Shown: positions 1 through 43,758 of the stretch, in pieces
Position numbering within the stretch: position 1 is the first letter of the stretch
Layout of the letters: each line of letters opens with the position of its first letter
Assembly (NCBI GenBank): GCA_947088675.1
Contig: CAMUHN010000020.1
Coordinates: 1 to 43,758, forward strand
Source: an uncultured Roseburia sp.
GTDB taxonomy: Bacteria > Bacillota > Clostridia > Lachnospirales > Lachnospiraceae
Length of the DNA stretch: 43,758 bases
Reading direction: 5' to 3'
Position numbers and translations under genes: made by a program
The notes under the pieces: generated by a model
What the model saw: only the letters and a program-made list of their open reading frames with translations
What the model was told of the DNA's origin: nothing
The model's database searches: none

Positions 1-559
1 AATCATATTCAAAATGGTTGCGTTCCAAGGTTGGAACCCACTCTGCGACAATATTACGGGTCAATTCGTTTAGATCACATATCTCAAAAGGAAAAATCTG
101 TTCTTTAGCGTCCAATTTCACCCATTCAAATAAGGTTTCTACAAAATTCTTTAAATGGTAGGCTTTTTCCATTGCAACACGGAGATATGCTTCTTTTTCG
201 TCCCCTGCCACAAGCCCGGTAGTAGCAGCTTCCAAATAACCAACTAACGATGCCAACGGTGTCTTAACATCATGTGAAAGACTTGTCATAAGCCGCTTAT
301 ATGCCTGTTCAGACTGTTTTTGCGAAACAAGTTGTGACTGATTTTTGACAGCAATTTCATTAACTGCATAGCAAATCCGTTTTGTCATATCACTTTTTCT
401 TGTCAACACACGACGGTTCGAATTTCCGGTTTTTATATCTTCAAGAGCTTCTCCGATAATAGATAGTTGTCCTCGTACACGCCTAAGTTTTGTGGCAAGA
501 AACAAGATAAATAAAAGTGCGATACAAAACGCAATCAACAAAAGCAGATTAACATTCAT
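1..559 (-). CDS. Sensor histidine kinase, N-terminal part (runs off window)
   Basis: The reading frame starts at the ATG at 559 behind a GGAGG site and stays open to the window edge (about 186 residues). One N-terminal membrane segment (about residues 4-22) is followed at once by a basic, HAMP-like linker and a dimerisation/phosphoacceptor helix with SLSHDVKTPLASLVGYLEA; the His is the expected autophosphorylation site. There is no extracellular sensor domain, so this resembles the short VanS-like or intramembrane-sensing kinases. The ATPase domain lies outside the window. The start is 14 nt after the stop of the upstream WYL gene on the same strand, so it is probably the third gene of that operon. 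A partner response regulator is not visible here. Confidence 0.85.
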   Translation of the reverse strand, partial: MNVNLLLLIAFCIALLFILFLATKLRRVRGQLSIIGEALEDIKTGNSNRRVLTRKSDMTKRICYAVNEIAVKNQSQLVSQKQSEQAYKRLMTSLSHDVKTPLASLVGYLEAATTGLVAGDEKEAYLRVAMEKAYHLKNFVETLFEWVKLDAKEQIFPFEICDLNELTRNIVAEWVPTLERNHFEYD

Positions 560-573
560 GTTATGCCTCCCTG

Positions 574-1545
574 TTAAAACGATACCGCATTAATTTCTGC
601 CTGCATTTGGAGACGCTCTTTCAGCTGTTTCAGGAAACTTTTATTTCCTGTTACTTTAATCACAGGGCCAAAAGACAACACCTCAATCAGCAGTTCTGTC
701 TCCATCTTTTTATTGTAAAAAATCTGGCATTCATAGGTAGAATCGTCAATTCTTCTCGTATTTTTTTCATAATTTGCAAAGTGAAGCATGGCTCTCTCCA
801 GTGCATTGCGTCTGTCCGTGATATGCAGTGTAACAGGCTCCGCATAATATGTACTTTTCAGTATTTTATTCAGATCAATTTCGCATGGATAAAATTTTTC
901 AATGGCATAAGCAGATCGGATACGGTCAAGATTCAGAATTTCCAGTTTCAGGTTATGTCTGTTTGTATCTTTAACGGCGATCAGACGAAATTTGTCGTTT
1001 TTTACAGAATATTCCAAGCGTGCAGGAATATAGTGGTGATGGATTCGATTTCCTGTTGGGGAGTTATAATCAATGTCTACATATTGTCTCTTTTTCTGAG
1101 CCGTGAGAAGAACGCGAAAAATACGGCGATAAGACTCCTCCGTGCAGGGATCGCCATCGGAAAAGCGATCGAAATAAAAAAAATGTTCCTGCTTAAAAAG
1201 CGGGGAGACATCTGCCAGAAGATGTTGCAGTTCCCGCAATTGCTGCGGTTCTAAAAAAAGTCCGATACGCGCGTCATAAAGCAGAGCTTTGAGATAAGAT
1301 TTTTGCAGAGAGGAAAGGGGCATCAGAAAGTCGGATTTTAATCTGGAAAGATATAATTCGCCGTCTTTTTGAAATAGATTCCAGGTTCCGTCTTCTATTT
1401 TTGGAACTACGGACAGCAGGCTTTCCTCAAACCCCTCAGCATGTATATAATCTGAAATCTCCCGAATGGTGAGAGATTCTTTTTGGCAGAGCAGTCGCCG
1501 CAGTACCTGATAATAACAGTTGTACAGTTCTGAAAATAATTCCAT
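574..1545 (-). CDS. WYL-domain transcriptional regulator (second of tandem pair)
   Basis: A protein of 323 residues. The N-terminal third is helical and consistent with a helix-turn-helix region. The middle contains a WYL-type core (KRQYVDIDYNSPTGNR, then a His-rich strand, IPARLEYSVKNDKFRLIAV), and the C-terminal part fits the WYL extension. WYL domains are ligand- or nucleic-acid-sensing modules of bacterial regulators. Its ATG overlaps the stop of the upstream WYL gene by one base (TAATG), which implies translational coupling. It shares overall layout with that neighbour, so the two may form a heteromeric regulator. The regulated target is unknown; the divergent rtcB and the kinase downstream are candidates by position only. 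Confidence 0.8.
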   Translation of the reverse strand: MELFSELYNCYYQVLRRLLCQKESLTIREISDYIHAEGFEESLLSVVPKIEDGTWNLFQKDGELYLSRLKSDFLMPLSSLQKSYLKALLYDARIGLFLEPQQLRELQHLLADVSPLFKQEHFFYFDRFSDGDPCTEESYRRIFRVLLTAQKKRQYVDIDYNSPTGNRIHHHYIPARLEYSVKNDKFRLIAVKDTNRHNLKLEILNLDRIRSAYAIEKFYPCEIDLNKILKSTYYAEPVTLHITDRRNALERAMLHFANYEKNTRRIDDSTYECQIFYNKKMETELLIEVLSFGPVIKVTGNKSFLKQLKERLQMQAEINAVSF

Positions 1546-2801
1546 TAAATATTCTCCTGATGTCTGGTTTCAATCTGATACATATGATACATTGTCTGTA
1601 AATCAACGCAGAAACGTTGTTCCACCGATTTGTCGGTGCATGTAAGCGATAGAATTCTGCCGGTAAATGTGCGGATCCAGGGCAGCATTTCATTGCAGTC
1701 AAAAGCAGTAGTTTCATATCGAACAACGGATTGATTTATGATTGTCACCGTGCCGTTTCGGCCTTCGCGGGAAAGACGTTCCACAATGTAATGTTCCGCA
1801 GGCAGACGGACGCGTATCGTCATGGTCAGTGTATCAAGGCGGTGTCCCTGATCATTCTGAAAGGACACGCCCCAGAGAAACGGACGGTTTTGTGCAAGGA
1901 GTTCCTGTAATTTGTCGTATTCCTCCGAAACAGTACAGGGAGAGGCCTGTTTGATGGAATCCAGGCGAAAACAGGTGAAACGTTTGTATGATTTTATATA
2001 TCCGCAGAGGAAACGGCGGCCGCTTCTGGTGCTGGAAAAGATTTGCAGCGGAGTGCAAAGAATGGTACGCGGATTTCCGTTTTTGAAGCTCTTCATTGCA
2101 AGGCGGACATCACATTTTTGATTCATGCATTGAATCAGAGAAAGCAGGATCTCCTCTTCCAATGTATGAACAAAAAAGCTGTGTTTGACACGAAAAATAC
2201 GGCGCTGGCAGTCCAGCTGGTCCAACAGTGTATTTCCGATCACTCCGAAACATTCGGCCAACTGGAAAAAAGAAAGCGCATCCGGCAGAGAGTCATTTGA
2301 TTTTAACCAGGAAGTGATTGTATGATCAATCGAATATAAAACGGTGTTTCCTTTCTTTTCCCTGATTAATACTCCTTCTTTTGTATAATTGTTACATTTT
2401 CGGCGTACTGTCTGTGCGTCAAACAGTGATTCATATTGGGTCAGCAGGGCGGCTGTGATGGACTCGGCTGTCATCCGGGAGCCGTCCATAAGCAGATCCA
2501 GAATAAAAAAGTGCAGGATAATATCATTGTCCGTAAAGCTTTTTGTTTTCCAAACACGAAACAGCGGATTGCTGTCCAGAAGATTACTGTCAATGGCAAG
2601 AGAAAGATTGATGCCGTTTGACACATAGTCTCTGCGGACATAGGGGCGAAGCCAGCTCTCTAATCGCCGTCTTTCATTGTCATAGGTCCTGGGGCTTTTT
2701 TCTTTAAATTCTTCCCTTGTTTTAAAGCCATAGACGAAAAAGTCGCGCACGTATTCTCGCGTTTTGGAAAAGTTTTTAATCAGTTCATGAAATCCGGACA
2801 T
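1545..2801 (-). CDS. WYL-domain transcriptional regulator (first of tandem pair)
   Basis: A protein of 418 residues starting at an ATG preceded by a run of G residues acting as the ribosome site. The N-terminal part (SGFHELIKNFSKTREYVRDF) and following region look like a DNA-binding head. The C-terminal half has the WYL-family order: a strand set around TILCTPLQIFSSTRSGRRFL, GYIKSYKRFTCFRLDSI, then a WYL extension. It heads the minus-strand operon WYL-WYL-kinase and is divergent from rtcB across about 170 nt. Tandem WYL pairs of this size occur in Lachnospiraceae genomes (recalled, not checked). No ligand or target can be read from the sequence. Confidence 0.75.
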   Translation of the reverse strand: MSGFHELIKNFSKTREYVRDFFVYGFKTREEFKEKSPRTYDNERRRLESWLRPYVRRDYVSNGINLSLAIDSNLLDSNPLFRVWKTKSFTDNDIILHFFILDLLMDGSRMTAESITAALLTQYESLFDAQTVRRKCNNYTKEGVLIREKKGNTVLYSIDHTITSWLKSNDSLPDALSFFQLAECFGVIGNTLLDQLDCQRRIFRVKHSFFVHTLEEEILLSLIQCMNQKCDVRLAMKSFKNGNPRTILCTPLQIFSSTRSGRRFLCGYIKSYKRFTCFRLDSIKQASPCTVSEEYDKLQELLAQNRPFLWGVSFQNDQGHRLDTLTMTIRVRLPAEHYIVERLSREGRNGTVTIINQSVVRYETTAFDCNEMLPWIRTFTGRILSLTCTDKSVEQRFCVDLQTMYHMYQIETRHQENI

Positions 2802-2850
2802 ACTACCCCCCCATTTTGCGGTCTAAATCACAGCTTAAATCAACAAAATA

Positions 2851-2859
2851 AGTATAACA
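2851..2859 (-). promoter_or_regulatory. Extended -10 for the WYL-WYL-kinase operon
   Basis: On the minus strand the sequence reads TGTTATACT, an extended -10 element about 50 nt upstream of the WYL start at 2801. No good -35 is visible, as is common for extended -10 promoters. Confidence 0.4.
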
Positions 2860-2927
2860 TATTTTTGGGAAAATATGTCTTAGAATGTTCGCAGCTTTTT
2901 TGAAATGATTTGATGGAAAAGTTTGGA

Positions 2928-2933
2928 TATAAT
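2928..2933 (+). promoter_or_regulatory. -10 element for rtcB
   Basis: TATAAT lies 40 nt upstream of the chosen rtcB start. A TTGAAA lies upstream but with a spacer of about 22 nt, so the -35 is uncertain and an activator may be needed. Confidence 0.4.
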
Positions 2934-2973
2934 CATTTTATCAAATAAGGAAAGAATCAGGGAGGCACAGGTT

Positions 2974-4206
2974 ATGTTTGTATTAAATAACGAAAACACA
3001 AAATTTCCGATTAAAGTATGGTTGGAAAGTGAAACAGAATTGGAGGAAAATTGTCTGGAGCAGGCCTATCATCTCTCGCAGCTTCCGTTTCTTCATAAAT
3101 GGGTATGTCTGATGCCTGATACCCATGCGGGAAAGGGAATGCCGATCGGAGGCGTGATTGCGTTAAAAGATGTGGTCATTCCAAATGCAGTTGGAGTAGA
3201 TATCGGCTGCGGTATGGATTTTATCCCGACGAATATACGCGCGGAGGATATCCGGGAAGTTCAGACAGGGAACGGTACGCTGGTACAGTCAATCATCGGT
3301 AATATTATGCGTACAATCCCGTTAAATACGGAGCGATATAAAATGCCACAGGTGTCTGAGACACTTGATCAGGCAAAAAAAGAAATGGACAAATACGAAA
3401 AAAATCAGGAATTGATACCGTTGATTGACGACGGATATTTTCAGACAGGCAGTCTGGGAGGCGGAAATCATTTTATTGAACTGCAGGAGGACCAGGACGG
3501 GTACCTGTGTATTATGCTGCATTCCGGAAGTCGTCATCTTGGAAAAGCAATCTGTGATTATTTTCACCAGAAAGCGCGAGTATTAAACAGGACATGGTAC
3601 AGCGAAGTGAATGATGAATTTTGTCTGGCATTTCTTCCGGTATCGTCAGAGGAAGGAATGCAGTATATTAACTGGATGAATCTTGCATTGGATTACGCGT
3701 TTGAGAATCGAGCGCATATGCTGGAAAAGACATGTGATATTGTGAAGCAGCAGATTGAAAAACATTTGGGGCATGCTGTTGTATTTGGAGATGAGATCAA
3801 CTGCCATCACAATTATGCGTCATTCGAACGTCATTATGGCGCAGACGTCTGGGTGCACCGCAAGGGGGCAACAAGAGTGCGCAGCGGGGAGAAAGCTGTG
3901 ATACCGGGCGCGATGGGGTCGTACAGTTATGTGGTCGAAGGAGAAGGAAACAGGGAATCGTTTTGTACTTCGTCGCATGGCGCAGGAAGAAGTTATTCAA
4001 GAACCGGTGCGATGGAAGCGTTTTCCGTAGAGAAAGTGATGGTGGATTTAAAAGAGCAGGGGATCGTACTGGGCAAGCGAAAGAAAAACGACGTGCCGGA
4101 AGAATGCCGTTTTGCCTATAAAGATATCGAAAATGTGATGAGGCAACAGGCAGATCTGGTCATGCCAGTCAGAAGATTACGTACTGTAGGCGTAGTAAAA
4201 GGATAA
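2974..4206 (+). CDS. rtcB: RtcB-family RNA ligase / RNA repair protein
   Basis: RtcB joins RNA 3'-phosphate or 2',3'-cyclic phosphate ends to 5'-OH ends using GTP and manganese. The 410-residue protein has the family markers in order: MPDTHAGKGMPIGGV, GVDIGCGMDF (metal-binding Cys), GGGNHFIEL, HSGSRHLG, GDEINCHHNYASF, HRKGATR, and near the C-terminus SSHGAGRSYSR, whose His matches the guanylylated residue. I start at 2974 because GGGAGG lies just upstream; an in-frame ATG 51 nt earlier has no ribosome site. Length is normal for the compact bacterial type. It is alone on its strand, divergent from two WYL regulators, with no archease or RtcA nearby, so its physiological RNA target is unknown. 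Confidence 0.95.
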   Translation: MFVLNNENTKFPIKVWLESETELEENCLEQAYHLSQLPFLHKWVCLMPDTHAGKGMPIGGVIALKDVVIPNAVGVDIGCGMDFIPTNIRAEDIREVQTGNGTLVQSIIGNIMRTIPLNTERYKMPQVSETLDQAKKEMDKYEKNQELIPLIDDGYFQTGSLGGGNHFIELQEDQDGYLCIMLHSGSRHLGKAICDYFHQKARVLNRTWYSEVNDEFCLAFLPVSSEEGMQYINWMNLALDYAFENRAHMLEKTCDIVKQQIEKHLGHAVVFGDEINCHHNYASFERHYGADVWVHRKGATRVRSGEKAVIPGAMGSYSYVVEGEGNRESFCTSSHGAGRSYSRTGAMEAFSVEKVMVDLKEQGIVLGKRKKNDVPEECRFAYKDIENVMRQQADLVMPVRRLRTVGVVKG

Positions 4207-4394
4207 ATAAAACAGCCGGCACAGTAAATTTATAACCCGATCGACGCTGCTGCGACGGAAGAACCAAATCCAGGAAAAGTGCATATATATAAAAGAATAA
4301 TAATTTTGCCTGTTTTATTATTATAGAAATGATTCTTGACAAACAGGATAAAATATGCGTCACTTCAGGCAGTACCACAGCAAGGAGGGACAAA

Positions 4395-5759
4395 ATGGGG
4401 ATTCAGCTGGTATGGGAAAACAGATTTAATATAGGTGTAGAGATCATTGACAGGGAACACAGGAAACTTTTTAAGATTATAAACAAATTATTGAAATTCA
4501 GCGAACAGGAAGAAAAAAGTACATGGGTTTGCAGAGAGGGAATCAAATACTTCAAAGAACATGCGGCAAAGCATTTTGCTGAGGAGGAAGATTATATGGC
4601 TTCCATTTCCTATCAGGGACTTAAGATGCATAAGCGCATACATGAGGATTTTCGTCTGTGCACGATTCCGGCGCTGGAAAAAGAATTAAAACAGACCGAC
4701 TATTCCAAAGACGCGATCAGCCATTTCTTAGGCGTCTGTGTCGGATGGCTGGTTTCACATACACTGACGGAAGATCATGCGATCGTGGAAAACGGAACCG
4801 GAAAATGGGAAAATCTCTTGCCAAAAGAGGAACAGACAGCCGTGACACAGGAAATCGAACGCTTTGCAGGCGATATGTTTCAATTGGAGCCGCGGCTGGT
4901 CAGTGAATGTTATGACGGGGAAAAATTTGGCAACGGTATTTATTACCGGCTGACCTATGCGACTGAGGAGGGTGATCAGCAGGAGTTTATTCTGATTTTT
5001 GAGGAAAAACTGTTGATTCGCTCCGTTGGGAAACTGATTGGGAGCCGCTCAAAACAATTGGACGTTATGTTGATGAATGCATCCAGATTTGTTGTGAGAC
5101 AGTTTGTAGAGCGTATTCGGAGAAATTTCACGGATGCAGAGCGTTACCGGATGGAAGGAGAAAACCTGCTGTCCTTTGAGCAATTTTCGCATACTTTTTC
5201 AAAACATCAGCCGCAGTACAGCCTTTTGTTTGATACGGGCGCGGGTTATTTTGCATATTGTGCGATGTCGCCGCATCTTGTATCCGGCAGAAACCGCCGT
5301 TCTTTCAAAGAAGAAACGGCTGCATTAGAAGTAAAGGAATATCTGTCGAAGAATCAGCAAGAGCGCAGCAGCCAGAAGAATAAGATACTTGTGGTTGATG
5401 ACTCGGATGTGGTGCGGCAGGCAATGAAGGGTCTGCTGCAGGGCGATTATCAGGTAGCGCTTGCCAATTCGGGATTGTCAGCATTTCGGTCGATAACGCT
5501 TGACCGGCCTGATCTTGTCCTGTTGGACTATAATATGCCATTGTGCGACGGAGCGCAGGTTTTGGAAATGATACGTTCGGAAAAGGAATTTGCGTCTGTG
5601 CCGGTGATTTTTCTGACAGGAAAAGGAGACAAGACAAGTATCAGCAAAGTAATCCCGCTGAAACCGGACGGGTATTTGCTGAAGCGTTCAAAACCGGAAG
5701 AAATCAAAAGAAGTATAGACCTTTTCTTCAATAAGAAAAAAGAGATAAAAATACAGTAG
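4395..5759 (+). CDS. Hemerythrin domain - middle domain - response regulator receiver protein
   Basis: A 454-residue soluble three-part protein. Residues 1-135 form a bacteriohemerythrin with the full di-iron ligand pattern (H22, H56/H60, E64, H79-xxx-H83, H122-xxxx-D127), so it probably binds O2 or NO. Residues about 150-315 form an alpha/beta domain I cannot name with certainty; its layout is reminiscent of CheX/CheC-like phosphatases. Residues 328-445 are a receiver domain with D335/D336, phosphoacceptor D378, T408 and K430. The start at 4395 follows AAGGAGGG; the longer in-frame ATG at 4329 lacks a site. No output DNA-binding domain is present. A chemoreceptor gene lies nearby on the other strand, which fits a redox-to-signalling role (inference). 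Confidence 0.85.
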   Translation: MGIQLVWENRFNIGVEIIDREHRKLFKIINKLLKFSEQEEKSTWVCREGIKYFKEHAAKHFAEEEDYMASISYQGLKMHKRIHEDFRLCTIPALEKELKQTDYSKDAISHFLGVCVGWLVSHTLTEDHAIVENGTGKWENLLPKEEQTAVTQEIERFAGDMFQLEPRLVSECYDGEKFGNGIYYRLTYATEEGDQQEFILIFEEKLLIRSVGKLIGSRSKQLDVMLMNASRFVVRQFVERIRRNFTDAERYRMEGENLLSFEQFSHTFSKHQPQYSLLFDTGAGYFAYCAMSPHLVSGRNRRSFKEETAALEVKEYLSKNQQERSSQKNKILVVDDSDVVRQAMKGLLQGDYQVALANSGLSAFRSITLDRPDLVLLDYNMPLCDGAQVLEMIRSEKEFASVPVIFLTGKGDKTSISKVIPLKPDGYLLKRSKPEEIKRSIDLFFNKKKEIKIQ

Positions 5760-5772
5760 ACGAAAGCACAAG

Positions 5773-5815
5773 GGTATCCGTTGCCGAAAGAGGAATTACA
5801 GCCGGCAGCGGGTAT
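5773..5815 (+). terminator. Hairpin after the hemerythrin-receiver gene
   Basis: TATCCGTTGCCG pairs with CGGCAGCGGGTA (12 bp including wobbles) just after the stop at 5759. It is not followed by a T run, so it may stabilise the mRNA 3' end rather than terminate. The same arms create a direct repeat GGGTATCC at both ends. Confidence 0.35.
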
Positions 5816-5901
5816 CCAAAAAAGGGAGAGTTAACGCATCGTGCGTTATGAGTTTGTGTATCATGCGGCCAGGAGGACAATGCAAATCGAAATATAAAAC
5901 A

Positions 5902-6333
5902 TTATTCAACGATTATTACATTGGAATCGCCCTTTTTTGCCTGTATGATAACGGCTTCGGATAATTTTTTGAAATTATCGCCGGAGCTGGTGGCGCCGCT
6001 TATGGTATCAATCGTATCCGGAGTCTGTGATTCCAATAGCTGTGCGACATAGTTTCTTGTATACTCATTTGGATAAGTTCCTGAAACAGGAGCCATATTT
6101 CTCATATAGGCATTATCCCATGCTTTGATATAACCGCTCGCATCTTTGGCATTAAACTCTGCATAAACAATCGTTCCGTCTTTTACCATAATACAGAGGT
6201 ATTCTTTCCAACCATGAGAGTAGTCGGACATTTTTGCCGTATAAAATCCGTCTTTCATTTTAGAACCGGCGCTGCACCCGCTAAGAGAGAGCGCTGTCAG
6301 AAGCAGAAAAATTATAAGTGCAAATTTTTTCAT
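5902..6333 (-). CDS. FMN-binding (FMN_bind) lipoprotein
   Basis: A 143-residue exported lipoprotein. Residues 1-20 form a lipoprotein signal peptide ending in LSGC (lipidated Cys20). Residues 25-143 are an FMN_bind domain with DTISGATSS at 109-117; Thr115 is the expected site for covalent FMN attachment by an ApbE-type transferase. Such proteins pass electrons outside the membrane. The start at 6333 follows GGAGGTG; the upstream GTG codon has no site. It starts 14 nt after the chemoreceptor stop on the same strand, so the two are probably co-transcribed. No ApbE or Rnf genes are in the window. Confidence 0.88.
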   Translation of the reverse strand: MKKFALIIFLLLTALSLSGCSAGSKMKDGFYTAKMSDYSHGWKEYLCIMVKDGTIVYAEFNAKDASGYIKAWDNAYMRNMAPVSGTYPNEYTRNYVAQLLESQTPDTIDTISGATSSGDNFKKLSEAVIIQAKKGDSNVIIVE

Positions 6334-6347
6334 GAGAAACACCTCCG

Positions 6348-8312
6348 TCAGACAGATTGTTTTATTTTAACGCGTGATACATATTCGTGCAGACTTTCCG
6401 ACTGCGCCAGAGAATTTGCGGCTGTCTCATTTGTCTCTACCGCGAGCAGTCTGTTTTCATCAGCAATTTCTTTCAGGGAGGAAAGCTGGCTGGCAACCAG
6501 GGCGACTGCTGTCGTCTGTTCCTCTGCGGTAGAAAAGAGATGCTTTGAAATTTGCAGGTAACTGCGGGTTACGTTTTGTATCTCCTGAAAAGCCCGTGCG
6601 GTGTCGTCTGCCGTTTTTAATCCCTCCTGTATAATGGCGGCAGAGTTTTGGATAATGGTGTCGGTCTGTTTGAGAGCATCGCTTGTCTGTTGGGAAAGCT
6701 GACCGATTTCCGATGCGACGACTGCGAATCCGCGGCCGGATTCCCCGGCTCTGGCCGCTTCGATGGAGGCGTTTAGAGACAGCAGGTTCGTCTGGCTTGA
6801 AATAGCGTCAATCATTCGGCTGATTTTTGAGATTTCTTCCACCGCATCATGGATTTTATTCATTGTTTTAAGCATACTCTGCATATAACTGTTTCCAAGC
6901 GCAGTTTTTTTTGCGGCGTTTTCGGAATAAGTTTCGATCAGGCTTACATTTTCTTTGTTTTTATCAATGGAAGCCGTGATTGCCTCCATACTCCCGCCAA
7001 GCTGCATCAGAAGCGTTTCCTGGTTTTGGGAGCCTTCGTGCAGCCGCCTGGCGTAGTCGGATACGTTTATTGAATTTTTGTTGACCTCGTTGGAGGAATC
7101 ATTCATTTGCAGCATTGTATTATTTAAAGACGTCGCGATCAAAACCAGTGAATCATGTATGGAGGAAAAGTCCCCGCAAAAATGATCCGGGATTTCAATT
7201 GTGTAGTCACCGGAAGAAAGGGCGCCAAGCGAACTTTCAATGTCCTGTATGTATCCGTTTAAGCTTTCGACTGTACGGGCAAGAGATTTTGTCAGTGTTT
7301 TTGTCTCGGTATTTTCTTCCGAGAGTTCAACGGCCTCCGACAGATTTCCCTCTGCCAGACCCTGCAGGCGGTTTGTGACAAGTAAAAGGGAGGCGGAGAT
7401 TTTATCTGCAGCCGGCGTAATCACAGCGGCTGCCAGGGCTAAAAGTAACAGAGAAAGCAGGATACAGATTACAAGCGAGAAATATGACGTGCTCATAAAA
7501 TCCGATTGCGGTGCATAAATCAGCAGGGTCCAATTGGTACCGGGTATGGGCGCATAGCCGCAATAATGCTTTGCATGAGATCGTATCATAATGCCGGAGC
7601 CTGTCTGGTTAGACAGAACTTTTTCAAAAATTCCCGTGTTTTTGCGCGACGGATATAGCTCGAACATACTTTCCTGTTGTATCACATGTTCTATATACCT
7701 GTCACCGATAATTTTCCCCTCTTCATTTACGATACATGCGCTTCCGGAATTACCGGCAATGAGCATGCTTAAAACATCGTTTAAAAGGTCATATTTGTAG
7801 CTTCCGACCAGGTAGCATATTACTTCATCGTTGGATTTTACCGCAGCTGCGACGCATAGCTGCAATATGTTATTATCATAGTAGGGCTCGCCGATTACGA
7901 TGCTGTTGGTTTGTGTCAGACTGGAGTAATATCTGGTGTCGGAAATGTTTTCCGGCGCGTTTTTGTCTCCGTATAGTTTCTTACCGGACAGGTCGTAGGC
8001 GCAAAGCCAGACAAATTCGATCTGCAGCTTGATTTCTTCAAAAAGTAACTGCCGTGTTTCGTTATCATAGCTGTTTTCTGAAAATGCGGTTTCCTGCGAG
8101 AGATTGTACATGCGTTCTGTCAGAAGATGAAGATTGGAACTGATATTCTGGGACGCAATCCGCGCCGTGATCTGCATGTTATCCAGTAATATGGTGTTTG
8201 TGGAACGTATGCTTCCGACAGACATGATCGTAACGATCAGAATAGCCAGCAGAATGGAAGATGCCATAACATAGAAAATAATTTTTTGCTTGAGGCTGCG
8301 AAGTTTTTTCAT
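6348..8312 (-). CDS. Methyl-accepting chemotaxis protein
   Basis: A 654-residue membrane chemoreceptor. It has an N-terminal membrane segment (about 10-33), an extracellular region of about 250 residues consistent with a dCache ligand-binding domain, a second membrane segment (about 280-300), a HAMP region, and a long cytoplasmic signalling coil whose hairpin tip reads [21 protein letters not shown], the CheA/CheW contact site. I start at 8312 because AAGGAGA precedes it; the longer frame from 8372 has no site. It is followed 14 nt later by the FMN-binding lipoprotein. The ligand cannot be read from the sequence; the redox-protein neighbours hint at an electron acceptor or oxygen signal (inference). 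Confidence 0.93.
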
Positions 8313-8412
8313 TTCAAAAATCTCCTTATCATGATATTGCATTGATAATGCCGCGACAAAATATGATTTCATATCCTTATTTTAACACAGACGGTATTAT
8401 TTGGCAAAGTAA

Positions 8413-8439
8413 ACTTTTTCCCTGTTGCAACATATGATA
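8413..8439 (+). promoter_or_regulatory. Putative sigma-K-type promoter for the LysM gene
   Basis: AC at 8413-8414, a 16-nt spacer, and CATATGATA at 8431-8439 match the mother-cell sigma-K pattern (AC, about 16, CATAnnnTA). The same pattern with the same spacing lies before dpaA. Confidence 0.45.
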
Positions 8440-8477
8440 AACAGAAGATCAATTGGCAGAAAATGCAGGAATAAAAA

Positions 8478-9302
8478 ATGATGATGTGTCAGAAAAAAAT
8501 CACACATACTATAGAAGCGGGCGATACACTTTACAAACTTTCGAAAAAATACGATACAACAGTAACGGATCTGATACTGGGGAATCCCGGCGCCAATCCT
8601 TATAATCTGCGGATCGGAATGCAGCTTCGCGTATGTCCGGGAGTAAAATATCTGGAATCCATGACACGGGGAATGCAAAATAACAGTACAGTACAAAGTG
8701 TGCCGAATGTTGAACAGACAACGGGACAGAAAATAATGGCGGAACCAATGCTTCCTCAGAATACCGTGCAGGAGACGCAGACCTGCCGCGAGACAGACGA
8801 GATGCGCCAGGTGCTTGATCAGATGCGTTTTTCCTGGTTGAGTCAGATATACTGGATCCGTATGTATCTGATGAGCGTGATGGTACAGGCGAAAGATATG
8901 CAGGATGTTGAGGAGCGTATGTTGGAGACGGCGGATGAGCTGACGGATGCATATCAGGATTATCTTCCGGCTCATATTTTAAAGCAGCTGCATGATCTGT
9001 TTTTAAATCAGACAGAGCTGATCGGGGAGGGTGTGCGCTTAATCTGTGACGGAAAAAAATGCAATTATCAGGCATGGCAGGAGAATGCGGATTTGCTTAC
9101 AGAATTGTTTGTACAGCAGAATCCATATTATGGAAACGATACGGTTCACAACATGCTGTTTAACTATCTGGATATGACACATGAGGAGATTGAGGAGCAA
9201 AAAGACGGAAAATATGGCAAGAGTATCACAACATTTGCAGATCTTGAGGAACAGGTAATGAAAATGGCTGATTTTCTGGCCCAGGGATTGTTTGAGGATT
9301 AA
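8478..9302 (+). CDS. LysM-domain protein without signal peptide
   Basis: A 274-residue protein with one N-terminal LysM domain (about residues 8-54: HTIEAGDTLYKLSKKYD, then LRIGMQLRVCPG), a polar linker (55-105) and a helical C-terminal part (about 110-274) that I do not recognise. LysM binds N-acetylglucosamine polymers such as peptidoglycan or spore cortex. There is no signal peptide or membrane segment. That is unusual for a wall-binding protein but normal for spore-coat LysM proteins such as SafA and SpoVID, which are made in the mother cell. The upstream sigma-K-like element and the nearby dpaAB genes support a spore role (inference). The ribosome site is weak. Confidence 0.75.
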   Translation: MMMCQKKITHTIEAGDTLYKLSKKYDTTVTDLILGNPGANPYNLRIGMQLRVCPGVKYLESMTRGMQNNSTVQSVPNVEQTTGQKIMAEPMLPQNTVQETQTCRETDEMRQVLDQMRFSWLSQIYWIRMYLMSVMVQAKDMQDVEERMLETADELTDAYQDYLPAHILKQLHDLFLNQTELIGEGVRLICDGKKCNYQAWQENADLLTELFVQQNPYYGNDTVHNMLFNYLDMTHEEIEEQKDGKYGKSITTFADLEEQVMKMADFLAQGLFED

Positions 9303-9315
9303 AATAAAAAAAGGT

Positions 9316-9343
9316 TTGACGCGGACGTCTTTTATGATAAGAT
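9316..9343 (+). promoter_or_regulatory. Sigma-A-type promoter of the aspartate kinase gene
   Basis: TTGACG, a 16-nt spacer, then TAAGAT. The leader to the start at 9401 is only about 50 nt, too short for a lysine riboswitch. Confidence 0.5.
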
Positions 9344-9400
9344 AGAGCAGACGGTATTTACCGGACAGAACTGGGTATGCAATTGGAGGAGCGAAAGAAA

Positions 9401-10720
9401 ATGATAAAAGTAGTAAAGTTTGGAGGCAGTTCCCTTGCAAGCGCGGAGCAGTTTGCAAAGGTGGGAAAGATTATACGTGCCGACCAGGAGAGGCGTTATG
9501 TGGTGCCAAGCGCGCCGGGAAAGCGAAATGCAAAAGATACGAAAGTAACGGATATGCTGTATGCATGTTATCAGCTGGTGGAGGAGGATAAGGACTTCCG
9601 TATCCCGCTCATGAAAATCAAGGAGCGTTATGACGCCATTATCAACGGACTGAACCTGAAATTGTCTCTGGAGGAGGAATTTAAGAGGATCAGAGAAGAG
9701 TTTAATAATAAAGCAGGGATCGATTATGCCGCTTCCCGTGGGGAATATTTAAACGGTATTGTGATGGCAAATTATCTCGGTTACGGATTTATTGATGCAG
9801 CAGAAGTGATTTTTTTTGCAGAAGACGGCAGTTTTGACGCAGACAAAACACAGGAGGTCTTAAGCCGCAGGCTGGAAGAGACGAAATGCGCGGTGATTCC
9901 GGGATTTTACGGAATGGGCGCTGACGGGAAAATCCGAACATTTTCAAGAGGAGGGTCTGACATTACCGGTTCCATTGTCGCTCGTGCAGTCAGAGCGTCG
10001 TGTTACGAGAACTGGACAGACGTATCCGGTTTTCTGGTTGCGGATCCGGGCATTATTAAAAATCCGAAGACAATCAAGACAATCACTTACCGGGAGCTGC
10101 GGGAACTTTCCTATATGGGAGCAAGCGTACTGCATGAGGATGCCGTATTTCCGGTGCGCAAGGCGGGCATTCCGATTAATATCCGCAATACAAACGAGCC
10201 GGCGGATGAAGGAACCTGGATTGTGGAGAGTACGTGCCACCAGTCGAAATATACCATTACAGGAATCGCCGGAAAGAAAGGATTTGTATCGGTCAATATT
10301 GACAAAGATATGATGAATGCCGAGGTAGGATTTGGCAGAAAGGTGCTGTCTGCATTTGAGGAGAATGGGATTTCGTTTGAGCATATGCCTTCCGGGATTG
10401 ATACGATGACAGTTTTTGTACACCAGCCGGAATTTGAGGGGAAAGAGCAGGCGGTGATCTCTTCCATTCACAGGCTTGCGCAGCCGGACAGTGTGGAACT
10501 GGAGGGAAATCTGGCGCTGATTGCAGTTGTCGGACGCGGTATGAAATCGACTCGCGGTACAGCCGGAAGGATTTTTTCGGCGCTGGCTCATGCAAACATC
10601 AATGTAAAAATGATAGATCAGGGTTCATCGGAGCTGAATATCATTATCGGCGTCAGTAATGCGGACTTTGAAAATGCGATTCGGGCGATTTATGATATAT
10701 TTGTGGAGACACAGATCTGA
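9401..10720 (+). CDS. lysC: Aspartate kinase
   Basis: Catalyses ATP-dependent phosphorylation of L-aspartate, the first step towards lysine, threonine, methionine and diaminopimelate (and so dipicolinate). The 439-residue protein begins with the kinase signature VVKFGGSSLA, contains FSRGGSDITGS in the substrate-binding part, and ends with two ACT domains (about 310-439; for example RGTAGRIFSALAHANINVKMIDQG). Start 9401 follows GGAGGA at 9385; the in-frame ATG at 9377 lacks one. It lies upstream of dpaA-dpaB with a terminator between. In Bacillus, aspartokinase and dipicolinate synthase genes also sit together, so the grouping is metabolically sensible. Regulation by end-product binding to ACT is expected from the family. 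Confidence 0.93.
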   Translation: MIKVVKFGGSSLASAEQFAKVGKIIRADQERRYVVPSAPGKRNAKDTKVTDMLYACYQLVEEDKDFRIPLMKIKERYDAIINGLNLKLSLEEEFKRIREEFNNKAGIDYAASRGEYLNGIVMANYLGYGFIDAAEVIFFAEDGSFDADKTQEVLSRRLEETKCAVIPGFYGMGADGKIRTFSRGGSDITGSIVARAVRASCYENWTDVSGFLVADPGIIKNPKTIKTITYRELRELSYMGASVLHEDAVFPVRKAGIPINIRNTNEPADEGTWIVESTCHQSKYTITGIAGKKGFVSVNIDKDMMNAEVGFGRKVLSAFEENGISFEHMPSGIDTMTVFVHQPEFEGKEQAVISSIHRLAQPDSVELEGNLALIAVVGRGMKSTRGTAGRIFSALAHANINVKMIDQGSSELNIIIGVSNADFENAIRAIYDIFVETQI

Positions 10721-10816
10721 ATGCCAGAAACTGGGCAAAAATGCGGCTTCGGAGCATTTTGTGCGCATTAGGCGTCACAATAAAGCCAGTGGCCGGACTG
10801 TTATGAGAATACAGAG

Positions 10817-10866
10817 AAAAGAGAGGGAGATGCAAATTATTACATTGCATGCTGCCTCTCTTTTTG
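10817..10866 (+). terminator. Terminator after lysC
   Basis: AAAAGAGAGGGAGATGCAA pairs, with one gap, with TTGCATGCTGCCTCTCTTTT and runs into T residues. It separates lysC from dpaA. Confidence 0.7.
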
Positions 10867-10947
10867 TATCTTAAATTTATGCTGCAGGAAGCATCAGGCC
10901 ATATCTGCCGCCTCTTTATCCGGTCGGTTTTCCTCTTTTACGGCCGC

Positions 10948-10974
10948 ACAAAGTCACATGCGTTTCATATAATA
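10948..10974 (+). promoter_or_regulatory. Putative sigma-K-type promoter for dpaA-dpaB
   Basis: AC at 10948-10949, a 16-nt spacer and CATATAATA at 10966-10974 fit the sigma-K pattern. Dipicolinate synthase genes are sigma-K controlled in Bacillus subtilis, so the match is biologically expected. The -10 also resembles sigma-E, but no sigma-E -35 is visible. Confidence 0.6.
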
Positions 10975-10999
10975 GTTAGTGAAGGGAGCGTAATTTTTT

Positions 11000-11839
11000 A
11001 TGTGCAGACAGACAATTCTTTTTATCAGTGACATGCGCCAGGTTTATCTGGCAGAAATTTTAACAAAAAAAGGACACAATGTGCGCTGTCTGGATATCAG
11101 AAACAGCGAGACGGCGGCAGATCAGCTGATGAAGCTGAAAGGCTTTCTGAAAGAAGCAGATATGCTGATCCTTCCGATTCCGGTTACAAAAGTGCCGGAT
11201 CAGGAGCGGTTGGCGGATATGTTAAATAAAAATCTGAGAAATGAGACGCTTGTATTGGGCGGCTGTTTTTCAGAGGCGCAGAAAGAATTTTTTACAGGAA
11301 GGGGAATCAGATTCCTTGATTTTATGGAGGATGAAATTGTGACGGAGGAGAACGCGGTTGCTACAGCGGAAGGAGTGATCGCAGAGCTTGTTCGTTTAAG
11401 TCCTTATAATATTCATGATGCAAAAATTATCGTGACCGGATATGGGCATTGCGGCAGGGCGGCAGCGATGAGGCTTCGCGCACTCGGCGCGCGCGTCACG
11501 GTTCTTGCCAGACGGCGGGAAGTGAGGCGGAAAGCAAAAAACGACGGGTTTTATGCCGCAGATTTTGCGTTTGGGCCGGAGGAGGCGATGGGAGCTGCGA
11601 TGCTTGTCAACACAGTGCCGGCTCCGGTCGTTACAAGGCCAATCATCCAGGAACTGCCAAGAGATGCCTGCATTCTTGATATAGCTTCCAAACCGGGCGG
11701 GACTGATTTCGAATGTGCAAAAGAATTTGGCATTCAAACAAATCTTGCACTTTCACTTCCGGGAAAATATGCACCAAAAGAAAGCGCCTGTATCCTGAAT
11801 CGTGCCATTGAGAGATTTGCGCTCAACAATAAACCATGA
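11000..11839 (+). CDS. dpaA: Dipicolinate synthase subunit A
   Basis: With DpaB it oxidises a dihydrodipicolinate-pathway intermediate to dipicolinic acid, the calcium-chelating compound of the spore core. The 279-residue protein has the SpoVFA layout: an N-terminal domain (ILFISDMRQVYLAEILTKKGH, then LGGCF near residue 90) and a C-terminal Rossmann domain with VTGYGHCGRAAAMRLRALGARV (about 139-160, dinucleotide binding). AAGGGAG precedes the ATG. It ends 23 nt before the dpaB start, so the pair forms an operon. Presence of dpaAB marks the organism as an endospore former, although some Clostridia use other routes. Confidence 0.9.
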   Translation: MCRQTILFISDMRQVYLAEILTKKGHNVRCLDIRNSETAADQLMKLKGFLKEADMLILPIPVTKVPDQERLADMLNKNLRNETLVLGGCFSEAQKEFFTGRGIRFLDFMEDEIVTEENAVATAEGVIAELVRLSPYNIHDAKIIVTGYGHCGRAAAMRLRALGARVTVLARRREVRRKAKNDGFYAADFAFGPEEAMGAAMLVNTVPAPVVTRPIIQELPRDACILDIASKPGGTDFECAKEFGIQTNLALSLPGKYAPKESACILNRAIERFALNNKP

Positions 11840-11862
11840 CATGCAAGGGGGAGGTTGGACTT

Positions 11863-12450
11863 GTGGATTTTTCAAAATATAATATCGGATTCGGGATTAC
11901 CGGTTCTTTTTGCACATTCGCGAGGGCAAAAAAAGAGGTACAGCGGCTCTGCGATATGGGCGCAAATGTGATTCCGGTTTTTTCCTATAATGCGCAGACC
12001 TGCGATACGAGGTTTGGCAATGCAAAAGAGTATGTGGAGTGTATCTGTGAGATGACCGGAAACGAAGGGATTAAAAGTATTTGTGCGGCTGAGCCGATCG
12101 GCCCGAATAATTTCCTTGATATTATGGTTATTGCACCCTGTACCGGCAACACAGCCGCAAAACTCTGCAGCGGGATCACGGATACGCCGGTGCTGATGGC
12201 GACGAAAGCGCATATGCGAAACGGCAAACCGCTTGTCATCGCTATTTCGACAAACGATGCGCTTGGCGCAAGCTTTAAAAATATCGGAATGTTAATGAAT
12301 ATGAAAAATATTTATTTTGTTCCGTTTGGCCAGGATAACTGCAAGAGCAAGCCAAATTCAATGATCGCAAAAATGGAACTTCTTCCGGATACAATCGAGG
12401 CTGCGTTGAGTGGAAAGCAGCTTCAGCCGATTTTACAGGCGCCGGTTTGA
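11863..12450 (+). CDS. dpaB: Dipicolinate synthase subunit B
   Basis: The flavoprotein-like subunit of dipicolinate synthase, with a flavoprotein/decarboxylase fold: IGFGITGSFCTFARAK at the N-terminus, VIAPCTGNTAAKLCSGITDTPVLMA in the middle, and a nucleotide-binding region around VIAISTNDALG. I choose the GTG at 11863 because AAGGGGGAGG lies 8 nt upstream, giving 195 residues and a start just before the first conserved strand. The in-frame ATG at 11836 would overlap dpaA and has no ribosome site. It is co-transcribed with dpaA and followed by a terminator. Confidence 0.9.
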   Translation: MDFSKYNIGFGITGSFCTFARAKKEVQRLCDMGANVIPVFSYNAQTCDTRFGNAKEYVECICEMTGNEGIKSICAAEPIGPNNFLDIMVIAPCTGNTAAKLCSGITDTPVLMATKAHMRNGKPLVIAISTNDALGASFKNIGMLMNMKNIYFVPFGQDNCKSKPNSMIAKMELLPDTIEAALSGKQLQPILQAPV

Positions 12451-12465
12451 AAAACAGTTGAGAAT

Positions 12466-12501
12466 AAAACGGACGCTTCCGACATGGCAGTGTCCGTTTT
12501 T
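12466..12501 (+). terminator. Terminator after dpaB
   Basis: AAAACGGAC pairs with GTCCGTTTT, followed by one more T. The loop is 17 nt. Confidence 0.6.
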
Positions 12502-12681
12502 CTGAAAAAATGTTGGCAGTGCAAATGCGCAAGCATGGGCGTTTATAAAAAATTTATAATAGAAATCCGATAGTTTTTGTTGTGGTATGGCGAAAAAAGT
12601 GTTACAATACGTGTATTGTGCAGGAATTTGCCGTATTAATTGCCGACAGGCGCAAATGCGCAGGCAGGAACAGGAGTTTTT

Positions 12682-15252
12682 ATGAGTGCATTGACAAAAA
12701 TTTTCGGAACCCACAGCGAGCGCGAATTAAAGCGCATTTATCCGATTGTGGACAAGGTGGAAAGCTATCGCGACGGGATGATGGCTCTTTCCGACGAAGA
12801 ATTAAAAAATAAGACGAAAGAATATAAAGACCGTCTGCAGAAAGGGGAAGCGCTTGACGATCTTTTGCCGGAGGCATTCGCAACGGTCCGTGAGGCTGCA
12901 AGACGAGTGCTTGGCATGGAACATTACAGAGTACAGATTATCGGCGGAATCATTCTGCATCAGGGACGTATTGCGGAGATGAAGACCGGTGAAGGAAAAA
13001 CCCTTGTCTCCACGCTTCCGGCGTATTTAAATGCATTGGAAGAAAAAGGAGTATGTATTGTCACCGTAAACGATTATCTGGCAAAACGTGATGCCGAGTG
13101 GATGGGACAGGTTCACGAGTTTCTGGGATTAAAAGTCGGCGTTGTTTTAAATTCTATGACGAACGACGAGAGACGTGACGCCTATCACTGCGATATCACT
13201 TATGTGACAAATAACGAGCTGGGATTTGACTATTTAAGAGATAACATGGTGATCTATAAGGAGCAGCTGGTTCAGAGAGGTCTTCACTATGCGATTATAG
13301 ACGAGGTTGACTCCGTTTTAATTGATGAAGCGCGCACGCCGCTGATTATTTCCGGACAGAGCGGGAAATCCACAAAATTATATGAGGCATGCGATATTCT
13401 TGCGCGCCAGATGCAGCGCGGCGAGGATATGCCGGAGTACTCCAAAATGGACGCAATTATGGGTGTGGAGCAGGAGGAAACAGGCGATTTTATCGTAAAC
13501 GAAAAGGATAAAGTCGTAAGCTTGACACAGGCCGGAGTAAAGAGGGTAGAACAGTTTTTTAAGATTGAAAACCTTGCCGATACCGAGAACCTCGAGATTC
13601 AGCACAATGTGATACTTGCGCTGCGCGCGCATAATCTGATGTTCCGCGACCAGGATTATGTGGTACAGGACGACCAGGTTATGATTGTCGATGAATTTAC
13701 CGGTCGTATCATGCCAGGGCGCCGTTATTCAGACGGACTGCATCAGGCGATTGAGGCAAAGGAGCATGTAAAAGTAAAGCGTGAGAGCAAAACGCTCGCA
13801 ACGATTACTTTCCAGAATTTCTTTAACAAGTTTGAGAAAAAGGCCGGAATGACAGGTACGGCGTTGACGGAGGAAAAAGAGTTTCGCGATATTTACGGCA
13901 TGGACGTGATTGAAATTCCGACAAACAGGCCGATTGCACGTGTCGATAAGCAGGATGTTGTATATAAGACGAAAAAAGAAAAGTACCATGCGGTGGTAGA
14001 GGAAGTAAAAGCGGCGCATGCAAAGGGACAGCCTGTTTTGGTCGGTACGATTACAATTGAAATTTCCGAGATTATCAGCGGCCTTTTAAAGCGCGAGGGA
14101 ATTAAGCATACCGTGTTAAATGCGAAATTTCATGAGATGGAAGCGGAGATTGTTGCGGGAGCAGGCGTACACGGAGCCGTAACGATCGCCACCAACATGG
14201 CGGGCCGCGGTACGGATATTAAGCTGGACGACGATGCAAAAGCGGCTGGCGGATTAAAAATTATCGGTACAGAGCGTCATGAGTCAAGGCGTATTGACAA
14301 TCAGCTGCGCGGACGTTCCGGACGTCAGGGAGATCCGGGCGAGTCGCAGTTTTTCATATCGCTTGAAGATGATCTGATGCGTCTGTTTGGTTCCGAGAAG
14401 CTGATGAATATGTTTACCGCGCTTGGGGTTCCGGAAAATGAACAGATTCAGCATAAAATGCTGACATCTGCGATTGAAAAGGCGCAGACCAAGATTGAGG
14501 CCAATAACTTTGGCATACGTAAAAACCTGTTGGAATATGATCAGGTGGCGAATGATCAGAGAGAAATTATCTACAAAGAGCGTCTGCGCGTATTAAACGG
14601 CGAAAACATGCGCGATGCCATCTTTAAAATGATTACAGACCGTGTCGAAGCGTGCGTCGATACCTGTATTTCTGCGGAAATATCAAAAGAAGAATGGGAT
14701 TTAAATGAATTAAATCAGCTTTTAACTTCAATCATTCCGCTCGAACCGGTTACGGAGGAGGATTTTGACAGCGTAAAAAGCAATAAAGAATTAAAACATA
14801 TGTTAAAAGAGCGCGCTGTGAAACTTTATGAGGCAAAGGAGACAGAGTTTGCCGAGCCGGAGCAGTTCCGTGAGTTGGAGCGCGTGGTCCTGCTGAAAGT
14901 AATTGACCGCAAGTGGATGGATCATATTGACGATATGGACCAGCTTCGGCAGGGAATAGGCCTGCAGGCATACGGGCAGAGAGATCCGCTGGTGGAATAT
15001 AAAATGTCGGGATTTGATATGTTTGACGAGATGACGGCAAATATACAGGAAGACACAATCCGGCTGCTCTATCATGTCAAGATTGAGCAGAAAGTGGAGC
15101 GGGAGCAGGTGGCGAAAGTCACCGGTACGAATAAAGACGATACCGCCACAAATGCACCGAAAAAGCGCGCCTCCGCAAAAGTTTATCCGAACGATCCGTG
15201 TCCGTGCGGCAGCGGTAAGAAGTACAAGCAGTGTTGCGGCAGACTTGCATAA
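12682..15252 (+). CDS. secA: Preprotein translocase ATPase SecA
   Basis: The motor ATPase that drives unfolded preproteins through SecYEG. The 856-residue protein has MKTGEGKT (Walker A, about 100-107), a [23 protein letters not shown]-like motif, the preprotein cross-linking region, [10 protein letters not shown] and [11 protein letters not shown] in the second nucleotide-binding half, and a C-terminal SEC-C zinc motif ([14 protein letters not shown]). Start 12682 follows an AGGAG site; the in-frame ATG at 12640 has none. It is monocistronic, with a strong terminator. A weak promoter (TTGTGG, 17, TACAAT at 12580-12608) lies upstream. Confidence 0.98.
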
Positions 15253-15264
15253 CACAGGATTTAT

Positions 15265-15306
15265 AAAAAACAACCAAAAGCAGATGACTGTTTTTGGTTG
15301 TTTTTT
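15265..15306. terminator. Strong terminator after secA
   Basis: A perfect 15-bp stem (AAAAAACAACCAAAA with TTTTGGTTGTTTTTT) around a 12-nt loop. It is A/T-tailed on both strands, so it could act in both directions. Confidence 0.85.
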
Positions 15307-15624
15307 ATAATAATTAATTTTAGAGGATGAAATACTTTACAAGTGACAAAAATCGGTTATAATATAATCTGTCGGAAATCAAAATTCAATGGTATCCATT
15401 CATTTCAGCAAATTATCTTTTTTAAAATCCCAGTGTAGAAACATGACTGATAATTAAAACCAGATATAATGATCAAGACCATGCTGTTTTTAACAGGATA
15501 TAGGGAAAGTTATATCAAAAATGGGGAATTGCTCTTTTTTTTGCAAACGCCCTGTCATAAAGGCTTTGAGTAGAAAAATGAGGCAGCAGATCTGACACTG
15601 CCCTAAAAAGATGGAGGTATGTAT
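15307..15624 (+). promoter_or_regulatory. Long leader region before the 838-residue surface protein
   Basis: TTTACA at 15336-15341 and TATAAT at 15358-15363 (16-nt spacer) form a promoter. The predicted transcript has a leader of about 250 nt, long for this organism. Near its end GGCAG pairs with CTGCC (about 15582-15602), just before the GGAGG site at 15613-15617. I could not match the leader to a known riboswitch class. No gene is seen. Confidence 0.4.
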
Positions 15625-18141
15625 ATGAAACGGACAAAAAAACGATACGAAGAAACGGGAGATTGCGGAATCATTCTGACTGTGGGGCGAAAAATCCTGC
15701 TTTTTATTTTCTTTCTGTCTGTTTGCAGCAGCACGACAGGCGTAACGGCGGAAGAGCGCCATGTGCAGATGGAGGCGGAGGATACTATGGTATATGCAGC
15801 CGGCGGCGGAAATATGATTTCCGGTCAGGGATACTTTGATGTGGAGGTAAGAAGCGAAGACAGAAAAACGCTTTCGACGATGCGTGTATTCCTGACCGCT
15901 TCTCCAAATGAAAAAGATACGGCAAATAAGAATGCACCGTATCCGAACAGCTCACACCAGATGCAGCAAAAGCTTACCTGGACGGCAAAGAACCTCTCCG
16001 ACGGCAATCCGTATGGATTGACAGTGATACAGGATCCTTATGTGCGCAAAGGGAAAAACACTACATATACACTGCATGGCAGTATTGCAAGTGCAGAGAA
16101 AGCATATGACCCGGCCATCAATGACGGCAAAAATCCGCCGCATTATATGGAAGCTGCATATACTGTTTTTGTTATGCATTTTTCTTATATGAAGCCGGCA
16201 TTTACCTATCCGGTAAATTCGGCCGAGGGGAAAGACGAAAACGTCAGATTCAGCGATAAAGAATATACTCTGGCCAAAAAGAAAAATCCGTCAGAAAAAG
16301 ATGTCTATCTCGGGCTTGCCGATTCGGCGCGCAGTACAGGGTGGATGGGTAACGGTTCATCGACATTAAAAAAGGGAGTCTGTCATCAGGAAAAGAGCGA
16401 AGAATTTGCCCTGCAGATCAATCTGGCGCAGACCGGCCTGTACCTCTACAGCGGGCAGGCAGGCGTTTGTCATGCCAGATATGTAATTACATTAAAGCGG
16501 CCCCGCCTGGAAATCAGTTATCGCAAAAACGGCGCGACAGAAGGAAAAATTACTCAGTCTAAAGAGATTGCGTATAATGACTCGGATCAGCTGCACAGCT
16601 TCGCGTCTTTTGGTCTGAAACGATCGGGTTATCTGAAGAAAAACGGGGGAGAGTGGAATACGGCGGCTGACGGTTCGGGGGATTCGTTCGATCAGGAAAG
16701 AGATTATTCTGCCATACAGTACCTGGATTTTACGGATGGGGAAATATTTACGCAAAAAAAGCAGACTGTCTATGCGCAATGGGGGAAAGCATACAGTGTA
16801 ATTTTGGATCCGAATGGGGGAACGGTTACGACAGACCGCTTTTTTACGGCATACGGAAGCAGCGATTATGCGATGTTATCACAGGACAAAATTCCGGTCA
16901 ACGGGAATCGCGCGTTCCTGGGCTGGTTTACCGAGCCGGCATACGGGTGCGGCAGTCTGATTTATCAGGCAGACGGGGTAAATGCAAATGACGGTGTATA
17001 TTGGAATCATCAGCTCTGGCAGAAAGAGGAGGATGTGACGCTTTATGCGCACTGGTCGGGATATCGTGTAACACTGCAGGCGGGAGAGGGGATTCTTCAA
17101 ACCACCGGGGACGGTGTTTATCAGCCGGGGGATACGGTTACGGTCTTCGCACAGGTGCATGAGTGGTATGATTTTGAATATTGGGCCGGGACGCCGGCCG
17201 GCGCGGACAATCCGTATATTTTTTCTATGCCGGCGTATGATGTGGCGCTTACGGCGACGGCGACAAACGGAAAGTATAAGATTGCGTTTCACAGTAACGG
17301 CGGCGAGGGATGGATTGATCCGATTTATCCGGCTCTGATCGGAAAAGATGTGACGCTGCCGGATGTGCTGGAGACAAATGCGTTTACGCATCGAAATGAA
17401 TACGGAGAGAGCCTGTTTCTCGGATGGAATCCTGACAGCACAGCTTTGGAGCCGCTCTATGGGGGCGGTGAGACGGCGCCTGCTTTAAGCGAAGAACATG
17501 AGGGCACCGTTACGCTCTATGCGATCTGGGATACCTGTCCGGGTATTTTTGCAAAAGACAGATATTACACGTTAAAGCAGGCGAGAGACGGATTGATCAC
17601 ACAGCAGGAGCTGTTAAGTCATGCAAAAGCATTTGACAGGGAGGACGGAGAAATTCCGGCAGGTACTGATTTGGTGAAAAACACATGTTTTGAAGTTGCA
17701 GATTATCGACCGGAAGAATTTACCTGTTTTACACAGACTGGGAGTGTGGAAAAAACATACCGTGTGATTGACAGCGGCGGTAATTTTTTTCTGATGCCGG
17801 TTACAATCTATATTGTAGATACGGCTCCGGTGCAGCTGACAAAGAGGGAACTGCTTGGAACAACAAGATTTATATCGGAGAAATATTATGGACAGGATGC
17901 AGAGAACGGAGGGCTTGACAGTAATTCTGTCTGGAGGAGGGATCCGGATTATAAAAGCGCGCTTGAGACTGCATTCTATAATTTGAGAGAAAAAAAACCG
18001 GAGACAGTCTATTATTTCAGCTATAATGAAATACAGCGGATGAGAGCTTTTCTGTTGTCAGCAGGAGCTGAAAATACAGGGTCCTTGGCACATCTTACAT
18101 CTTTTTATCATAAATTTTTAAGAAATGCAGCAGTAAAATAG
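15625..18141 (+). CDS. Large secreted surface protein with InlB-type repeats
   Basis: An 838-residue exported protein. A signal peptide (about residues 1-45: hydrophobic ILLFIFFLSVCSSTTGVTA) is followed by a unique region (45-290). Two or three Listeria-Bacteroides/InlB B-repeat-like modules follow (about 380-640; hallmark strings YAQWGKAYSVILDPNGGTV, AFLGWFTEPAYG, VTLYAHW, IAFHSNGGEGWI, VTLYAIW). Then comes an Ig-like segment containing FDREDGEIPAGTDL, and a C-terminal tail. No LPxTG motif, SLH domain or membrane anchor is visible, so attachment to the cell is unclear. I start at the ATG at 15625 (7 nt after GGAGG) rather than 15619. Probably adhesive or structural; no enzymatic domain is recognised. 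Confidence 0.7.
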   Translation: MKRTKKRYEETGDCGIILTVGRKILLFIFFLSVCSSTTGVTAEERHVQMEAEDTMVYAAGGGNMISGQGYFDVEVRSEDRKTLSTMRVFLTASPNEKDTANKNAPYPNSSHQMQQKLTWTAKNLSDGNPYGLTVIQDPYVRKGKNTTYTLHGSIASAEKAYDPAINDGKNPPHYMEAAYTVFVMHFSYMKPAFTYPVNSAEGKDENVRFSDKEYTLAKKKNPSEKDVYLGLADSARSTGWMGNGSSTLKKGVCHQEKSEEFALQINLAQTGLYLYSGQAGVCHARYVITLKRPRLEISYRKNGATEGKITQSKEIAYNDSDQLHSFASFGLKRSGYLKKNGGEWNTAADGSGDSFDQERDYSAIQYLDFTDGEIFTQKKQTVYAQWGKAYSVILDPNGGTVTTDRFFTAYGSSDYAMLSQDKIPVNGNRAFLGWFTEPAYGCGSLIYQADGVNANDGVYWNHQLWQKEEDVTLYAHWSGYRVTLQAGEGILQTTGDGVYQPGDTVTVFAQVHEWYDFEYWAGTPAGADNPYIFSMPAYDVALTATATNGKYKIAFHSNGGEGWIDPIYPALIGKDVTLPDVLETNAFTHRNEYGESLFLGWNPDSTALEPLYGGGETAPALSEEHEGTVTLYAIWDTCPGIFAKDRYYTLKQARDGLITQQELLSHAKAFDREDGEIPAGTDLVKNTCFEVADYRPEEFTCFTQTGSVEKTYRVIDSGGNFFLMPVTIYIVDTAPVQLTKRELLGTTRFISEKYYGQDAENGGLDSNSVWRRDPDYKSALETAFYNLREKKPETVYYFSYNEIQRMRAFLLSAGAENTGSLAHLTSFYHKFLRNAAVK

Positions 18142-18154
18142 TATGAAGATAAGA

Positions 18155-18183
18155 TTGTAAATCAGATCGATTAATGTTAGAAT
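18155..18183 (+). promoter_or_regulatory. Promoter of the phosphofructokinase gene
   Basis: TTGTAA, a 17-nt spacer and TAGAAT: a good housekeeping promoter just downstream of the surface-protein stop. Confidence 0.6.
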
Positions 18184-18250
18184 AAGAAAAGCAACGGGTC
18201 GTCTGACTTTTTGCGGGGGAATGATAAAAAGAAAGGAAATGGTAAAAACT

Positions 18251-19474
18251 ATGGTTGGAAATGTTATTGTGGGACAGTCGGGCGGACCGACATCAGTGAT
18301 TAATTCCAGTCTGGTCGGTGTATTTAAAACCGCAAAGGACAGGGGAGCAAAAAAAATTTACGGTATGCTTCACGGGATAAAGGGGCTTTTAGATGACCAG
18401 TATGTCGATCTCTGTGAAAAGATCAGGACAGATATTGATATCGATCTTTTAAAGAGAACGCCGTCTTCTTATCTTGGCTCCTGCCGTTACAAGCTGCCCG
18501 AGATTGAGGGCAATGAGGAGACATATCAGAAGATTTTTGCAAAGCTGGAATTTCTGGATATTAAATATTTCTTTTACATAGGCGGAAACGATTCCATGGA
18601 TACAATCAAAAAACTTTCTGATTATGGAACCATGGTAAACAGTGATATTCACTTTATGGGAGTCCCGAAGACAATTGACAACGATCTTGCTGTGACGGAC
18701 CATACGCCGGGATTCGGAAGCGCTGCAAAATATATTGCCGCTACCATGAAAGAGATTATCCGGGACGGCCTTGTGTACGATTATCCGACGATCACGATTG
18801 TAGAGATTATGGGCAGAAATGCGGGCTGGCTGACGGCTGCTTCCGCACTTGCGAAAGGAGAAGACTGTGAAGGCGTTGATATGATTTATCTGCCGGAAAA
18901 AGTATTTGATATCGACAAATTTATGGAGCATGTCAGAAAAGTCAGCGTGGCAGGACGCTCTGTTGTGATTGCAATCTCCGAGGGTATCAAAGTGGCGGAT
19001 GGCAGATATGTGTTCGAGCTGTCAGACCATGTAGAATTTGTGGATGCATTTGGCCACAAGCAGCTGGCAGGTTCCGCAAAGTTTCTTGCAAATAAGATTG
19101 GCGCTGAGCTGGGAATAAAAACGCGTGCAATTGAGCTGTCTACCATGCAGCGCTGTGCGGCGCATATGACGTCGAGGACAGATATCACAGAAGCGTTTAA
19201 TGTAGGCGGCGCTGCGGTAAAGGCGGCATTCGAAGGGGAGACAGGACGTGTTGTTGTTTTAAAGAGGATCTCAGAAGATCCTTATATGTGCATTACAGAG
19301 ACGCATGATGTGCATGATATCGCAAATGTCGAGAAAAAAGTGCCTCTGGAGTGGATTACGGATGACGATTATGTGACAGAGGAACTGGTACATTACATAC
19401 GGCCGCTGATTCAGGCGGAGCTTTCCCCGATTATGGTAGACGGTCTGCCGCACCATTTGAATGTGAATTTTTAA
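18251..19474 (+). CDS. pfp: 6-phosphofructokinase, PPi-dependent type (probable)
   Basis: Phosphorylates fructose 6-phosphate in glycolysis. The 407-residue protein has VGQSGGPTSVINSSL at the N-terminus, GGNDSMDT (111-118) and PKTIDNDL (139-146). An Asp in the second motif (where ATP enzymes have Gly) and Lys in PKTIDND (where ATP enzymes have Gly) are the accepted marks of pyrophosphate-dependent enzymes, so reversible PPi use is likely. D143 is the catalytic base. Three in-frame ATGs (18221, 18239, 18251) are possible. I prefer 18251 because it begins right at the first strand and an AAAGGA lies upstream, although the spacing is long. It is a single gene in front of the polysaccharide cluster. 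Confidence 0.88.
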   Translation: MVGNVIVGQSGGPTSVINSSLVGVFKTAKDRGAKKIYGMLHGIKGLLDDQYVDLCEKIRTDIDIDLLKRTPSSYLGSCRYKLPEIEGNEETYQKIFAKLEFLDIKYFFYIGGNDSMDTIKKLSDYGTMVNSDIHFMGVPKTIDNDLAVTDHTPGFGSAAKYIAATMKEIIRDGLVYDYPTITIVEIMGRNAGWLTAASALAKGEDCEGVDMIYLPEKVFDIDKFMEHVRKVSVAGRSVVIAISEGIKVADGRYVFELSDHVEFVDAFGHKQLAGSAKFLANKIGAELGIKTRAIELSTMQRCAAHMTSRTDITEAFNVGGAAVKAAFEGETGRVVVLKRISEDPYMCITETHDVHDIANVEKKVPLEWITDDDYVTEELVHYIRPLIQAELSPIMVDGLPHHLNVNF

Positions 19475-19523
19475 TCCGTTGTTTTGGGGTTGTCCGGATC
19501 AAGTAAAATAGGAGCGAGAAGCA

Positions 19524-20507
19524 ATGCAGACAAAATTATATATGATAGTTCCCTGTTATAATGAAGAGGAGGTTCTGCCGGTTACGGCGGGGCTCTTTCT
19601 GGAGGAACTGACAGAGTTGGCATTAAAAGGGAAAATCAGTGATGACAGCAGAATTTTGTTTGTAGATGACGGAAGCCATGACAGTACATGGGAGATCATC
19701 ACCCGTTTATCCGGACAAAACCCGCATTTTATCGGGATACGTCAGAGCCGGAACAGAGGCCATCAGAATGCTCTGCTTGCCGGCCTGATGGAAGTAAAGG
19801 AAAAAGCGGATATTACGATTTCCATTGACTGTGACGGACAGGATGATATCAGGGCAATGGAAGACATGGTAGACGCCTATCACGACGGATGCGATATTGT
19901 CTATGGGGTCAGGAGCAGCCGCAGCACAGATAAGCTGCTCAAAAAAATGTCCGCACAGTTTTTTTACAGACTCTTAAATCATCTGGGCGCAGAAGTGGTT
20001 TATAACCATGCCGATTACAGGCTGGTATCTGCTAAGGTGTTAAAGGAATTTGCAGGATTTCGCGAAGTAAATCTTTATCTGCGCGGAATGTTTCCTCTGG
20101 TCGGGTTTAAGAGCACCAGTGTTTATTATGAAAGGTATGAACGGATGGCGGGAAAATCGCATTACCCGCTGTCAAAAATGCTTGGTCTTGCGTTTGACGG
20201 AATCACCAGTTTAAGCGTACGTCCGATTCAGATGATTGCGGGGCTTGGCGTATGTGTTTCTATTATCAGTTTTATCGGTGTGATCTGGGCGATTGTATCC
20301 GAATTTTGCGGAAGAACCATTACAGGATGGGCGAGTACCGTATGTATGGTCTGCTTTATGGGCGGTGTACAGCTGATCTGTCTTGGGGTTCTGGGAGAGT
20401 ATATCGGAAAAATATATCTGGAAGTAAAAGCGAGGCCGCGTTATATTATCAGTGAGCGGACATATGAGGAGGAGAAAGAAACGAAAAAAGGAGAGAGCGT
20501 ATTATGA
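19524..20507 (+). CDS. GtrB-like family 2 glycosyltransferase (first copy)
   Basis: A 327-residue membrane-bound transferase. The N-terminal GT-A domain has MIVPCYNEEEVLP, LFVDDGSHDSTW, GIRQSRNRGHQNALLAGL and ISIDCDGQDD (metal- and nucleotide-sugar-binding). Two C-terminal membrane helices (about 232-255 and 265-290) are followed by YLEVKARPRYIISE. This layout is that of bactoprenol or dolichol-phosphate sugar transferases, which load a sugar onto polyprenyl phosphate for use outside the membrane. AGGAG precedes the ATG. It overlaps the following transglutaminase-like gene by ATGA, implying coupled translation. A paralogue lies at 22645. Confidence 0.88.
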   Translation: MQTKLYMIVPCYNEEEVLPVTAGLFLEELTELALKGKISDDSRILFVDDGSHDSTWEIITRLSGQNPHFIGIRQSRNRGHQNALLAGLMEVKEKADITISIDCDGQDDIRAMEDMVDAYHDGCDIVYGVRSSRSTDKLLKKMSAQFFYRLLNHLGAEVVYNHADYRLVSAKVLKEFAGFREVNLYLRGMFPLVGFKSTSVYYERYERMAGKSHYPLSKMLGLAFDGITSLSVRPIQMIAGLGVCVSIISFIGVIWAIVSEFCGRTITGWASTVCMVCFMGGVQLICLGVLGEYIGKIYLEVKARPRYIISERTYEEEKETKKGESVL

Positions 20508-22603
20508 AACAGAAAATTATGTCAGTATGTCTTATCGTCTGCATGTTGTTCGGGAATATGACAGGATTCTCGAATGCAGTTGTTTATGCAAAGGATCAGA
20601 CAGAAAGCAATCCATATACATCATATATCACGCAGGCGGAGGGCAGATCTGATACAGTAGATGCGCCGCGGCAGGATATCGGTTTTTATACCGGGCTATT
20701 GCCACAGCAAGAGGTGGAACTTTTGTTGACAGCAGAAAATGAACAATTTTTAGAGGATTTGGTATCAGGGAAGTCTGACGAGTCGGCGGATGTGCAGAAT
20801 ATTATAAAAGGTTCCGCCCTGTACACATCGGAGTGGGATAAATATAAAACGCATTATTTCTATAATCAGTTAACCGATGCGGAACGGGAGTATTATGACG
20901 GATTGGACAAAGCCTGTGCAAAGCTGCTGCTGCAGAATGTAGATGCAAACAAGGGACAGACACAGGACGGTTCTACCGTTTACTATGCGGATGTGACATT
21001 CAGTACGGAACTGTCGGTTGGAAGAATGAATGATCTTATTATGATCTTCCGCTATTCGAATCCGCAGTACTATTTTGTCAGCAATAGGGTACTTAGCCGT
21101 AAATATGGAAATACTAAGATTTTAATGATGGATGTATATCCTGAGTTTGCGAACGGGGCAAGTAGGAAGCGGGTTACAGCGGCTGTAAAACGTCAGGCGG
21201 ATGAATGGGTTGCGCAGGCAAAATCGTATCAGACTGAGGCAGAAAAAGCCTTGTATTTGCACAATGTAATCTGTGAAAAGGTAGATTACAATAATGCAAT
21301 CTATGATGAGTACACGTTTGATGAATATAAGGAGTTTACACAGACCGCATACAGTGTGTTCTGTATGGATCGCACCGTATGTGCGGGGTATACGCTTGCC
21401 TATACGATGCTGTGCAATGCGGTCGATATCGATACGGTGTCTGTAACAAGCGCGACACACGCATGGAATAAAGTGCGGCTTGACGGGACATGGTATAATG
21501 TAGATTTAACGTGGGACGATATGCCTGTGGTGACATATCAGTTCTTCGAGCGAAGCGATTATTATTATGATACGGTGCCGGACGGGCAGAGCAGTATCCA
21601 TCATGCGGAGGAGGCAGTTTGGAATCATATGCTGCCGTCCTGTCCGACAGATACGGTACAGACAGGGGATTACAGTGTTCCCGGAATACTTTCTCCGGTT
21701 ACGGAAACCGTGACGGCGCCTGTCGCGGAACTGACTTCCGCCGGAAAGATCCGGATGTATTCAGGTACGCCGGGAGCTGATATTTATTATACGACAGATC
21801 ATACAAAGCCCTCTCCTTCTGCTACAAAGGGCAGGAAATATCAGACGGAAGTGAAATTGAATACCGCATTAACGCTTCGCATTATGGCGGCCTGCAGCGG
21901 TAAATTTGACAGTGCGGAAAATGTGTATGCAACGGTTGTTTACAACGGCAACAAATCGTCTTCCGGAAATGTGATTCCACAGCTTGTACCGGCGGGAGGA
22001 GGCGTTACTGTTTCGCAAGGTTCTTTTCAGCGTACCGGATATACCTTTGCCGGATGGAATACAAAAGCGGACGGAACCGGTACATCCTTTAAACCGGGAC
22101 AGTATATTGCGTCCATAAGCAGCGGAATGACACTTTATGCGCAGTGGGCCAAAGCGTTTGACGGAAAATATCAGATTATTTATCAGTTAAACGGTGGGAA
22201 AAATAACAGCAGCAATCCGACGGGATATACACCGGGAAAGAATATTAAACTTAAAAATCCTACGAAAAAGGGATATACGTTTGCGGGCTGGTACACCAAT
22301 AAGAAACTGACAAAGAAATTCAGCAAGATAACGAACAGCACAAAAGGAACATTGACGCTCTACGCAAAGTGGAAGAAAAACAAATATAATATCACATACA
22401 AGTTAAACGGCGGGAAAAATAATAATAAAAACCCGAAGTACTATTATATTACATCCAAAACGATAAAGTTAAAGAATCCGACCAGAAAGGGCTATAAATT
22501 TTTGGGCTGGTATTCGAATAAAAAGTGTACAAAGAAAGTTACGCAGATAAAAAAAGGATCTACCGGGAAACTCACACTCTATGCGAAGTGGAAGAAAAAA
22601 TAA
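20504..22603 (+). CDS. Exported transglutaminase-like protein with InlB-type repeats
   Basis: A 699-residue secreted protein with signal peptide (1-30, ending VVYA-K). A transglutaminase-like domain (about 230-345) carries a complete apparent triad: C293 in DRTVCAGY, H319 in THAWNKV and D334 in WYNVDLTWDD. A beta-sandwich module resembling the chitobiase C-terminal/Fn3-associated repeat follows (about 400-470, ADIYYTTDHTKPSPSATKG). It ends in three InlB B-repeats (about 505-699; FAGWNTKADGTG, FAGWYTNKKLTKKF, FLGWYSNKKCTKKV, each closing with LYAxW). Such domains act as cross-linkers or cysteine proteases at the cell surface. The C-terminus is very Lys-rich (KKNKYN, AKWKKK) and has no LPxTG. 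It is translationally coupled to the upstream glycosyltransferase. Confidence 0.82.
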   Translation: MKQKIMSVCLIVCMLFGNMTGFSNAVVYAKDQTESNPYTSYITQAEGRSDTVDAPRQDIGFYTGLLPQQEVELLLTAENEQFLEDLVSGKSDESADVQNIIKGSALYTSEWDKYKTHYFYNQLTDAEREYYDGLDKACAKLLLQNVDANKGQTQDGSTVYYADVTFSTELSVGRMNDLIMIFRYSNPQYYFVSNRVLSRKYGNTKILMMDVYPEFANGASRKRVTAAVKRQADEWVAQAKSYQTEAEKALYLHNVICEKVDYNNAIYDEYTFDEYKEFTQTAYSVFCMDRTVCAGYTLAYTMLCNAVDIDTVSVTSATHAWNKVRLDGTWYNVDLTWDDMPVVTYQFFERSDYYYDTVPDGQSSIHHAEEAVWNHMLPSCPTDTVQTGDYSVPGILSPVTETVTAPVAELTSAGKIRMYSGTPGADIYYTTDHTKPSPSATKGRKYQTEVKLNTALTLRIMAACSGKFDSAENVYATVVYNGNKSSSGNVIPQLVPAGGGVTVSQGSFQRTGYTFAGWNTKADGTGTSFKPGQYIASISSGMTLYAQWAKAFDGKYQIIYQLNGGKNNSSNPTGYTPGKNIKLKNPTKKGYTFAGWYTNKKLTKKFSKITNSTKGTLTLYAKWKKNKYNITYKLNGGKNNNKNPKYYYITSKTIKLKNPTRKGYKFLGWYSNKKCTKKVTQIKKGSTGKLTLYAKWKKK

Positions 22604-22644
22604 AATGTATATATAATACAGGACGAAAATTGAGGTAATGATAA

Positions 22645-23586
22645 ATGATATCGTTAATTATACCCTGTTATAATGAACAGGACGCGTTGCCGTTTTTTTA
22701 TCGGGAAGTAAAGAAAGTTCTTTTGGATATGCGGATTGCGTATGAAATAATTTTTATCAATGACGGTTCAAAAGACGGCACGCTCTCAATCTTAAAGGAA
22801 CTTGCAGCAGCAGACGCAGGGGTTTCTTACCTGTCATTTTCCCGTAACTTTGGGAAAGAAGCGGCAATGTATGCGGGCTTTTGCAATGCGAAAGGGGATT
22901 ATGTTGCTGTGATGGACGCGGACATGCAGGATCCTCCGTCACTGCTTCCCCAGATGCTATCCATACTGGAATCAGGGGAATATGACAGCGTGGCAACAAG
23001 ACGTGTGACCAGGAAAGGAGAACCTGCCATCAGAAGCTGGTTTGCAGGCTGTTTTTACCGGCTGATCAACCGGATTTCAGATGCCGATATCGTGGACGGG
23101 GCAAGGGACTTTCGTCTGATGAAAAAAAACATGGTAGATGCAATTGTGGAAATGTCGGAATACAACCGGTTTTCCAAAGGGATTTTTGGATGGATCGGAT
23201 TTCGGACATACTGGTTTCCCTATGAAAACGTAAATCGTGTTGCCGGGGAAACAAAATGGAGTTTTTGGAAGTTATTTAAATATGCGATAGACGGTGTGAT
23301 TAATTTTTCACATATGCCGTTAAACATAGCGTCCTGGTTTGGGATTCTGATGACAGTAATTTCATTTTTTGCCATTTTATTTATTGTCTTTCGTAAACTG
23401 ATCTTTGGCGACCCGGTGGACGGTTGGGCATCCATTGTCTGTATTGTTATGTTTGTGGGCGGAGTGCAGTTGTTTTGTATGGGTATTATGGGACAGTATA
23501 TTGCAAAGACTTATCTTGAAGTAAAAAAACGCCCGCATTATATTATTGCGGAGAGTAACAAAAAAGATACCGATTTGGTGCGTTAG
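22645..23586 (+). CDS. GtrB-like family 2 glycosyltransferase (second copy)
   Basis: A 313-residue paralogue of the enzyme at 19524. A GT-A domain has LIIPCYNEQDALPFF, IFINDGSKDGTL, FSRNFGKEAAMYAGF and MDADMQDPPS, followed by two membrane helices (about 230-255 and 265-290) and YLEVKKRPHYIIAE. It most resembles bactoprenol glucosyl transferases. A GAGG site precedes the ATG. It is followed 40 nt later by the Wzz-like gene. Two such enzymes in one cluster suggest that two different lipid-linked sugars are supplied, possibly to modify the exported polymer or proteins. Confidence 0.88.
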   Translation: MISLIIPCYNEQDALPFFYREVKKVLLDMRIAYEIIFINDGSKDGTLSILKELAAADAGVSYLSFSRNFGKEAAMYAGFCNAKGDYVAVMDADMQDPPSLLPQMLSILESGEYDSVATRRVTRKGEPAIRSWFAGCFYRLINRISDADIVDGARDFRLMKKNMVDAIVEMSEYNRFSKGIFGWIGFRTYWFPYENVNRVAGETKWSFWKLFKYAIDGVINFSHMPLNIASWFGILMTVISFFAILFIVFRKLIFGDPVDGWASIVCIVMFVGGVQLFCMGIMGQYIAKTYLEVKKRPHYIIAESNKKDTDLVR

Positions 23587-23626
23587 ATGATTTTTAATGA
23601 AATGATCAACAGGATGGGAGAATGAT

Positions 23627-24928
23627 ATGGACAGAGAATATAAGTTGGACAAAGAGTACAGCGTGATGGAGATCATACGATACAATTTGAGAATGTGGTG
23701 GCTTGCCGCCATTTTTGCACTGGTATGCGCTGTGATTCTGGGCGGATACAAGTATAAATCGAATCATGAGTTTGTGGAACGCGTCGTCTATGATAATGTG
23801 CAGCAGGTGAACGCTTCCGTTTTTGTAAAAAATTATACGGATGAAGCCTCTGTGGAACGCGTAAATACTATCATTAAAATTGCAAACAGCAACCGTGCCT
23901 ATGAAAAGATGATAGAAAATACAGGATGGCTGTTGGATTACCAGGGATATGTATCTATGTTTGATCTTATTGTGGGCGACGTTTCAAATGTTGCGTCTCT
24001 CTTTGTCAACTATCCTACTGCCTACGGAGATTTTCAGATTGCGGATGCACAGTTTGCGGCGCAGGTTGCGGAAGAGATTCTAAAAGCGACGGACGAAGTG
24101 TCGCGCGAGATGACCGGGAAAGAATGCATCAGCGTACTTGACGCTCCGTTTGAAACCACAATGGTGCAAAAGATTGAGACATATTTTATTACCGAGGATG
24201 AATTCTGGAAAGGAAATTTAAAAGCGGCGACAGCAGGATTTCTTTTGGGTATTATTGTGGAGGTTGTATTGTATACCTGCTGGATGCTTTTGTATAAGAA
24301 ACCGAAGAATGCAGAGGAAATCAGGCAGTGTCTGGAAGCGCCGATCATTGATACGCTAAAGGACGGTAAGGACAGTATGGAGACTTTTCGCAAGGTTGCG
24401 CTTGCATTGAAAGACGACAGTGATGATACGGCAGTGCAGAAAAACTGCAGACGTATCAATTGTATGTCCTGCAACAGTCAGGGAAAGGATGCCGCGTTAA
24501 AGGTAGCGATGATCTATGCGGGAGAGCAGAAAAAGACGCTTTATATCAATCTTGCGTCCGATGGCAGCGATAAGGGTTCCGGTAATGTGATTTCCGGGTA
24601 TATCCTTGGAGACGACCGTAAACCGAAACCGTCGGCAATGAACGAATACTTGGATGCGGTTTGCGGAAGCGCAGAGAAAGGATTCGATCTGGTTGCGAAC
24701 AGTCGTTTTGCAGAGTATCTAAAGGAGGAGAGCAAAACGTACGATTGTATTGTGATTAACAGCCAGAATGTGGCAGACAGCCTGGATGCAATGATAGCTG
24801 CGACGCTCTGTGAGAAAACGTTCTTTGTCTGCAGCAGGAAAAATGTAAAAAATGAGACGCTCTACCGTATAAAAAATGAGGCGGATGTATATCACATCAG
24901 GATTGACGGGATTTTAGTTTATGAATAA
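23627..24928 (+). CDS. Wzz-like polysaccharide co-polymerase with degenerate BY-kinase-like domain
   Basis: A 433-residue protein. Residues 1-215 have the Wzz/CapA layout: a cytoplasmic start, a membrane helix (about 24-43), an external helical region and a second helix (about 196-221, ATAGFLLGIIVEVVLYTCWML). The cytoplasmic C-terminal domain (250-433) follows the strand order of tyrosine autokinases (BY-kinases) but lacks their active site. The Walker A place reads CNSQGKDAALK, the DAD Walker A' place reads NLASDGS, and there is no Tyr cluster. It still has YDCIVINSQNVADSLDAMIAA and IDGILVYE. I infer a pseudo-kinase fused to the co-polymerase. It overlaps the polymerase gene by 8 nt. Confidence 0.75.
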   Translation: MDREYKLDKEYSVMEIIRYNLRMWWLAAIFALVCAVILGGYKYKSNHEFVERVVYDNVQQVNASVFVKNYTDEASVERVNTIIKIANSNRAYEKMIENTGWLLDYQGYVSMFDLIVGDVSNVASLFVNYPTAYGDFQIADAQFAAQVAEEILKATDEVSREMTGKECISVLDAPFETTMVQKIETYFITEDEFWKGNLKAATAGFLLGIIVEVVLYTCWMLLYKKPKNAEEIRQCLEAPIIDTLKDGKDSMETFRKVALALKDDSDDTAVQKNCRRINCMSCNSQGKDAALKVAMIYAGEQKKTLYINLASDGSDKGSGNVISGYILGDDRKPKPSAMNEYLDAVCGSAEKGFDLVANSRFAEYLKEESKTYDCIVINSQNVADSLDAMIAATLCEKTFFVCSRKNVKNETLYRIKNEADVYHIRIDGILVYE

Positions 24929-26111
24929 ATTAGGACAGATAAAAGCTTACTGCAAAACGGTTGACTGGCAGCAGACAGGTGTTGTCGCATTTTATGGTTT
25001 TTTTGCGATCAATATGTTGATGAAAGCGTTTTCTTATGATCACGGAGACCATATTTATAAGATCTTTTTTGTGTTTGCCATGTCTTTTTGGGCGATAAAG
25101 GCAGTTACGACAAAGTATACGCTGCGCGAGGTGATCTGGATTGCCTGTCTGATTGGATCAGGGATAGGACTTTCTATTCTTACGAAACAGAATACATGGC
25201 TGTTGCTTTTTATGACAATCATAGGCATGAAAAACTGCAGTTTCAGATTTCTGACACGTATTGCGGTTTACTTGCGCGTGTTTTGTTTATCAGTTCTTGT
25301 CGTCGGTTCCGTCTTTGATGTATATGATATTGGTTTTACGACGACGCCAGATACGAAATATGTGGAGATTCCAGTATACAGTTTTGGTATGAACGAGCCG
25401 AATACAGCTTTTCTGGCGGTATTTTTGACGCTGACGCTGTTGTTGTATTATAATTATGAGAAGCTGAATAAGTGGTGGTTTCTGGGGACGTCTGCGATTG
25501 CGCTGCTCTTTTATAAATTTACGTTCTGTCGAACCGGAATTGCAGTATTTTTCTTCTGTTGGGCGTTGATCGTGTTTGAGAAAACGGTGAAAAGTAAAAA
25601 GGCAAAGTTTGTACTTGCGCTTTCTGTTCCGGTTGGGTTTTTGTTCAGTTTTTTTACTATGGTGTTGTACAATGGAAGCAATCCGTTACTGCATTTGCTA
25701 AACCATTTTGTTTCGGGCAGAATTTATATTATTAACAGCTATTACATTGATCAGGGAATCGCGCTGCTCCCGCGTACGCAGGAAGTTTTTTATGCCAGTT
25801 ACCACGGTCTGATTGACAATACCTATATGTTTGTGCTTTTATATTGTGGTGTGATTGTGACGGCAATCTTTTTTTGCCTTGTCAGTCTTACGCTGTTTCG
25901 ACTGTACCGAAGAGGTCACTACAGAGAACTTGTGATGATTGCGGCAATGTCTCTGTATGGCGTTTTAGAACAGTATGTAATGAACGGATTTATGAATTTG
26001 TTTATTCTGTTGTGTGGAATTTTAATTTATCCGAATTTGCTGGATGAGGAAAAAGGAATTGAAAAAAAGAAAGATTTATGTCTTAAACCAGAGACAGGAA
26101 GAAACCTGTGA
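24921..26111 (+). CDS. Wzy-like polysaccharide polymerase
   Basis: A 396-residue integral membrane protein with about ten to eleven hydrophobic helices and a larger loop between helices in the second half (around HFVSGRIYIINSYYIDQGIALLPR). The layout and its place right after a Wzz-like gene are those of O-antigen/capsule polymerases, which join repeat units on the outer face. These proteins share little sequence, so the call rests on topology and context. The ATG overlaps the preceding gene by 8 nt, and the 3' end overlaps the next glycosyltransferase. Confidence 0.7.
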   Translation: MNKLGQIKAYCKTVDWQQTGVVAFYGFFAINMLMKAFSYDHGDHIYKIFFVFAMSFWAIKAVTTKYTLREVIWIACLIGSGIGLSILTKQNTWLLLFMTIIGMKNCSFRFLTRIAVYLRVFCLSVLVVGSVFDVYDIGFTTTPDTKYVEIPVYSFGMNEPNTAFLAVFLTLTLLLYYNYEKLNKWWFLGTSAIALLFYKFTFCRTGIAVFFFCWALIVFEKTVKSKKAKFVLALSVPVGFLFSFFTMVLYNGSNPLLHLLNHFVSGRIYIINSYYIDQGIALLPRTQEVFYASYHGLIDNTYMFVLLYCGVIVTAIFFCLVSLTLFRLYRRGHYRELVMIAAMSLYGVLEQYVMNGFMNLFILLCGILIYPNLLDEEKGIEKKKDLCLKPETGRNL

Positions 26112-27108
26112 TGCGGCCGGAAAGGCGATGCGCGATGTGTTTTCCGTTTTGCAGGAAAAAAATGCACAGATTATCAGGGGGATTCCAAAAAGGTGCCCGA
26201 GATGGATGAAAGTATTGGATTTGCCGTACCTTGCTCTCTTTTTGCTGCTTCGTGCGGGAAAAGGGGACGTTATTTTCTATTCCATTCCGGAAAATCATAT
26301 TAAAATAAAACTGATTCGAATGTTCCGGCCAGTAAAAAGATACAAAGCTGTCTGTTTTATCAATGATCTGAATGCGCAGAGGTATGGGGCAGGCGGTAAT
26401 CGCAAAAAAGCAGACCAGGAAATTTGGGATGTTGGCGCTGCCGATGATGTCCTGATACCGAATAAAAATACAGAAAAAATGCTGCGAAACGCAGGTGTAA
26501 CAGCAAATATGGTTCCGGTGGGGATCTGGGATTATCGGATGGACAGGGAACAGGTGAGACGTCTGCGGCAGACACAGGAGTCCGCATTGAGAGAGAAGCG
26601 GGAAAGGATATGTATCGCATTTGCAGGGAATTTGAATAAGTCGGAGTTTCTTGCTAAAATAAATATTCCGGAAGGCATACAGTTGGAGCTTTGGGGAAAA
26701 CTGGAGGAGCAGAAACAAAAGGAGCTGCCTGAGGGATGTTATTACCACGGTATACTTTCATCCGAAGAAATACCGCTTGCGATCTGCGGTATGGATTTCG
26801 GACTGGTATGGGACGGGTCGGGAAAAGACGAGATTGAGGGAGGATTGGGGGAATACTTAAGGTACAATAATTCTCATAAGTGTGCGCTTTATCTTGCTGC
26901 CGGAATTCCGGTGATTGTATGGAGTAAGTCAGGTATGGCGCATTTTGTAAAGGAGCATCAATGCGGCATTACAATTGACAGGCTGAGTGAATTGAAAAAG
27001 AATATCCTTGCAGCTGATCGGGAACAGCTAAGGCAGCAGGCAGGCGATGTAGCGTCGCGCCTTTGGCAGGGTTTTTATCTGAAGAAAGCGCTGGATGATA
27101 TCCTTTAA
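26044..27108 (+). CDS. Galactofuranosyltransferase-like glycosyltransferase
   Basis: A 354-residue cytoplasmic enzyme. The N-terminal KIYVLNQRQEETCDAAGKAMRDV, the central IAFAGNLNKSEFL, YHGILSSEEIP and the late GLVWDG...GEYLRYNNSHKCALYLAAGIPVI resemble the family of putative beta-1,6-galactofuranosyltransferases (GT-B fold, recalled). The start at 26044 overlaps the polymerase gene by 68 nt and has a poor ribosome site; a TTG at 26059 with AGGA 8 nt upstream is an alternative. A later ATG at 26128 would delete the conserved N-terminus, so I reject it. It is the last gene of the polysaccharide cluster. Confidence 0.7.
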   Translation: MRKKELKKRKIYVLNQRQEETCDAAGKAMRDVFSVLQEKNAQIIRGIPKRCPRWMKVLDLPYLALFLLLRAGKGDVIFYSIPENHIKIKLIRMFRPVKRYKAVCFINDLNAQRYGAGGNRKKADQEIWDVGAADDVLIPNKNTEKMLRNAGVTANMVPVGIWDYRMDREQVRRLRQTQESALREKRERICIAFAGNLNKSEFLAKINIPEGIQLELWGKLEEQKQKELPEGCYYHGILSSEEIPLAICGMDFGLVWDGSGKDEIEGGLGEYLRYNNSHKCALYLAAGIPVIVWSKSGMAHFVKEHQCGITIDRLSELKKNILAADREQLRQQAGDVASRLWQGFYLKKALDDIL

Positions 27109-27166
27109 AATTTCGCGAATCTTAAGAAATGCTTAAAAAAAAGAACTTTCAAGCATAGAAAGCATG

Positions 27167-27175
27167 TGTTATAAT
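27167..27175 (+). promoter_or_regulatory. Extended -10 promoter of the DUF3048 gene
   Basis: TGTTATAAT, within a string nearly identical to the one before pcrA (TGTGTTATAATAAAA). The -35 is poor, as is usual for this class. Confidence 0.5.
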
Positions 27176-27213
27176 AAAATGCGTTGAAAAATTATGATGA
27201 GAGGTGTACAAAG

Positions 27214-28326
27214 GTGAGAAAACGATTAACAGCAATAATGGCTGCAGCGCTATTGTCGATATCATTGACTGCGTGCGGCAGTAAGGATGACGGACTTTCG
27301 GATGTAACAGAGGCAACAGAAAATGTCGTTGATACGGAAATGCTGGCAGATTTGACTGAGACGACAGAGTCAGAGGAAGAAGAGGAAGTTCTGCCGGAAG
27401 GGATGTATCGCAGCGAGCTGACGAACGAATTGATTGACGAGAGTCTGAAAAATCAGAGACCGATTGCGGCTATGGTGGATAACGAATCGATTGCACTTCC
27501 GCATTATGGCATGTCGCAGGCGGATGTGGTTTATGAATTGATGAACAGTACATTAAACGGACGTATCACAAGATTTATGGTACTGGTAAAAGACTGGGAT
27601 AAGATAGAACAGCTCGGCAGTATTCGCAGCGTAAGGCCAACTAATGTAATATTGGCTTCCGAATGGAATGCGATTCTGTGTCATGACGGCGGTCCTTTTT
27701 ACAACGATAAATATTTTGAAGAGCCATGGGCAGATCACTTCAGCGGTACATTTTCCCGTGTAGACAATGGGAAGAAGCGGGAATATACCGAGTATATCGT
27801 GAAAGGGGACTTGCAGTCAAATTTTGAAAGAACCGAGGTGCCGAAAGAATATACCTCTTACTACGAAGGACCGCATTATCAGTTTGCAAGCGAGAAAAAT
27901 CCGGTAGATTTGTCGGATATGGAAGGTGTGATTGATGCAAAGACGATCAAGATGCCGTTCCCGCATAACGGTTCTTATCTGGAGTACAATGAGGAAGATC
28001 AGCTTTACTATTATTATGAATACGACAAGGCGCATGTCGATCCGGGCAATGGAAATGCGCAGCTATGTTTTAAAAATCTGTTGATTCAAAGTTGTGGTTA
28101 TACGCAACTGGACGAGCATGGTTATATGATTTTTGACTGTTACAGTCCGGGTTATGGTTATTATATCACAAACGGAAAGGCTATCTATGTTTCCTGGAAG
28201 AAAGAGAGTATGACTTCTCCCACACGTTACTATGATTCCGTGGGAAATGAGATTACATTGAATACCGGTAAAACATATGTCGGGTTTGTGCCGGTAGATG
28301 ATTTTACCGATCTGGTGATTGAATAA
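27214..28326 (+). CDS. DUF3048 (YerB-like) lipoprotein
   Basis: A 370-residue exported lipoprotein. The GTG at 27214 follows GAGAGG; an upstream TTG frame has no site. Residues 1-21 are a lipoprotein signal peptide ending in SLTAC. An acidic linker (about 25-60) is followed by the DUF3048 region (about 75-370), with RPIAAMVDNESIALPHYGMSQADVVYE and LGSIRSVRPTNVILASEWNAILCHDGG, which are typical of YerB. YerB-type proteins are wall-associated and of unknown biochemical function. It is a single gene between a strong extended -10 promoter and a perfect terminator hairpin. Confidence 0.85.
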   Translation: MRKRLTAIMAAALLSISLTACGSKDDGLSDVTEATENVVDTEMLADLTETTESEEEEEVLPEGMYRSELTNELIDESLKNQRPIAAMVDNESIALPHYGMSQADVVYELMNSTLNGRITRFMVLVKDWDKIEQLGSIRSVRPTNVILASEWNAILCHDGGPFYNDKYFEEPWADHFSGTFSRVDNGKKREYTEYIVKGDLQSNFERTEVPKEYTSYYEGPHYQFASEKNPVDLSDMEGVIDAKTIKMPFPHNGSYLEYNEEDQLYYYYEYDKAHVDPGNGNAQLCFKNLLIQSCGYTQLDEHGYMIFDCYSPGYGYYITNGKAIYVSWKKESMTSPTRYYDSVGNEITLNTGKTYVGFVPVDDFTDLVIE

Positions 28327-28344
28327 ATAGGAATATGATACAGG

Positions 28345-28390
28345 CAGAGTTACCTGCTTTCCCTGATGGGAAAGCAGGTAACTCTGTTTT
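28345..28390 (+). terminator. Terminator after the DUF3048 gene
   Basis: A perfect 19-bp stem with TGAT loop, followed by TTTT. Confidence 0.9.
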
Positions 28391-28699
28391 ATCTTGCAGG
28401 AAAGAATGGGGAACCAAGATAGGTTCGTTTAATTTAACAGCAAGTATTTTACAGGTGATTTTTCCTGGTGTGGCCGGATGGGATATTTGCTGATTACGCT
28501 TCCTGTGCCTATCGGCATTTTGCTGTGCCATTTACGGGAACGAGGTGGTCAGGAGGGCTGTGTGTTTAAGGACGCAAATAAAGTATGTTTATGTTCTTGC
28601 AGTTAAAATGTTGAAAAAACATCGTAAAATTGGTCTGTGTGTGTTATAATAAAAGGATAAAAAGGAAGAGGAACGAAAAAACGACAAAGAGAGGAAATT
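28391..28699. other. Intergenic region before pcrA
   Basis: No gene is supported here. The only recognised element is an extended -10 TGTTATAAT at 28642-28650, about 50 nt upstream of pcrA. The rest shows nothing I can identify. Confidence 0.5.
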
Positions 28700-30934
28700 A
28701 TGAACACAGAAAAACTGAACGACAAACAGCAGGAGGCAGTGTACAGGACGGAGGGGCCGCTGCTGATTCTGGCCGGGGCGGGATCCGGAAAAACGCGTGT
28801 GCTGACACACCGCGCAGCTTATCTGATTCAGGAGAAAGCGGTGAATCCGTATCAGATTATGGCAATCACATTCACCAATAAAGCAGCCGGGGAGATGAGG
28901 GATAGAATCAACAATATGGTGGGATTTGGCGCTGAGAGCATCTGGGTTTCCACATTTCATTCCAGCTGTGTAAGAATTTTAAGGCGCTACATAGACAGAA
29001 TCGGATACGGAACAAACTTTACGATTTATGATACCGACGATTCTAAATCTGTTATGAAAGAAATCTGTAAACGTCTGCAGATTGATACCAAGACATATAA
29101 GGAGAAGAGTTTTCTTGCGGCTATTTCCCATGCAAAAGACGAACTGATTACACCGGAGATGATGGCGCAGAACGCAGAGTATGCGGCAGACTTCGTAAAG
29201 AAAAAGCAGGCGCAGGTTTACCGGGAATATCAGGCTGTGCTGAAAAAGAATAATGCACTGGATTTTGACGATCTGATTGTGAAAACAGTGGAACTTTTCA
29301 GGACAGATGCTGAGGTTTTAAATGCATATCAGGAACGGTTTCGCTATATAATGGTGGACGAGTATCAGGACACTAACACGGCTCAGTTTGAACTGATCCG
29401 TCTTTTAGCTGGCAAATACAGAAACCTTTGCGTAGTCGGTGACGATGATCAGTCCATCTATAAATTCAGAGGGGCAAATATCTACAATATCCTGAATTTT
29501 GAAAAGCATTTTCCGGATGCGGCGACGATCAAATTGGAGCAGAATTACCGCTCTACACAGACGATACTGGATGCGGCAAACCATGTGATTGCAAATAATA
29601 TGGGCAGAAAGGAAAAAACACTCTGGACAAAAAACGGGGCCGGCAGTCCGATTGTATTTCGGCAGACAGAGACGGGATACGAGGAGGCCGATTTTGTAAC
29701 CCAGGATATTCTGCGAAAAACAAAAGAGAGCGCATACCAGTACAGGGACTGTGCTGTTTTATACCGCACAAACGCACAGTCGCGCATGTTTGAGGAACGT
29801 TTTATTGTCTCGAATATCCCATACAAAATTGTGGGAGGCGTAAACTTTTATGCCAGGAAAGAGATCAAAGATCTGTTGGCATATTTAAAAACGATTGACA
29901 ATGCAAGAGACGAACTGGCGGTGCGTCGTATTATTAATGTTCCAAAGAGGGGAATCGGTGCGACGACGCTGACACGTATTTCCGATTATGCGTTTGAGAA
30001 AGATATTGATTTTTATGAGGCGCTTAAGCTGGCAGAAGAAATTCCGTCTATCGGAAAAAGTGCGGCAAAAATACGTCCTTTTGTATTGTTTATTCAGAAA
30101 ATGCGAAGCAAACTTCCTTATTTGGGCGTGGCCGGGCTGCTGAAAGAAATCGTTGAAGAAACCGGTTATGTGAAAGAATTAGAGGCGGAAGAAACTGAGG
30201 AAGCACAGGCCAGAATTGAAAATATAGACGAGCTGATCAGTAAGGCTGCGGATTATGACGAGACGCAGGAGAATTCTACGCTCAGTGGATTTTTGGAGGA
30301 AGTGGCTCTTGTTGCGGATATTGACAGTCTGGAGGAAGAAAGTGACTATGTTGTCTTAATGACCTTGCACAGTGCGAAAGGTCTGGAATTTCCGAATGTT
30401 TATCTGGTGGGAATGGAAGACGGTATTTTTCCAAGTTTTATGTCGATCATGGCAGATAACCCGATTGAGGAAATTGAGGAAGAAAGACGTCTTGCCTACG
30501 TAGGAATTACGCGTGCGAAAGAGGAACTGTCGATTACATGCGCAAAGCAGCGGATGGTTCGCGGAGAAACGCGTTATAACAGAGTATCTCGTTTTGTGCA
30601 GGAGATTCCGGAGGAATTGATGAGCGGACCGGTGAAAAGAAAGCCGGCGGAAAGAGCGGCGGAGCGTACAAAAGATGCTGTCAGGCCGAAGCGGCCAACT
30701 ATGCGTCAGCAGCCGTCCGGACAGACGATGCTCTCCCGTGCGTTTGAAAGTGCAAAGACTGCAGCAACGCAGTTGGATTACAGCGTGGGAGATCGTGTGA
30801 GACATATGAAATTCGGGGAGGGTACAGTTAAAAATATTGTGTCCGGCGGCAGAGATTTTGAAGTGACGGTTGCCTTTGACAAAGCGGGTACGAAAAAGAT
30901 GTTTGCGACATTTGCAAAACTAATACGAATTTAA
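28700..30934 (+). CDS. pcrA: ATP-dependent DNA helicase PcrA/UvrD
   Basis: A superfamily 1A 3'-5' DNA helicase for repair and for removing replication and recombination obstacles. The 744-residue protein has NDKQQEAV (Q motif), LAGAGSGKTRVLTHRAAYLI (Walker A, about 27-34), ITFTNKAAGEMRDRI, MVDEYQDTN (Walker B), VVGDDDQSIYKFRGA, LEQNYRSTQTIL, LMTLHSAKGLEFPNVYLVGMEDGIFP and RRLAYVGITRAKEEL. The C-terminus has the Tudor-like domain typical of PcrA (VGDRVRHMKFGEGTVKNI), which contacts RNA polymerase. AGAGGA precedes the ATG. It is monocistronic, and no clear terminator follows. Confidence 0.97.
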   Translation: MNTEKLNDKQQEAVYRTEGPLLILAGAGSGKTRVLTHRAAYLIQEKAVNPYQIMAITFTNKAAGEMRDRINNMVGFGAESIWVSTFHSSCVRILRRYIDRIGYGTNFTIYDTDDSKSVMKEICKRLQIDTKTYKEKSFLAAISHAKDELITPEMMAQNAEYAADFVKKKQAQVYREYQAVLKKNNALDFDDLIVKTVELFRTDAEVLNAYQERFRYIMVDEYQDTNTAQFELIRLLAGKYRNLCVVGDDDQSIYKFRGANIYNILNFEKHFPDAATIKLEQNYRSTQTILDAANHVIANNMGRKEKTLWTKNGAGSPIVFRQTETGYEEADFVTQDILRKTKESAYQYRDCAVLYRTNAQSRMFEERFIVSNIPYKIVGGVNFYARKEIKDLLAYLKTIDNARDELAVRRIINVPKRGIGATTLTRISDYAFEKDIDFYEALKLAEEIPSIGKSAAKIRPFVLFIQKMRSKLPYLGVAGLLKEIVEETGYVKELEAEETEEAQARIENIDELISKAADYDETQENSTLSGFLEEVALVADIDSLEEESDYVVLMTLHSAKGLEFPNVYLVGMEDGIFPSFMSIMADNPIEEIEEERRLAYVGITRAKEELSITCAKQRMVRGETRYNRVSRFVQEIPEELMSGPVKRKPAERAAERTKDAVRPKRPTMRQQPSGQTMLSRAFESAKTAATQLDYSVGDRVRHMKFGEGTVKNIVSGGRDFEVTVAFDKAGTKKMFATFAKLIRI

Positions 30935-30978
30935 ACGGCATACGATAGTGGTAAATTTCGACAGAATGTAAATAATTC

Positions 30979-31007
30979 GTGACAGGTTTGACTCTTTGAG
31001 ATATAAT
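30979..31007 (+). promoter_or_regulatory. Promoter of the zinc-ribbon/DUF4352 gene
   Basis: GTGACA, a 17-nt spacer and TATAAT, about 30 nt upstream of the start at 31037. Confidence 0.55.
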
Positions 31008-31036
31008 AGAAAAAAACGAAAAGGGAGAAAACGAAA

Positions 31037-31795
31037 ATGGGATTAATTAAATGTCCGGAATGCGGAAAAGAAATCAGCGACATGGCCGGAACATGTCCGA
31101 ACTGCGGCCGGCCCATGCAGGCGGCTTCGAATGGACAGCAGGAGGGCGGGTATGGGCAGCAGCCCGGATATGGACAGCAGCAGGCGGGTCAGTCACAGAG
31201 ACAAAAGAAGAAAGGACATGGATGCCTGATTACCGTACTTATATTTTTAGCTGTTATGGTGTTGATTAGCGTTGCAATTGCGTCTACAGCACAGAAGAAA
31301 GACAAAAGCCAGAATGCTGACAGCAGCGGCGATGACGTATCGCAGGATGGCGGAACACAGCAGGAAGAAAGTGGTTCTGATGGGGAAGAGATTGCGTTTG
31401 GCCAGGAAGGGGCGATTGACGACGGGCTGACGCTGATTGTCAATGAGGTTACGGAGACAGATCAGATCTCTGCAGTTAACGGGATGATGTCCTATAAGCC
31501 TAAAAGCGGAAAATATGCGGTGATTAATGTCACGATTCGAAATAATTCAAAAAAGAGCAAGAGCCTGCTTTTAAATTATTTTAACCTGGTAGATCCGGAC
31601 GATGCTAAGTATGTTGCATCCATTGTTGCAGCTGCAGACGATAAGTTTATCACGGTAGATACAATAAATCCGAATCTGGATATCACCGGAAATCTGGTAT
31701 TTGAAATACCGAATGAGCTTTCCGCACAGGATTGTACACTCCGTTACAGCGATTATCAGATTTTTAGCCAGACATCATATTTTAAACTGAAGTAA
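31037..31795 (+). CDS. Zinc-ribbon membrane protein with external DUF4352 domain
   Basis: A 252-residue protein: an N-terminal zinc ribbon with C6-xx-C9 and C20-xx-C23 (cytoplasmic side), a Gln/Gly-rich linker with repeated GYGQQ-type motifs (33-58), one membrane helix (about 63-84), an acidic Ser/Gln-rich linker (85-125), and a C-terminal DUF4352 domain (about 130-252; GKYAVINVTIRNNSKKSKSL). DUF4352 is an immunoglobulin-like fold found on surface lipoproteins. The function is unknown. GGGAG precedes the ATG. It is convergent with the SPFH operon and shares its terminator. Confidence 0.82.
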   Translation: MGLIKCPECGKEISDMAGTCPNCGRPMQAASNGQQEGGYGQQPGYGQQQAGQSQRQKKKGHGCLITVLIFLAVMVLISVAIASTAQKKDKSQNADSSGDDVSQDGGTQQEESGSDGEEIAFGQEGAIDDGLTLIVNEVTETDQISAVNGMMSYKPKSGKYAVINVTIRNNSKKSKSLLLNYFNLVDPDDAKYVASIVAAADDKFITVDTINPNLDITGNLVFEIPNELSAQDCTLRYSDYQIFSQTSYFKLK

Positions 31796-31838
31796 AAAAG
31801 GAGCCGTGCACTTATTGACAAGTGCACGGCTCCTTTTT
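31795..31838. terminator. Bidirectional terminator between convergent genes
   Basis: A 19-bp perfect stem (AAAAAGGAGCCGTGCACTT and its complement) around ATTGAC. It is T-tailed on both strands and serves the DUF4352 gene and the SPFH gene. Confidence 0.92.
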
Positions 31839-31854
31839 CCGCTGTCGAAGCAGA

Positions 31855-32781
31855 TTACGGTGTAATATCCACAATCGGGGCGCCCGAACCCTGCACCTGT
31901 GGGAGTTCGCCGTTCCACTGTTCGTATTTTAACTTTTCAATCAGTTCCGGGGTAAGTGATTCTGCAATTTTACGGTTGGCTTCAGCTTCGGCTTCCGCAG
32001 CGATTTTTTTTGCGTCTGCTTCTCCCTGTGCTTTGATTCTTGCCTGCTCTGCGTTGATCTTTGCGGTTTCCTTGTTTTTTTCCGCCTCAATCAGAGCGAC
32101 TTCCTTTTCCTTTTCCGCCTGTATTCTCGCAGTCTGCGCTTCTATGTTTGCAAGTTCAAGTTCCTGTTGTGCTGTTACTTTTTTCTGGATAGCGGCAGCA
32201 GTCTCATCGTCAACAGAAATATCGGTAAAATTGACTGTATCAATGATAATGCCATATGGCGTAAATTTTTCTTTCAGATAAGTGTCCAGCTGTGCATTGA
32301 TTTCAGTTCGTTTATCTCCAAAGATATCCGTGACAGGATATGTTGCCGATACTTCCTGCGTCCATGCCATTATTTTGGGTTTGATAAACGTATTTTTTAC
32401 TTCCTCACCGGAGCGGCCTTTAAACCGGACAAATGTGTCTGTTACTTCATCCGGATCAAAGCGGTAGGAAAATTCCAGATTGACTTTTACTGTTTTGCCG
32501 TCTGAAGTCGGAATATTAAAGCTTTCATCGCCTTTGGAGTCACCTTTGCTCTCGGAGGAGAGGTAGGACTGTTCGATGCCGATGGAGTATGTAGTTACTT
32601 TTTTTGTAGGGGAAACCAGATGCCAGCCCTGTGTCAGAATCTCGCCGTCCACGCCTCCGGACATATTGTAGACAACGCCGACATATCCGGCAGGTACGCG
32701 TTTCATACACATAAAAGTCAGGATAATTCCTAACAAAATGACAATACCTACAAAAATAGCCCCGATTGTTTTTTTTCTCAT
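31855..32781 (-). CDS. SPFH / prohibitin-family membrane protein
   Basis: A 308-residue protein with an N-terminal membrane helix (about 7-27), an SPFH (band 7) domain (about 28-200; VPAGYVGVVYNMSGGVDGEILTQGWH, then VNLEFSYRFDPDEVTDTFVRF), and a long Ala/Glu/Lys-rich coiled coil (about 205-280, repeated AEAEKxKExAxIxAE pattern). Prohibitin-like proteins form ring or cage assemblies in membrane microdomains and modulate proteases or fluidity. It overlaps the upstream 55-residue membrane-protein gene by ATGA, so they are translationally coupled. No NfeD partner is visible. Confidence 0.9.
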   Translation of the reverse strand: MRKKTIGAIFVGIVILLGIILTFMCMKRVPAGYVGVVYNMSGGVDGEILTQGWHLVSPTKKVTTYSIGIEQSYLSSESKGDSKGDESFNIPTSDGKTVKVNLEFSYRFDPDEVTDTFVRFKGRSGEEVKNTFIKPKIMAWTQEVSATYPVTDIFGDKRTEINAQLDTYLKEKFTPYGIIIDTVNFTDISVDDETAAAIQKKVTAQQELELANIEAQTARIQAEKEKEVALIEAEKNKETAKINAEQARIKAQGEADAKKIAAEAEAEANRKIAESLTPELIEKLKYEQWNGELPQVQGSGAPIVDITP

Positions 32782-32945
32782 GGTTCTTGGTTCTCCTTTC
32801 CGTTCGTGTCGTCTTTTTTTGTATCGTGCATTGTTTCATTCCAGATTTTGGAGATCAGCTTTCCAAGTGGAACGAACAGGAATGATAAAAGAAACCACAA
32901 TGCAATTGCCCCCAGAATAATTAAAATGATAAATGCAGGGTTCAT
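32778..32945 (-). CDS. Small membrane protein coupled to SPFH gene
   Basis: A 55-residue protein: one hydrophobic helix (about 4-26, AFIILIILGAIALWFLLSFLFV), then an amphipathic stretch and a charged tail (HDTKKDDTNGKENQEP). The ATG at 32945 sits at the start of the hydrophobic part, after a GAAGG site and 30-40 nt below a good promoter. The ATGA overlap with the SPFH gene suggests the products work together, as small partners do in other SPFH operons (inference). No family is recognised. Confidence 0.7.
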   Translation of the reverse strand: MNPAFIILIILGAIALWFLLSFLFVPLGKLISKIWNETMHDTKKDDTNGKENQEP

Positions 32946-32979
32946 TTTTCGCCTTCTTTCTGTATGGTAATTTATTTTT

Positions 32980-33008
32980 ATCATACCATGGATCTTTCGG
33001 TTTGGCAA
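32980..33008 (-). promoter_or_regulatory. Promoter of the small-membrane-protein/SPFH operon
   Basis: Read on the minus strand: TTGCCA (33008-33003), a 17-nt spacer and TATGAT (32985-32980). Confidence 0.6.
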
Positions 33009-33254
33009 ACGATAATCTTTTCTGTCTCTCCACTCTTATTTTGACCGAACGGGGGTTTGAAATTAATGAACAACAGGGGCGGCAAAAAAGGCGTATATGA
33101 GATTGAAACTGCAGAACGAAAAGGAATATGAGTCAAATGAAAATGTGGATATAGATGAGCAGGAAATATTTTTCAGATAAAAAATTGCGGGAAGTACGGA
33201 ATTTGTTCAACCATTGTGGTAAGATAGAGTTATTATACCTGGGAGGGACAGAGA
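33009..33254. other. Intergenic region before the 68-residue gene
   Basis: No gene is strongly supported. A 27-codon frame (33097-33180) has no clear ribosome site and is not called. GGGAGG at 33241-33246 belongs to the next gene. Confidence 0.4.
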
Positions 33255-33461
33255 ATGGATAAAAATTTATTTAAGGATTTGCTTTTTGAATTGTTAAACG
33301 AATTTGGGGAGCAGGTGATTGGTCTGGTAGATATTATGACGTATGACAAGGAGGACAGGTTCGTTGTTGTTCTGCCCGGTGGTCAAAAGTTTGAGATTTG
33401 TATCAGGCAGCTGACGCAGAATGACAGTATTCTGAAAAAACGACATTGTTTTCCGGATTAG
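33255..33461 (+). CDS. Small hypothetical protein (68 residues)
   Basis: A short acidic N-terminal helix (NLFKDLLFELLNEF) leads into a beta-rich stretch (VIGLVDIMTYDKEDRFVVVLPGGQKFEICIRQL). The GGGAGGGACAGAG ribosome site is strong, which supports real translation. There is no signal peptide or membrane segment. I do not recognise the family. Base composition is close to the core genes rather than the AT-rich island that follows. Confidence 0.6.
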   Translation: MDKNLFKDLLFELLNEFGEQVIGLVDIMTYDKEDRFVVVLPGGQKFEICIRQLTQNDSILKKRHCFPD

Positions 33462-33628
33462 GTTAGGTTCTGCAGAAGTTCACAGAAAGGGTGGCGGCTT
33501 AAAGGACAGATCTGCTGCAAAATAGGGATTGTATATCCCCATTTTTGTATCTGTGTCATTTTTTGATTTTGTACCAGATTACTGTATTCAGACCGGAACT
33601 ATATAAATAGGAAGAAAGTCATTTAATT

Positions 33629-33949
33629 TTAGTTTTTGAGCAGGTGTTTCATATGGTTTACAATCTTTTGGAGAATCAAATCATGTTCATCTTTGCTGCA
33701 GGATTTCATGTAAGATTCCAGGTGAAACGTGTATTTTTGTTCACCAGTGATCAGATAAGCTGGATCAATTTGATACATCTGATAAAGAGTTTGCATTTTT
33801 TCCGCAGATAGTCGATAAGTTCCGTTTTCCAGTTTCCGATAATGTACGGTTGATATGTTCAGTGTTTTTGCAAATTCTTCTATGGTATATCCATTTTGTA
33901 ATCTTGCATTTTGCAAGCGCATGCCAGTTTGAAAATTAAAATTATTCAT
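33629..33949 (-). CDS. XRE-type HTH regulator at left edge of island
   Basis: A 106-residue regulator. Residues about 8-62 form a Cro/C1-type helix-turn-helix (MRLQNARLQNGYTIEEFAKTLNI, STVHYRKLENGTYRLS). The C-terminal part (LITGEQ, then CSKDEHDLILQKIVNHMKHLLK) is helical. It is a clear paralogue of the regulator at 40474, sharing the LSAxKxxxLxQxYxIDxxxLxTG segment and a CS-xE...IxxIxxxMxxxLK tail. A perfect TTGACA lies upstream on the minus strand (34049-34044), but the -10 is ambiguous. Target sites unknown. Confidence 0.85.
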   Translation of the reverse strand: MNNFNFQTGMRLQNARLQNGYTIEEFAKTLNISTVHYRKLENGTYRLSAEKMQTLYQMYQIDPAYLITGEQKYTFHLESYMKSCSKDEHDLILQKIVNHMKHLLKN

Positions 33950-34259
33950 TTTCCGTAGTTTTCCTTTCTAGAAAGTTGAAATGACACAGACTGCAAAAGT
34001 GAACCGGAAAGAATACAATTTATTAAGTATAATATTTAATCTCTGTCAATTTCTACTTTTTATTCAAATCTAATATCAAAAAAATTTTGTAATATTCTTA
34101 TAATTGTCTAAAAACTTCTCTCAAATTGCGAAATATTAAAATTAAAAAGTTCTATAGATTTCTATTTTTGGATACGCTATACTGTGGTAGGAACGATAAT
34201 ACAAACTGGGCTTTCAAGCTTTTTAAAGGGTTTGAGGGAACGTAGAAAGGGGCATGAGA
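33950..34259. other. AT-rich divergent intergenic region (XRE / blaI)
   Basis: About 310 nt without a gene, markedly AT-rich. It holds the XRE promoter candidate (TTGACA on the minus strand at 34049) and a possible blaI -10 (TATACT at 34178-34183). I looked for a BlaI-type TACA-TGTA dyad and did not find a convincing one. Confidence 0.4.
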
Positions 34260-34631
34260 ATGGAAACGAACGATATTTCAACTTGCGAACGGCTCGTTAT
34301 GAAAGTCATCTGGGATTCTACAGAGGATTTGGCATTGCAGGAGATCATGGATAAAGTCAATCACGAGAACGGCAAGAGTTGGAAACCACAGACAGTTTCT
34401 ACTTTTTTGGCACGGCTGGTAAAGAAGGAATTTTTGACAGTTTATCGCAAAGGCCGCTATACCTATTATGTGCCTGCAGTCAGCAAAAAAGACTTTTGGA
34501 AAGCTACGATGGAAGAAAATGCAGCATATTTCGCACAGGGCGATATGGGAGATTTGGCATGTGCACTTTGCAAAGACATGCTGAGTGATGAACAGAGAAA
34601 GGAATTGCAGGAGGAAATAAACAAGTTATAA
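34260..34631 (+). CDS. BlaI/MecI-family repressor
   Basis: A 123-residue winged-helix repressor (Penicillinase_R family). The DNA-binding part (about 5-72) has ISTCERLVMKVIWDSTEDLALQEIMDKV, then KPQTVSTFLARLVKKEFLTVYRKGRYTYYVPAV; the C-terminal helices (75-123) give dimerisation. In known systems the partner M56 protease (BlaR1/MecR1) triggers proteolysis of this repressor. Two M56 genes lie downstream, so it is very probably their partner. I choose the ATG at 34260 (7 nt after AAGGGG) over the one at 34254. No beta-lactamase gene is in the window. Confidence 0.92.
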   Translation: METNDISTCERLVMKVIWDSTEDLALQEIMDKVNHENGKSWKPQTVSTFLARLVKKEFLTVYRKGRYTYYVPAVSKKDFWKATMEENAAYFAQGDMGDLACALCKDMLSDEQRKELQEEINKL

Positions 34632-34710
34632 AACAGATTGTCAGGTTCTCGTGCAGGAGTTCAAGATGTGGAAGGCTTCTGCACGTTAGACATTTTTATC
34701 ATAGATTTTG

Positions 34711-34760
34711 ATTTTCGATCACTTTCCGGCTACAGGCTCTTCAGAAAAGTGAGTTGAAAA
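34711..34760 (+). other. Hairpin between blaI and the exported-protein gene
   Basis: ATTTTCGATCACTTT pairs, with one bulge and mismatch, with AAAGTGAGTTGAAAAT. No T run follows. It could end the blaI transcript or be an operator-like structure. Confidence 0.3.
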
Positions 34761-34858
34761 TAAACGTTACTTTAGAGAATATTTTATAAGCCATTGTTGA
34801 AAACCATAATAGTATTCCTTGTTATGAGATGAACCGTTGTAAAGAGAAAGGAGATTCA

Positions 34859-35407
34859 ATGATAATGAGAAAACATATGAAGACAAAACAGATGGCAAAA
34901 GGTTTGGCGGTACTTTTTACTGCTTCATTTGTAATGATGAATACGGCATCTGCATTCGCCGCTGAGACAGGCGAGGCCGAGGCTGTGACAGAGGAAGCAG
35001 AAGAAACAACTGCATTGCAACCGTTTTTTATATCCGGTGAAGATGACAACACCTATACAGGGATTGATTATTCCCAGAACGAATTAGATGGGATTATGCC
35101 GTTGTTGAATCCCAATGAAATAGCTTCGGGTACATGGACAATTGACCCGGGGAAACGTCACGTGTCGGATGTAATGTATTTAAAGGCAGGACAGAAAGTG
35201 TCTATGGCAGCAATGATAGTTCCTACTACGGTTAAGTGCTGGCTTGGATTGATGAGAGATAGTAATGGCGATGTGCAGTGTATAGAAGGTACTAAGTCTC
35301 TTGCATATACATTTGAAGCACCAGCTAATGGTAATTATCGTGTTATGGTTCAGAATAAAGGTACTGGGCAAACTGTTACAGCATCTGTTACATATTATTA
35401 TCATTAG
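34859..35407 (+). CDS. Exported protein sharing a domain with the M56 ectodomains
   Basis: A 182-residue secreted protein. A signal peptide (1-34; cleavage after SAFA) is followed by an acidic linker (35-85, many Glu and Thr) and a C-terminal beta-rich domain (about 88-182). That domain is clearly homologous to the C-termini of both M56 proteins: KAGQKVSMAAMIVPTTVKCWLGLM here against KKGQYITINGVIMPDTENCWIGII and ERGQFFTINGVVMPDTKVCRVGII, and YRVMVQNKGTGQTVTASV against YQIFIQNKGEKDIFASV. Two cysteines (127 and 141) might form a disulfide. The start at 34859 follows AAAGGAG. A weak promoter (TTGAAA, 17, TGTTAT at 34797-34825) precedes it. No known family is recognised. Confidence 0.8.
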   Translation: MIMRKHMKTKQMAKGLAVLFTASFVMMNTASAFAAETGEAEAVTEEAEETTALQPFFISGEDDNTYTGIDYSQNELDGIMPLLNPNEIASGTWTIDPGKRHVSDVMYLKAGQKVSMAAMIVPTTVKCWLGLMRDSNGDVQCIEGTKSLAYTFEAPANGNYRVMVQNKGTGQTVTASVTYYYH

Positions 35408-35580
35408 AAAGTGTATGTTAGTATTAAGAAATGAGTAATCGGTCAGCGATTTGATAGAGGATTTAAGTTATTTGTTGAAAATGGGGTGTATCCCCTTTAT
35501 ATTTTATGATAAAGTACTACATATATAATAATTGGCTGTATTTAAATAAAATATTCTTGAATTAAAGTATGGAGTAACGG

Positions 35581-35613
35581 AAAAAGAACGGTGGATTAGC
35601 ACTGTTCTTTTTT
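35581..35613 (+). terminator. Terminator upstream of the first M56 gene
   Basis: AAAAAGAACGGTG pairs with CACTGTTCTTTTT (13 bp, one wobble), followed by T. Confidence 0.75.
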
Positions 35614-35643
35614 AAAAATAAAAAATGTTTTTAATATGCTTAG

Positions 35644-35671
35644 TTGAAAAAAATAAAAAACATATTATAAT
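35644..35671 (+). promoter_or_regulatory. Promoter of the first M56 gene
   Basis: TTGAAA, a 16-nt spacer and TATAAT; the GTTGAAAA form of the -35 recurs at 34754, 34797 and 35475 in this island. Confidence 0.6.
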
Positions 35672-35730
35672 TAAAGTGAGAGGTTAGAAAGATATCGTTT
35701 TTAGTGATTCTTGGGGAGGCATAAGACATA

Positions 35731-37143
35731 ATGTTTAGTCTGGGTGGTCAGATTTTTATCGCATTTATTTTAATGATGATGACAGGTTTTATTTCAAATA
35801 TAATATGGTGGATTTTATATAGAAAGATGAAGAAGCAGGTATCTAAAATAGCATGTAATACGCTGCGCTGTGTGTGTTTGTTTTATATTGTTCCGATAGG
35901 ATATCTTTTGATTAATCTGATAAAGAGAGATGGATATTTACAAGGGGATCAATTGTGGCAATTGAACTTTCGTGTTACTGAAACGATGGGAGTCAGTATG
36001 TGTGTCTTTTTGATCCTTTGGATGGGGATAACGATATTTAAGGTGGGAAAAAGATTTATTCTATTAAGACAGTATAATATCGGTAATTTACCAGAAGAGA
36101 GTATGCAGGCTGTGAAAGTGTTTAAAGAGGCTAAAAGCAAATTAAAAATAAATGGGTTTGTAAGTATTCATCGAAATGACATGGTCAAAGGACCAAGATT
36201 ACATGGGGTTGTTCACGGTAGAATAGTTTTGCCTTTTCATATGTATACAAATGATCAGTTGAAAGTGATTTACAGTCATGAGCTAATGCATTTTAAACAT
36301 CATGACCTTTTTTATAAATATTGCAGTGTCCTGGTTTCTGGGATGTTGTGGATGTTTAAAGGTGTTTCAGAATTTAGAAATAAAATGTTAGATGAATTAT
36401 GTGAATACCATTGTGATTTAAGCACTATAGTTGTATTGAATGAAGATATGAGTGCCAGACAATATTTTAATAATATTGTAGAAAGTACAAAGAAACGTGA
36501 CAAACGAGGAGAGCATGAACACCTGATTGTAGAACTTAATAAGGACTCCCTACAGATAAAGCGGAGAATACACTATATAGAAAGATATGAGGACATAGAA
36601 CAAAAATCTTCAAAATTAGTTTTTCTGGTAACATTGTTGTTTGTGATTTTAAATATGACTATATCTTATATTACGGGATATGGGATGGCAGAATTAAATG
36701 ATTTAATTTATCAAAATACAGAGAAAATTAATGTGATTCAACGAGATGAATATTTAAAGAATGTTTTATTGTTTGATGCAATGAATTATACAGTGTCAAA
36801 TGAAATATCTATGATAAATGAAGGAATGCTTACTACATTGGATTATGGAAATATTATTAAAATGGAGTGGCAAATTGAATCAAATAGTAGTTGTATATCG
36901 GATTTTGTTCATATGAAAAAAGGACAATATATAACTATAAATGGTGTAATTATGCCAGATACTGAAAATTGTTGGATTGGCATTATTAGTGAGAGAGGTG
37001 ATTGCATGGGATACATGGAAGTAAAAGAAATTTTTGAGGGTGAAGCTGTGGTGCAGAAAGATGGAGAATATCAGATCTTTATACAGAATAAAGGTGAAAA
37101 AGATATTTTTGCTTCGGTTAATGTTTTTATGAATATAAAGTAA
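35731..37143 (+). CDS. M56 (BlaR1/MecR1-type) membrane metalloprotease, copy 1
   Basis: A 470-residue sensor protease. It has three N-terminal membrane helices (about 7-30, 45-64, 87-104), a cytoplasmic gluzincin domain with H183-ELM-H187 and E225 in CEYHCD (zinc ligands), a fourth helix (about 296-316) and an extracellular tail. The four-helix topology is that of BlaR1. The tail (about 372-470) is not a penicillin-binding domain; it matches the C-terminal domain of the exported protein at 34859 (MPDTENCWIGI, YQIFIQNKG). GGGGAGG precedes the ATG. By analogy it senses an outside signal and cleaves the BlaI-type repressor. The gene is strongly AT-rich (about 25% GC in a sampled 60-nt line), unlike the flanks. 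Confidence 0.88.
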   Translation: MFSLGGQIFIAFILMMMTGFISNIIWWILYRKMKKQVSKIACNTLRCVCLFYIVPIGYLLINLIKRDGYLQGDQLWQLNFRVTETMGVSMCVFLILWMGITIFKVGKRFILLRQYNIGNLPEESMQAVKVFKEAKSKLKINGFVSIHRNDMVKGPRLHGVVHGRIVLPFHMYTNDQLKVIYSHELMHFKHHDLFYKYCSVLVSGMLWMFKGVSEFRNKMLDELCEYHCDLSTIVVLNEDMSARQYFNNIVESTKKRDKRGEHEHLIVELNKDSLQIKRRIHYIERYEDIEQKSSKLVFLVTLLFVILNMTISYITGYGMAELNDLIYQNTEKINVIQRDEYLKNVLLFDAMNYTVSNEISMINEGMLTTLDYGNIIKMEWQIESNSSCISDFVHMKKGQYITINGVIMPDTENCWIGIISERGDCMGYMEVKEIFEGEAVVQKDGEYQIFIQNKGEKDIFASVNVFMNIK

Positions 37144-37180
37144 AAGAACTATAGTTATTAAGAAATGGAAGATTAGAAAA

Positions 37181-37723
37181 GTGAATGCACAGAAATTTAT
37201 CGATGAATTACAATTGTGGTCGCATGAAATTACAATAGAGCAATATAACGAAATTCCGGAGGAGTCAAATATAGAAGTTTACGATGGGTTTATTCGTAGT
37301 AAAACATCTTTAACACAAGAACATCAGACAATTTTGATTGAAATTTCTTCTTTGATAAATATTTATCTTAAAGCTAATAGAAGCTCCAAAAAGGTTTTTA
37401 TTGGTCCTTTTGATGTACAATTGTGTGACAGGCCTCTTATAATTGTTAAACCGGATATTATGATTATTTCTGATGTACATAAATTGGGAAAAACAGGATG
37501 TAATGGTGCGCCAGACTGTATTATTGAAATTGTTTCCCCAAATAGTTTAATAGATGATTATATAAAAAAATTTTATTATTATAAAAAATATAAAGTTTGT
37601 GAATATTGGATAGTAGATTATGAGAGCAAAGTAATAACGGTTGACTATTTTGAGAAGAATTTTCTTAATATACAATATGATTTTTATTCTAAAATAAAAG
37701 TAAATATTTTAGGCGATTTATAA
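37181..37723 (+). CDS. Uma2-family (DUF820) putative nuclease
   Basis: A 180-residue PD-(D/E)xK-type protein. The hallmark Uma2 order is present: YEVYDGFI-like start (IEVYDGFIRSK), VKPDIMIISD (about 90-99), GAPDCIIEIVSPNS (about 109-122) and YYKKYKVCEYWIVDYESKVI. The catalytic D and E-x-V/I residues appear intact. The family is widespread and mostly uncharacterised. The start is a GTG with only a weak ribosome site. The gene is very AT-rich (about 12% GC in one sampled 60-nt line) and sits between the two M56 genes, which may reflect later insertion. Confidence 0.82.
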   Translation: MNAQKFIDELQLWSHEITIEQYNEIPEESNIEVYDGFIRSKTSLTQEHQTILIEISSLINIYLKANRSSKKVFIGPFDVQLCDRPLIIVKPDIMIISDVHKLGKTGCNGAPDCIIEIVSPNSLIDDYIKKFYYYKKYKVCEYWIVDYESKVITVDYFEKNFLNIQYDFYSKIKVNILGDL

Positions 37724-37778
37724 ATTGATTTTTCCCAAATTATAACAGGATAATTATTAGTTGAGAGGTAAATTTGAG

Positions 37779-39182
37779 ATGCTAAATTTGTGTTGCCAAT
37801 TTTTTATTGCATTTTTCTTGATGATGTTAACTGGATTTGTTTTGGATATTATATGGAGATTTTTTTATTGGGTATTAAAAGTTAGATTGTCAGATACGGC
37901 ATGTACTACACTTCGCTTTGTATGTCTTTTTTATATTTTTCCTTTTGGTTTTGTTCTGAATAATTTACTTAATAAAAACGGGTACTTACAAGGAGATCAG
38001 ATCTGGCAGTTAAATTTTCGCAGTACAACAATTATGGCTGTTGTTGTTTTGGTATTATTCATATGTTGGATTGGTATGGCTGTGTATATTCATTTTAAAT
38101 ACAATGTTAAAGATAAGAGAATTACTGTTTTTGATATTCCGGAAGAGGATCCAGATGCAAGGATTATTTTTAATCGTGCAAAGAAACGATTAAGAGTGAT
38201 TTGGCCAATTGAAATATATCGTAGTAATACAGTTCCAGATCCTCGAATAGAGGGAACATTCTGTAATAGAATTACACTACCTTACCGTTTGTATTCAAGT
38301 GATCAATTACAGATAATTTATTATCATGAACTGATACATTATAAACATCATGACATATTTTTTAAACAGTGTAGTGCGTTTGCAGGAATGATGCTGGTTT
38401 TTGAAAAATTTGCCGAGCATCGAAATGATGTTCTTGACAATTTGTGTGAGTATCATTGCGATTGCAGTACTATAAGAGCATTAAGAGGTCAAATGGATGC
38501 GCGCGGATATTTTAATTTTGTATTAGCATGCACTAGATCATCTGAAAAGAAAAAAAGAGATCATACCGTTGCGAATCTGGCTATAGATTCTACTGATTTA
38601 AAACATAGGATTGACTTCATAAATGAACGAAAACAATTAACCTTTTGTAATAAATGTTTTAATGCTTTTATATCATTATGTTTTGTTATTTTTAGTATAA
38701 TAATTTCTTATGTATTGGGAAGTAGGTTGTCATTTCTATATGATAGTATTTATGAGACGACAGAATATGTTGAAGTTAAAGAAAAACGAGAATTTGATGA
38801 ACCGGTTTTATCTTATAATAAATGGGGTAACACTTCAGCAGAATTCACAGCTATAAATGAAAAATTATTTACAAATACTAATACAGGTATCATAACAATG
38901 GAGGTAGTTCCTTTGGAATCAAATACATATTATGTTTCAGAAAGTATGTGTCTGGAAAGAGGACAATTTTTTACGATAAATGGCGTAGTTATGCCAGATA
39001 CAAAAGTTTGCAGAGTTGGAATTATTAATGAGGCAAATAGCGAATACAGTTATATTGATGTGAGTTCTGCGTTTGAGAATGAGTTTACAATACAGGAGCA
39101 AGGGCAATATAGATTCTTTGTTCAGAATCAGGGAGATGAAACTTTTTCTGTATCAGCAAATATTATTATCAATGAGCAATAA
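37779..39182 (+). CDS. M56 (BlaR1/MecR1-type) membrane metalloprotease, copy 2
   Basis: A 467-residue paralogue of the protein at 35731, alignable without gaps over the first 190 residues. It has three N-terminal helices, a shared NGYLQGDQxWQLNFR segment, a zinc site H183-ELI-H187 with E224 in CEYHCD, a fourth helix (about 294-314), and an extracellular tail (about 370-467) homologous to the exported protein (VVMPDTKVCRVGI, YRFFVQNQG). The second tail cysteine present in copy 1 is missing here, so any disulfide is not shared. I start at the ATG at 37779 after GAGAGG; the track-length frame would begin at a TTG. It presumably senses a related but distinct signal. Confidence 0.88.
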   Translation: MLNLCCQFFIAFFLMMLTGFVLDIIWRFFYWVLKVRLSDTACTTLRFVCLFYIFPFGFVLNNLLNKNGYLQGDQIWQLNFRSTTIMAVVVLVLFICWIGMAVYIHFKYNVKDKRITVFDIPEEDPDARIIFNRAKKRLRVIWPIEIYRSNTVPDPRIEGTFCNRITLPYRLYSSDQLQIIYYHELIHYKHHDIFFKQCSAFAGMMLVFEKFAEHRNDVLDNLCEYHCDCSTIRALRGQMDARGYFNFVLACTRSSEKKKRDHTVANLAIDSTDLKHRIDFINERKQLTFCNKCFNAFISLCFVIFSIIISYVLGSRLSFLYDSIYETTEYVEVKEKREFDEPVLSYNKWGNTSAEFTAINEKLFTNTNTGIITMEVVPLESNTYYVSESMCLERGQFFTINGVVMPDTKVCRVGIINEANSEYSYIDVSSAFENEFTIQEQGQYRFFVQNQGDETFSVSANIIINEQ

Positions 39183-39336
39183 GCTGTTTACAATTTAAGA
39201 ACAAATCTGATTTCCGGGTATCGAAAGTTTTTTACTTTAGAAATGTATTCATTTGTTTGTACGTAAATTAAATAATATTATAGAAGAAAACGTTTGGAAG
39301 AATATACATATGGGAAAATTACGGGAGGTAACCGGA

Positions 39337-40242
39337 ATGGAGAAAGAAAACAGAAAGATAAGACCGGATGAGATCTGGGAGAGTTTAGGAATTTCAAACG
39401 ATTTTATCTTTGGGAAAGTAATGCAGGATCCTGAATTGTGTCTTGAATTGCTGCGGAGGATATTGCCGGAGCTGGAGATCGAGAGGATTGAGTATCCGGA
39501 AGCGCAAAAGGCAATAAAGCCGGATATTGATGCAAAAAGTGTGCGTCTGGATGTATATGTAAGGGACGGAAAAGGAACTGTATATGATATAGAGATACAG
39601 GCTGCCAATACAAGAGAACTGCCGAAAAGAACACGGTATTACCAGAGTATGGTTGATATGCAGATGATAGACAGGGGAGAGCACTATAAGCAGCTAAAAC
39701 CATGTTATATCATATTTATCTGTTTGTTTGATATGTTCGAACAGGGGAGGCATAGATACACATTTGAGAATATGTGTAAAGAAGACAAAAGAATAAGGCT
39801 GGAAGACGGGGCGACAAAAATTTTTTTAAATGCGTCAGGCGATATGGATGATATAAGCGAGGAACTGAAAGTATTTCTGGAGTACGTTGGGGGAAAGGAA
39901 GCAAAGGATACCTACATAAAAGAACTGGACAAAGCCGTGGAGGAGGTAAAAAAGAACAGAGAATGGAGGCGTGAGTATATGACATTGCTAATGAGGGATG
40001 CAGAAAACCTGGAAGAGGGAATGCGCCGAGGACTGGAGAAAGGAATGAAACAGGGACTGGAGAAAGGAATGAAACAGGGACTGGAGAAAGGAATGAAACA
40101 GGGACTGGAGAAAGGCAAAATTTATGGAACGATATCGGTGTACCGGGAAATGGGGATGACGGAACAGGAAATTATAGAAAAAATACAGAAGAAGTTTAAC
40201 CTGACACCGGAGGAGGCGGCATCCAGTCTTTTAATGATATAA
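39337..40242 (+). CDS. Rpn-family recombination-promoting nuclease / PD-(D/E)xK transposase-like protein
   Basis: A 301-residue protein of the Rpn (PDDEXK transposase-like) family. The N-terminal nuclease domain has NDFIFGKVMQDPELCLELLRRILP, RLDVYVRD (D72) and YDIEIQAA (E86, Q88), all apparently intact, followed by RTRYYQSMVDMQMI. A helical region ends in a tandem GLEKGMKQ repeat and the C-terminal EQEIIEKIQKKFNLTPEEAASSLL tail seen in this family. GGGAGG precedes the ATG at 39337; the longer frame from 39253 lacks a site. A promoter (TTGTAC, 16, TATAGA) lies at 39257-39284. A decayed piece of a second copy follows directly. GC content returns towards the genome average here. Confidence 0.88.
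   Translation: MEKENRKIRPDEIWESLGISNDFIFGKVMQDPELCLELLRRILPELEIERIEYPEAQKAIKPDIDAKSVRLDVYVRDGKGTVYDIEIQAANTRELPKRTRYYQSMVDMQMIDRGEHYKQLKPCYIIFICLFDMFEQGRHRYTFENMCKEDKRIRLEDGATKIFLNASGDMDDISEELKVFLEYVGGKEAKDTYIKELDKAVEEVKKNREWRREYMTLLMRDAENLEEGMRRGLEKGMKQGLEKGMKQGLEKGMKQGLEKGKIYGTISVYREMGMTEQEIIEKIQKKFNLTPEEAASSLLMI
40030..40119 (+). repeat. Tandem 24-bp repeat inside the Rpn-type gene
   Basis: Three identical 24-bp units (40030-40053, 40054-40077, 40078-40101), each encoding GLEKGMKQ, and a partial fourth. Exact identity suggests recent expansion by slippage. Confidence 0.95.
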
Positions 40243-40264
40243 TTAAAATTGGTATGTCCTCACT

Positions 40265-40360
40265 GTTTGAACAGAGAGGACATAGAAACATGGAAAGCAT
40301 TTCTGGAGTACGTTGGGGGGGAAAGAAGCAAAGGATACTGTATAAAAGAGCGGGATATAA
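40265..40360 (+). pseudogene. Remnant of a second Rpn-type gene
   Basis: The stretch TTGAACAGAGAGGACATAGA matches the intact gene near 39738-39757 with a few changes. TTTCTGGAGTACGTTGGGGG, then AAGCAAAGGATAC and ATAAAAGA, match 39879 onward. The two matching blocks are adjacent here but about 110 nt apart in the intact gene, so this is an internally deleted, untranslatable fragment of a paralogue. Confidence 0.8.
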
Positions 40361-40473
40361 TGGTATATCATGTCAGTTTTGCGACAGGCAGGGATGATTG
40401 TTTGGGTTTGCGTTAAAAGTCTGGCTGGATTCTGGCTGGTTTGCAGGGTATTCTGGAACCTGATATGCAGCGG

Positions 40474-40809
40474 TTATTTTTTCAGTTTAGCCGACATTGC
40501 TGCAAGAATACAGTCAATCCGTGCATTTTTCTCCTCGGGGCTGCAGTTTGTGAAGCAGCTTTCCGGATCGATTCTGCTGACTGTACGCGTACCTGTGACA
40601 AGCCAGGTGGCGTCAATGCTGTATTTTTGATTCAATAACAGCAGCTTAAAAGCTGATAGTCCGACTGCGCCGGATTCGTATTTATTATAATGATTTTCTG
40701 AGACGCCCAGCGCCGCAGCAAATTCTTCTTTTGTTTTTCCAAGCCGCAGCCTTGTTTCGCGCAGTCTCTTTCCGGACTGCAGTAAAATTTCTTTCTTTTG
40801 TTTTTTCAT
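40474..40809 (-). CDS. XRE-type HTH regulator at right edge of island
   Basis: A 111-residue regulator with a Cro/C1 helix-turn-helix (about 10-65: GKRLRETRLRLGKTKEEFAAALGV, SENHYNKYESGAVGLS) and a helical tail (NCSPEEKNARIDCILAAMSAKLKK). It is paralogous to the regulator at 33629. The start at 40809 follows GGAGC; the upstream open frame is non-coding leader. A good minus-strand promoter precedes it. Confidence 0.85.
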   Translation of the reverse strand: MKKQKKEILLQSGKRLRETRLRLGKTKEEFAAALGVSENHYNKYESGAVGLSAFKLLLLNQKYSIDATWLVTGTRTVSRIDPESCFTNCSPEEKNARIDCILAAMSAKLKK

Positions 40810-40840
40810 GTGAGCTCCATTCTGCTTCAGGTTATTTAAA

Positions 40841-40868
40841 ATGATAACATCTGAAAAGATAATTTGCA
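40841..40868 (-). promoter_or_regulatory. Promoter of the right-edge XRE gene
   Basis: On the minus strand TTGCAA (40868-40863), a 17-nt spacer and TATCAT (40846-40841). Confidence 0.6.
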
Positions 40869-40869
40869 A

Positions 40870-41013
40870 TAAAAAGCAGGTCTGCGATTCACCATTTTTA
40901 ATGGCGGGCGATATTTTAGTACCAGAAAGTCTCGCTTCTTTTGGTGGCAGCATGCACGGACCTTATCCCGCACCGGGTTACATAGCATCCGTCTGTAAAG
41001 TAATTTTTATCTG
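40870..41013. other. Unexplained stretch upstream of a terminator
   Basis: No convincing gene. A plus-strand frame through here has no ribosome site. Because a strong plus-strand terminator follows, a short RNA or the end of a lost gene is possible. Confidence 0.3.
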
Positions 41014-41047
41014 CCGCCGTACGGGGATTTCCCTGTACGGCGGTTTT
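41014..41047 (+). terminator. Orphan rho-independent terminator
   Basis: CCGCCGTACGGGGA pairs with TCCCTGTACGGCGG (14 bp, one wobble), followed by TTTT. No plus-strand gene lies upstream within 770 nt. Confidence 0.8.
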
Positions 41048-41101
41048 CTGAGAGTATGGGTGTGTTTCGGAGGAAACAGTAACATGGATGAGTCAAAATT
41101 G

Positions 41102-41242
41102 TAACAGTTCAGCCTGCAACTGCGCACTTGCTGCGCAGTTAGCAGCCAGTAGTGCGGAATAGCCGGGAATCTGCTCCTTTGCCGCAGGCAAATTTTAAAT
41201 GGAGCGGATTCTGTAACAGTGAAGCCGAAGGCTGAACTGTTA
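41102..41242. repeat. Multi-hairpin palindromic element before pyrE
   Basis: A 13-bp perfect terminal inverted repeat (TAACAGTTCAGCC at 41102-41114 with GGCTGAACTGTTA at 41230-41242) encloses two nested hairpins. One is AACTGCGCA / TGCGCAGTT around CTTGC (41118-41140). The other is GAATCTGCTCC / GGAGCGGATTC (41167-41177 with 41201-41211), which itself holds TTTGCC / GGCAAA. The design resembles a MITE-like or REP-like intergenic repeat, or a structured RNA. No coding potential is seen. Confidence 0.75.
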
Positions 41243-41272
41243 ATCAAAATTAACAGGAAGAAACAAAAATGG

Positions 41273-41301
41273 TTGAATATAAACGGGGAGTATGGTAAAA
41301 T
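41273..41301 (+). promoter_or_regulatory. Promoter of pyrE
   Basis: TTGAAT, a 17-nt spacer and TAAAAT. The predicted transcript starts near 41308, which leaves room for a ribosome site only if the 41365 start is used. Confidence 0.55.
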
Positions 41302-41364
41302 TGGGAAAATTATATAACCATGAAACAGAGAGAAATATTTGTAAAAACGGAGGCTTACGGATAC

Positions 41365-42042
41365 ATGGATACTTATAAAGAAGAGTTTATTGAGTTTATG
41401 GTAGAGAGTGATGTGTTAAAATTTGGTGAATTTACATTAAAAAGCGGCCGTAAATCGCCATTTTTTATGAATGCCGGGGCGTATGTAACAGGCAGTCAGC
41501 TGATGCGTCTGGGTGAATATTATGCAAAGGCGATACATTCGCATTATGGAGAAGATTTTGACGTGCTCTTTGGGCCGGCCTATAAAGGGATTCCTCTTAG
41601 TGTGGCAGCAACAATTGCGTTTTACCAATTGTACGGAAAGGAAATACGCTATTGTTCCAACCGGAAAGAGGCAAAAGACCATGGGGATACCGGTATACTG
41701 CTGGGCAGCCGGTTAAATGCGGGCGACAGGGTAGTGATTATTGAGGATGTGACGACATCCGGGAAGTCAATAGAAGAGACATATCCAATTCTGAAAGCGC
41801 AGGCGGATGTAACAGTAGTTGGATTAATCGTCTCATTAAACCGTATGGAAAAAGGTCTTGGCGGCAGGATGGGAGCTCTTGACGAGATACATGAAAAATA
41901 CGGGTTTGAGACAAATGCGATTGTAACGATGGACGAGGTGGTAGAACATCTGTATAACCGGCCGTGTCAGAGCAGGATTGTGATTAACGATGAAATAAAA
42001 ACAGCAATTGATGCATATTATAATGAATATGGATGTAATTAG
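41365..42042 (+). CDS. pyrE: Orotate phosphoribosyltransferase
   Basis: Transfers phosphoribose from PRPP to orotate, giving OMP in pyrimidine synthesis. The 225-residue protein has LKFGEFTLKSGRKSPFFMNAGAY near the N-terminus, DVLFGPAYKGIPLSVAATIA, YCSNRKEAKDHG (flexible loop) and the PRPP-binding VVIIEDVTTSGKSIEET. I choose 41365, preceded by CGGAGG 11 nt upstream and matching the usual family start (MDTYKEEFIEFM); the ATG at 41320 is only about 12 nt from the predicted transcription start. Other pyr genes are absent from the window. The next gene begins inside its 3' end. Confidence 0.95.
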   Translation: MDTYKEEFIEFMVESDVLKFGEFTLKSGRKSPFFMNAGAYVTGSQLMRLGEYYAKAIHSHYGEDFDVLFGPAYKGIPLSVAATIAFYQLYGKEIRYCSNRKEAKDHGDTGILLGSRLNAGDRVVIIEDVTTSGKSIEETYPILKAQADVTVVGLIVSLNRMEKGLGGRMGALDEIHEKYGFETNAIVTMDEVVEHLYNRPCQSRIVINDEIKTAIDAYYNEYGCN

Positions 42043-42514
42043 CAAAAATAAACGCCGTGTGGCAATCGTACTATTTATCCTGTATCTTATCGTGCTGTGT
42101 TATTTCCTGTTCTTTTCAGAGAGTATGGGGAGGACATACAGCGAACGCAGCTATCATTACAATCTGATGCCGTTAAAGGAAATCAGACGTTTTCTGAAAT
42201 ATTGGCGTGTTCTTGGCATTGGCGCCGTTGCAGTCAACCTTGTAGGGAATATTGCGGCGTTTATGCCGTTTGGCGCCTTTTTGCCGTTGTTTTGGGCAAG
42301 ATGCCGTAAATTATGGCGGACAGCGCTGTATGGGTTTGAATTCAGCCTGTTTGTGGAAACGCTGCAGCTGATCTCGAAAGTAGGCAGTTTTGATGTGGAC
42401 GATATGATATTAAATACGATTGGCGCGATAGCAGGATTTTTTTCCTGCCGGGCCCTGATCCGTATAAAAGGCGGGAATGAAGGAAAGGAGGAGGAGCATA
42501 CTGGCACGACATAG
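42023..42514 (+). CDS. VanZ-like membrane protein
   Basis: A protein of about 163 residues with four predicted membrane helices (for example AIVLFILYLIVLCYFLFF, VAVNLVGNIAAFMPFGAFLPL). It has VanZ-family landmarks: NLMPLKEIRRF, NLVGNIAAFMPFGAFLP, ETLQLISKVGSFDVDDMILNTIGAIAG. VanZ homologues influence resistance to teicoplanin and lipopeptides, but most are of unknown role. The exact start is unsure (ATG at 42011, 42023 or 42029, none with a ribosome site). It overlaps the end of pyrE, so coupled translation is likely. Confidence 0.85.
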   Translation: MNMDVISKNKRRVAIVLFILYLIVLCYFLFFSESMGRTYSERSYHYNLMPLKEIRRFLKYWRVLGIGAVAVNLVGNIAAFMPFGAFLPLFWARCRKLWRTALYGFEFSLFVETLQLISKVGSFDVDDMILNTIGAIAGFFSCRALIRIKGGNEGKEEEHTGTT

Positions 42515-42827
42515 AAGCGGATATAAATTTACCGAAAAAAAACAGTCTGTACGGGGGATTACCGCATTTTTGCTGGCGTTGGTATCCATCGGGATCTTTG
42601 TGGCCGCAGCGTTTTATTCCTGCGGGAAAAAGGGAAACGCAAGCATGTATCTGGGGAGTGTGGGTGTTGCGGCGATGCTGCTTGGCATAGTTGCATTTGT
42701 ACTTGCCATGTTCAGTCTGCGTGAGGAAAACTCATTTAAACTGTTCCCCTGTCTGGCTTCTTTCACTTCTTTTTTTTCCGTTGGAATATGGGCTGCGCTC
42801 TATGCGGCGGGATTTCTTCTGGCATAG
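42501..42827 (+). CDS. Small membrane protein (DUF6142-like), possible CTG start
   Basis: A protein of about 108 residues: a basic start (ARHRSGYKFTEKKQSVRG), then three hydrophobic helices (about 20-38, 46-70, 82-105). It resembles a small Lachnospiraceae membrane-protein family annotated DUF6142 (from memory). The strong site AAAGGAGGAGG at 42484-42494 lies 6 nt before an in-frame CTG at 42501. The only upstream ATG (42477) precedes that site and has none of its own. I therefore place the start at CTG with moderate confidence. The gene overlaps the VanZ-like gene by 14 nt. Confidence 0.65.
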   Translation: MARHRSGYKFTEKKQSVRGITAFLLALVSIGIFVAAAFYSCGKKGNASMYLGSVGVAAMLLGIVAFVLAMFSLREENSFKLFPCLASFTSFFSVGIWAALYAAGFLLA

Positions 42828-42842
42828 GAAAGGAAGCATTGC

Positions 42843-43758
42843 ATGGGATATTCAGATTATTATCAGGAATCAAACGAGGCGGCAGCGGAACGTTTTGCGC
42901 TTGTAAATGAGCGGATCCGGATGATCGAGAGCGATCCTTTGCTCAAAGAGCCATATCAGGATTATTTTAAAAAGACAGCGCATTTTCTATTGCTGTTAGC
43001 CGGGCTGTGTGAAGCGAAAGAGGACGGAAAGCTTGCGGGGCGCTCTATGGAGCAGTGCAGGCAGACAAATGACGCACTGTACGGGCAGATTGCAGACAAA
43101 GCCGAATATGCGAAAAGTTATGCAAATCCGGAGTATGCAAAAGAAGTGCTGGGAGAAGCGGCAGCAGGATTGTCCATGCTTCTTGCACATTTTTTTGATT
43201 GTACAGGCAGTGCGTTCCGCGGCGATAAAATGCGGATTACGATGGCAATGGAGTTATTTGTCGAATTGTACAACCTGTTTGAAGCGGAAGAAGAAAGCGA
43301 CTGTGTGAAAATTATGACAGGTGATATTTCTTCTTATTTTCATGATTACAGCGAGATCTTTGAGGGGGAGGCAGTACGCCGCCTGATTGATAAAAACGAA
43401 GATTTTGAACTTCAGATTACAGAGAAGAGCGATCTGTCAGATCTCAGATATCTGTACGCATACGGCGCGTATATTGGCGATAATGAATTAAAGACGGCTT
43501 CCTTTTTATATGGGCGCTCTGACGAAGAGATTAAAAAGATTGCGGATACCATAACAGAAGGCTATCGAATCGGTTTTGAAGTAACGGGAAAGAATCTCGG
43601 CAGAAAAGAGACGGCGCAGATCCGCTATCCGATCGGCTTTGAACGTGTGGTGCGTGAGGTGGTCGCAAATTTAAAGAAAATCGGGCTTTCTCCAACGATG
43701 TCTGCGGTTTCTGTTTTCCCAAACAGGCAGTATGAGTACGATCATAAGGAAGACCGTG
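42843..43758 (+). CDS. Aminopeptidase-like protein, N-terminal part (runs off window)
   Basis: An ATG at 42843 behind AAAGGAAG opens a frame to the window end (305 residues seen). It starts MGYSDYYQESNEAAAERF and is largely helical. It contains SDLSDLRYLYAYGAYIGDNELKTASFL (about 199-225), ITEGYRIGFEVTGKNLGRKETAQIRYPIGFERVVREV (about 237-274) and LKKIGLSPTM. From memory, this region precedes a metalloprotease (M29-type aminopeptidase) domain in Lachnospiraceae proteins. The catalytic part is beyond the edge, so the product name is tentative. The gene follows the small membrane protein by 15 nt and is likely in its operon. Confidence 0.6.
   Translation, partial: MGYSDYYQESNEAAAERFALVNERIRMIESDPLLKEPYQDYFKKTAHFLLLLAGLCEAKEDGKLAGRSMEQCRQTNDALYGQIADKAEYAKSYANPEYAKEVLGEAAAGLSMLLAHFFDCTGSAFRGDKMRITMAMELFVELYNLFEAEEESDCVKIMTGDISSYFHDYSEIFEGEAVRRLIDKNEDFELQITEKSDLSDLRYLYAYGAYIGDNELKTASFLYGRSDEEIKKIADTITEGYRIGFEVTGKNLGRKETAQIRYPIGFERVVREVVANLKKIGLSPTMSAVSVFPNRQYEYDHKEDR

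Follow-up and report, generated by a model that had tools for sequence, protein, structure and literature searches.

Why should a locus that encodes a BlaI-type repressor and two M56 membrane proteases also encode, as a separate exported protein, the domain that forms the external tails of those proteases? We examined this question in a window of 43,758 nucleotides (the whole stretch of DNA that was analysed) from an uncultured Roseburia sp. The locus comprises the following features.

34254..34631, + strand: blaI-type repressor, 125 aa (Pfam Penicillinase_R, 2.1e-22; alignment of relatives)
34859..35407, + strand: exported protein, 182 aa from the ATG at 34859 (ORF opens at 34829; AAAGGAG upstream of the ATG)
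35114..35404, + strand: sensor-type domain of the exported protein, a GOLD/PPC/PliG-like jelly roll
35731..37143, + strand: M56a sensor protease, 470 aa (Pfam M56, 9.1e-17; GC 31%)
36847..37140, + strand: M56a tail, the sensor domain (alignment A3)
37181..37723, + strand: Uma2 family putative endonuclease, between M56a and M56b (Pfam Uma2, 3.8e-20; GC 27%)
37779..39182, + strand: M56b sensor protease (ORF opens at TTG 37761; Pfam M56, 6.5e-16; GC 31%)
38886..39179, + strand: M56b tail, the sensor domain (alignment A3)
39337..40242, + strand: PD-(D/E)XK transposase-family protein, adjoining the locus (Pfam PDDEXK_2, 5.1e-18)

The locus and its sensor domain

The original prediction listed a BlaI repressor, an exported protein and two M56 proteases; all four genes stand, and the Uma2 gene (37181-37723) was missing from that list. 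Pfam identified the repressor and both proteases, HELMH / HELIH and CEYHCD were found in M56a and M56b, and profile alignment to BlaR1 supports the four-helix topology predicted for them (family profile against BlaR1 chain 8exp, 9.4e-17, profile positions 23-314). The two proteases are 40% identical. The window BlaI contains WKPQTVSTFLARLVKK, which is identical in several Roseburia relatives in the alignment and which we take to be the recognition-helix region. Visual inspection and hydropathy, and not a trained predictor, were used to assign signal peptides and ribosome-binding sites. The most probable start codon of the exported gene is the ATG at 34859, after AAAGGAG at 34847-34853, rather than 34829; for M56b it is the ATG at 37779 rather than TTG 37761. 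The exported protein is predicted to consist, in order, of a signal peptide corresponding in position to the last M56 helix, an A-x-A site (SAFA|AE), a linker and the jelly-roll sensor domain. The adjoining PD-(D/E)XK ORF opens at TTG 39253 and its ATG at 39337, a start judged from the sequence, is preceded by GGGAGG; its product is probably not part of the circuit.

The exported protein and both M56 tails share one domain of about 95 residues, as had been proposed, both in BLASTP (exported protein against M56a, 5e-16, and M56b, 6e-10; each E value is for a single comparison) and in the alignment. When compared with its own genome (E up to 1), the exported protein matched itself and the M56 tails only (9.6e-12 and 1.4e-6), and the family profile found one further, distant copy of the domain on contig C19 (8.3e-6). 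The tail fold is a GOLD/PPC/PliG-like jelly roll, a beta-sandwich, and not a penicillin-binding domain. NCBIfam blaR1_generic, which has a cut-off of 400 bits, gave the two M56 proteins scores of 68.7 and 49.4, with matches that stop at model positions 346 and 390 of 585, and the penicillin-binding sensor domain was not encountered. No Pfam family exceeded its cut-off for the exported protein (the best was Fn3_arc, 0.031, 14.8 bits versus 28.9); below cut-off, among the 38 members scanned, PPC matched 2 (best 0.0023), GOLD matched 4 (0.0075) and Golvesin_C matched 4 (0.0013). PliG inhibitors of g-type lysozyme gave a weak profile match (E 0.029) in addition to the similarity in fold. The likeness of the tail to PliG, PPC and GOLD is one of fold, at a sequence identity of 5-19% among the 50 matches listed, and function is not deducible from it.

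Descent and recurrence of the free sensor domain

Judging from its sequence, the exported protein descends from an M56 sensor, of which it retains the last helix and the ectodomain. The M56-family profile matches residues 12-191 of its ORF (1e-46, model positions 282-469), and the protein, which lacks the protease, is colinear with the last helix and ectodomain encoded by the M56 gene downstream of blaI in relatives. It is 47% identical to the tail of a Roseburia M56 protein (L042), 25% identical to the M56a tail and 24% identical to the M56b tail, and it falls with M56a and M56b into one 21-row clade (support 98/99*). An unrelated product with a look-alike domain was ruled out by the colinearity, which starts at the last helix. 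We also rejected a canonical M56 partner elsewhere in the genome (87.6% complete), where M56 was matched four times, twice within the window.

Sequence comparison places the sensor domain itself in a family of BlaI-M56 sensors found in Lachnospiraceae. The fetched loci, in which ORFs were called by a simple script with unrefined starts, contained 109 tail-bearing genes; removal of 11 near-copies (>=95%) left 98 M56 genes, and 91 of these have blaI within 1.5 kb on the same strand, confirming that the domain co-occurs with BlaI and M56 in other genomes. Free sensor domains adjoin blaI-M56 in eight loci with eight genus codes: the window and L168, L169, L170, L171, L172, L174 and L188. The weakest of the eight is L174, in which the M56 tail is barely recognised. 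An arrangement unique to the window is ruled out by the seven other loci. Twenty free-standing ORFs were counted by script: 9 (in the 8 loci) lie beside an M56, 4 are M56 gene fragments (truncated by a contig end in L062 and L181, broken in L180 and L192) and 7 stand alone (L173, L175-L179 and L189). No free copy was present in the fetched flanks of 89 of the 98 family M56 genes, where copies can be missed, many flanks being short or running out at a contig end. On the M56 tree, a quick tree with likelihood support alone, the presence of a free copy requires 8 gains or losses, of which at least 5 are forced by starred branches. On the domain tree, which has few columns and many open forks, the free-standing label (including the broken L180) changes 12 times, at least 4 of these forced, and is barely more clustered than chance (35/500 shuffles as low).

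Could the exported protein be debris, the 3' end that survived the deletion of an M56 gene, open by chance and functionless, with M56a and M56b arriving later? We consider this unlikely, although it accounts for the colinearity with the M56 C-terminus and such decay occurs in the family: L180 consists of blaI followed by an internally deleted M56 gene with stops, a plain remnant, and M56 frames are split in L182, L183, L190 and L192. A single genome of the species was compared. Against decay, the exported gene has an intact frame, a ribosome-binding site at 34847-34853, a positively charged n-region, a hydrophobic core and an A-x-A site, and no 5' remnant of an M56 gene was seen by eye between blaI and the exported gene. 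Furthermore, the window order, blaI-free domain-M56, is repeated in L188, and the two free copies of L169 have a dN of 0.085 and a dS of 1.89 over 80 codons, a ratio far below 1 that speaks for purifying selection.

The A-x-A motif and a proposed soluble receptor

A signal-peptidase-like A-x-A motif ends the last helix in 77 of the 98 family M56 genes (strict rule), and in some M56 proteins that are not family members the last helix is likewise followed by an A-x-A or lipobox-like end. In S. aureus BlaR1, a signal-peptidase site has been demonstrated in this position: SpsB cleaves between the last helix and the sensor and sheds the sensor domain, which was proposed to serve receptor turnover (PMC9834060). 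Both window proteases lack the motif (the last helix reads SYITG in M56a and SYVLG in M56b) and the exported protein keeps it as SAFA|AE. Of the free copies that lie beside an M56 gene and have an M56-like helix that can be aligned, 5 of 5 keep the motif. Under the strict rule, the motif is present in 3 of 9 M56 proteins with a free copy and in 74 of 89 without one, a loss in 6/9 versus 15/89 (Fisher 0.0027), or versus 14/88 when L191, the helix of which is unalignable, was dropped (p 0.0021). This association was first noticed in the window. With the window excluded, loss was seen in 4/7 versus 15/89 (p 0.027; looser motif, 3/7 versus 9/89, p 0.040), and with the weak L174 excluded as well in 3/6 versus 15/89 (p 0.080; looser motif, 2/6, p 0.142). 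With just 5 independent pairs on starred branches, a sign test was without power (median p 0.5), and the M56 proteins of L168, L169 and L172 keep the motif despite a free copy.

We propose that the locus is a BlaI-M56 signalling system in which a jelly-roll sensor domain takes the place of the penicillin-binding domain, and that the blaI-proximal M56 gene lost its protease, or a copy lacked it, to yield the exported protein, for which the last M56 helix would serve as a cleavable signal peptide. In ordinary family members, signal peptidase may shed the ectodomain at A-x-A, as SpsB does on BlaR1; in the window, the shed form would have its own gene, and M56a and M56b, having lost the site, would stay intact. 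The soluble domain could compete for, present or buffer the ligand, or associate with the M56 sensors, and would thereby set the threshold for BlaI cleavage by M56. The suggestion that sensor and product share a ligand or bind each other stands in part: the sensor domain is indeed shared and, given that it recurs in seven other loci, a common ligand or mutual binding is reasonable to suppose.

The best explanation of the locus is BlaR1-type BlaI-M56 signalling in which the sensor domain is also separately encoded and acts as a soluble ligand trap, decoy or partner, a reading to which, taken whole, we give slightly less than an even chance. Its structural and evolutionary part is very probably correct; its functional part is more tentative. 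It is possible, if rather doubtful, that Lachnospiraceae have repeatedly evolved a soluble receptor in this way. The sensor would have been split off or duplicated time after time (8 loci; the tree requires no fewer than 5 gains or losses), the membrane-bound sensors would tend to lose the shedding site afterwards, and a gene would replace proteolytic shedding.

It is less likely that the exported protein is a BlaI-regulated product (an antimicrobial, an inhibitor or a surface protein) and that its target is also what the M56 ectodomain recognises. The position 3' of M56 is occupied in several other loci by a small protein of unrelated sequence with a signal-peptide-like start, followed by ABC transporter genes (Pfam ABC_tran in L133, L116 and L168), and the fold is like that of PliG lysozyme inhibitors and PPC domains. 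Nevertheless, the free copies appear to descend from the sensor, on several branches, and this descent argues for a split receptor and not for an effector that the sensor came to recognise. Control of the product by BlaI, part of the original prediction, was not supported either. In 7 Roseburia relatives, an operator-like CGTAGT-N3/4-ACTRCG precedes blaI. The search covered 9 genomes and gave 8 sites in 7 genomes, with 7 of the sites upstream of blaI; the motif had been defined on these same genomes, in which a reversed control pattern gave 15 matches. There is no exact copy in the genome of the window, and a weight-matrix scan of 33950-35760, including the region before the exported gene, returned nothing above shuffles (best 8.4 versus a shuffle mean of 8.0). 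The promoter-like site at 34754-34783 before the exported gene is a consensus match only; promoter-like sites were discarded as evidence, with 37 in the region versus 30.0 expected, as were terminator-like sites (3 versus 1.9).

A role in defence, also suggested earlier, found no backing: PADLOC (E up to 0.01) returned no match for the exported protein, M56a or M56b, and the matches of BlaI were weak (best 0.00096). The Uma2 protein matched PDC-S03 (1.1e-32) and the PDDEXK protein matched C3a178 (3.6e-5). As to a mobile origin, searches of viral contigs found no relatives of the M56 family and searches of phages none of the exported protein; 7 plasmid records carry distant M56 proteins.

In a further reading, which we hold improbable, the free ectodomain would be a structural partner that joins the uncleavable M56 sensors to form a mixed receptor. 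BlaR1 is described as a domain-swapped dimer (PMC9834060) and free copies adjoin an M56 gene, but within a locus the free copy is just 24-37% identical to the M56 tail in 6 of 8 loci (window, 29/94 and 24/93; L188, 34/92; others, 28/93, 25/90, 21/88 and 26/83), with 78% in L169 and 8/46 in L174.

Related systems and significance

The window shares with BlaI-BlaR1 and MecI-MecR1 of staphylococci and bacilli the pairing of a gene for a BlaI-type repressor with a neighbouring gene for an M56 membrane protease whose C-terminal sensor is external. Unlike in those systems, the sensor is a GOLD/PPC/PliG-like jelly roll, the sensor domain also has a separate gene with its own predicted signal peptide, and no beta-lactamase or PBP match was found in Pfam scans of 26 window proteins, a subset of the window ORFs, in line with the reported absence of a beta-lactamase. 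A described system that combines blaI with two BlaR1-like genes and a gene for an uncharacterised protein, and that forms a small regulon with autoregulation, resembles the window in gene content (PMC8457756). Lactococcin 972-type clusters such as that of mediterrocin from Mediterraneibacter gnavus, with a Sec-exported small protein, a large membrane protein and an ABC ATPase, resemble the genes after M56 in L133 and L116 (PMC12345188); unlike these clusters, the L133 and L116 proteins scanned gave no DUF1430 or lactococcin match, and the window has no such downstream genes. Among the matches listed in a literature search of titles and abstract openings, with subscription journals mostly outside its range, we found no BlaI-M56 system with this sensor and no secreted sensor copy.

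BlaR1 and MecR1 are known as drug sensors, and this BlaI-M56 family of gut bacteria has a different sensor: a recognisable domain to which no ligand is assigned, in a genus whose members are common commensals of the gut. Some of its loci are natural examples of a sensor domain that has a separate gene as well, next to a membrane form that has lost the site, so that the role of shedding could be tested through deletion of one small gene. Animals have soluble cytokine receptors, and if the proposed reading is true, the secreted sensor copy would be their bacterial counterpart.

The M56 locus and its exported protein

The two M56 sensor proteases of the window, M56a and M56b, share a locus with blaI and with EXP, an exported signal-peptide protein, and a Cro/C1-type HTH gene flanks this locus on either side:

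33629–33949, minus strand, Cro/C1-type HTH gene
34254–34631, blaI
34859–35407, EXP (likely start 34859)
35731–37143, M56a
37181–37723, Uma2 gene, between M56a and M56b
about 37779–39182, M56b
40474–40953, minus strand, Cro/C1-type HTH gene

A PDDEXK_2 gene is also present beside the locus. By eye, the two HTH genes are alike in sequence, and the Uma2 gene matched the PADLOC candidate PDC-S03 at 1.1e-32. M56a and M56b are 40% identical, and both keep HExxH and CEYHCD. Because GC content is 31% in M56a, 27% in Uma2 and 31% in M56b, against 42% in blaI, 41% in EXP and 42.5% in the window, M56a–Uma2–M56b is likely to be an AT-rich insert, adjoining a transposase-family gene.

EXP had been predicted to share a sensor domain of about 95 residues with the tails of both proteases, and BLASTP bore this out (5e-16 for M56a, 6e-10 for M56b). 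Aligned with M56 relatives, EXP begins just before the last transmembrane helix and extends to the C-terminal end. An M56 profile covers its residues 12–191 (1e-46), and its tail shares 47% identity with the L042 tail (L-numbers denote loci fetched from relatives) versus 25% and 24% with the tails of M56a and M56b. In a tree of the region from the last helix to the end, all three proteins fall in one well-supported clade of 21 rows (98/99), in which M56a and M56b are well-supported sisters (100/100) and the position of EXP is unsettled. Together, alignment, profile match, tail identity and clade identify EXP, at the level of sequence, as the sensor half of an M56 protein, occupying the place of the whole M56 in relatives.

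The blaI–M56 family in Lachnospiraceae

M56a found matches in 48 of 98 genomes searched, with about 20 near-full-length relatives within the genus; in their loci blaI and M56 form a compact pair, frequently with a 14-base overlap. The domain is present in 26 of the 62 genomes of the genus and in 31/298 and 42/397 genomes of two family draws, both counting the own genome and the second overlapping the first. Its expected co-occurrence with BlaI and M56 elsewhere was confirmed: of the 98 distinct tail-bearing M56 genes, 91 have a same-strand blaI no more than 1.5 kb away.

In Roseburia relatives the pair is often surrounded by genes that look by eye like surface-polysaccharide genes, and next to it lies a metallo-beta-lactamase-fold gene in convergent orientation (L038–L051, L099). 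The cluster of the latter was found in 14 of 53 loci, and the single member scanned matched Pfam Lactamase_B at 2.5e-6. The own genome carries this gene on another contig, C31 (L147:5418–13380), with glycosyltransferase-like genes; no M56 was found at that site, and the adjacent position is taken by a gene that looks AraC-like by eye.

Shortly upstream of blaI, seven Roseburia relatives (L039, L041, L042, L043, L044, L046, L099) carry an operator-like inverted repeat, CGTAGT-N3/4-ACTRCG, which differs from the staphylococcal BlaI consensus, TACANNTGTA. Nine genomes were searched for the repeat, which occurred at blaI in seven and at one further site elsewhere; a search of the own genome did not find it. 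Its absence there notwithstanding, the stretch that we take to be the recognition-helix region is the same in the window's BlaI as in several Roseburia relatives. On this negative result, control of EXP by BlaI is a hypothesis.

A crude hydropathy test, run with no control, placed an ORF of 60–260 aa with a hydrophobic start after M56 in 24 of 98 cases. Some of these (L039, L056, L202) are clearly not exported proteins, and four (L169, L170, L172, L174) are free copies, that is, the sensor domain as a gene of its own without a protease; the free copy of L168 failed the test. Of ten others scanned, nine lacked any Pfam match and the tenth had one below threshold. ABC transporter genes lie downstream of M56 in some loci. 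Because such small ORFs and transporter genes follow M56 elsewhere, an alternative account of EXP stays alive, in which it would be a regulated effector whose target the M56 ectodomain would also recognise.

In other Lachnospiraceae, blaI–M56 can be followed by a small protein that is highly variable and begins like a signal peptide, and then by exported or lipoprotein genes and ABC transporter genes (L133:7570–12901, L116:1722–6557, L135:3206–7268, L221:4282–6432, L168:7264–12666). This layout is similar to that of lactococcin 972-type clusters, but the Pfam marks of that type are absent from the scanned proteins.

Free copies of the sensor domain

Free copies adjoin blaI–M56 in L168, L169 (two), L170, L171, L172, L174 and L188, which with the window makes eight loci in eight genomes of eight genus codes. 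L188 and the window share the order blaI, free copy, M56; the free copy precedes blaI in L171 and lies after M56 in L168, L169, L170, L172 and L174. Lone copies, not beside an M56, occur in L173, L175–L179 and L189. Accounting for the free-copy trait on the M56 tree takes 8 gains or losses, versus a mean of 8.8 for shuffled labels; well-supported branches force no fewer than 5 of the 8. For the free-standing label on the domain tree the figure is 12, at least 4 forced, and in L171 (98/85) and L169 (99/89), both well supported, free copies cluster with their neighbouring M56. The original observation thus stands and exceeds its first statement: the sensor domain and its freed copy recur across genera.

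That free copies are decayed M56 leftovers and not genes is what L180:5844–6934 might suggest, where blaI is followed by an M56 with stops and an internal deletion of the protease part, decay at the same position, but the two L169 copies differ by a dN of 0.085 against a dS of 1.89 over 80 codons (NG86), and ribosome-binding sites are clear by eye in L172, L173, L174 and L188 and, before an inner start, in EXP and L168. Compared with their own M56, the L169 copies have dN of 0.12 and 0.13, with dS 2.48 or undefined. As a freed sensor half, EXP could serve as a soluble receptor, a decoy or a partner.

The own genome also holds a second, distant free-standing exported copy on contig C19 (L097:7829–8347), adjoining an exported-looking 105-aa protein; a search of the other 61 genomes of the genus gave no relative of it beyond one M56 tail, matched weakly at 9.4e-4.

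Possible release of M56 ectodomains

As described in PMC9834060, SpsB of S. aureus cuts BlaR1 between the last helix and the sensor, which is shed. The last helix ends in a signal-peptidase-like A-x-A motif in 77 of 98 family M56s under a strict rule, and the motif is kept in all five adjacent free copies with an alignable M56-like helix (EXP, L168, L169, L171, L188). It is lost in 6/9 M56s with a free copy versus 15/89 without (p 0.0027), one of the latter, L191, being counted for lack of an alignable helix; a looser motif is lost in 5/9 versus 9/89 (p 0.0026). The hypothesis arose from the window itself. Without the window, p is 0.027 (strict) or 0.040 (looser), and without both the window and L174 it is 0.080 or 0.142; a pair test had no power. 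These comparisons are suggestive of an association between motif loss in M56 and a free copy.

Signal-peptide-like last helices are also found in some M56 proteins outside the family (L001:1483–3417, L138:5638–7197, L140:5644–7893, L032, L034), ending in A-x-A or in lipobox-like motifs (LAGC, VAC, IAC). Judged by these motifs, it may be widespread for M56 ectodomains to be released or lipid-anchored.
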